Origin: Candidatus Accumulibacter phosphatis
Lineage (GTDB): Bacteria; Pseudomonadota; Gammaproteobacteria; Burkholderiales; Rhodocyclaceae
Assembly: GCF_012939955.1 (NCBI RefSeq)
Contig: NZ_SPMY01000023.1
Location: 1-55,360 of the forward strand
DNA length: 55,360 nucleotides
Direction: 5' to 3'
Positions within the stretch are counted from its first letter, which is position 1. Each line of letters starts with the position of its first letter. The translations under genes and the position numbers were made by a program. Below are positions 1 through 55,360 of this stretch, one piece after another. The notes under the pieces were generated by a model. That model saw only the letters and a program-made list of their open reading frames with translations, had not been told where the DNA came from and did not search any database.

Positions 1-200
1 TTCCTGGGGATGCTAGGAAGCTGTTCGATGCGACGACACAGCACCGGCCAGTCCTCCTGCTTGATGGCGAAATTACGCCCGAGATTCAGCAGGGTGATCT
101 GACGGACCTTGCCTGCGACGCGTTCGCCCCGCACCAGCCGAAAGGTGAAGTAGCCCTCGCCGGTGACCTTGTTGTTCGTTCGTGTCTGTCGGATATACAT
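1..200 (-). CDS. IS1634-type transposase, N-terminal fragment (runs off window)
   Basis: The minus strand starts at an ATG at 200 and stays open to the window edge. It reads MYIRQTRTNNKVTGEGYFTF, then RLVRGERVAGKVRQITLLNLG and a stretch ending in EDWPVLCRRIEQL. This is the characteristic N-terminus of transposases of the IS1634 family, DDE enzymes with large proteins; only about 66 residues are visible and no catalytic residues are included. The A/T-richer stretch beyond the start (210-320) probably holds the element's terminal repeat and promoter, but I could not define the ends. Family call is from memory of the N-terminal motif. Confidence 0.75.
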   Translation of the reverse strand, partial: MYIRQTRTNNKVTGEGYFTFRLVRGERVAGKVRQITLLNLGRNFAIKQEDWPVLCRRIEQLPSIPR

Positions 201-775
201 GCCCACGATCGTACAAGAAATGCAAGGGGAAAAACTAGGCTTGAAAAACTATTATGGCACAACATTGCGCCTCAGAAATGCGGCCTATTGAGAATCAATG
301 ACTTACAATCGCCGCAGCCCGGAAAAGGCCGCAATATGACAAAGAGTTGTTAAAGAGGGGTTAACCTCAGAGGTCATTCACCTCGCCGCGTCGATCCGCG
401 CGAACGACCGGCAGCATCGTGGGGGAGTCGTCGAACCGGTCACGAAAAGACACGAATCCACCGTGAACGTCCGGAACGGTTCGTATAAACCACCGCTCAG
501 ACCTTTCTACCCACCGACAGCCCGCGAGAGATCGGCGACGTCCAAGCGGTATTGGGAGAGCATTGATCGTCGAACTGGCGTCAACTCGGGTAGCTGAAGA
601 GACGATGGAACGTCTCCAGAAAAAACTGGCTTCCCCAGGCTGCTGCATCACCGTCGCAGGCCGTCGGCAAAGAGAATTTCTTGATTGACTTCGGCCATGG
701 CGGTTAAGGATACTTCCGGACGTGACTTTGGCGTACGCTTTGTCAGGTCATCATTCAACCAACGGTCAAGGGGCC
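201..775. other. intergenic region, no supported gene
   Basis: About 575 bases between the IS1634-type transposase and the PsiE-like gene. The first 160 bases are clearly more A/T-rich than the rest and should contain the IS end and its promoter. The open frames here (for example on the minus strand at 367-651) have no recognisable family, no good ribosome binding site and look like chance frames in GC-rich DNA. Confidence 0.5.
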
Positions 776-1249
776 ATGAACATGCCAGAGGAAAACGGGT
801 CGTCGCTTCACGACGATCATCTTTCGGAGAAACACGACGACCCATTGATACGGGGATTGCATCGAGTCATCCGTCAAGCGATTCGCTTGCTGGCCGTCCT
901 GATGACGATGGTAATCCTGTGGTGCGTTGCCGATGTGGTGCTGGAGCTCTACAAGGGGTTGTCAAGCCCGCCGGTGCTGCTTCTTGACCTCAACGATATT
1001 TTCGTCGTCTTTGCGGCCTTTCTGGCAGTGCTGATCGCCATCGAAATCCTGGTCAATATCACCCTCTATCTACGCGACGACGTCATCCACGTCCAGCTTG
1101 TCGTAGCGACTGCACTGATGGCCATCGCCCGTAAGGTGATCGTGCTTGACCTGAGCACCTTGCAGGCCGAATATCTCTACGGCATGGCAGCTATCCTGCT
1201 GGCGCTCGGTGTTACCTACTGGCTGGTTTCTTCGCAGCCCAAGAAGTGA
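776..1249 (+). CDS. PsiE-like phosphate-starvation-inducible membrane protein
   Basis: 157-residue inner membrane protein. After a polar acidic N-terminus (MNMPEENGSS) there are four hydrophobic segments at about residues 30-50, 65-90, 100-120 and 130-150, with the RxxRQxIRLL start of the first helix and the D-L-x-D-I-F-V-V-F segment that is typical of the PsiE family (phosphate-starvation-inducible E). The function of PsiE is unknown. The ATG at 776 is preferred over the upstream GTG-type starts because AAGGGG lies six bases upstream and the extra N-terminal residues have no family resemblance. It stands alone on the plus strand, tail to tail with nqrM, so it is not part of the nqr operon. 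Confidence 0.75.
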   Translation: MNMPEENGSSLHDDHLSEKHDDPLIRGLHRVIRQAIRLLAVLMTMVILWCVADVVLELYKGLSSPPVLLLDLNDIFVVFAAFLAVLIAIEILVNITLYLRDDVIHVQLVVATALMAIARKVIVLDLSTLQAEYLYGMAAILLALGVTYWLVSSQPKK

Positions 1250-1277
1250 GAGCACGGGGGCAAGTGCTTCGCGACGG

Positions 1278-1499
1278 CTAACGGACGGTCGCGGATGGTG
1301 CCGACTTACTGGATGCGGGCGGACATCGCGCAGGTGTTTTACCGGTTGCGCAGGCACAGGCGCCACTCGCCAGACCACCGCAACTGCCACGCGGTGGCGG
1401 ACCGCCGAAGAACATGCCGAGTGAAAGCCCCAGTCCGGCCAGTACAATCACGGCCAGCGTCGCGGCCATGATCGGCCAAAAGGTATTGAGAAGCGTCAT
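1278..1499 (-). CDS. nqrM: NqrM, maturation factor for Na+-NQR
   Basis: 73-residue protein with one N-terminal transmembrane helix (about residues 8-30: FWPIMAATLAVIVLAGLGLS) followed by GGPPPRGSCGGLASGACACA. The short protein, the single helix and the SCGGL-x-CxC cysteine cluster are those of NqrM (DUF539). In Vibrio this protein is needed to build the Fe site between NqrD and NqrE. Its position directly behind nqrF, as last gene of the operon, fits. The C-terminal tail (TGKTPARCPPASSK) is less conserved. Because nqrF upstream is broken by an insertion, expression of nqrM may depend on read-through of the inserted element. Confidence 0.85.
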   Translation of the reverse strand: MTLLNTFWPIMAATLAVIVLAGLGLSLGMFFGGPPPRGSCGGLASGACACATGKTPARCPPASSKSAPSATVR

Positions 1500-2091
1500 G
1501 TTGCTCCCTTGCGGCGCCTGTGGCGCTGCTCAGCCACCGAAATCGTCGAGCAGGATGCTTTCGCGTGCGACGCCGAGATCGGTCAGCATCCTTGTCACCG
1601 CACTGTTCATCATCGGCGGACCACAAAGGTAGTACTCGCAGTCCTCCGGCGCCGGATGGTTGTTCAGGTAATCGTCGAGCAAGACTTGATGGATGAAGCC
1701 AGTGCGGCCCTGCCAATGGTCGCTCGGCAGCGGATCCGATAGCGCCAGGTGCCAAGTGAAATTGCTGTTGTCGCGGCTCAATTGCTCGAACTCCTCGACG
1801 TAGAATGCTTCGCGCAGGGACCGTGCGCCATACCAGAAGGCGATTCGGCGCTTGCTCCCTCGGCGCTTGAGCAGGTCGAAAATGTGCGAGCGTAGCGGTG
1901 CCATGCCGGCACCGCCGCCGATGTAGATCATCTCGGCGTCGGTCTCGCGGGCGTGGAATTCTCCGAAGGGGCCGTAGAGCGTCACCCTATCGCCGGGTTT
2001 GCGGCCGAATACCCAGGACGACATCTTGCCCGGCGGAATGTCGTTTCTGCCGGGCGGTGGCGTGGCGATACGGATGTTGAATTTGATTAGG

Positions 2092-2101
2092 CGCTTAAGC
2101 G
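2092..2101. repeat. palindrome at the 3' end of the inserted element
   Basis: CGCTTAAGCG is a perfect 10-bp palindrome one base inside the inferred element edge. It also contains the TAA stop codon of the element's gene. It is a candidate end-recognition hairpin that pairs functionally with the hairpins at 4004-4050. Confidence 0.6.
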
Positions 2102-3792
2102 GGTGTTGACGCAAACATGTTGGTGTTAATGTAGGTGCCAGGACCAACGGTGATGTGCAGGGTGTCGAAGGTGCTGCGCAACTGGCGCTGGAGATTTTCG
2201 TAGTGCTGGTCAAGGGCCTGGATGTTCTTGGGTGGGGGTCCCAGGTGTGGTTTGCCGGCGCCGGCGAGAACGGGTTTGATGACTTTCTCGCGCAGGATGA
2301 GCCAGCCAGCCAGAATGCTGATGCCCGTCGGATGGGGCCGGTAGCGGCGCGTTGTGGCGATGCGCTCGATGAGTTTCTTGCCACGGAACTTCATGAGATC
2401 GTAGGCGGCCTGACGCCCGGTGTAGCCGTCGCGGGCGACTTCAGGCAGCGAAGGACGCACTGCGTCAGCAAGCTCTTGTACCGTGAACCCGTCGGGATTG
2501 GGCGCGAGATGCAGGACGGCTTCGGCGACAGAGCGCATGCGCGGCTTTTGTAGATCGACGCCGGACAAGCGGCGATTGCCGCGCTCGGTCGGTTCGATGA
2601 GGGAGTCGAGCACGCCATCGGGAAGGAAGCTGACATGTGCGGCCTGCATGGCGTTGAGAAAGTCGATCGCCATGTGCTGGAGCTTGGCCAGCATGATCGA
2701 GAGTTTCTCCAGCGAACGCCCGCAGCGCAGTTCCTTGATGTTGTGGGCGATGGCCTCGGCGCGCAGCACGCGCGCTCCCTTGTCGTAGAGCTTGAGGGTC
2801 AGCGCTCCGAAATGTACCTTGAAGACCGTCAGGTCGTAGGCAGACTGATCCACGATACGAGCCACGCCGTGGCTTCTGTCGGTACGCCAGCGGGGTCTTT
2901 GTTTGCGGCCGAATAGCGTGCGCAGGACCGGCACGTCGAGCAGACGCCGGGTACGATCGATCAAGCCCTGGAAGATCGCATCCAGGGTGTTGCCACGAAC
3001 GAACAAGAGATTGCGACTGTACTCGATCTGATAGACCGAGTAGCGGTACCGAAAGCGGCTGCGCTCTTGCTCCTCGATCGTCAGAGCGAAGCACAGGCAG
3101 CTCGAGTACACCCAACGGTCACAGACCTCGGCCAGTCGCCCTATGGCGTGCTCATCGCACAAGGTATCTGCGAGCTGATCCAAAGCCTGGAACGAACCCC
3201 CGACGAAGCAGTTACCCTCCTTCTCCAAGGAGATGGTCTGCGCGCGGGCTTGCCGTTCGACCCATTCGTGACCGTTGAGCATGATTTGGACACCGAAAGG
3301 CGGATGTCCACTCATTTTGATGGTGAGGTGACCCCACTCGGGGTCGATCAGGTGAAAGTGGTAATGATTGACGTAGGGCCAGGGCTTCTTGCGCTCCAGG
3401 TGGGGCGAACCGTTCTTGCAGGTCGTCACCTCCCAGACCAGGGCAGGTGCCTTGGCGACGAGGATCAGGAACAGGCCGCGAAACTGCGGATCCGCGGGTA
3501 GGTATTTCTCGGCCAACTCGTGCTTGCGCAGATCGGGAGGGCAATGGATCAGGGGAATGTCGTGCTCCTTGGCCCAGGCATGAACCCGACGGCTGAAGCG
3601 CCCGGCCATCTGCATCAGGTGATCCGCATCCAGGGTCGCGTCCGATCCGGTGAGCGCTCGCCACCAGGTACGGAAAGCGCCCCCTTGCTGGCCGAGGGGA
3701 AAGTAGCCATTGAGCACGATGCGATCGATGCAGTCATAACGACCTTCAAGGAGCTCTTCGTAATACGCGGACAAGTCATCGGCTTGTTTCAT
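2095..3792 (-). CDS. putative transposase/recombinase of an unrecognised family
   Basis: 565 residues. I cannot assign it to a known transposase family, but it is the only gene of the insertion and so is the likely mobility protein. Visible features: [18 protein letters not shown] at residues 138-155 with an H-F-H triplet (145-147) that could be an HUH-type metal site; [19 protein letters not shown] at 159-177; [14 protein letters not shown] at 333-346; and a C-terminal winged-helix-like part at about 430-490 (VQELADAV, then [19 protein letters not shown] and [10 protein letters not shown]). The ATG at 3792 is preferred to the GTG at 3813 because GAGG lies eight bases upstream. That ATG overlaps the stop of the truncated nqrF frame (ATGA). 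The TAA stop sits inside the element's end palindrome. Confidence 0.7.
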
Positions 3793-4003
3793 CGCAAGAA
3801 CCTCGGTGGGCACCGGAAAATCCCGTCATCCTTTGACAGGCGCGGCGCGAACGGGATTCTTTTCTTTCGCCCGGCGAGGCGTGACCCTCTGTTTGCCCGG
3901 AACCACCCCTGAGTGTGGCACCCCTCGCACGGTCTGCGTACCATCACGAATACCCATCCCATGGCGTCAGGACCGCACCATTCCGACAACTCAGTTCGCG
4001 GCT

Positions 4004-4050
4004 GTTCTCCGCAGGAGAACCTCTTTTCCCAAGCGCAGTCTTGGGAAAAG
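4004..4050 (-). other. two perfect hairpins at the 5' end of the inserted element
   Basis: Two adjacent perfect inverted repeats sit just inside the element's leader end: GTTCTCC-GCA-GGAGAAC (4004-4020) and CTTTTCCCAAG-CGCAGT-CTTGGGAAAAG (4023-4050). On the transcribed strand they are the first structures of the leader. They may be recognition hairpins for single-strand transposition, or part of a structured RNA. The remaining leader (3815-4003) has further short complementary stretches but no obvious protein-coding signal of its own. Confidence 0.75.
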
Positions 4051-4730
4051 CCTAGCCCCTTCTCTTGCGGATAGTTGGCCATCGAATAGGCGCGTATCGT
4101 CGATTCGCCTACGTGCGAAACATAGCGCCAGAGATCCAGGCGATCCCAGTCTTCGCGGTATTCCGGGGCGACATCGATGTCGGCGTAGCGTTGCTCGTGC
4201 GGGGGGCATTCGAGCTGCATGTAGCTGCCGGCGCGAAAGCTCACCGCCTCGCCGTCGGGCATGGCCAGGGTCAGTTCCTTGATGAAGGTGGCTACGTTGT
4301 CGTTGGCGATCACCCGACAGTCCCAGCGCCGAACACCGAAGACCGACTCCGGAACTCGGATGCTCATATCCTGGCGAACGGGCAACTGGCACGAGAGACG
4401 CCAGCCCTCGCGTTCCTGCCGACGAGTGAAATGCCCGCGCTCGGTCGGCGTCATGTCTCCGCCACCGGCCTCGACCAGGCATTTGCACTGGGCACAGGTG
4501 CCACCGCCGCCACAGGCCGACGAGAGGAAGAGATTCTGGCTGGCCAGCGTCTGCAAGAGCTTGCCGCCGACCGGGACGAGCAAGGTACGCTGGCCATTGA
4601 CCTCCAGCCGCACGTCGCCGCTGGGGACCAGTCGCTGCCGTGCCAGCAGGATGACCGCCACCAGAAGGAGCACGGTGCCGGTGAAGACAGTGATGGCCAG
4701 CGTGATTTCGGCAAGCATGGAGGGCAGTCC

Positions 4731-5339
4731 TCAAAGCTTGATGCCGGCAAAGGACATGAAGCCCAGCGACATCAATCCAATGGTGATGAAAGTAATGCCG
4801 AGACCAGAGAGACCGGCGGGCGGATCGCTGTACTTGAGCTTTTCGCGAATACCGGCGAGCAGTGCGATGGCCAGCGCCCAGGAAAACCCCGAAGCGAGTC
4901 CATAGACCGCGCTCTCGGCAAAATCGTAATCGCGCTCGACCATGAATAGCGTGCCGCCGAGGATTGCGCAATTGACGGTGATCAGCGGCAGGAAAACGCC
5001 GAGCGCGTTGTAGAGTGCCGGCACATAGCGGTCGAGCAGCATTTCGAGGATTTGTACCAATGCGGCGATGACGCCGATGTAGGTCAGCAGGCCGAGGAAG
5101 GCAAGATCGCTTTCGGGCAGGCCAACCCAGGCCAGGGCGCCTTCGCGGAGCACGTGCGTGTAGATCAGGTTGTTAACCGGCACAGTGATCGTCTGGACGA
5201 GCATCACTGCGATCCCGAGTCCGATTGCCGTCTCGACCTTCTTCGAGATGGCTATGAAGGTGCACATGCCGAGAAAGAAGGCCAGCGCCATGTTTTCGAC
5301 GAAAACCGCGCGGACAAAGAGAGCCAGTAGATGTTCCAT
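4731..5339 (-). CDS. nqrE: Na+-translocating NADH:quinone reductase subunit E
   Basis: 202 residues, the usual length for NqrE, with six predicted membrane helices. Diagnostic stretches are [20 protein letters not shown] near the N-terminus, [18 protein letters not shown] in the middle and the [19 protein letters not shown] end. NqrE is one of the two homologous membrane subunits (with NqrD) whose cysteines hold the intramembrane iron site; the cysteines in GMCTF and NCAIL are present. It lies 12 bases upstream of nqrF and follows nqrD by about 33 bases. Downstream genes are separated from it by the nqrF insertion, but nqrE itself appears intact. Confidence 0.96.
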
Positions 5340-5372
5340 CTCAGCGGACCCTGGAATTGCTGTTCGGGAGGC

Positions 5373-6056
5373 TCATGGTTCTTGCTCGCGCACCTGTGGT
5401 GCCATACGGAAGGCCGGCGATTCGACCTGCTCCGGCTTCCAGCTGCGCAGTGCCCAGATAAACAAACCGATCAGGAAAAAGGCGGAGGGTGGCAAAAGGA
5501 GCAGGCCGTTCGGCAAATACCAGCCACCGTCGGCGACGGTAGGCAGTACCCGGTAACCGATCAGCGTGCCGCTGCCAAAGAGCTCGCGGGTGATACCCAG
5601 GGCAATGAGTAGCGCGCTGTAACCCAGCCCGTTGCCGATGCCATCCAGGAAAGACGGCCATGGCGGGTTCTGCATGGCAAAGGCTTCGGCGCGGCCCATG
5701 ACGATGCAGTTGGTGATGATCAGCCCGACGAACACGGACAGCTGCTTGGCCAACTCGAAGGCGACCGCACGCAGTACCTGATCGACGACGATGACCAGAG
5801 AGGCAATGATGACCACCTGCACGATCATGCGGATAGCCCCGGGGATCTGGTGGCGGAGCAGCGAGATGAAGAGGTTCGAGAAGGCGGTCACCAGCGTCAG
5901 GGCCACGGACATGACGAGCGCCGTCTTGAGGTTCGCCGTCACCGCCAGCGCCGAGCAAATGCCGAGGATCTGCAAGGCAATTGGGTTGTTGTCGAAGACC
6001 GGGGCGAAAAGTACGGTGAGCGCACGCGGTTTCGTTGCCGAAGTGCCGGTATTCAC
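5373..6056 (-). CDS. nqrD: Na+-translocating NADH:quinone reductase subunit D
   Basis: 227 residues with six helices. [23 protein letters not shown] at the N-terminus, [20 protein letters not shown] and [19 protein letters not shown] are the family signatures, including the two cysteines (GICSAL and TNCIVMG) that ligand the membrane Fe centre with NqrE. The start is a GTG (6056) that overlaps the nqrC stop as GTGA, with AGGGAG upstream within nqrC, so translation is probably coupled. The C-terminal tail ([16 protein letters not shown]) is polar and longer than in Vibrio. Confidence 0.96.
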
Positions 6057-6859
6057 GATTCAACTCCCTCTTGTCGCAGACGTTTCAGATAGGGGCCGTA
6101 GCCCTGCGGACCGAGCCAGAAGCGAATCATGTTGTTGACGCCATTGCTGGTAAGCGTCGCGCCAGCCAGCGCGTCGACGCGCCATCTCGAGTCCTGGTTA
6201 TCGCTACCGGCCTTGCCGACGCGCAGCTTCAGCTGCCCGTCGCTATCGAACAGGTGCTTGCCTGGCCAAAGCGCCTTCCAGCGCGGGTTGTCGACTTCTC
6301 CGCCCAAGCCCGGCGTTTCAGCGTGCTGATAAAAACGCAGCCCGAGGACGGTATTGAGGTCGGCGTCGACGGCGAGAAAGCCGTACAGGGTCGACCACAG
6401 GCCATAGCCGCGCACGGGCAGGATCAGCGCCTCGACGCGCTCGCCCTTCATCAGCTTATAGACCACTGCGTAGCGCTCGCGCCGCTGGATGCCGGCGATG
6501 TCCTCGCTACGCGACAGTGCTCGTGAGAGCGCCGGATCGGTGGCGGCGCGGGCGCCCTCCCAGGTCAGTGGGTCGAAATTGTCGTGGCCTGGTGGGGAAG
6601 CGATGTAGGCGCCGGTGTTCAGATCGACGAGGCGCGGCGTGATGCGTTCGCGAAAGCGTTCGCCGACCTCGGTGGCCGACAGCGCACGATCGTGCAGACC
6701 GACGATCGCCAGCAGGTGACGCTCGCGGTCGACGCGGCGATTTTCCAGCTGCATCGACTTCAAGCCCACCGCCGTCCCGGCGACGACCATTGAACAAACC
6801 AGGCTGACCAGCAGCGCGATGCGCAGAACGGCGAGCGGCGTTTCCCTAAGGGCAGGCAT
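6053..6859 (-). CDS. nqrC: Na+-translocating NADH:quinone reductase subunit C
   Basis: 268 residues. One N-terminal transmembrane helix (about 12-35) is followed by the periplasmic FMN domain. The covalent FMN site is the threonine of [14 protein letters not shown] near residues 240-255, matching the S/A-GAT motif of the family, and [15 protein letters not shown] and [14 protein letters not shown] are conserved NqrC blocks. An ATG at 6859 is chosen over the GTG immediately before it, because GGGAG lies seven bases upstream. It overlaps the end of nqrB by about 14 bases and the start of nqrD by 4 bases, so the genes are tightly coupled. Confidence 0.96.
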
Positions 6860-8063
6860 CACGTTGCTCCCGGCGACGAATGTTGGCGCGCACGACGGCG
6901 TAGTCGATCAGCGGCGCACACAGGTTGGCGAACAGGATGGCGAGCATGATTCCCTCCGGAAAGGCGGGATTGACGACCCGTATCAGGACCGCCATCACGC
7001 CGATCAGGGCACCGAAGATCCACTTGCCGGCGTTGGTCATGGCTGCGGAAACCGGGTCCGTGGCCATGAAGAACATGCCGAAAGCGAAGCCGCCAATCAC
7101 CAGATGCCAGTACCAGGGCATGGCGAACATCGGGTTGTCGGACGAGCCAACAAGGTTGAGCAGCGAACTCATCGCCACCATGCCCAGGAAGACACCGAGC
7201 ACGATGCGCCACGATGCAACGCCGCTGGCGACGAGCAGGCCACCGCCCACGAGAATCAGCAGCGTGCTGGTTTCGCCGATTGAACCGGGAATGACCCCGA
7301 GGAAGGCAGCCGACCAGCTGTAGCCAGCTGCACCGATGCCGTCGGCACCGGACTGCGCGGCGATGGCCAGTGGCGTGGCGCCGGTGTAAGCATCGATCAC
7401 CGTCCACACCGCGTCGCCGGACGACTGTGCCGGGTAGGCGAAGTACAGAAAGGCGCGCCCGGTGAGCGCCGGATTGAGGAAGTTCTTGCCGGTACCGCCG
7501 AAGACCTCTTTTCCGATGACTACGCCGAAGCTGATGCCCAGCGCCACCTGCCAGAGTGGGATCGACGGCGGTAGGGTCAGCGCGAAGAGCACCGAGGTGA
7601 CGAAGAAACCCTCGTTGACCTCGTGCCGGCGGATGCTCGCAAAGAGCACCTCCCAGAAGCCGCCGACAATAAAAGTGACTGCGTAGATCGGGAGAAAGCA
7701 CGCCGCACCGTAGACCAGATTGTCCCATGCCGACGACGGGTCGAAGCCGGCCATCAGTCCGATCAGCGACAGCCGCCACCCGTCTTGCGCCGATAGCAGC
7801 GCTGGCTGTGCCGCCAGGATTTGGTTGGCCTGGAAACCGATGTTCCACATACCGAAGAAAAGTGCCGGCAGGGTGCACGCCCAGGTCATGATCATGATGC
7901 GCTTGAGGTCGATGCCGTCGCGCACGTGGGCCGTGGTGCGGGTCACCGAAGCCGGCCGGTAGAAGAAGGTATCGACGGCCTCGTAGAGCGCGTACCACTT
8001 TTCGTGGCGCGCGCCGGGCGCGACATGTGGTTCGATGCGGTCGAGCAGTTCGCGCAGTCCCAT
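6846..8063 (-). CDS. nqrB: Na+-translocating NADH:quinone reductase subunit B
   Basis: 405 residues, the large membrane subunit that carries riboflavin and a covalent FMN and forms much of the Na+ path. The FMN attachment motif is [11 protein letters not shown] (D-x-YTGAT), at about residues 220-230. Other signatures are [34 protein letters not shown]-type sequence ([16 protein letters not shown]), and [32 protein letters not shown]. Ten membrane helices are predicted by eye. ATG 8063 is used because AGGAGG lies nine bases upstream, inside the nqrA end; the nqrA stop (8067) directly precedes it. Confidence 0.96.
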
Positions 8064-8066
8064 CAC

Positions 8067-9473
8067 TCAGCCCTCCTTGGCGATACGCGTCAGCACATCA
8101 CGCAGGATGGGACCGTATTCATACTTGCCAGGGCAGACGTAGGTGCACAAGGCGAGGTCCTCTTCGTCGAGTTCCAGGCAGCCGAGACTCTGTGCCATTT
8201 CCGTATCGCCGACGATCAGCGCGCGCAGCAGTTGCGTGGGCAGGATGTCCAGCGGCATGACCGCCTCGTAACTGCCGACCGGCACCATTGCCCGTGGACT
8301 GCCCTGGGTACTCGTGGTCAAGGCCAGCGGGCGACGGCCAAACAGGCTGGAGGTGAACACGCGCAGTGCCGAATGCTTGTTCACCCCGGCTCGCAGATAG
8401 TGCATGAACTCGCGGTCGTCGCCCTCCGGCAGCACGCTGACCTGCAGATGCAGGCCGCCGAGGAAGGTGTTCGGCGCACTGACCGTGCGCCCACCGAGCA
8501 GTGAACCCGAGACGATGCGCTGGCGACCGGGGTGGAGCGAGCCGGCCGTCAGCGCCAGCAGGTCGGCGCCGGGTAGGGTACGCAACAGGCGTGGTGAAAC
8601 GACCCCTGGTCCGGCCAGCGAGACGATTCGTTCGTACCACGGGCGACCGCTGGCAAACAGGCGGCCAATGGCAATGCAGCTCTGGTAATGCAGATGCCAG
8701 ACCGTGCGCGTGGCACTTGCCGGATCGAGATAATGGATGTGGGTTCCAGGCAGCCCTGCCGGATGTGGGCCAGCAAAAGCCGCGCAGTGCACATTGGTGA
8801 GTCCGGCCGCGGCGTCGGCGGCTGGCGAACGCCCATCGCCAGCCGCCGGAACGGCGACGAAAACCCGTGCCAGCCGCGACAAGGCGATGATGCCGCGGCG
8901 GAAATCGTCGGCATATGCGGCAATGATCAATGCCGGATCGGCTGCCAGCGGGTGTGTGTCGAGCGCGGTCACGAAGATGGAACGTGGCGTCGCGTCTGCC
9001 GCCGGCAACAGGCTGTAGGGGCGCGTCCGCAGGGCTGTCCATAGCCCCGAGGTCAAGAGCTGAGCGCGCACGACCGTCGCATCGAGCACGGCCAGTTCGG
9101 CGTCTTCGCGCGCTGGTCCCAACGCCGGACCCTCGCTTGCGCGGGCATCGGTTTCCAGCACCAAGGCCTGAAAGACACGTTGTGCGCCGCGCCAGATCTC
9201 CGCTACGGTGGCCGCGCATGGTGCGGTGAACACCACTCCCGGGCGATCCTTGCCCGAGAACAGCACCTGCCCGGCTTCGACCCGCTCACCCTCGCGAACG
9301 GCAAGGGAAGGTCGAAGGCCGTGGCAATCGGCACCAAGCAAAGCCACTGCAGGCGGAAAGAAAACAGCACCGGGGATTTGCTGCGCTGGCTCGCCCGCGA
9401 CAGGTATTTCCAGTCCTCGCCGAATTTTCGTGATCGCTTGATCGAAGCCGTGACCGGCGTCTTTCTTGCCCAT
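8067..9473 (-). CDS. nqrA: Na+-translocating NADH:quinone reductase subunit A
   Basis: 468 residues, slightly longer than the roughly 446 of Vibrio because of an extra N-terminal segment (MGKKDAGHGFDQ) before the conserved KIRRGLEIPVAGEP. NqrA is the cytoplasmic quinone-site subunit of the complex. GADCHGLRPSLAVREGERVEAGQVLFSGKDRPGV, DTHPLAADPA, GPGVVSPRLLRTLPGADLLAL and the C-terminal CTYVCPGKYEYGPILRDVLTRI are family blocks. First gene of the operon; no strong ribosome binding site is seen before 9473, so the start is less sure than the identity. The TerB-like gene ends only 16 bases upstream on the same strand. Confidence 0.95.
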   Translation of the reverse strand: MGKKDAGHGFDQAITKIRRGLEIPVAGEPAQQIPGAVFFPPAVALLGADCHGLRPSLAVREGERVEAGQVLFSGKDRPGVVFTAPCAATVAEIWRGAQRVFQALVLETDARASEGPALGPAREDAELAVLDATVVRAQLLTSGLWTALRTRPYSLLPAADATPRSIFVTALDTHPLAADPALIIAAYADDFRRGIIALSRLARVFVAVPAAGDGRSPAADAAAGLTNVHCAAFAGPHPAGLPGTHIHYLDPASATRTVWHLHYQSCIAIGRLFASGRPWYERIVSLAGPGVVSPRLLRTLPGADLLALTAGSLHPGRQRIVSGSLLGGRTVSAPNTFLGGLHLQVSVLPEGDDREFMHYLRAGVNKHSALRVFTSSLFGRRPLALTTSTQGSPRAMVPVGSYEAVMPLDILPTQLLRALIVGDTEMAQSLGCLELDEEDLALCTYVCPGKYEYGPILRDVLTRIAKEG

Positions 9474-9489
9474 TGTGCTGTTCAGTCAA

Positions 9490-9960
9490 TCAGGCTTCAG
9501 CCACCTGAGCCGGCGCTGGAACGAGCGGCGACAAGTGCTTCGCCTCGCGTACCTCGATGTGTGTCACCCGCTGCAGCTCGAGCCCCCAGCGACTCATGGC
9601 CTGCGATATCAGAATGGCTTCTCCGGAGTTGAGGCTGCCGTCCGCATTGACGATGTCGACGATCGCGGTCAAGGCCTTCTTTTGCAGTTCAGGCGACTGA
9701 ATGTCATCCAGCAGGTGATCAACCAACTGTAAATCGAGCTCGATCTGTCCGATATTCGGCGCGCGGGCAGTTTGCATGAGGTCATTACAGAATTCATGTA
9801 TTACTCGCTCAAGGGTTTCGGCGGGGAGGCCGAGATTCTCGCGCAGTTCGTGTTTTTCGAGTGCCGCGACTTCGCTGTGGTCGAGCGCGCCGTCAGCGAG
9901 CAGGGCCAGGGCGACGATCCGTGCCATGGCTTCCGCACTATCGATGGGATAATTCCGCAT
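9490..9960 (-). CDS. TerB-like protein
   Basis: 156 residues, soluble, all-helical in character. Two related acidic blocks, ADGALDHSEVAALEKHEL (about 22-39) and NADGSLNSGEAILISQAM (about 115-132), match the repeated D/E-rich helices of the TerB / DjlA-N fold. TerB proteins are linked to tellurite resistance and stress signalling, but isolated homologues like this have no known role. The ATG at 9960 is well supported by AAGGAG eight bases upstream; the longer frame to 10068 is spurious. It is only 16 bases upstream of nqrA on the same strand, so the two may be co-transcribed. A ten-base T run (9991-10000, plus strand) lies just upstream. Confidence 0.65.
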   Translation of the reverse strand: MRNYPIDSAEAMARIVALALLADGALDHSEVAALEKHELRENLGLPAETLERVIHEFCNDLMQTARAPNIGQIELDLQLVDHLLDDIQSPELQKKALTAIVDIVNADGSLNSGEAILISQAMSRWGLELQRVTHIEVREAKHLSPLVPAPAQVAEA

Positions 9961-10135
9961 TCTTTTCTCCTTGTTGGAACGGTCAAAGGGTTTTTTTTTT
10001 GGCCGGTAAAAGACTTCTCGGCCAGAACAAAGTTCCGTTGTGCATGACAGCGACTTGCGCCACTGCACAAGCGGTCACGGCTGGCTGGCGTAGCGTCAAA
10101 TGGTCATGAAAGCCTCCGGGCGATTGAGAAAAACC

Positions 10136-10741
10136 TCACTGGAGCTTCAACCAGATCTCGTTGCGGCGCAGGAACCACGGCATGAAAGGAGGGTTGTAGC
10201 GCGCCAGGACAGGCTCTCCGAGCCAGCCCACGTTTGCCGTACGCAAGACGGTTTCGAGTTCGGCGAGGTGCTCATCGTAATTGGCCTGGGTCCAGAAGCC
10301 CGAGTAGCGAATCACCGCGACGGTGCTTGCTGGCACTTCGCGCAGTTGCACCCGCGCATCGTCCGGTTCTGGCGCCAGGTCGAGCGTCACCTCGCTGGGC
10401 AATACGAACTGTACGCGATAGCCACCCGGGGCAGCGGCCTGGGTCACCGGTGCGGTCATTTCGAGTCGCATAGGCTCTGGTGCCTGGGTCACCGGTGCGG
10501 TCATGGCGAACTTCGTCGAGCCCTTGTTCTTGCCGAAGATATAGCCGGCAAGGATGGGGAACGCTTCACTGCCTGCGTCTTCGGCCGGCGTGTTGATGAT
10601 CACCTCCGCTACAACATACGGCGCGTAGCGCCGGATCTCTATTTCGCCGATCTTTCGCTCGACTTCATAAGAGGGTTCCTCGATGGCGCTCGACAGGCTC
10701 GGTACGGCTGCGATGGCCAGGGAAAGCAAGAGCTTGCGCAT
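10136..10741 (-). CDS. SOUL-family haem-binding protein, exported
   Basis: 201 residues. An N-terminal signal peptide (MRKLLLSLAIAAVPSLSSAI) precedes the SOUL/HBP domain: EPSYEVERKIGEIEIRRYAPYVVAEV, KFAMTAPVTQ, VQFVLPSEVTLDLAP, VRYSGFW-type (VIRYSGFWTQANYDEHLAEL) and the C-terminal ARYNPPFMPWFLRRNEIWL. SOUL proteins bind haem or tetrapyrroles; the role in bacteria is unclear, and export to the periplasm is inferred from the signal. An internal duplication gives two copies of MTAPVTQA sixteen residues apart. The start at 10741 is the methionine of the signal peptide; frames further upstream are not coding. It may share a transcript with the ATPase upstream (gap 95 bases). Confidence 0.88.
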   Translation of the reverse strand: MRKLLLSLAIAAVPSLSSAIEEPSYEVERKIGEIEIRRYAPYVVAEVIINTPAEDAGSEAFPILAGYIFGKNKGSTKFAMTAPVTQAPEPMRLEMTAPVTQAAAPGGYRVQFVLPSEVTLDLAPEPDDARVQLREVPASTVAVIRYSGFWTQANYDEHLAELETVLRTANVGWLGEPVLARYNPPFMPWFLRRNEIWLKLQ

Positions 10742-10836
10742 GGTAGTCAGTCCAGCAGGGGTAGCGACCGGGCGCCGAGCGGCTGACCCGGAACACGCCC
10801 GCGTTGATTGTTGATAGGTCCGCATCGCCTCGCAGC

Positions 10837-13566
10837 TCATCGCAGCGGTCGCGCAGACCGCGACAGACCATGGCTTCGGCGCCGGTAGGCCTTCTCCAGT
10901 TCCATCGCCAGATAGATCGTCAGTCCGACAGCAATGATCGGTAACCAGTCGAAAGCCGCAATCGGCGCGGTGTGGAACAGGCGGTTGAACAGTGGCAGGT
11001 AGGTGAATGCGAGCTGGGCGAGCATCATGGTGCTGATGCCGGCCCAGATCCACGGGTTGCTCAGCAAGCCGAGGTGGAACATCGACCAGCGCAGCGAGCG
11101 GCAGTTGAGCAGGTAGAAGGACTGCCCGACGGCAAACACGTTGACCGCGATGGTGCGCGCCTGATCTTCACTGGCGCCGCGGAGCAGGGACCACTCGAAC
11201 AGCCCGAAGGCGCCGACCAGAAGCATCACGCCGACCATCGCGATACGCAGCGCCAGTTCGCCATTCAGGATCGGCGAGCCGGGAGCGCGCGGCGGACGGC
11301 TCATGAGATGCGGTTCCTTCGGCTCGAAGGCCAGTGCCAGCCCGAGGAAGACCGCCGTAGTCATGTTGATCCACAGCGCCTGCACGGGCAGGACCGGCAG
11401 CGGTTGGGCGAGCAGCACGGCGACGACGATTACCAGTCCCTGGCCGGCGTTGGTCGCCAGGATCCAGGTGATGAACTTGGTCAGATTGTCGAAGACCCCT
11501 CGTCCTTCTTCGACGGCGGCGGCGATGGTGGCGAAGTTGTCGTCGGTGAGCACCATGTCCGCGGCTTCCTTGGCCACCTCCGTGCCGGTGATTCCCATCG
11601 CCACGCCGATGTTTGCCCGACGCAGGGCGGGTGCGTCATTGACCCCGTCGCCGGTCATCGCCACCACCTCGCCGCGCGTTTGCAGCGCCTGCACGAGGCG
11701 CAGCTTCTGCTCGGGAGTGACGCGCGCGAACACCGCCGTATCGTTCGCCGCAGCGGTCAATTCGCTGTCGGAGAGGGTCGCCAGTTGGGTGCCGGTCAGC
11801 GCCGCCGGAGCAGTGCCCGGAGTGGCGCGCTGATCGAGGCCAATCTGGCCGGCGATGGCGGCTGCGGTGACTGCATGGTCGCCGGTGATCATCTTGACGC
11901 GAATGCCGGCGTCGCGACACGCAGCGACTGCCCTGATCGCTTCCTCGCGTGGCGGGTCGATCATTCCCTGCAGGCCGACGAAGGTCATTTCCTCGGCCAG
12001 GTCCGGATGGTCGAGCGTCTCCTGATCCTTGCTCGCCGGCCGCTGGGCGAAAGCGAGCACGCGCAGCCCGGCCGCGGCCATTGCCTCCACCTGTGCGAGC
12101 ACCACCTCGGGCTCGAGCGGCACCGTCTGTGCCCCGCCGTCCAGCGCGCCGTTGCAGCGCGCCAGCACGCTCTCCACCGAGCCCTTCATGTAAATCATTC
12201 GCGACCCGCCGGCGTGCAGGCTGGCCATGTACTGATGCTGCGATTCGAACGGCACTGCATCGAGGCGAGGCGCGCCGGCCAGGGCCTCCTGGGTATCCAG
12301 GCCGGCCTTGCGCGCCGCTACCAGCAGCGCACCCTCGGTGGGGTCGCCCTCGACCTGCCAGTGGCCATCCTTTTCACGTAGCAGCGAGTCGTTGCAGAGC
12401 AGGCCGGCGCGTAGCAGCGCCAGCAGGGCGGGATGATTGCCGGGTTCGACGGCCAGCCCGTTCTGCTGCAGGCTGCCTTCAGGGCCGTAGCCCACGCCGC
12501 TCAGGTCGAATTGAGCGCCCCCCGCAAACAGCTTCTGTACGGTCATCTCGTTGCGTGTCAGGGTGCCGGTCTTGTCCGAACAGATCACGGTCGTGCTGCC
12601 CAGTGTCTCAACCGCGGGCAGGCGGCGGATGATCGCGTGCCGTTGCGCCATGCGCCCGACGCCGATGGCCAGGGTGATGGTGAGCACCGCCGGCAGACCC
12701 TCCGGGATCATCGCCACCGCCAGTGCGACGGTCGCCATGAACATCGCTACCCAGGATTCCCCATGCATGAGTCCGACCACGAAGGTCAAGGCTGCCAGGG
12801 CGAGGATGACGTAGAGCAGGTAGTGGCTGAAGCGCCCGACCTGTCGCGTCAGCGGCGTATCGAGCTGCTGCGTGCCGGCAATCAGACCCGAGATGTTGCC
12901 GATCTCGGTGTCGTCGCCAATGGCGGTCACCACTCCGGTCGCCGTGCCGTAGGTCACCAATGTCGACGTGTAGGCCATGTTGCGGCGATCGGCAAGCGCC
13001 GTGTCGTTCGCCAGTTCGCCAGCCTGCTTGGCGACCGGCACCGATTCGCCGGTCAGAGCGGACTCGTCGACCTGCAGGTCGCGGACCTGCAACAGGCGCA
13101 GGTCTGCCGGAACCTTGTCGCCGGAAACCAGCATGACCAGATCGCCCGGAACGAGGTCGCGAGCGTTGATCCGCTGTTTGTTCCCGGCGCGCAGGACCGT
13201 AGCCTCGGTGGTCAGCGCGCGCGAAAGCGCTGCAAGGGCGTTCAAGGCCTTGTTTTCCTGAGCGAAGCCAAGAACTGCGTTGAGCAGGACCACGGCGAAG
13301 ATCACAGCCGCATCGACATAACCGCCCAGAGCCAGCTTGACCACGATCGCAGCCACCAAAATGTACACCAGCGCCTGGTTGAACTGTTGGAGAAAGCGCT
13401 GCAGAGGGCTCTTGCCCTTGGCTGGGGTCAGGGCGTTGGCGCCGAATCGTTCCTGGCGCCCGGCGACTTCGAATTGATCGAGCCCGCCTTCGCCACTGGT
13501 ATCGAGCAGGTCGATCACCTCGCTTGCCGGCAGATGGTGCCAGTGTTTCTCCAAGAGGTCTTGCAC
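10837..13566 (-). CDS. P-type cation-transporting ATPase (Ca2+/Na+/K+-type, P2)
   Basis: 909 residues. Signatures in order: cation-ATPase N-terminal domain (LEKHWHHLPASEVIDLLDT), actuator motif TGES (DESALTGESVPV, about residue 160), membrane motif MIPEGLPAVL (about 285), phosphorylation site ICSDKTGTLTRNEM (about 325), ATP-binding KGSVE and DPTEGALL, and hinge MTGDGVNDAPAL. The PEGLP motif and lack of heavy-metal N-terminal domains place it in the P2 group; the precise ion is not decidable by eye. The start is the GTG at 13566, seven bases after ACAGGAGT; the longer frame to 13638 lacks homology. A sigma-70-like promoter with a palindrome in its spacer lies about 110 bases upstream. Confidence 0.92.
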   Translation of the reverse strand: MQDLLEKHWHHLPASEVIDLLDTSGEGGLDQFEVAGRQERFGANALTPAKGKSPLQRFLQQFNQALVYILVAAIVVKLALGGYVDAAVIFAVVLLNAVLGFAQENKALNALAALSRALTTEATVLRAGNKQRINARDLVPGDLVMLVSGDKVPADLRLLQVRDLQVDESALTGESVPVAKQAGELANDTALADRRNMAYTSTLVTYGTATGVVTAIGDDTEIGNISGLIAGTQQLDTPLTRQVGRFSHYLLYVILALAALTFVVGLMHGESWVAMFMATVALAVAMIPEGLPAVLTITLAIGVGRMAQRHAIIRRLPAVETLGSTTVICSDKTGTLTRNEMTVQKLFAGGAQFDLSGVGYGPEGSLQQNGLAVEPGNHPALLALLRAGLLCNDSLLREKDGHWQVEGDPTEGALLVAARKAGLDTQEALAGAPRLDAVPFESQHQYMASLHAGGSRMIYMKGSVESVLARCNGALDGGAQTVPLEPEVVLAQVEAMAAAGLRVLAFAQRPASKDQETLDHPDLAEEMTFVGLQGMIDPPREEAIRAVAACRDAGIRVKMITGDHAVTAAAIAGQIGLDQRATPGTAPAALTGTQLATLSDSELTAAANDTAVFARVTPEQKLRLVQALQTRGEVVAMTGDGVNDAPALRRANIGVAMGITGTEVAKEAADMVLTDDNFATIAAAVEEGRGVFDNLTKFITWILATNAGQGLVIVVAVLLAQPLPVLPVQALWINMTTAVFLGLALAFEPKEPHLMSRPPRAPGSPILNGELALRIAMVGVMLLVGAFGLFEWSLLRGASEDQARTIAVNVFAVGQSFYLLNCRSLRWSMFHLGLLSNPWIWAGISTMMLAQLAFTYLPLFNRLFHTAPIAAFDWLPIIAVGLTIYLAMELEKAYRRRSHGLSRSARPLR

Positions 13567-13674
13567 TGCTTTTACTCCTGTACGATTGGTTTTGCAGTCG
13601 CGCGTACGAGCTGAGCTCCTGGAAGCACAGCCACGCACAGGATGCGCCCATGATTGGAAGTAGGATTTTTTTAT

Positions 13675-13703
13675 TTTATATGTCTAGGACAAAGAATAGA
13701 CAA
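13675..13703 (-). promoter_or_regulatory. promoter with palindromic operator upstream of the P-type ATPase
   Basis: On the minus strand TTGTCT (13703-13698) and TATAAA (13680-13675) are separated by exactly 17 bases, a good sigma-70 promoter. The spacer contains TTGTCCTAGACA, a near-perfect palindrome. The same motif is found at 17961-17973 and 18036-18048. An operator inside the spacer is the usual arrangement for MerR-family regulators, but no regulator gene is in this window. Confidence 0.55.
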
Positions 13704-13706
13704 AAA

Positions 13707-14165
13707 GTTCAGAAGTCGCAAGTGAAGGCGGTTTTTGGTGCTGGTCGAGCGCTTGAAGGCTCGACAGGCATCGGAATGGAACTTCAGGACGCATGCTCGC
13801 TTTGCGTCACCAGATCAAGCAGGCGCGAACGATGCCTTGTGCGCCGCTTCGCGCTCGGCGCTATCAAATGCCAGGCTGCTGGAGTGAAGACGACAAGCCA
13901 AAACTGGGAACCCGGATCAGGGGGGGCGCCGCTATGGCGACAATTCACGTAGCAGTTGGCCGGCTCGCTCATTCGCCGACCCAGGTCAGCAAGGCTGCCC
14001 AAGCTTTCTCCCGCGGCTTGCGTGATGCTGCTGTGGTTCCTCGTACGCCTTGCTCTTGGCCCTCCGCCGGCTCCCTCGCTTTCCGACTCGTCATCGGGGT
14101 TCGGGTAGCAATGGAACAGCCGACCGAGTTGAGAGCTGGGCAGGCGCGTCGAATGGCGGTCATGC
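13707..14165. other. intergenic region, no supported gene
   Basis: About 460 bases between the ATPase promoter and the end of the histidine phosphatase gene. Overlapping open frames exist on both strands (for example 13793-14197 plus) but none has a recognisable family or a good ribosome binding site, and the composition does not single one out. Confidence 0.5.
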
Positions 14166-14747
14166 TCAAGAACCCTCTCTTTCCTCGCTGGGGATGACGC
14201 CAAGCCATACTGGCGTCTGGGATTCATTTGTCTGAAAGACGCTGCCGCCACCGGAAGGCGGCGCTGCCTCGGTGAAGGCGTTGATCACGACTTGATGAGT
14301 GACCAGAATCACCGGCGGGCCATCGACGGGCAAGCTGGCGAGAAACGCTCGCAAGGCGTCGAGAGTTTTTCGGCGATCGTCCGGCCGTGCAAAAAAGGAA
14401 TTCAACGCCGGCAAGGACTCTACCGGCCCAAGGTTCAGTAGGCGGGCCGTTTCCAGCGCGCGGCACCACTGGCTTGAAAAGATCCTCGCATTGGTCAGGC
14501 CGACCGCCCGCAGACGGGCGCCCAACTGTCGTGCCTGAGCCCGGCCACTGGCATCGAGATTGCGTTGGGTGGAACAATCGCCGATGACGAAATTTGGCGG
14601 ATCGCCGTACCCCGGCGCGTTGGCATGCCGCAGCATGAGCACACGGCCCGGCTTGGCAAGTTCGTCGAGCGGCACTGCAGGGTCATCGCCCCGCGCCGCA
14701 AAGGACAAAGACATGAACACAAGCGACAGGACGAGCAGCGTGCGCAT
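14166..14747 (-). CDS. histidine phosphatase family protein, exported
   Basis: 193 residues. A signal peptide (MRTLLVLSLVFMSLSFAARG) is followed by VLMLRHANAPGYGDPPNF. The RHA of LMLRHAN is the phosphate-binding and nucleophile motif (RHG/RHA) of the histidine phosphatase superfamily; SSQWCRALETARLL and the late VILVTHQVVINAFT supply the second conserved arginine and histidine. The substrate is unknown. The start at 14747 has AGGAGGAG directly upstream. It is the last gene of the leftward cluster that begins with the SDR at 17871, 120 bases behind the ABC1 kinase gene. Confidence 0.85.
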   Translation of the reverse strand: MRTLLVLSLVFMSLSFAARGDDPAVPLDELAKPGRVLMLRHANAPGYGDPPNFVIGDCSTQRNLDASGRAQARQLGARLRAVGLTNARIFSSQWCRALETARLLNLGPVESLPALNSFFARPDDRRKTLDALRAFLASLPVDGPPVILVTHQVVINAFTEAAPPSGGGSVFQTNESQTPVWLGVIPSEEREGS

Positions 14748-14866
14748 TCTCCTCCTTCCTTCAGTCGACAGGTTCGATAGCGCGTAGATCGAGCTTGAAC
14801 GGAGGGACCCATCTGTCGATCGGCGATCAGACGGCCGACTTGACCATCCGGTGTCTCGCTGCCGGT

Positions 14867-16216
14867 TCATGGCGGCAACTGCCTCGACGCGTAATGCAGG
14901 AACAGGGCGCGAATATCCACTCGTGCCTTCAGCTTTGCCGCCAGCAGATAAAGACCTCCTGCCTTGCGGTGCAAGAACAGGGCGTCCGCCGGTGGCGTAT
15001 GCCAGGAATCCCTTTCGGTGCTCAATGCCAGAGCGGCGTCGCGGATTCGCGCTGGCAGATCCGAGTTACCGAAATCGTAGGCACCGGCGTAGCGCAAGGG
15101 GTCGCAGGCGTGCATGAAGACATCCAGGACGAGTTGCCGCTGCCGTTCCCCGATATCGGCCCCGAAATACCCGATGGCGCTGGCGGCCACGCTCATTTCC
15201 TGCCGGTTTCCGCCGACGGCACCCTCCATCAGCCGGCGATAGGCGTCAACGATGGCTGCTGGGTAGGGGCGGGTGGCGCCAAAGTCGAGCAGAATCAATT
15301 GCCGGGTGGCGTTGTTGTAGCGGTAATTGGCGAAATTGGGGTCGGTCTGGATCAATCGGAATTCGAAAATTTCCCGGAAAAGAAGCCTGAACAGCAGTCC
15401 TGCCACACGATCTCGCTCTGCTTGCGGGGCATGCAGCAGAGATTCGACCGGCACGCCGCCCATGCCAGACATGACCAGGACGCTCTCCGTCGTCAGGTCA
15501 GCGTGCACCTCGGGCAGCATGAACTCGGGCGCGTCGGCAAGCAGTCCGGCGTAGCGGCCGAGCAAGGCCGCCTCGCCGAGATAATCCGCTTCGGCGTGCA
15601 ACTGACGTTTCGCCTCCAGTAGCAGTGGCCCGATCTCGATGCCGCGCGGCAGCAGGCCCGAAACGCGCAGCAAGGTCGCGACATTGTCGATATCGCTGTC
15701 GATACTTCGGCGAACACCGGGGTACTGGACTTTTATGGCCAGGCGTCGCCCGTCCTTCGTTTCCGCCAGGTGGACCTGTCCGATCGATGCTGCCGCCACC
15801 GGAGTGAAGGAGAACCGCCGGAATCGACGGTCCCAGCCCATTCCCCAGTTGGCATCGAGTACACTCACCAGCTGGCTCATCGGCATGGCTTTGGCGTCCG
15901 AGCGCAAGCTGGCGAGGATATCGCCAAACTCGGGCGGCAACAGGTCGCCTGCATCCATGGACAACAATTGCCCAAGCTTCATCGCTGCACCGCGCAAGCG
16001 GGCAAGCTGATCGGCAATACGGTAGGCGTTCTCAGGCGTCAGCAGCAAGTCGCCAATGCGCGGACGCTTGCCCTGGGCTAACTGCCGCGTCCCTTCTGCC
16101 AGCATACTGCCGGCAACACCGCTGGCGAGAACACCCAGCCGGGCAAGCCTGGACCACCGTCCGCCGGGAACGGCCGAGGTGCTTGCGTCGCGTTTGCTTC
16201 GCTCATCGTCGAGCAT
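14867..16216 (-). CDS. ABC1/UbiB (ADCK) family atypical kinase
   Basis: 449 residues. Family hallmarks: KLGQLLSMD (KxGQ motif, about residues 75-85) that covers the active site, AAASIGQVHLAE in place of the usual glycine-rich loop, IKVQYPGV with the conserved lysine, QTDPNFANYRY (catalytic/Mg site) and LILLDFGATR (DFG). ABC1/UbiB proteins are atypical kinases or ATPases that support ubiquinone synthesis or lipid biology. This one lacks the C-terminal membrane helices of classical UbiB, so it is more like the ADCK homologues found in light-stress clusters. ATG 16216 has GAGG six bases upstream; the longer frame to 16258 is possible. Fourth gene of the leftward cluster. Confidence 0.88.
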   Translation of the reverse strand: MLDDERSKRDASTSAVPGGRWSRLARLGVLASGVAGSMLAEGTRQLAQGKRPRIGDLLLTPENAYRIADQLARLRGAAMKLGQLLSMDAGDLLPPEFGDILASLRSDAKAMPMSQLVSVLDANWGMGWDRRFRRFSFTPVAAASIGQVHLAETKDGRRLAIKVQYPGVRRSIDSDIDNVATLLRVSGLLPRGIEIGPLLLEAKRQLHAEADYLGEAALLGRYAGLLADAPEFMLPEVHADLTTESVLVMSGMGGVPVESLLHAPQAERDRVAGLLFRLLFREIFEFRLIQTDPNFANYRYNNATRQLILLDFGATRPYPAAIVDAYRRLMEGAVGGNRQEMSVAASAIGYFGADIGERQRQLVLDVFMHACDPLRYAGAYDFGNSDLPARIRDAALALSTERDSWHTPPADALFLHRKAGGLYLLAAKLKARVDIRALFLHYASRQLPP

Positions 16217-16273
16217 GTGGCCTCGCTTTCCATCTGATCCGACAGTTGCCCGGAACACTTGGCGAACAATTCT

Positions 16274-16633
16274 TCAGAACGAAGCCGGCTGCCGGCAACC
16301 GGGAGAATCCGGGGTTTCCGAATCCTCAAGGGGATAGGCGTCCGCCACATAAGCGGGACCTTTCATCACCATGACGATGAATGCAGCAATCGCTACCGTG
16401 AGCACCGCCGTCCAGTGCAGGACGACGATACCGAGCGCAAGAATGTCGACCATCTGGAGGCCAGTCGAGGCTTCCACCGCATCCCATTCGCCGAGAAAAA
16501 TTCTCGCCGCAAGCGACGGCAGGGACAGAAGCAGCGTGCCGAAAACGAGCACCCGGGGTAATAGGCGGAGCACGTCGCGCTCCCGACCAGCAGGCGTCTG
16601 CACGAATCCCGGAAGTCTGTCGAAGGCGTTCAT
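16274..16633 (-). CDS. small membrane protein, unknown function
   Basis: 119 residues with two hydrophobic segments at about 25-47 (LLPRVLVFGTLLLSLPSLA) and 63-90 (MVDILALGIVVLHWTAVLTVAIAAFIVMV). The N-terminus MNAFDRLPGFVQTPAGRERD and the tail SETPDSPGCRQPASF are polar. No family recognised. It sits between the DUF3429 gene (33 bases upstream) and the ABC1 kinase gene in the same direction, so it is probably part of the same transcript. Upstream of the start there is an AAAGGAG sequence. Confidence 0.65.
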   Translation of the reverse strand: MNAFDRLPGFVQTPAGRERDVLRLLPRVLVFGTLLLSLPSLAARIFLGEWDAVEASTGLQMVDILALGIVVLHWTAVLTVAIAAFIVMVMKGPAYVADAYPLEDSETPDSPGCRQPASF

Positions 16634-16665
16634 CGTGGCTCCTTTGCTCGATGGGTTTTGAACGA

Positions 16666-17124
16666 TTACCAGGTTTCAGCGAAAGCACCAGCGGTCAGGC
16701 AAAGGCAGGCCACGCTAGTCAGCCGGAAGCGCAACGGCAGGTACCAGGCCGGCAAATGGCTGCTGGCGATCAGAAATCTATCCTGCCAGTAGTGGGCCAG
16801 AAACCCGGTCACCAAAAGAATGCTAGCCAGCATCGGCGAGAACAGAAACGCCGACCAGGCGATAAGCGCCGGGACGACACTCCAGACGAAGCACCACGTC
16901 CTCTGACTTGCGCTGAGATCGGTCAAAGTCATGGCGAATCCCCAATGCAGGGCACCGACGAAGGTCAGGATCACCGCGCCGTAGGCAAACAGCGCATCGC
17001 TCCAGAGCTTTGCGTGGTGCGGGTCGACGAGGCTGGCGGGGGCCAGGACGAGAAACGGCAGCAGTCCTCCGTAAGCGAGCCAGGCAACGCCGCGCGGCAT
17101 GGGATTGGGCAGTGAGTGGTCCAT
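16666..17124 (-). CDS. DUF3429 membrane protein
   Basis: 152 residues, about five membrane helices. The block YGAVILTFVGALHWGFAM is the hallmark of DUF3429 (TMEM69-like) proteins, as is the C-terminal HYWQDRFL and LPAWYLPLRFRLT. Function unknown. Starts six bases after the SDR stop, so it is translated from the same transcript. DUF3429 genes are frequently seen with photolyase and SDR genes in bacterial light-response clusters; this is general knowledge of neighbourhoods, not something the sequence proves. Confidence 0.82.
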   Translation of the reverse strand: MDHSLPNPMPRGVAWLAYGGLLPFLVLAPASLVDPHHAKLWSDALFAYGAVILTFVGALHWGFAMTLTDLSASQRTWCFVWSVVPALIAWSAFLFSPMLASILLVTGFLAHYWQDRFLIASSHLPAWYLPLRFRLTSVACLCLTAGAFAETW

Positions 17125-17130
17125 CGTGTC

Positions 17131-17871
17131 CTACCGGACCAACGGTCGGATGCTGGAAAAGCCGGCATCCATCGACCACACCTGGCCGGTCACCCGGGCA
17201 GCCTTGTCCGAGAGCAGCCAGACCATCAGTTCGGCCAGTTCGTCGGGGGAACCAATACCCGGTAAGGGGTACTGGCGAGCCGCCGCGTCGCGGCCCATCG
17301 CGGTACCGAGAATGGCGGTGGAGGCTGGCGTGTCCATGATGCCGGGGGCGACGGCGTTGATGCGGATGCCATTGCTTGCGTAGGTCGCCGCCGCGCTGCG
17401 TACCAGTCCTTCGACGCCGGCTTTCGCTGCCGCAACCGCCTCGTGATTCGGAGTGCCAATCCGCGCTGCAGCCGACGAGACCAGCACCGCCGATCCGGGG
17501 GCCTTGGCATCGCGCAAGGCGCCGACAAAAGCGGCCAGCGTATGGAAGGCGCTGATCAGATTGGCGTTGAGGCAGGCCGCGAAGTCGACCTCGGACATGC
17601 GATGCAGCGCGCCCAAGCGGATGTTGCCGACGCAGTGCGCGAATGCCGTGGGCAGCATTTGATGTGCTTTGGCGACCTCGAAAATGTGGCGCGATCCGGC
17701 AACGCTGGAGCAATCAGCGACCACCTGAACGTGGCTGTCCCCGTAGCTGAGGGTCAAGCGCTCACCCTCCCGGCTGGTCACCAGCAGTTTCCAGCCTGCC
17801 TCTGACAGTCTGGTCGCCACCGATTGACCCAGTCCGCCTGACGCTCCAGTAATCAGGGCTACTTTTTCCAT
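17131..17871 (-). CDS. short-chain dehydrogenase/reductase
   Basis: 246 residues, classical SDR. NAD(P)-binding ITGASGGLGQSVA at residues 7-19, the NNAG position replaced by HCVGNIRLG, catalytic serine in VLVSSAAARIG, and NHEAVAAAKAGVEGL in place of the usual YxxxK. The expected Tyr-x-x-x-Lys is thus not intact: the tyrosine position appears to be His/Glu and only the lysine is seen, so catalysis may be altered. Late motifs NAVAPGIMDTP are normal. It heads the leftward cluster, with the divergent Trp-rich gene 180 bases away and the palindrome at 17961 in between. Confidence 0.85.
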   Translation of the reverse strand: MEKVALITGASGGLGQSVATRLSEAGWKLLVTSREGERLTLSYGDSHVQVVADCSSVAGSRHIFEVAKAHQMLPTAFAHCVGNIRLGALHRMSEVDFAACLNANLISAFHTLAAFVGALRDAKAPGSAVLVSSAAARIGTPNHEAVAAAKAGVEGLVRSAAATYASNGIRINAVAPGIMDTPASTAILGTAMGRDAAARQYPLPGIGSPDELAELMVWLLSDKAARVTGQVWSMDAGFSSIRPLVR

Positions 17872-17960
17872 GGTATCTCTTCTCCAGTTTCACCGGCTTT
17901 TTGGGAGGCGACTCCCCTGAGCGCCGCCGAGAGCATCCGTTTGAGCGATCGAAAGATATT

Positions 17961-17973
17961 TTGTATTAGACAA
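17961..17973. promoter_or_regulatory. palindromic operator candidate (leftward promoter)
   Basis: TTGTATTAGACAA, followed by AAAA on the plus strand, is an imperfect palindrome related to TTGTCCAGGACAA at 18036 and to the site at 13681. It lies 90 bases upstream of the SDR start in the divergent intergenic region and probably controls the leftward transcript. Confidence 0.5.
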
Positions 17974-18035
17974 AAAAGAAAAATGTAGATCACAAATCCC
18001 CGTCGTTTAGCGTATACTACGCATCAGACTTTCGG

Positions 18036-18048
18036 TTGTCCAGGACAA
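18036..18048. promoter_or_regulatory. palindromic operator candidate at the rightward gene start
   Basis: TTGTC-CAG-GACAA, with perfect 5-bp arms, ends two bases before the ATG at 18051. So close to the start codon it could act as a repressor site or overlap the ribosome binding site (AGGA is inside it). Its relation to the sites at 17961 and 13681 suggests one regulator. A TATACT (18013-18018) upstream may be the -10 element of the rightward promoter. Confidence 0.5.
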
Positions 18049-18050
18049 AA

Positions 18051-18338
18051 ATGAAAAAGGCAGTGAAACCATCTTCCGCACCCGGATCCGAGGTGCAGGC
18101 GTTCGCTTCACAGGCTGCTCGCCGCCTCAACCCGAAGAAACTGCTGCTCAGCAAGTGGACGGCTGCTTCCCCGTATGGCAAGGAAAGGCACTTCATGGTT
18201 ACCGAGGTGATTCAGCCCGGGCAGCCGGCTACCCGCATTGAAACCATCGTTCTGGAAGCCGTGTATTCTGGGCGATTGTTTTCGCTATCCTGGCGTGATC
18301 TAAGCGATGGCCGGCAGTGGCTGCAAGGCTGGCAATGA
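18051..18338 (+). CDS. TIGR02450-type Trp-rich protein
   Basis: 95 residues. After a basic, low-complexity N-terminus, the core NPKKLLLSKWTAASPYGKERHF, then IVLEAVYSGRLFSLSWRDL and the terminal RQWLQGW match the small tryptophan-rich TIGR02450 family. The function is unknown, but members are commonly found beside photolyase and cryptochrome genes. ATG 18051 is chosen (AGGA six bases upstream); a TTG at 18036 in the same frame would add five residues that overlap the palindrome. First gene of the rightward half of the cluster. Confidence 0.82.
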   Translation: MKKAVKPSSAPGSEVQAFASQAARRLNPKKLLLSKWTAASPYGKERHFMVTEVIQPGQPATRIETIVLEAVYSGRLFSLSWRDLSDGRQWLQGWQ

Positions 18339-18386
18339 CTTGTGCCGGGAAGAATCCACGCACCGGCTCGTCCGACCGATGATTGA

Positions 18387-19389
<1,003 letters not shown>

Positions 19390-19488
19390 CGGCCGGACCT
19401 GGTCAGATGCGGCCTGGCACGATGACCAGCCGATCATGTTGACGCCCCAGGACCTGCGCCAGGGCAGCGGGCTTTGGCAGGAAATTGC

Positions 19489-21027
19489 ATGAGTCCCGGC
19501 ATAACCCTTCGGCTGATTCTCGGGGACCAGCTCAATCCATAGCACACTTGGTTCGAGCAACAGCGCGACGACGTGCTGTACGTGTTCATGGAAATGCGCC
19601 AGGAAACCGACTACGTGGTGCACCACGCGCAAAAAATCATCGCCATCTTTGCCGCGATGCGCGACCTGGCCCGTCAGTTGCGTGCGGCCGGACACTGCGT
19701 GCACTACCTGGCGATCGATGATCCGCACAACCGGCAAGCGCTGCCGGACAACCTAGATGCGCTGATGGTTCGGTTCCGCGTTCGGGCCTTCGAATACCAG
19801 GCCCCCGACGAATGGCGACTCGACGCGCAACTGGCCGACTATGGGCGGCGTCAATCCATCCCCACCAGAATGGTGGAAAGCGAGCACTTTTATACTCTTC
19901 GCGACGAGGCAGCGCGGCTATTTCCGGGACGTAAGCAATGGCTGATGGAGCGCTTTTACCGCCACATGCGGGTGCAACATCGCATACTGATCGATGGTGA
20001 TAGCCGACCCGTCGGCGGTCAATGGAACTTCGACCACGACAACCGCAAGCCCTGGCCAGGGCTACCGTCCGAACCCGCAGACTTGCGGGCGTCTCACGAC
20101 CATTCAGCGCTCTGGCAGACGATCGTCGCCGCAGGCGTCAGCAGCTTCGGCGAGGCCAACGCGGCACAGTTGGCCTGGCCGCTCAATCGCGCCGAAGCCT
20201 TGCAGCAACTTGACGCCTTCATCGCGAGGGCGCTGCCGCACTTCGGCGACTTTCAGGACGCGATGAGCCATCGCGCCTGGCGAATGTTTCACTCGCTCTT
20301 GTCATTTGCACTCAACACCAAGATGCTCGGCCCGCGCGAGGTCGTTGCCAGGGTAGACGCCTCCTGGCGCGCGGGGCGGGTATCACTGGCAACTGCCGAG
20401 GGCTTCATCCGGCAGATCATCGGCTGGCGCGAGTACATTCGTGGCTTCTACTGGGCGCACATGCCGGAGTATGTCGAGAACAACACATTCGGCCACGTCC
20501 GGTCGCTGCCGGAATGGTTCTGGGACGGTCAGACCAGGATGCGCTGTCTTGCACTCGCCATTGGCCAGTCTCTCGAACAGGCCTACGCCCACCACATCCA
20601 GCGACTGATGGTGATCGGCAACTTTGCGCTGCTGGCCGGCCTCGACCCCTCTGGCGTGCATCGTTGGTATCTCGGTGTCTATGTCGACGCTTTCGAATGG
20701 GTCGAACTCCCCAACACCATCGGCATGAGCCAGTTCGCCGACGGCGGACTCCTGGCCACCAAGCCGTACGTATCCAGCGCCGCCTACATCGATCGCATGA
20801 GTGACTACTGCAAGGGCTGTCATTACGACAAGAAGCTGCGTACCGGCGAGCGAGCCTGCCCCTACAACTCGCTCTACTGGGACTTCTTTGCGCGCAACGC
20901 TGGAAAACTCTCGACAAATCCGCGTCTCGGCATGGTCTATCGGCAGTTGGCGAAGATGGATGAGGCGACGCGAGGTTCGTTACAGGAGCATGCAGACGAG
21001 CTACGCCGCTCGCTGGATCGCCTGTGA
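19489..21027 (+). pseudogene. photolyase/cryptochrome (FeS-BCP/PhrB type) with in-frame amber codon
   Basis: From ATG 19489 the frame reads MSPGITLRLILGDQLNP, then TAG (19540-19542), then HTWFEQQRDDVLYVFMEM. The homologous position is normally glutamine or similar, so a single CAG to TAG change explains it. The rest is a full bacterial (6-4) photolyase: WNFDHDNRKPWPG, IIGWREYIRGFYWAHMPEY, HHIQRLMVIGNFALLAGLDP, WVELPNTIGMSQFADGG and MSDYCKGCHYDKK, with Cys at the positions that bind the 4Fe-4S cluster of this class (YCKGC and GERACPYNSLYWDFF). A GTG at 19573 could restart translation but would drop the first Rossmann strand. Likely function when intact: light-driven repair of (6-4) photoproducts. 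Confidence 0.88.
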
Positions 21028-21140
21028 TCTTTCATCCCGATGGTTGGCGACCACGGCAAGGAGATCCCGCAACGCTCCGATCTTCGCGGCACCGGGCCTG
21101 GCGTCGTGATTCCCGAGTTGCGGGCCGGACCTTCCTTGTC

Positions 21141-21644
21141 ATGCCGTGCCATACTGGCCCACTTCTAACTTTGGGGAAGGCCTTGCGAATCGTTCGAAAA
21201 AACACCGGATTTTTGATTGCGAGCCTGGCGATACTGCTCAGTGGATGTGCCTCGGATGCGCCGAAGCCCCACGCCAGCGATGCTTCCGACAGCATCTCTC
21301 CGCACCTGGCCTGCACGCTCTCCAGCAACTGTGCCAACTCTCTGGGCACTGGCAGCCTGGTCCCGCTGCGCTATACAGGCACCCCCGCGCAGGCCATGGC
21401 AATGCTGCAAGCCACGCTGAAAACCTTCCCCGAGGCAACAATCGTGCGCAGTGAAAATCTTGCGCTGGAAGTGATCTTCACCACGCCCGTTGGCTTCAGG
21501 GACCAGGTCAATTTCAGGATCGACGCGGCGATGCAGCGCATTGACTTTCGATCACGGTCGTTGTTCGGGTTTTTCGATTGGGGTAAAAACCGTTCGCGGA
21601 TGCAGGAATTCGCTGTTCGCTTCGAGCGCGCGAGCGAGCGCTGA
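21141..21644 (+). CDS. DUF1499-type lipoprotein
   Basis: About 167 residues. Hydrophobic signal segment with lipobox (NTGFLIASLAILLSGC), so an exported lipoprotein. The mature part contains CTLSSNCANSL, LQATLKTFPEATIVR, LEVIFTTPVGFRDQVNFRID and IDFRSRSLFGFFDWGKNRSRM, which follow the DUF1499 pattern (short exported proteins of unknown function often near light/oxidative-stress genes). The start is uncertain: ATG 21141 gives a long n-region, while TTG 21183, just after GGGGAAGG, would give the basic LRIVRKN start typical of lipoproteins. It follows the photolyase by about 110 bases. Confidence 0.75.
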   Translation: MPCHTGPLLTLGKALRIVRKNTGFLIASLAILLSGCASDAPKPHASDASDSISPHLACTLSSNCANSLGTGSLVPLRYTGTPAQAMAMLQATLKTFPEATIVRSENLALEVIFTTPVGFRDQVNFRIDAAMQRIDFRSRSLFGFFDWGKNRSRMQEFAVRFERASER

Positions 21645-21699
21645 TGGCCCGCTATTCGAAACCGGCGTCGAACCCGGCTTTTTTTACGGAATGGAAGCG

Positions 21700-22152
21700 A
21701 TGAGCACAGATGTCGAGATGCAGAGGGTTCTGACGGACCTGTTTCAGGCGCAACGTTTCGCGGTGTTGGCGACCGATGACCACGGGCAGCCTTTCACCAG
21801 CCTGATGGCGTTTGTGGCCTCCGCCGATTTGCAGCAACTGGTCGTTCTGAGCGATAGGACGACGTGCAAGTTCGCCAACCTTGCGGCCAATTGTCGGGTC
21901 GCCATGCTGATCGACAACCGTGAGAACAAGGGCTCTGATACCAGGGATTCCGTGGCGGTAACCGCCATCGGAAAGGCACAGGAAGCGGGCCCTGGTGAAC
22001 GCGCTCCTCTGCTCGAGTTGTTCCTCGCCTGCCACCCCTATCTGGCCGAGTTTGCAGCCTCTCCGACTTGTGCTGTTGTCCGGGTGAAGGTCGATTCGTA
22101 CCTTCTTGTTTCCAGTTTTCAGAAGGTTGTCGAATGGCGCACCGGAGACTGA
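21700..22152 (+). CDS. pyridoxamine 5'-phosphate oxidase-like (split-barrel flavin-binding) protein
   Basis: 150 residues. TDLFQAQRFAVLATDDHGQPFTSLMAFVAS at the N-terminus, LVVLSDRTTCKFANLAANCRVAMLIDN in the middle and AVVRVKVDSYLLVSSFQKVVEW at the end are the PNPOx-like split-barrel pattern, which binds FMN or F420/haem. No catalytic assignment can be made. ATG 21700 is chosen with GGA nine bases upstream; ATG 21691 in the same frame is an alternative. An inverted CCGG pair followed by seven T (21657-21686) between this gene and the previous one could be a weak terminator. Confidence 0.8.
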   Translation: MSTDVEMQRVLTDLFQAQRFAVLATDDHGQPFTSLMAFVASADLQQLVVLSDRTTCKFANLAANCRVAMLIDNRENKGSDTRDSVAVTAIGKAQEAGPGERAPLLELFLACHPYLAEFAASPTCAVVRVKVDSYLLVSSFQKVVEWRTGD

Positions 22153-22248
22153 TACCGTCGGTCGACTCGCGGCAGATTCGCAACTTCGGGGCAAGGCAAC
22201 GGTCGATTGGAGTCGTCAAACCACCTTTGTTGGCCGTGAGGTCCCGCC

Positions 22249-23343
22249 ATGAAATCTCTCAAGCTTCACATGCCAGCTGTCGCAACTGACAACGCGACAC
22301 CCGCATCCAGCAGGCCGTTGATCAGAATCACAGCCGCCGCCGGTACCGCACTGTTGGTGCTCGTCCTGGCGTCGCCTCACCTCGCGGCCCAGGTGGTAGA
22401 GGTGCCGGTGGCCGTGCCCGCCGTTAACGCGTTGACGGAGAGTGCAGCTGAAGCGGGCACTACGAAGATCGTTACCCGTGATTTCGACTGGTTCGATAGG
22501 GCTCGCAACCGCGCCGTTCCGGTTCGCTTGTATCTTCCGGCCCAGACGGCGCCGGCGCAGAGACTGCCTCTGGTGGTTTTCTCGCACGGCATGGGCGGAT
22601 CGCGGCGGGGCTACAGTTACCTTGGCGCGTACTGGGCCAGTCACGGCTATGCCAGTCTGCATCTGCAGCATGTTGGCAGCGACCGTTCGCTGTGGAGCGG
22701 TAACATCTTCGGCCTCGTCGGACGCCTGCAGGGGGCGGCCCAGGAAGAGGAGGCGATCGCTCGCGTCGAGGACCTGCGTTTCGCGCTGGACCAGGTTCTC
22801 GCCGATCAAGAACTGGGCTCGAGAATCGACGCCAAGCGCATAGTTGGCGCCGGCCATTCGTACGGCGCCAATACCGTTATGCTGGCCCTGGGTGCGCGCA
22901 TCCTGCGCCAGGATCGCATCATTGACCTTTTCGAGCCGCGTCTCAGCGCGGCCGTTCTGCTTTCAGCACCGCCCTTCTACGGTGAAAGCAACATGGCTGG
23001 AATTCTCGCCGAGATCAGTGTGCCGACACTGCACATTACGGCGACTGAAGACATCATCCGCATTCCGGGCTACTACTCGGGGGTTGCGGACAGGATCGCT
23101 GTTTTCGACGCCATGCCTGGCGCCCACAAGGTTCTTGCCGTATTCGACGGCGGATCGCACAGCATGTTCACCGATCGTAATCGCACCGGCGGCGTCGCTC
23201 TCAATTCGTTGGTGAAGGCCGCGACAAGGGAGCTGTCGGTCGCTTTCTTCGAGAGTGCGCTGGGCGGCAGCAATGTGGCGCTGCGCAACTGGCCTGCACG
23301 CCACGACAGTATTCTCGCCAAGTTCCTTACCCCGGGCTACTAG
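22249..23343 (+). CDS. exported alpha/beta hydrolase (dienelactone hydrolase / platelet-activating factor acetylhydrolase type)
   Basis: 364 residues. A long N-terminal signal/anchor (about residues 22-46, RITAAAGTALLVLVLASPHLAA) is followed by an alpha/beta hydrolase fold. LPLVVFSHGMGGSRRGYSYLG gives the oxyanion-hole region, GAGHSYGANTV (about residue 205) the GxSxG nucleophile elbow, and FDGGSHSMF the late catalytic histidine; the acid is probably the aspartate in ITATEDI. The substrate is unknown. Convergent with nothing on the other strand; 96 bases after the PNPOx-like gene, so possibly the last gene of the rightward transcript. Confidence 0.85.
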   Translation: MKSLKLHMPAVATDNATPASSRPLIRITAAAGTALLVLVLASPHLAAQVVEVPVAVPAVNALTESAAEAGTTKIVTRDFDWFDRARNRAVPVRLYLPAQTAPAQRLPLVVFSHGMGGSRRGYSYLGAYWASHGYASLHLQHVGSDRSLWSGNIFGLVGRLQGAAQEEEAIARVEDLRFALDQVLADQELGSRIDAKRIVGAGHSYGANTVMLALGARILRQDRIIDLFEPRLSAAVLLSAPPFYGESNMAGILAEISVPTLHITATEDIIRIPGYYSGVADRIAVFDAMPGAHKVLAVFDGGSHSMFTDRNRTGGVALNSLVKAATRELSVAFFESALGGSNVALRNWPARHDSILAKFLTPGY

Positions 23344-25959
<2,616 letters not shown>

Positions 25960-26250
25960 CTTCAGAGAACAGATCCCGAACGTTCTCTGCCGCGCAGCCA
26001 CGACCTGGAATCGGGCTATCCCGGACCGGGTAGAGGCCGCGCGAATGCCAGCCGGGGACTGTTCAAGGAAAAGAGATGCAATGGCACTCTCGTGAGTAGA
26101 TAGGCTCCCATCACGCGGCGTCCTTTGCAAACTTTTTGCATGAACCCCATGAAACTCATCTGAAATCCGCTTCGTTCAGCAGCGGTGTTTGCCCCACGAT
26201 GGGCAATGACAACTCTTCTTACCTTGAGCCGCCCTAGCAGCCTGTCGGAC

Positions 26251-26377
26251 TAACGGTCATGACATGGCGAGATACCCCGGATCATGAAAGTCATGACCGT
26301 TTTCCTCTCTTCCCCGACCCTTCTGCCGCGAGGGGAGAAGGGAGATTCGTGAGTCGCTTGCGCGACTTTCACATTAA
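26251..26377 (+). repeat. three-hairpin dispersed repeat, copy 1
   Basis: 127 bases, beginning TAACGGTCATGAC and ending CTTTCACATTAA. Contains GGTCATGAC/GTCATGACC arms around a variable loop, a CTTCTGCCGCGAGGGGAGAAGG-type C/G hairpin, and GTCGCTTGCGCGAC. Four more copies follow at 30431, 34224, 36577 and 39744. The sequence between katG and this repeat (25960-26250) holds no supported gene. It directly precedes the decayed acyl-CoA ligase. Confidence 0.88.
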
Positions 26378-26504
26378 CAATGAATCGCGCCAGGTGATCC
26401 TGGTTCAGCCAGTCGTCTACCGACGGCGGTAGCAAGCAGATGGTCGGTCTGGCGGTCAGCGACGATAAACTTGGCCATGTGACGACTCGGTTGCTCGAAG
26501 AGAT

Positions 26505-27715
26505 ATGATTATATCATGCACGGATCTGGCGCCGGGAAAGTCCGACAGGCTGCTAGAGACGGCGCGACGCGGGCGAGTAGCGTTTCGCTTCATCAGTCGA
26601 AACGACCTACGGCGCGACGTCAGCTTCGTGGAACTCGCACGCCAGACCAACCGCTTCGCCAACGTGCTGCAGCGACTCGGCGTCGGCAAGGGCGAGCGCC
26701 TGTTCATTCTGGCCGGTCGGGTGCCGGACCTGTACACAGCGCTGATCGGCGCGCTGAACAACGGCAGCGTGGTCTCGCCGCTGTTCTCCGCCTTTGGTCC
26801 CGAGCCGATACGCACGCGCATGGCCATCGGCGAGGGCAGGGTGCTGCTGACCAGCGAGTCCCTGTTTCGGCGCAAGGTGGCCGGCATTCTCGGCCAACTG
26901 CCGGCGCTCGAGCACATTCTGCTGATCGGCGACGATGGCGGCCGGACCGACGTTCCCGGAGCCCTCGATCTGGCGACACTGATGGAGCAGGCCACGGATG
27001 ACTGCGCGTCGTTGCAACCTCGGGCGAGGACATGGCCTTGCTGCATTTCACCAGCGGCACCACTGGCGCACCCAAGGCCGCGATACATGTCCACGCGGCG
27101 GCAATTGCCCACTATGCGACTAGCAAGTCGGGCATCGATGCCCGCCTGATGCGCAGGCGCGCAGGCGGCGGCATCGAAGAGGCCATTGCTGACGACGTCG
27201 AGGGAGAGCTTGCCCTGCGGGTCGGCTGGCCGTCGATGTTCCGCGGCTATCTCGGGCAGGAGGAGCGCTACCGCAAGTGCTTTTCCGGCGACCATTACCT
27301 GACCGGCGATCTGGTCAGGCGAGACGCAGAGGGCTGCTTCTGGTTCGTCGGCCGCGTCGATGACCTGATCAAGTTGGCCGGACACCTGATCGGCCCATTC
27401 GAGGTCGAGAGCGTCCTGATGGAGCATCCGGCCGTTGCCGAAGCCGGAGTCATTCGCAAGCCCGATCCGATGGCCGGCGCCGTGGTCAGGGCCTTCGTCT
27501 TGCTCAACCCGGCATTCGGCGAGAGCGAGTCCTTGCGCATGGAACTGCTCGGCCACGCATGCAGGCGCCTGGGCGCCGTCGTGGCGCCGAAGGAGATCGC
27601 GTTTTTGTCGACCCTGCCGCGTACGCGCAGCGGCAAGATCCTGCGCCGCCTCCTGAAGACGCGCGAGCTTGGACTGCCCGAGGGCGACAGCTCGGCGCTG
27701 GGCGACTCGGGGTGA
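26505..27715 (+). pseudogene. decayed acyl-CoA synthetase (acetyl/propionyl-CoA ligase-like)
   Basis: The 5' part matches the N-terminal domain of AMP-forming acyl-CoA ligases (VSFVELARQTNRFANVLQ, NNGSVVSPLFSAFGPEPIR, LPALEHILLIGDDGG). Around 27000-27025 a frameshift is needed to reach [30 protein letters not shown] (AMP-binding P-loop, partly decayed). Then roughly 200 residues of the core are missing and the frame resumes with [55 protein letters not shown] and the catalytic-lysine region [15 protein letters not shown]. So there are at least one frameshift and one large deletion, and the start of the gene is also absent. It cannot encode an active ligase. Confidence 0.85.
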
Positions 27716-27757
27716 GCGCGCTTCGGGCAAGTCCGGCGCAATCCAGTGCGCACGACG

Positions 27758-28510
27758 TCAATCCGCACGCGCCACTTTGAAGCCGGCGAAGGACTGATTC
27801 ACGGGCATCAGCTCAAGGCGGTTGATGTTTAGGTGCGGTGGCAACTCAGCGACCCACAGCATCGCGGCTGCGATATCGTCACCCGTCATTGGCGCGGCGC
27901 CATGGTAGAGCGCGTCTGACGCGGCCTGGTTTCCACCCGTACGCACCAGGGTGAACTCTGTTTCGACCATGCCAGGCTCTATGGAAGTCACACGAACGCC
28001 TGTGCCGTGTAGGTCGCAACGCAGCCCAAGTGAAAACTGCTCGACGAAAGCCTTGGTGCCACCATAGACGTTCCCGCCGGGATAGGGATAGGTGGCCGCG
28101 ACTGACGACAGGTTGATGATGGCGCCCCGCCGGGAGACCAAACCAGGAAGCAGCTTATGGGTCAGCGATGCGAGCGCGGTCACGTTGGTGTCGATCATGG
28201 TCTTCCACTGCGCGAAATCTGCCTGCTGAGCAGGCGACGTCCCAAGCGCGAGGCCCGCATTGTTGATCAGCAGATCAATGTCGCGAAAGCCCTCGGGTAG
28301 CCTCGCGAGCGCCGCGTCGCGCGCGATTTCGTCGCAAACGTCGAAGACGGCAGGATGCAGCCTGTCGGCCCCGAGAGCGGCCAGAAGCGCATCAAGCCGC
28401 TCCACGCGGCGGCCCGTCGCGACGACACGCCAGCCCGCGGCGACGAACGCGACCGCAGCGGACTTGCCAATTCCGGCGCTTGCACCGGTTATGAGAACGG
28501 TTTTGGTCAT
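27758..28510 (-). CDS. SDR oxidoreductase (YdfG-type, 3-hydroxy acid dehydrogenase-like)
   Basis: 250 residues. Complete classical SDR: NADP-binding ITGASAGIGKSAA (residues 7-19) with ATGRR, NNAGLALG, catalytic INLSSVAATYPYPGGNVYGGTKAFVEQF (Ser, Tyr-x-x-x-Lys all present), and VTSIEPGMVETEF. The C-terminal MLWVAELPPHLNINRLELMPV is characteristic of the YdfG/serine-dehydrogenase-like subgroup. ATG 28510 follows AAAGGAATATC. It is an isolated intact gene at the edge of the decayed region, tail to tail with the ligase pseudogene. Confidence 0.9.
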   Translation of the reverse strand: MTKTVLITGASAGIGKSAAVAFVAAGWRVVATGRRVERLDALLAALGADRLHPAVFDVCDEIARDAALARLPEGFRDIDLLINNAGLALGTSPAQQADFAQWKTMIDTNVTALASLTHKLLPGLVSRRGAIINLSSVAATYPYPGGNVYGGTKAFVEQFSLGLRCDLHGTGVRVTSIEPGMVETEFTLVRTGGNQAASDALYHGAAPMTGDDIAAAMLWVAELPPHLNINRLELMPVNQSFAGFKVARAD

Positions 28511-28912
28511 GATATTCCTTTCCCCGGCGACGCCCAAGGGCGCGCGCTGAGTGGTTTGAAGGCTTGCTACTGAGATACGGTAACCGCAGTCTGCCTCTGC
28601 AAGAGGCACTTCACGGTGGTATCGATCATTCTGTCCCACGCGTAGACACGCAGCTTTGGTACGGGCGCGATCGTCATCCGTTCTTCCTTGTTGATCTTGA
28701 CGCTTATCCAACCGAACGCGCTCCTGGCGCGTTTGACCACGATTTCTCGATCTCCAGCAGAGTCCGCTAGGGCTCTGCCGTGCTGCGGGCGCCGAGAACT
28801 ACGTGATGCCGGCAACGATCTCACCAAAACGGCGTCGACGCCCGCTTCGGTATCTTCATCTTCCGCTCGCGAAGTCACTGAATTTTACACCGCCCTTGGA
28901 AGGCTGAATTTC
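28511..28912. other. no supported gene
   Basis: About 400 bases between the SDR and the ATPase fragment. A minus-strand frame (28567-28878) has no recognisable family. The region is probably part of the decayed block to its right. Confidence 0.4.
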
Positions 28913-29068
28913 GGGGACGTTGCTGGTCAGGATATAGGCGATGCATTTCTTGATGTTGGAGAAAATGGTGCGCCCCGCCTCGATGGCTTGCACGATGGTC
29001 GCAAAGTTGTCGTCCATCAGCACCATGTCCGCCGCCTCTTTCGCCACCTCGCTACCGGATACGCCGCC
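28913..29068 (-). pseudogene. P-type cation ATPase fragment
   Basis: Reading leftward from about 29068: [20 protein letters not shown], then [34 protein letters not shown]. This is the conserved block after the GDGVNDAPAL hinge of P2-type ATPases, about 50 residues long, with no rest of the gene on either side. Homology stops abruptly after VPEI (28913) and is joined on the other side to a recombinase fragment. It is not derived from the intact ATPase at 10837-13566 by simple identity (different residues at several positions). Confidence 0.85.
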
Positions 29069-29069
29069 G

Positions 29070-29298
29070 TTCAGCGCTGGAGAACTGGCGGCGGCGCGCC
29101 GTCGCCACGCACCTGCTTGAGGTTGGCACCAATGTTCGTACCATACAACTTTTTCTCGGGCACCGCCGTCTGGCCATCACCTCGCGGTACCTGAAGGTGA
29201 CCCGCAGCACGGTTTGCGCCACGACCAATCCCTTTGACCCGTTGCCCAAGGTGGCGGAGCTTCCACCCCTGACACCGACGCCGCCGGCTCATTTCTGA
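29070..29298 (+). pseudogene. tyrosine recombinase, C-terminal fragment
   Basis: The plus strand reads [23 protein letters not shown], then [13 protein letters not shown] and a proline-rich tail ending PPAHF and TGA at 29296-29298. [18 protein letters not shown]...RYL is the catalytic C-terminus (HxxR-less here, late His and Tyr present) of XerC/D-type recombinases. Its stop is nine bases before the IS91-type transposase frame; such recombinase-transposase pairs occur in some IS91-family elements. Everything upstream of the fragment is missing. Confidence 0.8.
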
Positions 29299-29306
29299 GG
29301 CCGGCG

Positions 29307-29504
29307 TTGCGCGCCACCGGGCTCGAACTGGCGGACATCTTTCGTCAGGCCGGGCCCCGCTATCGCGAGGACCACGCTGGCACACTCAGCCGTGGGCAGC
29401 ATCGCGTCATGAGCGCGATCGAGCGTTGCCGCACGGCCGCTCTCGGCGGACATGTCAAACGGTGTGACGCCTGCGGTCACCTGCCCATTTCCCTCAACGA
29501 ATGT
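29307..29504 (+). pseudogene. IS91-family transposase, N-terminal fragment
   Basis: Reads LELADIFRQAGPRYREDHAG, then LSRGQHRVMSAIERCRTAAL and GGHVKRCDACGHLPISLNEC. This is the N-terminal zinc-binding domain of IS91-type Y1/Y2 (HUH) transposases, which normally continues with a CRNRHCPKC cluster. The homology stops at 29504, where an oppositely oriented recombinase fragment begins. The C-terminal part of such a transposase is found at 30556-31164, so the gene has been split by about 1.05 kb. Confidence 0.85.
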
Positions 29505-30194
29505 ATGCCACGCCCCATCGACTCAAGGGATCGCCGCGAGCGTTGGCGAACACCTCCGGCGTTGAGAGGGCACCTCGCACCGCCAACCATTCCGGTAGTG
29601 CGGCGGCGGCTGGTTTCCATAACGGCAATGCTCGCTCTCGACGGCCCTTGCCAAGCACACGGACACTGGCCGACTGCGCGCCCACATCGGCAATGTGCAG
29701 GCCCGTCAACTCTGACGCCCACAGGCCAGCACACACCCCCAGATGCAGCATTGCCCGATCCCGCACTCCGTCGCGGGTAGTCGGGTCAGGCGCATCGAGC
29801 AAGGCCTGAACCTCCTCTTTGTCGAAATGCGCAACCAGCCGTGTATCGGTCCGCTTGAACGGTATCGCAAGGACGCGGCGGACTTGTTCGAGCGCTGCCG
29901 GTTCGCGATGTTGGAGGAAGCGGAAGAATGATCGAATGGCCGCCAAGCGGACATTGCGCGTCTGCGCCGTGTTGCCGCGGTCGACCTCCAGGTGCCCCAA
30001 AAAAGCTGCGATCAACGCCGCGTCGAGTTGGTCCAGCCGAAGGGCCGACGGCGCAACCTTGAGCTTGAACGCAGCAAACTCGAACAAGGCCTGGAAACTG
30101 CAGGCGTAGGAGTCACAGGTGTGTTCGCTCGCGCCGCGCTGCTTACTCAGGTGATCGCGCAAGAACGCTTCGATGTGCGGGGCGATCAGCTCAT
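29494..30194 (-). pseudogene. tyrosine recombinase (third of a recombinase series), truncated
   Basis: About 230 residues: LIAPHIEAFLRDHLSKQRGA, TAQTRNVRLAAIRSFFRFLQHREP, FDKEEVQALLDAPDPTTRDGVRDRAML and VLGKGRRERALPLWKPAA are the N-terminal SAM-like and first catalytic half of a XerC/D-type recombinase. The frame runs into a stop at 29494 after PLSRWGVAYIR, so the catalytic HxxR, His and Tyr are missing. The ATG (30194-30192) overlaps the stop of the preceding recombinase in ATGA style, but is one base out of frame with the conserved LIAPHIE, so the 5' end is also damaged. The overlapping series recalls recombinase-in-trio elements. Confidence 0.8.
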
Positions 30195-30430
30195 CGCTGC
30201 TCCCCCGACAAGAACCTCTCACCGGCGGCAGCAATATCCACGAGCAACTCGGCAGTCGCCTGCAAGTACCAGTACGTCGCATCGATGTTCACGTGCCCGA
30301 GATAAGTCGCCAACGCCACCATCTGCTGTCCGATGCCTTGACGACCCGCTGGCGCTGACTCCAACGCTCTGACGGCGAACGTGTGCCTCAGCTCCTGCAG
30401 CCTCGGTCGGTGCCGGCGAGCTGCGTTTCT
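30191..30430 (-). pseudogene. tyrosine recombinase (second of the series), C-terminal fragment
   Basis: Translating the minus strand leftward from the repeat gives RPRLQELRHTFAVRALESAP, then GQQMVALATYLGHVNIDATY and WYLQATAELLVDIAAAGERF, ending in TGA at 30193-30191. ELRHTFAV (HxxR) and LGHVNIDATYWYL (His, Tyr) are the catalytic end of a tyrosine recombinase. It was not in any long open frame because its start is cut away by repeat copy 2 at 30431. Its stop overlaps the start of the downstream recombinase. Confidence 0.8.
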
Positions 30431-30555
30431 TTAATGTGAAAGTCGCGCAAGCGACTCACGAAACTCCCTTCTCCCTTGCGGGAGAAGGGGCAGGGGAAGA
30501 GGGAAACGGTCATGACTTTCATGATTTGGGGTGTCTCCACGTGTCATGACCGTTA
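30431..30555 (-). repeat. three-hairpin dispersed repeat, copy 2 (inside mobile debris)
   Basis: 125 bases, inverted relative to copy 1: TTAATGTGAAAGTCGCGC at the left and GTCATGACCGTTA at the right. It sits exactly at the joint between the recombinase fragment and the C-terminal part of the IS91-type transposase, so it either inserted there or marks a recombination point. Confidence 0.88.
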
Positions 30556-31164
30556 AAGCACTCGAACCGCTTCGGGTTCCGCGTGCGTTTGTCCGCTATC
30601 TGGCTCCGGTGCGACAGGCCGAGTGGGTGGTCTACGCCAAGCCGCCGTTTGGCGGCCCCGAGAACGTCCTCGAGTATCTCGGTCGCTTTACCCACCGGGT
30701 GGCCATCGCCAATAATCGGCTGACCGACTTTGCCGATGGCATGGTCTGCTTTCGCTGGGAGGATTACCGCCACGAGTCGCGGCAGAAGGTGAGGCGTCTC
30801 GACGAACAGGAGTTCATCCGCCGTTTCTTGCTGCATGTACTACCCGACGGATTTCAACGGATCCGGCATTACGGCCTCTTGGCCAATCGCCATCGGGCCA
30901 TCAAACCGGCCCGCTGCCGGCAGCTGCTCGCTGAACCTGCGCCGGTGTTCGAGAAGCCCGATACGCCGCTCGACTACCGCGACCGTTATCAGCTGCTTAC
31001 GGGGAAGTCGCTGCGTTGACTGCCCGAAGTGCGGATGTGGACACATGCTTTGCATTGAAACCTTCCAACCGGGCACTTTGCCACGGGGAGCGCCCCACCA
31101 AGGCCGGCCCCAAAAGTCGGGCTTTTGCTTTCCGGCTTCCGGAAATCGCCTGCTAAGCAGCTGA
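30556..31164 (+). pseudogene. IS91-family transposase, C-terminal fragment
   Basis: Reads VPRAFVRYLAPVRQAEWVVY, AKPPFGGPENVLEYLGRFTH, RVAIANNRLTDFADGMVCFRW, and FIRRFLLHVLPDGFQRIRHYG. The block WVVYAKPPFGGPE...YLGRFTHRVAIAN carries the Y1/Y2 part of IS91-type transposases. Near 31010 the frame stops (TGKSLR, TGA), but one frame over it continues with CPKCGCGHMLCIETF, the usual zinc-ribbon end, so there is a frameshift too. Upstream it abuts repeat copy 2. Confidence 0.85.
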
Positions 31165-31303
31165 GCGCAATCCAAAATCAGCGCCGCCAAAAAAAACTCC
31201 GCGCGGTGCCGGGCCGGCTCTGCCCTGTCTGCCGCTGGTTCGGGATCAGAACATCACACCCCTGGCGACGATGCCATTGACGCCCTGACGCCAAGGACCT
31301 AGC

Positions 31304-33013
31304 ATGGCCGGCCGGTTGCTTCCGGCGATGATTCTTCCGGAGACGCCCATGGATGTGGCGACAAACGATGCTGACCAGCGGGTCCGCCATTTCCGGCAGA
31401 TCCTGATGTGGCCTTTGCAACTGATGCCGCTGGCCGAGGGCGGACCTTTCCAGAACCATAGTCAGCTGCTCGATCGGACCGATGCCGGCAACCCGTGGCG
31501 GGAACTGGCCGACGAGTTCAGCGGCGACCCCGAACAGTTTCACGAGCGCCATTACAGCGAGTTCGTGACCTTCCTGCCTTACGTCCAGCGCTTTCTCTAC
31601 GGCGAAGGCGATGGCCAGAAAGGGAGCAATGCGCGCGACGGCGAATCGCCGATCCGCATCTTCCGTCGCCACGACGTGGCCAAAGTGCGCATGTACTACA
31701 AGGACCGCGACGAGCCGATCGATTTCGACATCGCGCACCTCGACCTCTATTTCTTCTACGACATCGAGGTGCTCATCCTGGTCGTCGAGATTTTCGCCGA
31801 CGACCTCGAACTACGGCAGGTGCACGACACCCTGTACCGCTTCGGGCGGGCCTATCCGCCGTCCTGGGATGACGATGGCAGCGGTAGCCACTGCCTGAAG
31901 CGCAGCGAATGGATGGCGCCGGATGGCCGGGTGCTGGCCGCTTCAGACTACGAAAAACGCAGCAAGTACCTCACTTTCGTCTCGCGCTTTCGCGTTCCGT
32001 GCATCTCGTCCCATTGGGAGTTCCTGCTCCGGCCACTGGTGCTGCATCACTCCGACGAGGAAGGCCTGGTGCGCTACCGGCAGCTCGAGTATCACCGCAT
32101 GCCGCTCCTCGCCTACCTGGCGATGGACGACCCGCGCGCCCTCAGCCGTGACGACTTTGCCCGTCTGGTGTTGGTCACCGGACCGGGGAAAATTGGCGCG
32201 CCGCCTGCTTCCGAGCTGCCGCTTGACGGTTTCGAAGCACGCTACTGCTACGACCGCTACTGGCACCCGCAAGCCGAGCAGCCAGGGAGCCGCCAGCTCT
32301 CCTGCGGGCACGCGGTAGTCATGGTCGGCAGTGCCCGCGACGCCTACTTCTGCGGCCTGGAGGACGGCCTGCTTGGGCAGTTTCGCCACCAGTTCTTCCT
32401 GCTGGCCTTGATTCCGCACTTTCACAAGGCTGCCTTGCTGATGCTCTCCGATCGCCTGGTGACAGCGCTCAATCACCTCCGCATCGGCCAGGCCGAGTCG
32501 GTCAAGGAATTCAAGCGTGCCATTCGGCAGATCCTCGAAGTCTTTCTGCGCTTCACCCATCGCTACTGGTTCTACGAGATTTCCGACCAGGCCCAGGCTC
32601 GCTCGATGTTCAGGCTGACCAGAAAACACCTGGGCACCGAGCGCCTGTATACCGAATTACGCGAGGAAATTCATGACATGAGCCAGTACCTCGACAGCGA
32701 CAGCCTGCGCCGGCAGTCCAATACGGTCGTCCGCCTGACCGTGGTGACCACCGCCGGCCTGATCGCGACGATCACCACCGGCGTTCTTGGAATGAACCTG
32801 CTCGACGCCACGCACGTCCCCTTCGCCGACCGCCTGGCGCTGTTTGCGCTGGTCGCCGTGCCGTCGGCGCTACTCACCGGTTTTGCCATCGCCAAGTCGA
32901 AGGCACTCTCGGAGTTTCTCGAAGCGCTGTCCGACGAACGTCTCTCGCCGCGCGCCAAACTCGCCACGCTGACGGCCGTCTGGCGACGGCCGCGCCCACC
33001 CGCCGGCGGCTGA
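31304..33013 (+). CDS. CorA-like divalent cation channel-related protein with a large N-terminal domain
   Basis: 569 residues. The last 100 residues contain two transmembrane helices, VVRLTVVTTAGLIATITTGVLGMN and LALFALVAVPSALLTGFAIA, with the G-M-N motif (VLGMN) at the end of the first, the selectivity signature of CorA-type Mg2+ channels; the preceding LREEIHDMSQYLDSDSLRRQSNT fits the long stalk helix. The N-terminal 430 residues (for example PIDFDIAHLDLYFFYDIEVLIL, WEFLLRPLVLHH) do not resemble the normal CorA cytoplasmic domain and are far longer. ATG 31304 has AAGGA six bases upstream. It stands alone after the mobile debris; ion and regulation are unknown. Confidence 0.72.
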   Translation: MAGRLLPAMILPETPMDVATNDADQRVRHFRQILMWPLQLMPLAEGGPFQNHSQLLDRTDAGNPWRELADEFSGDPEQFHERHYSEFVTFLPYVQRFLYGEGDGQKGSNARDGESPIRIFRRHDVAKVRMYYKDRDEPIDFDIAHLDLYFFYDIEVLILVVEIFADDLELRQVHDTLYRFGRAYPPSWDDDGSGSHCLKRSEWMAPDGRVLAASDYEKRSKYLTFVSRFRVPCISSHWEFLLRPLVLHHSDEEGLVRYRQLEYHRMPLLAYLAMDDPRALSRDDFARLVLVTGPGKIGAPPASELPLDGFEARYCYDRYWHPQAEQPGSRQLSCGHAVVMVGSARDAYFCGLEDGLLGQFRHQFFLLALIPHFHKAALLMLSDRLVTALNHLRIGQAESVKEFKRAIRQILEVFLRFTHRYWFYEISDQAQARSMFRLTRKHLGTERLYTELREEIHDMSQYLDSDSLRRQSNTVVRLTVVTTAGLIATITTGVLGMNLLDATHVPFADRLALFALVAVPSALLTGFAIAKSKALSEFLEALSDERLSPRAKLATLTAVWRRPRPPAGG

Positions 33014-33377
33014 GCGGCGGGCTCTCGTCGGTCACGGCCAGGTTCGAACAATCGCTGCAACCCTCAGTCGGCGTGGTAGGTGGCGTTGATGGGAGTGCGC
33101 CCGTCGGGTCAGTTGCGTGATCTTGCGCTGTGCACCCTCTCCCGCTAGGGAAGTGGGGCTATTGGTGCTGTCGAGGGGAGTGCTGCGCTTCGTCGAAGCT
33201 GCGAGTCGCGCTGAAGAGGTGATGGCAGCCGGCGAGTCCGGCGTGTACCGTGGTATTTGGCGAACGCGTAGAATCACATTTGCACGAACGACATTGTCGG
33301 GTTCGCGCCCGCGTGAGGGAGTAGCCTGCGCCGTGGCAACGCTGAATGGGCGCAGGCAGAAATAGAGAGAGGTCTTG
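33014..33377. other. intergenic region, no supported gene
   Basis: About 360 bases. Short frames on both strands have no recognisable family. The end contains the ribosome binding site (GAGAGG at 33366-33372) of the next gene. Confidence 0.45.
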
Positions 33378-34226
33378 ATGAATGATTTGTCACGTTCGCT
33401 GATTGCCGGTGTGGTCCTCGTGGGCCTCGCCGGAAGTGCTTACCTGTGGTGGCAGCAACGGCAAGAAGGACAAGCCGCAGCGCTGGCTCCGCTGGTGGCG
33501 CCAAATACACGCGCGGTGGAAGCGGTGGCGCCGGAGCCAGCGCCCGTACCGCTTCACCATGCCATCGAAGAGATCACGCCGCCGCTTGCGGAGCCTCTGC
33601 CGCCCTTGACGGATAGCGGCAGTGAAGTGAGTGACGCGCTGGTGGCCCTGCTGGGCCGCGAGCAGGTGCTGTCTTTCGTGGACGCCAGCGGTTTTGCGCA
33701 GCGCGTGGTGGCGACGGTCGATAGCCTGGCCCGTGGCCATGCGGCCTCACGCCTGTGGCCGGTGCATCCCGCACCCGGACGTTTTCAGGTCGTCGAGCGT
33801 GACGGCGCGACCTACATTGCCGACGACAACCGCGAGCGTTATAAAGCTTTCGTGCGTTTCGCATCGGCCATCGATACCGAGGCTGCGGTGGCCTTGTACC
33901 TGCGCATCTACCCCTTGCTGCAAAAGGCGTATGAAGACCTCGGCTATCCGGGCAAGTACTTCAACAACCGGCTGATCGAAGTGATCGACCAGTTGCTGGC
34001 GACTCCTGATCTGCTGAAGCCAGTTCGCCTGAGCCTGGTCGAAGTGAAGGGGCCGGGCGAGACGCCGTCGCCCTGGTTGCGATACGAATACGCGGACCCG
34101 GCGCTTGAGGCGCTCCCTGCGGGCCAGAAAATCCTGCTGCGCATGGGGCCGGGGAATGCTGGCGAGTTGAAGGCCAAGTTGCGCCAGTTCCGTCAGCGCG
34201 TTGCCAGCAGCGGCGTGACCGGCTAA
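33378..34226 (+). CDS. DUF3014 protein, single-pass membrane
   Basis: 282 residues. An N-terminal membrane anchor (about residues 8-26, LIAGVVLVGLAGSAYLWW) is followed by an Ala/Pro-rich linker and then the DUF3014 domain: LPPLTDSGSEVSDALVALLGREQVLSFV, FAQRVVATVDSLARGHAASRLWPVHPAPGRF, NRERYKAFVRFASAIDTEAAVALYLRIYPLLQKAYEDLGYPGKYFNNRLIEVIDQLL. Function unknown; probably periplasmic. ATG 33378 is used with GAGAGG upstream (a TTG precedes it). The TAA stop (34224-34226) is formed by the first bases of repeat copy 3, so the repeat abuts or truncated the natural end; the C-terminus may be a few residues altered. Confidence 0.83.
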   Translation: MNDLSRSLIAGVVLVGLAGSAYLWWQQRQEGQAAALAPLVAPNTRAVEAVAPEPAPVPLHHAIEEITPPLAEPLPPLTDSGSEVSDALVALLGREQVLSFVDASGFAQRVVATVDSLARGHAASRLWPVHPAPGRFQVVERDGATYIADDNRERYKAFVRFASAIDTEAAVALYLRIYPLLQKAYEDLGYPGKYFNNRLIEVIDQLLATPDLLKPVRLSLVEVKGPGETPSPWLRYEYADPALEALPAGQKILLRMGPGNAGELKAKLRQFRQRVASSGVTG

Positions 34227-34428
34227 CGGTCATGACATGTCGAGACACCCCTGATGATGAAAGCCATGACCATTTTCCCTCCACTTGCAGTGCGCATTCC
34301 GGCTTGCACGCCGGAATCGTTCGCCGAGCGGGGAGTATGCTCCCCGAATTCCCCGCCTCACCCCCCGGCCCTTCTCCCGCGAGGGGCGAAGGGAGTTTCG
34401 TGAGTCGCTTGCGCGACTTTCACATTAA
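34224..34428 (+). repeat. three-hairpin dispersed repeat, copy 3, with nested hairpin insert
   Basis: 205 bases: the same ends as copy 1 (TAACGGTCATGAC to TTTCACATTAA), but about 80 extra bases at roughly 34283-34362 in the middle. The insert has two own hairpins, ATTCCGGC/GCCGGAAT and CGGGGAG/CTCCCCG. The first arm pair is degenerate here (CATGACCATT instead of CATGACCGTT). Confidence 0.85.
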
Positions 34429-34447
34429 CGCGCGGTAGCGGTTCAGG

Positions 34448-35566
34448 TCACTCTGCGGCCGGCCGGTCGGCAATCGGCGAGAAGGCGATTCCTTTGCCGG
34501 GCTTGAATCCCAGGCCCGTGGCAAGCGGCAGCAGCAGGTGACCATTGACGATCAGCGGTGGCGCGCCGGTATCTGCCGCTAACCATTGCGAGGTCGCCAG
34601 ACCATGCGCCAGCTGATTGCCAATGGCGGCTGCGAGATGCGCGGCCGCCGTTACCCCGCAGGCGCTTTCCACGCTGCTGGTGACGACGCAATCCAGACCC
34701 GCAGCGAGCGCGCGCTGCGCGAGCCGGAACGCGGGCAGCAGGCCGCCGCAACGTGTCGGTTTGATCACCAGCCGGCGTACGGCTGACCTGCCCAGGAGGT
34801 GCTCGGCGTCGAGCAGCTCTGCCGATTCGTCGATGGCGATGGCGATCTTCGTTTGCGCTTGCAGGCTTAGCAGTCGCTCCAGGCTCGGCTCGGCGAGGGG
34901 TTCTTCGAGCATCTCGATCGGCATGTCGGCGCAGTGGCGCAGGAAGCGTTCGGCAGCCGTGCTGCTCCACGCGCGATTGGCGTCGAGTCGCAACTGAATG
35001 CCCGGCGGCAGGAGCGCGGTGACGCGTCGCAGGTGTTCGATTTCGTGGTCGATCGAGGCCACGCCGACCTTGAGCTTGAGTACACCGAAACCCGCGTTGC
35101 ACGCGCTGCGTACGCTTTCGTCGGCAAGCCGGTCGATGCTGCCCAGCGCGGCGTTCACCGCCACCGCGGCGACTGCGGTAGCCGTTTCGAAGCCTTGCTG
35201 AGTGGTGCGCAGGTAGGTGGCGAGTGACAGTCCGGCGGCCTGGGCGGCGAGGTCGAGCAGCGCCATTTCGACCCCCAGGCGCGCAGCCGGCGCGTCACCG
35301 GGGGCGGGGCCGATGGCCTGGAGAGCGTCGCTTGCCTGCATGCCGAGCACGCGTCGTGCCTGCGCACATAGCCGCGATGCGGCGGCAGCGAGGGTTTCCG
35401 CAGCGCCTCCCGGTAGCGGCGCACAATCGCCGTAGCCACTCGCGCCGCTGGCGCTATCGAGGCGCAGCAGCCAGCCTTCGCGCTCGCTGAAGCCGCCGGC
35501 CGCGGTCTGCCAGCTGGCGCGCAAGGGCAGTCGATAGTGGTGGACGGCGGCGCTAGTGATCTTCAT
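34448..35566 (-). CDS. menC: o-succinylbenzoate synthase
   Basis: 372 residues, enolase superfamily (muconate-lactonizing subgroup). Makes o-succinylbenzoate in menaquinone synthesis. Visible catalytic elements: GVLKLKVG with the KxK lysines, then metal ligands in IQLRLDANRAW (Asp), IEMLEEPLAEP (Glu) and IAIDESAELL (Asp), and VIKPTRCGGL with the second lysine. Neighbourhood with menB supports MenC over other family members such as dipeptide epimerases. ATG 35566 is preferred because the family start motif MKITSAAVHHYRLPL begins there; the 17 upstream residues are not conserved. It follows menB by 55 bases; repeat copy 3 lies just behind its stop. Confidence 0.88.
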   Translation of the reverse strand: MKITSAAVHHYRLPLRASWQTAAGGFSEREGWLLRLDSASGASGYGDCAPLPGGAAETLAAAASRLCAQARRVLGMQASDALQAIGPAPGDAPAARLGVEMALLDLAAQAAGLSLATYLRTTQQGFETATAVAAVAVNAALGSIDRLADESVRSACNAGFGVLKLKVGVASIDHEIEHLRRVTALLPPGIQLRLDANRAWSSTAAERFLRHCADMPIEMLEEPLAEPSLERLLSLQAQTKIAIAIDESAELLDAEHLLGRSAVRRLVIKPTRCGGLLPAFRLAQRALAAGLDCVVTSSVESACGVTAAAHLAAAIGNQLAHGLATSQWLAADTGAPPLIVNGHLLLPLATGLGFKPGKGIAFSPIADRPAAE

Positions 35567-35621
35567 CGCTTGAAAGAAACGTTCAGCAACAGCAGAAGCT
35601 GCCACTGGACGCCGCATCGCG

Positions 35622-36461
35622 CTACGGGCGTTGCCGATATTTCGAGAAGTCCGGCGCCCGTTTTTCGAGCCAGGCGTTACGTCCTTCCTGGCCTTCCTCG
35701 GTCATGTAGAACAGGCCGGTGGCGTTGCCGGCGAGTTCCTGGATTCCCGCCAGGCCGTCGGTGTCGGCGTTGAAGCCGGCCTTGATCATGCGCAGCGCCA
35801 TCGGCGACAGCTTGAGCATGTCGCGGCACCAGCGCACGGTCTCTTCCTCGAGTTCGGCGAGCGGCACGACGGTATTCACCAAGCCCATGGCCAGCGCCGC
35901 CGCGGCGTCGTACTGGCGGCAGAGCAGCCAGATTTCCTTGGCCCGTTTCATGCCGATGGTGCGCGCCATGAGGCCGGCGCCGAGGCCAGCGTCGAAACTG
36001 CCGACGCGCGGGCCGGTCTGCCCGAAGCGGGCATTGTCGGCGGCAATCGTCAGGTCGCAGACCAGGTGCAGGACGTGCCCGCCGCCGATGGCGTAACCGG
36101 CAACCATTGCCACCACCGGTTTCGGGCAACGGCGAATCTGCATCTGCAGGTCGAGGACGTTGAGATGCGGCATGCCCGCCTCATCATGGTAGCCGCCGTC
36201 GTCGCCGCGTACGGTCTGATCGCCGCCCGCGCAGAAAGCTTCGTGTCCGGCACCGCTCAGGATGATCACCCCGACCTGCGGATCGAACTGCGCCTGGTGG
36301 GTGGCGTCGATCAGTTGGGAGACTGTTTCCGGTCGAAAGGCATTGCGTCGTTCGGGCCGATTGATGACAATGCTGGCGATGCCTTCGGCGAATTCGTAGC
36401 GAATATCGGAGTAGGCCTTGCTGGCGGCACGTGGCTGCCAGTCGAGAGCGGGGCGGATCAT
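35622..36461 (-). CDS. menB: 1,4-dihydroxy-2-naphthoyl-CoA synthase
   Basis: 279 residues, crotonase superfamily. MenB closes the naphthoate ring in menaquinone synthesis. Signatures: [45 protein letters not shown] (CoA/oxyanion site), [38 protein letters not shown] and the C-terminal [13 protein letters not shown], all typical of MenB rather than enoyl-CoA hydratase. ATG 36461 begins [10 protein letters not shown]; the longer frame to 36605 runs through the heptanucleotide repeats and repeat copy 4. A TATACT (36501-36496) with TTGCTA upstream, provided by the tandem repeats, could be its promoter. No other men genes are in the window. Confidence 0.92.
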
Positions 36462-36510
36462 GGGGACAATTTCCTCGGCAAGGGGGACGGCGGGCAGTAT
36501 AGCCGCTGCC

Positions 36511-36540
36511 AAATAGCAAATAGCAAATAGCAAATAGCAA
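36511..36540. repeat. heptanucleotide tandem repeat upstream of menB
   Basis: Four exact copies of AAATAGC plus AA (GCTATTT on the menB strand), about 50 bases upstream of the menB start. On the minus strand each unit offers a TTGCTA that could act as a -35 box relative to TATACT at 36501-36496. Confidence 0.85.
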
Positions 36541-36576
36541 TTGCCACCTACCCAATCACGATGGAGCGTTGGCAGG

Positions 36577-36702
36577 TTAATGTGTAAGTCGCGCAAGCGA
36601 CTCACGAAACTCCCTTCTCCCTCGCGGGAGAAGGGTCTGGGGAAGAGGGGGAACGGTCATGGCTTTCATGATTCGGGGTATCTCGACATGTCATGACCGT
36701 TA
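36577..36702 (-). repeat. three-hairpin dispersed repeat, copy 4
   Basis: 126 bases: TTAATGTGTAAGTCGCGC, CTTCTCCCTCGCGGGAGAAGG hairpin, then AACGGTCATGGC and GTCATGACCGTTA. It lies between the divergent menB promoter region and the small membrane protein of the SLC5-kinase operon. Confidence 0.88.
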
Positions 36703-36768
36703 GCACGCGGCGCCGCCTGGCAAGCTGAGCGCTTCCGGGGCCCATCTTTTTCGCGGCGGGAGAGAGAG

Positions 36769-36969
36769 ATGCATCGCAGGATACTGGCAGGTGATCGACT
36801 GATCGCGGCTTTCCTCATCGGCTGCGTGCTGTTCAATTATCCCCTACTGTCGCTGTTCGACCGGCCGAGCGAGATCTTCGGCATTCCGCTGGTTTATGCC
36901 TACATTTTTGCTGCCTGGGCGCTGGTCATTGCCTTGATGGCCTGGGCCGTCGAACGGCGCTTCAAGTAG
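36769..36969 (+). CDS. small two-helix membrane protein preceding the SLC5-kinase
   Basis: 66 residues with two membrane helices (about 10-27 and 38-60). MHRRILAGDRLIAAFLIGCVLFNYPLLSLFDRPSEIFGIPLVYAYIFAAWALVIALMAWAVERR is arranged like the short subunit-like proteins that precede many SSS-type symporter and sensor genes. An AGAGAGAG purine run precedes the ATG. Nine bases separate it from the next gene, so they are co-transcribed and probably work together in the membrane. Confidence 0.78.
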   Translation: MHRRILAGDRLIAAFLIGCVLFNYPLLSLFDRPSEIFGIPLVYAYIFAAWALVIALMAWAVERRFK

Positions 36970-36978
36970 GCGGCGGCG

Positions 36979-39739
36979 ATGCTCGAAGCGCCGGTACTGA
37001 TTACTGTCTCGCTGCTCTATCTGGGGCTGCTGTTTGCGGTGGCCTGGTGGGGCGACAAGCGCGCCGATCAGGGACGCTCGCTGATCGCCAGTCCGACCAT
37101 CTACGCCCTGTCGATGGCCGTTTACTGCACGACCTGGACTTTCTACGGCAGTGTCGGGCGTGCTGCCGTTTCGGGAATCGGCTTTCTGCCCGTTTACCTG
37201 GGGCCGACGCTGGTCATGGGGCTCGGCTGGATCGTGCTGCTGAAAATGATTCGCATCGTCAAGGCAAACCGCATCACCTCGATTGCCGATTTCATTTCCT
37301 CCCGTTATGGCAAGAGTCATGGGCTCGGCGGCCTGGTGACGATCATCGCCGTGGTGGGCATCATTCCCTACATCTCGCTGCAGCTCAAGGCGGTCTCGAA
37401 CACCGTCAGCCTGCTCTTCAGCTATCCGGAAATCGTCATGCCGCACCGCAGTGCGACGATGTCCGTAGGGGCAGACATCAGCTTCTACATTGCCTTGATC
37501 CTGGCCGCCTTTACCATCGTCTTCGGTACCCGCCATCTCGACGCTACCGAACGCCACGAAGGAATGGTGGCGGCGATTGCTCTGGAATCGGTGGTCAAGC
37601 TGGTCGCCTTCCTGGCCGTCGGAGTATTCGTGACCTACGGCGTTTTCGACGGTTTCGGCGATATTTTTGACCGCGTCGCGGAGCAGCAGGAACTGCAAAA
37701 GCTGATGACTGCGATTCCCTCCGGGGCGGGTTATAGCGGCTGGTTTTCGCTGGTCGTGCTGTCCGGTCTGGCGTTTCTCTTCCTGCCGCGCCAGTTCCAG
37801 GTCGCCGTCGTCGAGAACGTCAATGAGGCGCACCTGAAGCGGGCGGCATGGTTGTTTCCCCTATACCTGCTGTTGATCAATATTTTCGTATTGCCGATCG
37901 CGCTGGGCGGCCTGCTGCACTTCGCCGGACAAGGGGTTGACGCCGATACCTTGGTGCTCACCTTCCCGATGTCACAGCGCCAGGAAGGGCTGACGCTGCT
38001 GGCCTTCATTGGCGGCCTGTCATCGGCCACCGGCATGGTCATCGTCGAAACCATCGCCTTGTCGACCATGGTCTGCAACGACCTGGTGATGCCGATGCTG
38101 CTGCGCCACAAGCGGGCCGCGCTGGTCGAGTCGAAAGACCTCTCGGGCTTGCTGCTCGCCATCCGGCGTGGCGCCATCGTGGTCATCCTGCTGCTCGGTT
38201 ACCTCTACTTTCGGCTGGCAGGCGAGGCTTATGCACTGGTCGCCATCGGCCTCATCAGTTTTGCGGCGGTGGCGCAGTTTGCGCCGGCGCTGATCGGCGG
38301 CATGTACTGGCGCGGCGGTACGCGCGGTGGCGCGCTGGCCGGTCTGACGGCCGGTTTTCTGGTCTGGGCCTACACTTTGCTGTTGCCGTCGTTTGCGAAA
38401 TCCGGTTGGCTTCCAGGTGATTTTCTCGCGCAAGGATTTTTCGGGATCGAGCTCTTGCGGCCGCAGCAGTTGTTTGGTCTCACCGGGATCGACGAAATCT
38501 CGCACTGCCTGTTCTGGAGTTTTTTCGCGAATATTGGTGCCTACGTCGCGGTATCCTTGCTGCGCCCGCCGATGGTCGCCGAGGCGACACAGGCGACCCT
38601 GTTCGTCGATGCGCTATCGGAAACCGGGCAGGGTGGGGCCGTGCTCTGGCGTGGCCGGGCGCAGGTCAGTGATCTGCAGGAGCTGGTCGGGCGCTTTCTT
38701 GGCCCAAGTCGTGCGCAATCGGCTTTTGCCGGTTTCGCGCGCCGCAACGGTCGCGACGGCGACTCAAAGCCCGAGGCCGATGCCAGGCTGGTGCAGTTCG
38801 CCGAATCCCTGTTGGCCGGCGCGATTGGCAGTGCTTCGGCGCGGGTGATGGTCGCCTCGGTGGCCAAGGAAGAGCCGCTGAGCATCGAGGAAGTGATGCA
38901 TATCCTCGACGAAGCGTCACAGCTGCGCACCTACAGTCGTGAACTCGAGCGCAAGTCACGCGAGCTGACGGCGGCGACGCTGGAGTTGCGGGAGGCGAAC
39001 GAGCGCCTGCAGGAGCTCGACCGTGTCAAGGACGACATCATGTCGTCGGTAACCCACGAACTGCGCACGCCGCTGACGTCGATCCGTGCTTTCTCGGAAC
39101 TCTTGCGCGACGATCCGAAAATGCATCTCGCCGATCGCGTGCGCTTCCTGGGCTTGATCGTCAGCGAGGCCGGAGCGTTTGACGCGGCTGATCAACCAGA
39201 CGCTCGACCTGGCGAAAATCGAGTCCGGGCGAGCCGACTGGAACGGCTGCGAACTCGATCTGAAAGAGGTCGTCGAACAGTCGATCGCTGCTACCAGTCA
39301 GCTGGTGCACGAGAAAGAGGCGCACATCGAGGTCGATCTGCCCGATAATCTACCGCTGATTCTTGCCGATCGGGATCGATTGATCCAGGTGATGCTGAAT
39401 CTGCTTTCCAATGCGGTGAAGTTCCTGACGCCGGGCAGTGGCCTGATTCGCGTGACCCTGAGTCGGCGGGACGATGGCCTGCAAGTCAGCGTTGCCGACA
39501 ACGGACCGGGGATTCGCCCGGAAGATCAGCAACTGGTTTTCGAAAAGTTTCGTCAGGTCGGCGATACGATGACCGCCAAGCCATCGGGCACCGGCCTTGG
39601 GCTACCGATCAGCCGGCGTATCGTGGAACACTTCGGTGGCGAGCTGTGGGTTGAAAGCGTCCCGGGCGAGGGTGCCACATTTCGTTTCACCTTGCCTTTT
39701 GCACCTGTGCAGCCGCCAGCGGCGGCACCAGCAGAGTAG
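36979..39739 (+). pseudogene. SLC5 symporter-histidine kinase fusion (CbrA/CrbS-like), frameshifted
   Basis: The first frame (36979-39348) has thirteen or so membrane helices of the sodium:solute symporter family (YCTTWTFYGSVG, FLPRQFQVAVVEN, GGLSSATGMVIVE), a PAS-like linker, a coiled coil (LERKSRELTAATLELREANERLQELD) and the H-box SSVTHELRTPLTSI (about residue 691). At about 39172 one G too many shifts the frame; one frame over continues as ERLTRLINQTLDLAKIESGRADW, then N-box LLSNAVKFL, VADNGPGI and GTGLGLPIS to 39739. Intact length would be near 920 residues. CbrA/CrbS-type proteins sense amino-acid, histidine or acetate supply. The frameshift would separate phosphoacceptor from ATPase domain; a sequence error is possible. 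Confidence 0.88.
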
Positions 39740-39743
39740 TCCA

Positions 39744-39870
39744 TTAATCTAAAAGTCGCGCCAGCGTCGCACGAATCTCCCTCCTCCCCGCGCGGGAGAG
39801 GGGTCGGGGAAGAGGGGGGAACGGTCATGACTTTCATGATCGGGGGTATCTCGACAAGTCATGACCGTTA
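39744..39870 (-). repeat. three-hairpin dispersed repeat, copy 5
   Basis: 127 bases, the most diverged copy at its left end (TTAATCTAAAAGTCGCGC, AGCGTCGCACGAATC), with the CCCTCCTCCCCGCGCGGGAGAGGGG-type hairpin and intact GGTCATGAC and GTCATGACCGTTA arms. It is wedged between the sensor kinase and its response regulator, five bases after the kinase stop. Confidence 0.88.
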
Positions 39871-39897
39871 GCGTAGTTATTTATGAGCGGAGTGTTG

Positions 39898-40266
39898 ATG
39901 AGCACGAAAATACTGATTGCCGACGACGAGCAAAACATTGTCATTTCGATCGAGTTTCTGCTGCGCCGGGAGGGTTTCGAGGTGCTGGTCGCCGGCGACG
40001 GCGAAGAGGCTCTGGCGAAAGTGCGTGCCGAGAAGCCCGATCTCGTTCTGCTCGACGTCATGATGCCCAAGATGAATGGCTTCGACGTTTGCCAGGCCTT
40101 GCGCGCTGACCCCGAGCTCAGCGCTACGCGCATTCTGATGCTCACTGCCAAAGGGCGCGACACGGAAGTCAGCAAAGGCCTCGGACTTGGCGCCGACGGC
40201 TACATGACCAAGCCCTTCTCGACCAAAGAGTTGCTCGCCGAGGTGCGCAAGCTCCTGGAGACGTAG
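39898..40266 (+). CDS. single-domain response regulator
   Basis: 122 residues, a receiver domain only. ILIADDEQN (acidic pair), LVLLDVMMPKMNGFD with the phosphoacceptor aspartate (about residue 52), ILMLTAKGRD (Thr) and GADGYMTKPFSTKEL (Lys) are all present. No output domain, unlike the LuxR-type CrbR/ErdR partners of CrbS-like kinases, so it probably acts by protein contact, perhaps on the next gene product. ATG 39898 follows GGAGTGTTG; an ATG 15 bases upstream is less well placed. The next gene starts immediately after its stop. Confidence 0.93.
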   Translation: MSTKILIADDEQNIVISIEFLLRREGFEVLVAGDGEEALAKVRAEKPDLVLLDVMMPKMNGFDVCQALRADPELSATRILMLTAKGRDTEVSKGLGLGADGYMTKPFSTKELLAEVRKLLET

Positions 40267-42471
40267 ATGAAGGCCACGCGCCAGCTGTGCAGGGCCGCGC
40301 TGTTGGCCGGTCTGTTCGTGCTTGCCGTGGTGCTCGCGGCGGCGACCCTGATGTGGGTCACCGAAGCCGATGGCCGCGCTGGCGGCTGGTCCGCCGAAGG
40401 CAGGATCTTCGTCCTGCTCTTGCTGACCCTGGCCGGGGCGGGGGGCGCCTACCTGGTGATCGCCGGCTGGTATGCACGCTACGTCAATGGGCCACTGCGC
40501 ATGGCCGAGGACTTGGCGGCGGTGGCTACCCACAGTGGCCTGCGTTTGCCCGAGCAGGTAACGCCCGAATTGCGCACTCTGGGGCAGGCGGCAAATCAAC
40601 TGCTGGCCGCACGCGACGCGCTCGAGCGCGATGTCGCCGAGCGCGTGCGCGAAGCACGCGCTTCGCTCGAGGAGGAGCGCAGCCGTCTGGCTGCGCTGAT
40701 GGCCGATCTGAGCCAGAGCGTTGTGGTCTGCAATCTGGATGGCCGCGTGCTGCTCTACAACCAACGCGCCAAGCAGGAGCTTTCTGCCGGGCCTGACGGC
40801 AGTAATGGCGAATTGCTTGGCCTGGGGCGTTCGATTTACACGGTTTTCGATCGGGCGCTGATCGAGCATGCGCTGGAACGTTTGCAGTCGGCCAGTCGCG
40901 ATGCGGGCGGCGAGGCCGGTGTGGACCGCAAGAAACTCCTCGGCTCGGCGCAGTTCGTTACCGCCACCCGTGCCGGACGCTTGCTTCGCGCGCACATGTC
41001 GCCGGTCCTGGGTAGCGACGGACAGCCCGGCGCGCAGGTCGCCGGCCTGTCGATTACCGGCTTCGTGCTCGTTCTCGACGACGTGACGAGCACCAACGAG
41101 CGGCATGCGCGCCGCGACGCCCTGATCCAGTCACTGATCGAAGGCGGGCGCGGGCCCCTGGGGAGCTTGCGCGCGGCAGCCGAAATGCTCTCCGATTTTT
41201 CCGATATGCCAGCCCAGCAGCGTGATCGCTTTCTCGGCGTGATTCGCGACGAGGCCAGTGTGCTGTCGACGCAGTTCGAGACAGCGGCGGCAGCTTTTTC
41301 GAACGATCTGCGCGAGCGCTGGCTGCTTGAGGAAATCCTCGGCGCCGAGCTCGTCGAAGTCGCTGCACGCCGCATCGCCGAGCGCGGCAACGCCGGGCAG
41401 CACAAGCTGGCGGTCAAGTCCGAGCAAATCGATGACGGCCTGTGGCTACGCGTAGACAGCTTCGGACTCCTGCAAGCCCTGAGCTATCTGGCCCTGCGTT
41501 TGCAGGACGAGTACGAGGTGCGCGAAGTGCGCCTGTCCTTGCAACGCAGCGGTCACCTCGCCCAGCTCGATTTGTACTGGACCGGCACCTTCCTGAACAA
41601 TGAAGCGGCCATGATCTGGTTGCAGGACCCGATGAATATCGGTAGCGAAAGCTCGCCGCTGAGCGTCGTCGATGTCATCGAGCGCTGTAACGGCGAGATC
41701 TGGTTCCAGCGCGAGCGTGTCTCGCATCGGGCTTTCTTCCGGACCATGCTGCCGGCGGCGGAGGCGCCCAAGGATCTGCCGCGGGCGATCATTTCCGCGG
41801 CCGAAGGCGAACGTCCCGAGTTTTATGACTTCGATATCTTCCACTGGTCGGGAGGCAGCCACGAACTCGACGATCGACCGCTGGCGGAGCTTTCGTACAC
41901 CGTTTTCGATACCGAAACGACCGGTCTGGAGCCTTCTGCCGGCGACGAGATCATCCAGATCGGTGCGACGCGCATCGTCAATCGTCGCCTCCTGCGTCAC
42001 GAGTGCTTCGATCAACTGGTCGACCCGAAGCGCCCGTTGTCGCAACAATCCGTCAAGGTGCACGGCATCACCCGCGAAATGCTCACCGGACAGCCGGTGA
42101 TCGCGACCGTCCTGCCGACCTTCCATGCTTTTTGTGCCGACACCGTCCTGGTCGGTCACAACGCCGCTTTCGACATGCGTTTCCTGCAATTGAAGGAGCG
42201 GCAAAGCGGCGTGCGCTTCGATCACCCGGTGCTCGATACCTTGCTGCTTTCGGCGGTCTTGCAGCCCAACCAGAACACGCACCGCCTGGAGGCAATCGCC
42301 GAGCGCCTTGGCGTCTCGGTGTTCGGACGCCATACCGCGCTCGGCGATGCAATGGTGACCGGCGAAGTCTTTCTGAAGATGTTGCCCTTGCTTGCTGAAA
42401 TGGGCATCACGACGCTGCGCCAAGCGCGCGAAGCCAGTGAGAGAACCTACCATGCCCGACTCCGCTACTGA
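40267..42471 (+). CDS. membrane-anchored sensor-like protein fused to a DEDDh 3'-5' exonuclease
   Basis: 734 residues. Two N-terminal membrane helices (about 9-30 and 48-68), a HAMP-like linker and coiled coil (ALERDVAERVREARASLEEE), a PAS-like domain (MADLSQSVVVCNLDGRVLLYN, about 148-168), a degenerate kinase-like region (about 285-500), and from about residue 543 a DnaQ-type exonuclease: TVFDTETTGLEPSAGDEIIQ, LVGHNAAFDMRFLQ, and HTALGDAMVT, which supply D, E, D, H and D of the DEDDh site. No clear kinase H-box or N-box is visible, so the middle part may be a pseudokinase. It starts directly after the receiver stop. Such proteins commonly accompany acetate-sensing SLC5 kinases; substrate and role are unknown. 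Confidence 0.85.
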   Translation: MKATRQLCRAALLAGLFVLAVVLAAATLMWVTEADGRAGGWSAEGRIFVLLLLTLAGAGGAYLVIAGWYARYVNGPLRMAEDLAAVATHSGLRLPEQVTPELRTLGQAANQLLAARDALERDVAERVREARASLEEERSRLAALMADLSQSVVVCNLDGRVLLYNQRAKQELSAGPDGSNGELLGLGRSIYTVFDRALIEHALERLQSASRDAGGEAGVDRKKLLGSAQFVTATRAGRLLRAHMSPVLGSDGQPGAQVAGLSITGFVLVLDDVTSTNERHARRDALIQSLIEGGRGPLGSLRAAAEMLSDFSDMPAQQRDRFLGVIRDEASVLSTQFETAAAAFSNDLRERWLLEEILGAELVEVAARRIAERGNAGQHKLAVKSEQIDDGLWLRVDSFGLLQALSYLALRLQDEYEVREVRLSLQRSGHLAQLDLYWTGTFLNNEAAMIWLQDPMNIGSESSPLSVVDVIERCNGEIWFQRERVSHRAFFRTMLPAAEAPKDLPRAIISAAEGERPEFYDFDIFHWSGGSHELDDRPLAELSYTVFDTETTGLEPSAGDEIIQIGATRIVNRRLLRHECFDQLVDPKRPLSQQSVKVHGITREMLTGQPVIATVLPTFHAFCADTVLVGHNAAFDMRFLQLKERQSGVRFDHPVLDTLLLSAVLQPNQNTHRLEAIAERLGVSVFGRHTALGDAMVTGEVFLKMLPLLAEMGITTLRQAREASERTYHARLRY

Positions 42472-43915
42472 GCAGACGGCACGCGTCACCCCGTTTTCGC
42501 CGTATGTCGGACTGCGCCATCTGGTGCGCAGTCAGCCCTTGATGGTCGGCCCGTCGACCAGCGTGCGCGAGACGCTACAGCTACTCGACAAGACGCACGG
42601 CGATGCGGTGGTAGTGGTCGACGAGGGCAGCCGGGTAGCGCTGGGCATCATCACCCTGCACGACGTCGTGCGCCGCGTGGCCATTGAAGCCTGCGATCTG
42701 AATGCGCCGATCGCGGCGGTGATGACCGGCGGCCTGATTACCGTGCCGGCGGACAGCACGGCCCACCAGGCCAGCGTGGTCATGGTGCGGCGCGGGGTGC
42801 ACCATTTGGTGCTTACCGAGGCGGACGGCAGCTACTTCAACCTCGTTTCGCAGACCGATCTGTACACTCTGCCGGGCGCGCAGGGCACCGATCTCGTCAA
42901 AGCAATTCTGGCGGCACGCGACCTGCCGACGCTGGTCCACCTGGCTGCCGAGATCCGCGCACTGGTCGGGCGTCTGGTCGCCGAGCGGGTCAGCGCCGAT
43001 GCGCTCTGCAATCGCCTCTCGTCGCTCAACGATCTGCTCACCCTGCAGGTCATCGAACTGGTCGCCGGGAAGCACGAGCTGCCCTACGTCCAATGGTGCT
43101 GGCTGGTTTTTGGTTCCGAGGGGCGGCTCGAGCAGACCCTGGCTACCGACCAGGACAATGGCCTGATCTTCGCCGCCGACTCGGACGAGCAGGCGGCGCA
43201 TCTGCGCAACGCTTTCCTGCCTTTCGCCCGGGCGGTGAACGAGGCCCTCGACGCCTGTGGTTTTCCGCTATGCAAGGGCGATATCATGGCCAGTAACCGG
43301 CAGTGGTGTTTGTCTGCCGACGAATGGCGAACAGCCTTTTCAGGCTGGCTGGAAAGCCCGCAACCGGAGGCTTTGCTCAATGCGAGCATCTTCTTCGATT
43401 TGCGCGGCCTGTATGGGCAGGAGTCGCTGGCCAACGACTTGCGTAGCTGGCTGCTGGCGCGGGCGCACAGTTACCCGATTTTCCTGCGCGCGATGGTCGA
43501 GAACACGCTCAACTGGGAGTCGCCGCTGAACTGGTGGAAGGGGTTCCGAACCGATCTTGACAAGGAGTTCCCGAACACCATCGATCTCAAGAAGCATGGT
43601 TCACGCCCCTTGGTGGACGCCGCGCGGGTTTACGCGTTGGCCCGCCAGATTCCTGATACCAACACTGCCGAGCGCCTGCGCGTGACCGGCGAGCAGATCG
43701 GCGCTGGTGTCCACGAAATGGCGGCGCTGATCGACGCCTTTCAGCACATCCAGCGTCTCCGGCTCCAGCAGCAGGTCAGTGGCGCCGCCGACGCCGTTTC
43801 CAATCGTGTCGTGCCCGACGAACTGCACGAACTGGATCGCCTGATCCTCAAGGAAGCGCTCAAGCAGATCGGCTATTTGCAGAAGCGCTTGGTGCGCGAG
43901 TACGCCCCGGAATAG
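42452..43915 (+). CDS. CBS-pair / DUF294 putative nucleotidyltransferase
   Basis: 487 residues. Two CBS repeats (about 20-140: MVGPSTSVRETLQLLDKTHGDAVVVVD, GIITLHDVVRRVA, HHLVLTEADGSYFNLVSQTDL) that probably bind an adenine nucleotide, followed by the DUF294 GlnD-like nucleotidyltransferase domain: WLVFGSEGRLEQTLATDQDNGLIF has the GSxxR and D-x-D (DQDN) pattern, then FPLCKGDIMASNRQWC. A helical C-terminal domain (DUF294_C) ends it. ATG 42452 overlaps the exonuclease gene by 20 bases, so they are translationally coupled. The exonuclease plus CBS/DUF294 pair is a frequent neighbour of SLC5-kinases and acetyl-CoA synthetase genes, which suggests signalling in acetate use. Confidence 0.9.
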   Translation: MPDSATEQTARVTPFSPYVGLRHLVRSQPLMVGPSTSVRETLQLLDKTHGDAVVVVDEGSRVALGIITLHDVVRRVAIEACDLNAPIAAVMTGGLITVPADSTAHQASVVMVRRGVHHLVLTEADGSYFNLVSQTDLYTLPGAQGTDLVKAILAARDLPTLVHLAAEIRALVGRLVAERVSADALCNRLSSLNDLLTLQVIELVAGKHELPYVQWCWLVFGSEGRLEQTLATDQDNGLIFAADSDEQAAHLRNAFLPFARAVNEALDACGFPLCKGDIMASNRQWCLSADEWRTAFSGWLESPQPEALLNASIFFDLRGLYGQESLANDLRSWLLARAHSYPIFLRAMVENTLNWESPLNWWKGFRTDLDKEFPNTIDLKKHGSRPLVDAARVYALARQIPDTNTAERLRVTGEQIGAGVHEMAALIDAFQHIQRLRLQQQVSGAADAVSNRVVPDELHELDRLILKEALKQIGYLQKRLVREYAPE

Positions 43916-43993
43916 AGGCTGGCGGCAGCGCTTGCGCCGGAGCAGATGGGCTGCTGGAAAGGATGCGGGCGGGGAAACGCGGCCGCCGAGCGT

Positions 43994-44419
43994 TCAGGCT
44001 TGCGTGCGGGCGCGGAAGTTGGCCGGTACCGGCGCCACTTTGCGGGCCGCATAGTCGAAGAAGACGATTCCGGTCTTGCCGCGCGCGACTTCACGTTGGC
44101 TGAGTTTCTCATGCATGCGCCACAGCAGGTCGCAGCCCTTGCTGCCAAAATCGCCGGCGCTCATGCCAACGACCATCACTTCACCGTGAAAGGCTTCGGA
44201 CTTGTACTGCACGGCCGCGTCGGCGACGACGATGCCCACCCCCTCGACGTTCAGCTCGGTATAGTCCAGAGACATGAAAAACCGCGCGCGGGCCTCGGAA
44301 ACCAGGGACAACAACAAGGCATTGTCGAGGTGGCCGGCATAGTTCATGTGGCTGAGATAGAGCGTGATCTCGGTCGAGTACGCGAAATGCTCGGGGATGT
44401 CGATCTTGATTCTGGGCAT
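43994..44419 (-). CDS. acyl-CoA thioesterase, hot-dog fold (YbgC/4HBT-like)
   Basis: 141 residues. HFAYSTEITLYLSHMNYAGHLDNALLLSLVSEARARFF is the hot-dog fold start, with the catalytic-type aspartate position near NYAGHLDN, followed by GIVVADAAVQYKSEAFHGEVMVVGMSAGDFGSKGCDLLWRM. A cytoplasmic thioesterase acting on an unknown acyl-CoA. ATG at 44419 is 75 bases from the large palindrome. Convergent with the CBS/DUF294 gene. Confidence 0.85.
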   Translation of the reverse strand: MPRIKIDIPEHFAYSTEITLYLSHMNYAGHLDNALLLSLVSEARARFFMSLDYTELNVEGVGIVVADAAVQYKSEAFHGEVMVVGMSAGDFGSKGCDLLWRMHEKLSQREVARGKTGIVFFDYAARKVAPVPANFRARTQA

Positions 44420-44482
44420 GGTGGGGTCCGTCGTGGCTGGTTGGTTCCGGAGGCCGATCGTACGTCAATCCGCCGGCTCCTG

Positions 44483-44508
44483 TCACCGCTGGCCGCGGCC
44501 AGCGGTGA
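44483..44508. repeat. 26-bp perfect palindrome
   Basis: TCACCGCTGGCCG followed directly by its exact reverse complement, with no loop base. It lies just upstream of the thioesterase gene and next to a second inverted-repeat element (44521-44626). It could form a cruciform or strong hairpin; there is no T run on either side to support a terminator. Confidence 0.8.
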
Positions 44509-44520
44509 AGAGGGGAAGAG

Positions 44521-44626
44521 CTGAGCCCCCAAGCAGGTGCCTGCCTAAATCCCGAACCGTCGCCCCACCAAAAGCCAAACTCCCCTCCCCCCTCGCGGGG
44601 GAGGGGTTGGGGGAGAGGGGGCTCAG
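44521..44626. repeat. 106-bp inverted-repeat (MITE/REP-like) element
   Basis: The ends CTGAGCCCCC (44521-44530) and GGGGGCTCAG (44617-44626) are perfect 10-bp inverted repeats. Inside is a strong hairpin CCCCTCCCCC-CTCGC-GGGGGAGGGG (44583-44607), similar in type to the middle hairpin of the five-copy repeat family but otherwise different. No open frame. Only one copy in the window. Confidence 0.7.
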
Positions 44627-44661
44627 AGGGGGACGCAGAGAGCAGGTTCGCTTGGCCAGCT

Positions 44662-44841
44662 TCAGAAGCCAGCCCTGGCATCCACCCGGAGTGTGTTCAC
44701 AAACTTCTCGAATCCTCTTGCTGTCGCATCGAGCACTTTGTCGGCGAAGGTGGCGATGAAGTCGGAGAGGGCGGCATTGCGTTCCCGGGTGGCACGTTCG
44801 ACGATCATCGTCATCTGTTCGTGGCTGAGGGGGGTTTTCAT
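44662..44841 (-). CDS. small protein of a paralogous pair (59 aa)
   Basis: MKTPLSHEQMTMIVERATRE then RNAALSDFIATFADKVLDAT and a basic tail. It aligns along its first 36 residues with the neighbour at 44934-45164 (MKT-x-L-xH-x-Q-xx-x-I-x-E-R-A-xx-ER). No family recognised; predicted helical and soluble. ATG 44841 has AGGA about eleven bases upstream. The two genes are in the same direction with 92 bases between them, divergent from the LysR gene. Confidence 0.7.
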   Translation of the reverse strand: MKTPLSHEQMTMIVERATRERNAALSDFIATFADKVLDATARGFEKFVNTLRVDARAGF

Positions 44842-44933
44842 TTTACTTTCTGTTCCTGTACTGTTTTGGACTATCGTGAGTCTGGTATAAGAGCGGTGTA
44901 AGGTTTTGTCTGCGCTTGCCTGGCGGCCAAAAA

Positions 44934-45164
44934 TCAAACGAAGGCCGACGTATCGAAACCCTTGGGATGGCTGCCTTCGCTGCTCAGGTGGTAGCCACTC
45001 TGCTTCGGCGCGGTCGTTTGCGGGGTGTCCTGCTTGCCTTTTTCCAGCCAGTCGAGCAGCCTGTGCATGGCGGTGGCGATGTGTCTGCCAACGGCGAGAC
45101 TACGTTCCTTGCGTGCGCGTTCAATGATCACTGCGATCTGGTCATGGTTGAGGTTGGTTTTCAT
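44934..45164 (-). CDS. small protein of a paralogous pair (76 aa)
   Basis: MKTNLNHDQIAVIIERARKE, then RSLAVGRHIATAMHRLLDWL and a polar C-terminal tail ending GFDTSAFV. The N-terminal half is homologous to the 59-residue neighbour; the tail is not. ATG 45164 follows AAGGAACCCCAA. Function unknown. Divergent from the LysR regulator 120 bases away, which may control it. Confidence 0.7.
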   Translation of the reverse strand: MKTNLNHDQIAVIIERARKERSLAVGRHIATAMHRLLDWLEKGKQDTPQTTAPKQSGYHLSSEGSHPKGFDTSAFV

Positions 45165-45286
45165 TTGGGGTTCCTTCTGTCCTTGCGTTGTTCCCGGTTT
45201 CCGAGAGTTCGCCGTAACTTTATTTGTTGGCGGCTGCGCCGGCAAACGATCAAATGTCAGCCGATGCGTGAAAAAATCTCACCTAT

Positions 45287-46255
45287 ATGACTTACCGCCT
45301 GCCACCCCTGAGTTCGCTGCGCGCTTTCGAAGCGGCGGCTCGCCACCTCAGTTTCAAAGACGCGGCCGCCGAGCTGTCGGTGACGCCGACGGCGATCAGC
45401 CACCAGATCCGTGGTCTCGAGGAATACCTGGACTGTCTGCTCTTCAAGCGGCTGACGCGCGCCCTGGAACTGACGCGCGAAGGTCGGGCGATGCTCCCCA
45501 AGGTGCGCGAGGGACTGGAGTGCTTCGCCGCCGCGATCGAGAGCACACATCAGGTGGTTTTCGGCGGACGCCTGGTGGTGACTTCACCGCCGGCTTTTGC
45601 GGCGCGTTGGCTGCTCCGTCATCTGCCCGAATTCACTGCCGGGCATCCCGAGATCAAGCTGCGCATGGCGACCTCGCTGGATACTATCGACACCGGTGAG
45701 GCCTCGCATCTCTCGGGCCTTGCCAGTGTCGATGTGCGTGACGACAAGACCGAAACCTTTATCCGCTATGGCAATGGGCACTATGACGGCTGCCGCGTCG
45801 ACCGGCTCTTTGCGCCGGCGTACACCGCCGTCTGTAGCCCGTTGCTGCTGAAGGGAATGCGGCCTTTGAACGTACCGGCCGACCTGCGCCGTCACAATCT
45901 TCTCCACCACGAAGATGAAGCTCACCTGGATCTCGACCAGCCCGCCCTGGCGACCTGGGACCAATGGTTGCAGGTCGCCGGCGTCACTGGCATCGATTCC
46001 GACGGCGGTACGCAGATCAGTGACCCCGGGCTGCTCCTCTCGGCAGCGATCGACGGCGTTGGCGTTGCGCTGGCGTCCAAGCAGCTCATCGAGGCAGAAG
46101 TGGCTGCCGGCCGTCTGGTGATGCCTTTCGACATCGTCATCCGCCCGGCACAGGCCTATTACCTGGTCGTCCCTGAAGCGGTCGCCGAGCGCACGGTGGT
46201 TACTGCCTTCCGGAAATGGCTGCTCAAGGAGGCGGCGAAGGTGCGCGAGGGATAG
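45287..46255 (+). CDS. LysR-family transcriptional regulator, GcvA-like
   Basis: 322 residues. N-terminal winged helix: PPLSSLRAFEAAARHLSFKDAAAELSVTPTAISHQIRGLEEYL, the GcvA-type variant of the LysR helix-turn-helix, followed by LLFKRLTRALELTREG. The C-terminal effector domain (RLVVTSPPAFAARWLLRHLPEF, GCRVDRLFAPAYTAVCSP, GVGVALASKQLIEAEVAAGRLV) is complete. The effector is unknown. Transcribed away from the small-protein pair, which is the usual placement for a LysR target; it ends four bases from the convergent phasin gene. Confidence 0.92.
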   Translation: MTYRLPPLSSLRAFEAAARHLSFKDAAAELSVTPTAISHQIRGLEEYLDCLLFKRLTRALELTREGRAMLPKVREGLECFAAAIESTHQVVFGGRLVVTSPPAFAARWLLRHLPEFTAGHPEIKLRMATSLDTIDTGEASHLSGLASVDVRDDKTETFIRYGNGHYDGCRVDRLFAPAYTAVCSPLLLKGMRPLNVPADLRRHNLLHHEDEAHLDLDQPALATWDQWLQVAGVTGIDSDGGTQISDPGLLLSAAIDGVGVALASKQLIEAEVAAGRLVMPFDIVIRPAQAYYLVVPEAVAERTVVTAFRKWLLKEAAKVREG

Positions 46256-46258
46256 AGC

Positions 46259-46771
46259 TCAAGAAGCGCTGAGCATCATTGGCGCGTCGTCCGCTACGGT
46301 CGCCTCGGCTGCCGGCAGTGCGACTGTGGTGGCGGCCGCTTTGCTGCCTGGCTTGGTGCTTGCCGCGGCTTTCTTTGCCGTCGGCGCGTCACCGCTGCCG
46401 GTCAGCTTGCGCACTTCGGTGGACAGCTGAGTGAGCCCTTCCGCAAGCTGTTCGACATCGCCCTTGCTGGCCAGGAGCATGGAATGCAGAGGCCGTAGCA
46501 GTCGATCTCTGAGCAGCTGTTCGCCACGGTCGATGCTTTCCGTGGCCGTGCTGACCAATTCGGCCGAGCTTTCCTTGATCTGCCGACGTGCTTTGGGTCG
46601 CAATGCCTTGCCTTCTTCGAGCAGCGTTTCGAAGGCCTGGGCACCGGTCCTGGTAGCCAGGGAATAGGCGCCAAGGCCAAAAAGCCAGAACTTGCGCACA
46701 GATTCCTGGGCGCTGCTAATCCGTTGCGCGTTGCCACCTTGATCAACCAAGGTTGTCTTTGTCTTGCTCAT
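46259..46771 (-). CDS. phasin (polyhydroxyalkanoate granule-associated protein)
   Basis: 170 residues. An amphipathic helical domain (SSAQESVRKFWLFGLGAYSLATRTGAQAFETLLEEGKAL) of the PhaI/PhaF phasin family, with KARRQIKESSAELVSTATESID, followed by an Ala/Lys-rich tail (TAKKAAASTKPGSKAAAT) resembling a shortened PhaF-type C-terminus. Phasins coat PHA granules and regulate their size. AGGAGAAACAAA precedes the ATG at 46771. It supports a PHA-storing host. Confidence 0.85.
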   Translation of the reverse strand: MSKTKTTLVDQGGNAQRISSAQESVRKFWLFGLGAYSLATRTGAQAFETLLEEGKALRPKARRQIKESSAELVSTATESIDRGEQLLRDRLLRPLHSMLLASKGDVEQLAEGLTQLSTEVRKLTGSGDAPTAKKAAASTKPGSKAAATTVALPAAEATVADDAPMMLSAS

Positions 46772-47076
46772 TTTGTTTCTCCTTTATCCAACTGGAACTG
46801 AGAGTTTCTGCAACTGCCCGTGCAGCTGACGAAATGAAGTCTAGCGACGATCACTAGAGCACACACACTAAATGCCTGGGTGTTTTCTTCTAAAGTGCAG
46901 GCCTTTCGATGTTGTATCCTTGGCAGTCGACGTGGTTGCAGCCGGTCGCAGCCGGCCACCGCTGACCGTCGGGACCCGCTCGCCGCTGGCCGCAAGCTGC
47001 CGATCGCAGCTGCGCGCTCTCGCCGCTACGGATTCTCATCTCGCCGCATAGAGCACGAACAAAGAAAGGTGTCTCG

Positions 47077-48474
47077 ATGAACAAACTCTCCTTGCTCGAT
47101 CTCGCTTTCTTTGTCGCCGAGTCGGAGGCCAGCCCGAAACACGTCGGCGGGCTGATGATCTACAAGCGACCGGCCAGGTCGCCGGCCAGCTTTGTCGCCG
47201 ATCTTTATCAGGAACTGCTCGCTTTCGACGACGTCCAGCCGCCGTTCAACCGCATCATCCATTTCTCGCTGACCGGCATGCCGACCTGGCAGGAAAGCGA
47301 GGCCGTCGACCTCCAGCAACACCTCTTCTTCCACAAGCTGCGCCGGGGCAAGAACGGCCGGCAGGAGCTTTATCAGCTCGTTTCCGAACTGCATCAGCCG
47401 ATGCTCGAGCGCTCGCGGCCGCTATGGGAACTACATCTCATCGAGGGCTTGAGCGAACGGCGTTTTGCCATCTACGTCAAGATGCATCATGCCAGTGCGG
47501 ATGGCGTGACCATGGTGCGCTGGGCCGCGGATTCGCTGGCCTCGTCGGCGAGTGATCGCGAACTGCGGCCGCTGTGGTCGACTCCCCGTGGCCCGGCCGA
47601 CAAGAAACAGAAGCGGCTTAAAGAGAAGATGACGCAGTCCCTGCTCGGCGACCTCTCGGGTGCTGGCACGCGCCTGCTGGGAATCGCTCGTCTGGCCGCG
47701 ATGCTGGCGCTGGAAGGGGTCAAGCTGACCAAGAACGCCATTTCCTTGCCTTTCGTCGCCGACGGCAACACGCCGCTGACCGGGCAGGTGACCGCGGGTC
47801 GGCAGTTTGCGACGGCCAGCGTGAGCATGGTGCGCGTCAAGGAAGTCTGTGCCCGGACGCGGTCGACGCTGAACCACGTCGCCCTGACCTGTCTCGATGG
47901 CGCTTTGCACCGCTATCTACACGATGAGGGCGTCGAGCTGAAGAGGCCAATCACCACTCAGATGCCGGTCAACCTGCGCAAGGAAGGGGAGAGTGGTACC
48001 GGCAACAAGATCGGCATCATCCCGGTCGAGCTTTCGCCGCCAACCGACGACCCTTACGTTCGCCTGCGCAACATCGGTTTTTCCTTGCGCAATGTGCGTT
48101 CGATGATCGACAGCGTCACGCCTGACGCGATCGAGTCCTACACGCTGATCACCGGCGTCGTCGCGCAGCTGGCCGAGATGCTGGGGCTCAGCAAGCGCCT
48201 GCCACCGATCGGCAATACCCTGGTCTCCAACATCCCCGGGCCGCCCGAGTTTCTGTACCTCAAGGGCGCTAGAATGGAAGAGCTGCATCCGATCAGTACG
48301 CTGCCGGCCGGAAATCTGCTCAACATCACCCTCTTCAGCTATGCCGGACAGCTTTTCTTCGGCCTGATTGCCAGCGACGAATTGCCGAACCTCGAGCGTT
48401 TGGGTCGCTACGTCGGCGAAGCATTCAGCGAACTCGAACAATCGGTTTTCGACGCCCATCAGACGCTTTCCTGA
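47077..48474 (+). CDS. wax ester synthase/diacylglycerol acyltransferase (WS/DGAT)
   Basis: 465 residues, usual length. Transfers acyl-CoA to long-chain alcohols or diacylglycerol at the membrane or lipid-body surface. The catalytic HHxxxDG is KMHHASADGVTM (about residues 136-143). Other family blocks: LIEGLSERRFAIYVK, NHVALTCLDGALHRYL, LRKEGESGTGNKIGIIPVELS and the ISNIPGP-type VSNIPGPPEFLYLKGA. AAAGAAAGG precedes the ATG. It stands alone on the plus strand. Confidence 0.93.
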   Translation: MNKLSLLDLAFFVAESEASPKHVGGLMIYKRPARSPASFVADLYQELLAFDDVQPPFNRIIHFSLTGMPTWQESEAVDLQQHLFFHKLRRGKNGRQELYQLVSELHQPMLERSRPLWELHLIEGLSERRFAIYVKMHHASADGVTMVRWAADSLASSASDRELRPLWSTPRGPADKKQKRLKEKMTQSLLGDLSGAGTRLLGIARLAAMLALEGVKLTKNAISLPFVADGNTPLTGQVTAGRQFATASVSMVRVKEVCARTRSTLNHVALTCLDGALHRYLHDEGVELKRPITTQMPVNLRKEGESGTGNKIGIIPVELSPPTDDPYVRLRNIGFSLRNVRSMIDSVTPDAIESYTLITGVVAQLAEMLGLSKRLPPIGNTLVSNIPGPPEFLYLKGARMEELHPISTLPAGNLLNITLFSYAGQLFFGLIASDELPNLERLGRYVGEAFSELEQSVFDAHQTLS

Positions 48475-48571
48475 GGGGGGCTGGCCGCATCGCTGACTGC
48501 TCTCCCGCCCTCGCCAACGCAGCGCCGCGCCTTGGGCGCTTTTCGACAGCTTGGCGCAGGAAATCAGGGCG

Positions 48572-48599
48572 AAAAAAAGACCGGGCATTGCACCCGGTC
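48572..48599 (-). terminator. rho-independent terminator for leftward transcription
   Basis: GACCGGG-CATTGCA-CCCGGTC (48579-48599) with seven A on its left, that is a T run directly after the stem on the minus strand (48578-48572). Oriented to stop transcripts coming from the right, such as one from the small frame at 48718-48900. It does not have a T run for the plus-strand WS/DGAT transcript. Confidence 0.75.
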
Positions 48600-48717
48600 A
48601 AAAGCTCGGCTTCCGCCTTGCTGCGGGGCCAGAATCGGCCCTCACCATGCCCTTGCTACGTCGCAGTAGACCAGTTGATACGCGATTCCGAGCATGACAC
48701 CACGGATGTGGAGTCGT

Positions 48718-48900
48718 TTATTGACCACTGGAAAAGCTACGTAGAAATACCGAAGCCTGTTTGCCCAGAGCCGCCAGTTCCGCCTCGAATTCTTCGTATG
48801 GCAGGTCCGTCAGTTCCGGTAAGCGGCGCTCGGCCTTGTGCCGCCGCTCTGCCACTTTTTTCTGGCGGGCCGACGTCGCGCATGCGGCGGTCGCTTGCAC
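48718..48900 (-). CDS. possible small hypothetical protein (60 aa)
   Basis: From a GTG at 48900: QATAACATSARQKKVAERRH, then KAERRLPELTDLPYEEFEAE and LAALGKQASVFLRSFSSGQ. The charged helical character and the terminator about 120 bases downstream on the same strand favour a real gene over the overlapping frame, but there is no recognised family and no strong ribosome binding site. Confidence 0.35.
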   Translation of the reverse strand: MQATAACATSARQKKVAERRHKAERRLPELTDLPYEEFEAELAALGKQASVFLRSFSSGQ

Positions 48901-49157
48901 TGCGAGTTCTCTGTTTTCTCATTGACTGAATGCCTGCTGTTCGTGTTCGGGAAGTGATGGACGAAAGATAGCGCTGGCTCGCTACCGGGTGTGTGAGCAA
49001 TTTCACGGCCTCAACAAATCAGTGCCCTTGAGCGGCCGCCTGGGTGCGGCGAGCGGGATCCGGAAAAGCTGCTAGCATGCGAGCGTCGCCAGCATCGGCG
49101 CCGCACCGACCTCCATCTCCAGCACTGACGCAAGCCCGTGAATGACGTGAAAGAGAA

Positions 49158-50540
49158 ATGAACGACCTGTTTGCCGAGCATCATTCCGACGCGCCGCTCG
49201 CCGAGCGCTTGCGTCCACGCAGCTTGTCGGAGGTGATCGGACAGGCGCATCTGCTCGCTGCCGGCAAGCCGCTGGAGATGGCTTTCCGTTCCCGGCAGTT
49301 GCACAGCATGATCCTCTGGGGCCCGCCCGGGGTCGGCAAGACGACCCTGGCGCGGCTGATGGCGGACGCTTTCGACGCTGACTTCATGGCCCTGTCCGCG
49401 GTCTTCTCGGGGGTCAAGGAAATTCGTGAGGCCGTCGCGCGCGCCGAGTTGACGCGCGCCCGCAACGGACGCCGCACGATCCTCTTCGTCGATGAAGTCC
49501 ACCGTTTCAACAAGGCGCAGCAGGACGCTTTCCTGCCCTACGTGGAAGGCGGGCTGTTGACTTTTGTCGGCGCGACCACTGAAAACCCGTCCTTCGAGGT
49601 GAACTCGGCGTTGCTCTCGCGCGCCGCGGTCTATGTGCTGCAACCGCTCTCGGCCGAGGAGATCGGGCAACTCCTCGAACGCGCGCGCGCGCAGGTGCTG
49701 CCCGATCACGAGTTTGACGACGACGCCCGCGCACGCCTGGTCGGTCTCGCCGACGGTGACGCGCGACGCCTGCTCAACCACCTCGAACAGATTGCCACTG
49801 CCGCGTCGACTGCCGGGGTGACGACGATCGATGGCGCTTTCGTCGACACCACCGTGGCGCAGAGCTTGCGTCGTTTCGACAAGGGAGGCGACGCTTTCTA
49901 CGATCAGATTTCGGCGCTGCACAAGGCCGTGCGCGGTTCGTCTCCCGACGCCGCGCTGTACTGGTTCTGCCGCATGCTCGACGGTGGCGCCGACCCGCGC
50001 TACCTGGCGCGGCGCATTGTGCGCATGGCCTGGGAAGACATCGGCCTGGCCGATCCGCGCGCGGCGCGCATCGCACTCGACGCCGCCGAGACTTTCGAGC
50101 GCCTCGGCTCCCCGGAAGGCGAGCTGGCGCTTGCCGAAGCGCTGCTCTACCTGGCGATGGCGGCCAAGTCGAACGCTGCCTACCTCGCGTATAATGCGGC
50201 GCGGAGTTTCATCGCCGCTGACGGGTCCCGGCCGGTGCCGGTGCATCTGCGCAACGCGCCGACGCGACTGATGAAGAATCTCGGCTACGGCAAGGACTAC
50301 CGCTACGCCCACGACCAGACCGACGCCTACGCCGCCGGCGAGAATTATTTTCCGGACGGCATGCCGGCGGTCGAGTGGTACCGACCGGTCGAGCGTGGCC
50401 TCGAGATCCGGATCGGCGAGAAGCTGGCACAGCTGCGCGAGCTCGACCGCCGGGCGAAAGAAAAGCAGCACACGAAACAAAAGCAGGAAAAGAACGACCA
50501 GCACGACCAGCACGACCAGCACGACAAGCACGAAAAGTAG
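49158..50540 (+). CDS. rarA: replication-associated recombination protein A (RarA/MgsA)
   Basis: 460 residues. AAA+ ATPase of the clamp-loader/RuvB clade acting at stalled forks. LRPRSLSEVIGQAHLL, Walker A LWGPPGVGKTTLARL (about residue 54), Walker B TILFVDEVHRFNKAQQD (about 108), sensor 1 FVGATTENPSF, and the C-terminal MAWEDIGLADP and YLGYGKDY-type (NLGYGKDYRYAHDQTDAYAAGENYFPDGM) blocks are diagnostic. The extreme C-terminus adds an unusual hydrophilic tail with three DQH triplets (NDQHDQHDQHDKHEK) encoded by 9-bp tandem repeats. Usually followed by serS, as here. Confidence 0.95.
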   Translation: MNDLFAEHHSDAPLAERLRPRSLSEVIGQAHLLAAGKPLEMAFRSRQLHSMILWGPPGVGKTTLARLMADAFDADFMALSAVFSGVKEIREAVARAELTRARNGRRTILFVDEVHRFNKAQQDAFLPYVEGGLLTFVGATTENPSFEVNSALLSRAAVYVLQPLSAEEIGQLLERARAQVLPDHEFDDDARARLVGLADGDARRLLNHLEQIATAASTAGVTTIDGAFVDTTVAQSLRRFDKGGDAFYDQISALHKAVRGSSPDAALYWFCRMLDGGADPRYLARRIVRMAWEDIGLADPRAARIALDAAETFERLGSPEGELALAEALLYLAMAAKSNAAYLAYNAARSFIAADGSRPVPVHLRNAPTRLMKNLGYGKDYRYAHDQTDAYAAGENYFPDGMPAVEWYRPVERGLEIRIGEKLAQLRELDRRAKEKQHTKQKQEKNDQHDQHDQHDKHEK

Positions 50541-50650
50541 GACCAGGCCGACCGGCCGACCACAACATCGTTCCGCTCGCGCGCAGCCGTCCGCCGGACC
50601 TGCGGTAGCAGTGGAAGAGGGCGGATCGCGCCGCGCGATCGCCAAGCTGA

Positions 50651-51943
<1,293 letters not shown>

Positions 51944-52046
51944 ACGGGCCAGGCGGCGAGCGCCAATAGCGCGTTTCCCGTGGTGTGCAAGAATATTGCC
52001 CTTGGCGCGTCATCCAGCACTTCTTGTGCTAACATTGCGCCCCGTC

Positions 52047-52136
<90 letters not shown>

Positions 52137-52242
52137 GTAAATGGCTGATTAAGATTGTGTTTTGTATTTGTGGTTGCTATTTTTCGTCATACGAAAATCT
52201 CGCATTTTCCGCAACTTGCGGAAACGATTTCCGCAACCCAGG

Positions 52243-53346
52243 CTACCTCGTTGGCCGCACGCGCTTGCCAACACGTTGGTAGACGACCTTCGTAATCTGC
52301 TTGTCGGTGTGCCCGAGCAAGTCACTGGCGTGATCCAGAGCCATCTCGCTTGCGGCCTTCGGGCGCGCATCGCGGAACTGGAACTGTCGGATACGAGCAG
52401 CGAGGCGTTGGTCACCAGACTCTTCGACTTGGACCGCCGCGGCGTTTCGAGCCGCGGTGAACCGCAAGCGCAGCATCCCCGGTGTGAGCCTCTTTCCATC
52501 CGGCGTTGCCAATAACCATAGGCTGCGTACCGTGCGCGCTCCGATACGATCCAAGAGCCGCCCCAGCTCCGTTCGGGTACCGGTATCCTGGTCTGTCAAC
52601 ATGATCGCCAAGCGCTTTGAGGTTTTTCCCTGCTGAACGGTGAGTGCGTCTTCCACGATGTCCCGCCGGGTGAAGCGCAGCACGTCGCCAGGGCGCTGTC
52701 CGCTGAGATAAGCAAGGTCCATGGCATCCTGCAGTTCGATGGCGGCGCGGTTTCGCACCGCTTTCCAGACTTCATCGTCAGCGTAGAAGTCGCGCGGTGC
52801 TTCCTTGTTCTTTGCCACACCCGCGCAGGGATTCGTCTTCGCTGTATATCCCCATTCGCGCGCCTTGTTGAAGATGTGGGAGAACAGTGCAAGCTCACGG
52901 TTTGCGGCGACCGTCGCGGGCTTGGCTGGGACGACTGTGCCGTTCTTGAGCGTCCTCGCCCGTGTCATTCGGGCGTCCCTGTACTGTGCGATATGCTGTG
53001 GAGTGATGGCGTCAATCGGGGCAGTGTCGAAAACCGAACGTAGCTTTGCGAGTTCGAGCTGGTTGCTCGCTTGGGTTTTCGGTGCCTTGTCGGGGATGAC
53101 TTCCCGTGCGTATCGGTCGAAGGCAATGCGCATTATTCCAGTTTCAACCGGGGCTGGACGGCACTCCAGCTCCGCCCACTTGCGCTTCGCCTCATTGATT
53201 TCGGTGCCGAGGGGGATTTCCTTGCGGTTCCCCGCGTCATCCCGTCCGTCGTAGTAGTACCCTTCCCACCGTTTACCGCTCGCCAGCGTCCGCACTCTAC
53301 GGAGCATGCGGGGTGGCAGGTCTCGGGCTGAGGATTTCGGGCGCAT
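52243..53346 (-). CDS. tyrosine integrase of an integrative element
   Basis: 367 residues. An N-terminal arm-type domain (KRWEGYYYDGRDDAGNRKEIPLG), a core-binding SAM-like domain (about 80-170), and a catalytic domain with the first arginine in LAYLSGQRPGDVLRFTRRD, the R of QFQFRDARPKAASEM, and LLGHTDKQITKVVYQR with the late histidine and the nucleophilic tyrosine (about residue 356). The box II His of HxxR appears to be replaced (F-R-D-A-R), as seen in some integrases. It faces the tRNA-Ser gene, the classic arrangement of an island integrase with attL at the tRNA 3' end. Confidence 0.92.
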   Translation of the reverse strand: MRPKSSARDLPPRMLRRVRTLASGKRWEGYYYDGRDDAGNRKEIPLGTEINEAKRKWAELECRPAPVETGIMRIAFDRYAREVIPDKAPKTQASNQLELAKLRSVFDTAPIDAITPQHIAQYRDARMTRARTLKNGTVVPAKPATVAANRELALFSHIFNKAREWGYTAKTNPCAGVAKNKEAPRDFYADDEVWKAVRNRAAIELQDAMDLAYLSGQRPGDVLRFTRRDIVEDALTVQQGKTSKRLAIMLTDQDTGTRTELGRLLDRIGARTVRSLWLLATPDGKRLTPGMLRLRFTAARNAAAVQVEESGDQRLAARIRQFQFRDARPKAASEMALDHASDLLGHTDKQITKVVYQRVGKRVRPTR

Positions 53347-53364
53347 TAGAATAGAATACTCGGA

Positions 53365-53616
53365 CTACCGGATACTTGAGAAGTCCGGAAGCCATCCCCC
53401 TGTCGTAGCCAAGGTCGCGGGGCTGATCCCGGTGAGCTTCAGCCTAGTGTACAAGCGCCCGACAATGGGATTGCCGGCCTTTGTTTTGTGGAAAGTCCAT
53501 GCGTTGTCGGTAAGCCACTGAATCTGGTCCGATCGTCGTCCGCAGCCGGTTATCTCGGCTACTTCACCCGGGCTCAGAACTTCGCTAGAAAGGGGCATCT
53601 CGAAAACGGCGGCCAT
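53365..53616 (-). CDS. DUF4224 protein, possible excisionase-like DNA-binding protein
   Basis: 83 residues. VLSPGEVAEITGCGRRSDQI then QWLTDNAWTFHKTKAGNPIVGR is the DUF4224 pattern (helix-turn-helix-like, L-x-x-x-E-v-x-e-l-T-g), found next to phage and island integrases. It lies 18 bases upstream of the integrase in the same direction and probably shares its transcript. Likely role, by position, in excision or control of the integrase. Confidence 0.8.
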   Translation of the reverse strand: MAAVFEMPLSSEVLSPGEVAEITGCGRRSDQIQWLTDNAWTFHKTKAGNPIVGRLYTRLKLTGISPATLATTGGWLPDFSSIR

Positions 53617-54060
53617 CGGTCGATTGCTATGTCAGTCTGGGTTCGACGTTGCTGCAGTCGCGGGATCCGACGTGGGGGGGCGTGCGGACGATTCGGCTGC
53701 GGTACGCCAAGTTGCTGCCGAGTTTCAGTACCCATCTATTGCGCACTGAGGCAGTCGGAAGCTTCCTCAAGTTCTCAACGCCCCTAGTAATACAAGGGTT
53801 CATTTGCTCAGCGTCGATTAGCGCAATGCGCGGGCGAGCGTTGTACAGAGCACTCGGGATGTGTTGGGGGTACGCACCACGGCTGAGGTCACCGCGAAGA
53901 ACAAATTGCAGTGAGTGACAACGGTATGGCAATGGTCGGTCAGTCAGTGGGAGCGCCATGTCGTCAATCAGAACCGAGTTTTTGCGGGGCTGACGAGAAC
54001 CAATACCCCGCTCGAACCGCACGCGATAACCGCGTGTCCGTGAAACCGCCGGTACTGCAC
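53617..54060. other. intergenic region of the integrative element, no supported gene
   Basis: About 440 bases of lower GC content than the flanks. A minus-strand frame (53627-54022) lacks recognisable homology and a ribosome binding site. The region may contain regulatory sites of the element's integration module. Confidence 0.4.
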
Positions 54061-54714
54061 CTAGTCGTCCTCCGGTGGGTTTTTACCCGCGACTTCCGCC
54101 GCCAGATCGCGATCCTGCCCAACTCTGGCCGTGCCCGACTCATCCGCCATCTCCCCCGTCTCCTTCCGCCGTGCCGCCAGCACTGCACGCGTAGCGAGCT
54201 GCCGGACCTGTCCGGCCAGACGAAGAATCCGCCGCTTCCATTCATAGACTCCGCGCGCGTATTGGCTGTCGGTGATGACGCATGACAGCCAGAGTGCATC
54301 CAGGTGGGCCATCATCCCGTCGAACTCGCGGATGATCGCCAGGTACTTGATCGCGCGCGGCGAGGTGATCTGGACATCGATGGCCTTGGCGCTGGTGTAG
54401 CCGATCGTGGTCTCGATGCCATTGCCCTCGGCCACTTCCTTCAGCCGCAGCGACTCCTTGCGAATCTCCTCCAGGGTCTGGTCGATCTGAGTATCGACCA
54501 AGGTATCGACTTCCAGCGCCTGCTCTTCGCTCCCGATGAATCGCAAGACCACACTCAACGAGAACAGCGCGTTGGCGCACATCTCGTAGCCACGGTCGAA
54601 GATCTGCTGCGCGTGCAGCGAATTGAGCAGGGTCGTCTGCGTCAGGAAGGGCCGGCTGTTGTCCTGCCGGACCGACGGAATTTGCGTCGAATCGTTCCTC
54701 TGTCGCTGTGCCAT
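54061..54714 (-). CDS. DUF1845 / AcaB-like protein of an integrative conjugative element
   Basis: 217 residues. FLTQTTLLNSLHAQQIFDRGYEMCANALFSLSVVLRFIGSEEQ then IDVQITSPRAIKYLAIIREFDGMMAHLDALWLSCVITDSQYARG and WKRRILRLAGQVRQL follow the pattern of DUF1845 proteins, annotated AcaB-like, found in integrative conjugative elements. Probably a regulator or accessory protein; function here is inferred only from the family. ATG 54714 follows GGGAGATGGCAC; the longer frame to 54843 has no homology at its start. Divergent from ssb. Confidence 0.72.
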   Translation of the reverse strand: MAQRQRNDSTQIPSVRQDNSRPFLTQTTLLNSLHAQQIFDRGYEMCANALFSLSVVLRFIGSEEQALEVDTLVDTQIDQTLEEIRKESLRLKEVAEGNGIETTIGYTSAKAIDVQITSPRAIKYLAIIREFDGMMAHLDALWLSCVITDSQYARGVYEWKRRILRLAGQVRQLATRAVLAARRKETGEMADESGTARVGQDRDLAAEVAGKNPPEDD

Positions 54715-54918
54715 GTGCCATCTCCCGGGGTGTCGATCAAGCCCAGCGTATCGCTTGACCAGCAATGCGGAACGTCGAAATGCGAACAGAAGAGACGCTT
54801 TTCGCGTCCCAGCGACGACCCCGGCGGCTGAGAATTCAGACATCTCTCGTTCCGTCTATGACGATCGAAGTGAAGGTAGCTGGCCTTCTTCATGAACAGC
54901 ATTTTCTCCAACCCCCGG

Positions 54919-54931
54919 CGGGGTAGCCCCG
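54919..54931. other. hairpin in the ssb leader
   Basis: CGGGG-TAG-CCCCG, 44 bases upstream of the ssb start. Possible leader structure controlling ssb; no T run follows. Confidence 0.4.
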
Positions 54932-54974
54932 TCAGGATACGGCGGCGTCCCTGCCTTCATTGTCAGGAGGCCAT

Positions 54975-55360
54975 ATGCCCTCGTTGAACAGAGTCACCCT
55001 CATCGGCCATCTCGGCGCCGACCCCGAGGTTCGCTACACCCAGAACCGAGAAGCGATCGCCACGATCCGGATCGCGACCACAGAGATCAGCAAGGACAAG
55101 TCGTCCGGTGAACGCAAGGAAACCACCGAATGGCACCGCGTGGTCTTCTTCAACCGTACGGCCGAAGTCGTCGGCGAGTACCTCAGGAAGGGCTCCCCGA
55201 TCTACGTCGAAGGTCGCATCCAGACCCGCAAGTGGCAGGACAGCGCAGGTCAGGATCGCTACGTCGTCGAGATCATCGGCAGCGAAATGCAGATGCTCGG
55301 TGCTCGTCCATCGGCGAAGGACGCCAAGGCATCGGGTTCCGTCCCTCGTCGCGCCGACAC
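54975..55360 (+). CDS. ssb: single-stranded DNA-binding protein, element-borne (partial)
   Basis: 128 residues up to the window edge. OB-fold of bacterial [23 protein letters not shown], the basic beta hairpin, [19 protein letters not shown], and [29 protein letters not shown]. The C-terminal tail with the acidic tip is beyond the window. AGGAGG lies five bases before the ATG at 54975. Next to the integrase, DUF4224 and DUF1845 genes it is most likely the ssb of an integrative conjugative element rather than the housekeeping copy. Confidence 0.93.

What the first reader, a model, noticed from the sequence alone, without database searches (positions are those of the whole stretch)
2091..4052. 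A possibly undescribed transposable element: unknown 565-aa protein, hairpin ends, no terminal inverted repeats
The insertion is defined by exact reconstruction of nqrF, so its borders are known almost to the base. Its only protein has no transposase motif that I recognise (no obvious DDE spacing, no TnpB, no serine-recombinase start). It carries HYHFH (143-147), which could be an HUH metal site, and a C-terminal winged helix. Both ends have subterminal palindromes instead of inverted repeats, and the only sequence repeated at the junctions is TAG. Hairpin ends without TIRs are the design of single-strand transposons (IS200/IS605, IS91). That it is HUH-like is inference.
Basis: partly seen in the sequence, partly recalled or inferred. 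Interest (0 to 1): 0.8.

Follow-up and report, generated by a model that had tools for sequence, protein, structure and literature searches.

The report
New single-strand transposon with Rep-like transposase
A bacterial gene is interrupted by a jumping gene of an unnamed family that lands next to the letters CTA (rarely TTA), and whose protein resembles the enzymes that start rolling-circle copying of plasmids and phages, which would be an unfamiliar kind of enzyme for moving a gene.

Summary
The insertion is real: 1,962 bp (2091-4052) between two CTA triplets in nqrF of an Accumulibacter-like genome. Three related genomes show the empty site without gaps. It belongs to a widespread, unnamed family: elements of 1.6-2.0 kb with a family ORF of about 500-590 aa, in up to six copies per genome; the proteins tested have no Pfam, NCBIfam or PHROG match above cut-off. 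All 26 left and 25 right ends that I could set have (C/T)TA at the junction. The invariant residues (D, Q-x-E, K-x-Y-x-K, L-R-x-E) follow the order of the Rep_trans rolling-circle nucleases; the predicted strand order is TBP-like, as in Rep_trans, and viral TBPs head one Foldseek list. Rep_trans/MOBT enzymes nick at CT'AA (PMC9371924). Best reading: a single-strand transposon with a Rep_trans-like, non-HUH tyrosine nuclease. Against it: no significant profile similarity, low-confidence models (below pLDDT 50 around the proposed tyrosine), a PDB search without TBP, and a 3-bp duplication not excluded. No chemistry was tested.

The parts
2091..4052 (-). whole element, 1,962 bp, ORF on the - strand
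   Evidence: flank joining restores NqrF; gapless empty sites in three relatives; the same ends in related copies
4053..4055 (-). left target triplet CTA (flank)
   Evidence: (C/T)TA at 26 of 26 left junctions set: 25 CTA, 1 TTA
2088..2090 (-). right CTA triplet
   Evidence: (C/T)TA at 25 of 25 right junctions set: 23 CTA, 2 TTA
4023..4050 (-). left terminal hairpin CTTTTCCCAAG-N6-CTTGGGAAAAG, 2 nt from the left border
   Evidence: hairpins at the same place in L004, L005, L020 and the L016 and L066 groups (in L004 the predicted minimum-energy fold prefers a longer alternative pairing)
4004..4020 (-). second left hairpin GTTCTCC-TGC-GGAGAAC
   Evidence: a similar CCCTTCGGG-type hairpin follows the first in L004, L005 and L020
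2092..2101 (.). 10-bp palindrome CGCTTAAGCG at the right end; not stable as a hairpin
   Evidence: fold not better than shuffles
2095..3792 (-). predicted transposase, 565 aa (stop codon included in the coordinates)
   Evidence: no family hit above cut-off
3724..3726 (-). D23, proposed metal ligand (Rep_trans motif N')
   Evidence: D in 16 of 17 (E in the other); next residue R in 18 of 18
3022..3030 (-). Q255-x-E257, proposed equivalent of Rep_trans motif I (RxD)
   Evidence: 25 of 25; on predicted strand 250-257, low confidence
2755..2793 (-). K334-x-Y336-x-K338 ... L343-R344-x-E346: proposed catalytic tyrosine (motif III) and last metal ligand (motif IV)
   Evidence: K334, Y336, R344, E346 22 of 22; K338 21 of 22; L343 20 of 22; on neighbouring predicted strands 331-338 and 341-349, low confidence
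2317..2565 (-). C-terminal region (about residues 410-492) that may be a winged-helix DNA-binding domain; limits approximate
   Evidence: sub-threshold HTH hits in relatives L014 and L016; helices in model 1, pLDDT mostly below 50
4053..4718 (-). 5' part of the interrupted nqrF
1530..2090 (-). 3' part of the interrupted nqrF (right CTA included)

Best explanation
An insertion sequence of an undescribed family that moves as single-stranded DNA. Its protein would be the transposase: an N-terminal TBP-like double-saddle nuclease of the Rep_trans kind, not HUH, plus a C-terminal HTH-like DNA-binding region. Proposed mechanism: the enzyme recognises the left hairpin region, and Y336, helped by a metal held by D23, E257 and E346, attacks one strand at YT'A at each end and becomes joined to the 5' end. 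The two element ends are joined into a single-stranded circle (or passed on directly), and the strand is inserted at a YT'A site in exposed single-stranded target DNA; host replication makes it double-stranded. One pyrimidine-T and one A would come from each partner, so (C/T)TA appears on both sides although the target has only one, without a staggered-cut duplication. Shown: borders, empty sites, the (C/T)TA rule at the ends set, hairpin left end, multiple copies, invariant residues. Inferred: Rep_trans-like fold, catalytic roles, strand choice, exact nick position, circle intermediate, absence of duplication, all chemistry.
For: Mobility: six copies with identical protein at different sites of one genome (ends read); three full-length near-identical copies in G018, a fourth sharing 1.2 kb, and an 80% relative; window-type left ends in four different contexts. 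Target rule: (C/T)TA at 26/26 left and 25/25 right ends set; left flank CCTA in 14 of 14 of the L016/L066-type group. L013 has CTA left and TTA right. Empty sites; L016 also restores an interrupted ORF with one CTA. Enzyme: review PMC5714925 (section 10 read) gives Rep_trans motifs N' D, I RxD, II T/SxY/ExG, III YxKxxE, IV W/LxRxE; PMC4797284 (passages) gives metal ligands D46, D142, E214 on separate strands, catalytic Y191, and R189, K193, R212 at the site. The family has D23, QxE257, KxY336xK and LRxE346 in the same order. Model 2 contains strand 24-30, helices, strands 140-150, 154-161, 167-173, helix; then strand 250-257, helix, strands 321-328, 331-338, 341-349, helix, besides further strands. 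Foldseek on viral models ranks a TBP first (E 9.8e-4), another sixth, and second the entry A0A2N9QVX7, which PMC13107129 names as a TBP hit for the Rep_trans-related Rep-Arvir. Foldseek on PDB with model 1: TBP in 9 of 50 titles listed, first at E 0.04. Nic site CT'AA in a hairpin loop for MOBT and Rep_trans: PMC9371924 (passages).
Against: hhalign of the family with Rep_trans (P 0.5) and with gene II proteins (P 0.45) finds nothing (Rep_trans with gene II gave P 0.002). Models are weak: mean pLDDT 45 and 54; in model 2 nearly all of residues 250-400, which hold E257, Y336 and E346, are below 50. The PDB search with model 2 has no TBP among the 50 rows listed, and no Rep_trans protein is named among the 50 viral rows; TM-scores are about 0.2. 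Motif I is QxE, not RxD; Y to E is 10 residues against 23 in pT181 Rep. Nick position is undetermined: a cut after A fits equally, and CTA on both sides fits a 3-bp duplication in all copies read on both sides except L013. The copy L017 joins one base out of frame. No orientation bias relative to GC skew, which IS200/IS605 elements show (recalled). Neither right end tested folds better than shuffles.
Confidence: 0.6

Rival explanations
1. A double-strand-cutting transposase of unknown fold that makes a 3-bp target duplication with fixed sequence (C/T)TA.
For: Left and right triplets are both CTA in nearly all copies read on both sides, and the empty site has one triplet. The CCTA preference on the left does not speak against this, because the fourth base on the right lies inside the element either way.
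Against: L013 has CTA left and TTA right, though a mutation could explain one case. By eye no terminal inverted repeats; no DDE family hit in the proteins tested; left end is a hairpin; conserved residues include an invariant tyrosine.
Confidence: 0.17
2. A single-strand transposon whose tyrosine nuclease is neither HUH nor Rep_trans but an unrelated new fold.
For: Same anatomy; no significant sequence match and no confident structural match to Rep_trans.
Against: Order of the invariant residues, duplicated strand pattern and TBP hits.
Confidence: 0.14
3. HUH (Y1/Y2) transposase.
For: HYHFH in the window protein; hairpin left end without TIR. H143 is H in 19 of 23.
Against: H145 is H in 4 of 24 and H147 in 4 of 24, mostly Y. 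No HUH family hit. The invariant tyrosine lies on a predicted strand, not a helix (low confidence).
Confidence: 0.03
4. The protein is a passenger or regulator (one member is annotated as an ArsR-family regulator) and another transposase moves the element.
For: Possible C-terminal HTH region; annotation of WP_063501089.1.
Against: In the window the ORF fills 1,698 of 1,962 bp. The family keeps catalytic-looking residues invariant at about 22-26% identity.
Confidence: 0.06

Closest known systems
Rep_trans (PF02486) rolling-circle initiators and MOBT relaxases (pT181 and pC221 Rep proteins, NicK, RelSt3)
   Same: order of catalytic residues (D, acid, Y-x-K, L/W-R-x-E), TBP-like strand order by prediction, CT'A-type site next to a hairpin (PMC4797284, PMC5714925, PMC9371924)
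   Different: no significant sequence similarity; motif I is QxE; acts, by inference, as transposase of a small IS; the junction lies beside the hairpin, not in its loop
Rep-Arvir (PF25227) of archaeal viruses and plasmids
   Same: N-terminal TBP-like nuclease with three acids (E25, D207, E303) and Y283, C-terminal domain compared with MarR; the same viral TBP entry in the structure search; link to Rep_trans not recognisable by sequence (PMC13107129, passages)
   Different: replication initiator; the Pfam scan of the window protein does not list PF25227
IS200/IS605 (features recalled)
   Same: no TIR, subterminal hairpin, fixed short target, insertion beside it
   Different: no conserved HUH, much larger protein, hairpin almost at the border, no replication-strand bias in 11 copies
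IS91 / Helitron
   Same: rolling-circle-type protein, no TIR, no direct repeats (IS91 as described in PMC5714925, passages)
   Different: HUH enzymes; IS91 has two catalytic tyrosines
Phage_CRI gene II protein (M13, IKe)
   Same: motifs considered similar to Rep_trans (PMC4797284, PMC5714925)
   Different: hhalign not significant; the Y-x-K/R...R-x-E pattern was found in only 4 of 9 gene II proteins, not always at a corresponding place

Membership tests
Rep_trans (PF02486) | match to the Pfam model | tested here: not met
   not listed for the window protein or for 6 relatives; own-genome PF02486 search empty at E up to 1
Rep_trans superfamily | three acids plus Y-x-K and R-x-E in the order N', I, III, IV | tested here: met
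   D23 16/17, E257 25/25, Y336 22/22, K338 21/22, R344 and E346 22/22; motif I is QxE instead of RxD; motif II not clearly recognised
Rep_trans superfamily | TBP-like fold | tested here: inconclusive
   duplicated strand-helix-three strands-helix order and TBP hits, but low confidence and a PDB search without TBP
Rep_trans superfamily | significant profile similarity | tested here: not met
   hhalign P 0.5
Rep_trans/MOBT | nick at CT'AA | tested here: inconclusive
   (C/T)TA at all 51 junctions set; the next base is A in 13 of 25 right flanks; cleavage itself not testable here
IS200/IS605 and IS91 (HUH) | conserved HUH motif | tested here: not met
   H145 4/24, H147 4/24
IS200/IS605 | no TIR, hairpin ends, target-specific insertion without duplication | tested here: inconclusive
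   no TIR by eye, left hairpin and fixed target; right hairpin not significant; absence of duplication suggested by one copy only
DDE insertion sequences | terminal inverted repeats and a recognised DDE domain | tested here: not met
   by eye no TIR beyond about five bases; no Pfam or NCBIfam hit above cut-off for 7 proteins
named IS family in ISfinder | database match | not testable with these tools
   ISfinder is not held

The most novel reading that the evidence does not exclude
A further kind of DNA transposase: Rep_trans/TBP-fold tyrosine nucleases, known to us as replication initiators and conjugative relaxases, drive a taxonomically wide, still unannotated family of single-strand transposons that insert at (C/T)T'A.
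Probability: 0.58. Interest if true: 0.92.

Novelty: categorically new. Interest (0 to 1): 0.84.

Why it matters
The single-strand transposons described in the review seen (PMC5714925) use HUH enzymes. A second, unrelated rolling-circle nuclease fold doing the same job would show convergent evolution of single-strand transposition and link plasmid, phage and relaxase enzymes to insertion sequences. It would also give a name to a family now called 'hypothetical protein' or 'ArsR regulator' in several phyla, and offers a target-specific enzyme to test. The rating 'categorically new' holds for the transposase class only if the inferred Rep_trans-like chemistry is right.

Tried and rejected
Rejected: HUH (H145 and H147 not conserved); stable host gene (empty sites); phage gene (tblastn with the window protein found no match in 50,697 phage records; of eight viral-contig scans, two returned relatives: L065 in 34 and again in 83, and the degraded L098 in 83). 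Led nowhere: PDB sequence search (four hits, best E 0.085), hhalign, PDB fold search with model 2, empty sites for Rhodococcus, Caballeronia and Paraburkholderia copies, replication-strand bias (about even). Withdrawn while checking this report: CCTA on the left against ACTA on the right as an argument against a 3-bp duplication; odds moved by 0.02 for that. I saw listings only (titles and starts of abstracts), and several were cut (15 of 26, 15 of 59, 15 of 22, 15 of 103 papers shown in 70, 96, 124, 125); no listed title names a Rep_trans transposase or this family. Open-access library only.

Rows dropped: of 29 family ORFs from 26 loci, five near-duplicates were left out of the 25-row alignment (the window makes row 25). 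The Rep_trans set had nine sequences: four plasmid Reps (pT181 partial) and five of six unnamed-genome hits picked by a motif-like filter, one (L104) cut to 145 aa.

Full report
Observation. The insert is window 2091-4052. On the ORF strand it reads GGGGCTA | GGCTTTTCCCAAG ... CTTAAGCGC | CTAATCAAA. Joining the flanks with one CTA gives an uninterrupted 407-aa NqrF. A search with the nqrF flank matched 6 of 28 genomes of the genus: the own genome, three at 93-94% identity over the whole query, and two short ones. The three align to the joined sequence over 298-299 bp without gaps. The net insert is 1,965 bp, of which three bases are the second CTA. In the three relatives the codon is CTG or CTC; that the target read CTA here is inferred from the junctions.

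Family. The DNA is single-copy in its own genome; two divergent partial relatives lie elsewhere in it. Relatives by protein: four Accumulibacter loci (89-94% in the best segment), an acidobacterial one (57%) and a Desulfonatronospira MAG (72%); 12 of 72,556 plasmid records, one from Mycobacterium riyadhense (48%) and 11 at 22-37% from Rhodococcus, Paraburkholderia and others. Counts of genomes with a match, own genome included: window protein 5 of 199 in the family and 10 of 28 in the genus; an 8-row profile 12 of 398 in the phylum; L016 protein 8 of 369 in the class. Many matches are fragments. None of the 7 proteins tested passes a Pfam or NCBIfam cut-off; weak hits include HTH models on the C-terminal part of L014 and L016. 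Annotators call members 'hypothetical protein' or, in one case seen, 'ArsR family transcriptional regulator'.

Mobility. G834 has six copies with identical protein; four of them were compared as DNA and are identical between their ends. G018 has three full-length copies at 99.7% identity, a fourth sharing 1.2 kb of it, and an 80% relative. M. riyadhense has two copies at 97%. L016 interrupts a transposase gene, and the join with one CTA restores its frame; for L017 the join is one base out of frame, unexplained.

Ends. I set 26 left and 25 right ends. Left: 25 CTA, 1 TTA. Right: 23 CTA, 2 TTA. Some ends (L004, L005, L011, L013, L014, L018, L081, L082) were placed by likeness to the motif and are not independent; ends fixed by divergence of close copies (window-type, L016-type, L066-type, L020/L022, L083/L084) also obey the rule. 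The L016/L066-type group shows CCTA on the left in 14 of 14. The base after the right triplet is A 13, G 8, T 4. L013 has CTA left and TTA right, which speaks against a true duplication unless mutated; L006 (TTA left) and L085 (TTA right) could be read on one side only. Folding against 200 shuffles: left end of window, L004, L005 none as good; L020 4, L016 13, L066 26. Right ends: window 119, L020 36. The stretches of the relatives start a few bases (13 in L004) outside the element, and the L020 right stretch was set so that it cuts into an inverted repeat which pairs.

Protein. In the 25-row alignment (counts in 139; partial sequences included, so n varies) the invariant or nearly invariant residues are D23-R24, K90, D150, G154, P165, N173-G174, N194, Q255-x-E257, K334-x-Y336-x-K338, L343-R344-x-E346. 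HYHFH is not conserved: H143 19 of 23, H145 4 of 24, H147 4 of 24. In pT181 Rep the corresponding stretch runs R-x-Y-x-K ... W-R-x-E. A pattern Y-x-K/R ... R-x-E occurs in 21 of 25 family sequences (three misses are fragments without the region; L070 has H for K), in 9 of 9 Rep_trans sequences, five of which I had picked by a similar pattern, so only the four plasmid Reps count as a test, and in 4 of 9 gene II proteins. The pattern is loose and also hits other places in some sequences: a lead, not proof. The five Rep_trans motifs were read in PMC5714925 section 10; facts on RepDE come from passages of PMC4797284.

Fold. In the second, residues 250-400 are almost all below 50, so the placing of E257, Y336 and E346 is weak. 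Its main strands follow strand-helix-three strands-helix twice, with extra strands (81-84, 108-134, 189-199, 311-315) in between; that this is the TBP order is recalled, and that Rep_trans shares the TBP connectivity is stated in PMC4797284 and PMC13107129 (passages). Foldseek: model 1 on PDB, TBP named in 9 of 50 listed rows, best E 0.04, none of 583 matches at E 0.001; model 2 on PDB, no TBP in 50 rows; model 2 on viral models, TBP at ranks 1 (E 9.8e-4) and 6, and at rank 2 the entry that PMC13107129 names as a viral TBP. Only that first match passes E 0.001, and TM-scores are about 0.2. The second aligner was not available.

Mechanism. PMC9371924 (passages) states that MOBT and Rep_trans enzymes nick at CT'AA in the loop of a GC-rich hairpin. 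The element's junctions read (C/T)TA on both sides, with one such site in the target. A nick between T and A at all three places explains this without duplication; a nick after A, or a 3-bp duplication, fits nearly as well. Circle formation, strand choice and need for replication are inference. Orientation against GC skew was about even: 3 to 3 in G834 and 3 to 2 in G018, where the skew is noisy around two copies (20 stretches of 20 kb per genome).

What is known. The papers seen in part describe Rep_trans enzymes in plasmid and phage replication and conjugation, and HUH enzymes in transposition (PMC5714925; PMC13107129; PMC9371924). My paper searches listed no title on a Rep_trans transposase; ISfinder and subscription papers were not searched.

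Verdict. A real, mobile, unannotated element family: near certain. Single-strand movement: likely. Rep_trans-like transposase: the best-supported reading, about 0.6, resting on residue order, predicted strand order and nick-site likeness, without significant sequence homology.

Noticed in passing
G000:C47:64878-65993 and G000:C72:34-891 (L055, L062, L070, L077): Two divergent partial relatives of the same protein family elsewhere in the window's own genome.
   Followed up: partly
G834:C2, six copies (L066, L074, L078, L080, L149, L150): All six copies lie on the + strand, within about 0.22 Mb of the two ends of a 3.7-Mb contig; reason unknown.
   Followed up: partly
L020 3239-4855 and 4998-6659 (M. 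riyadhense plasmid): Two members of the family (the first 26%, the second 49% identical to the window protein) lie side by side; the right end of the second holds a long inverted repeat TAGCCGCTTGAGGAT ... ATCCTCAAGCGGCTA.
   Followed up: partly
L017 junction (G018): The join of the flanks with one CTA is one base out of frame in an IS21-like gene (gene type by eye); imprecise insertion or an earlier mutation.
   Followed up: partly
L065 (IMGVR_UViG_3300032109_000005): A fragment of an L016-type relative (70% identical) lies in a contig classed as viral.
   Followed up: no
window 1530-4718: The insertion breaks nqrF, so this genome's Na+-pumping NADH:quinone reductase may be inactive, or the insert may be in only part of the population.
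   Followed up: no
L003: This Accumulibacter relative lacks about 150 residues in frame inside the transposase gene yet keeps both ends; possibly a non-autonomous derivative.
   Followed up: no
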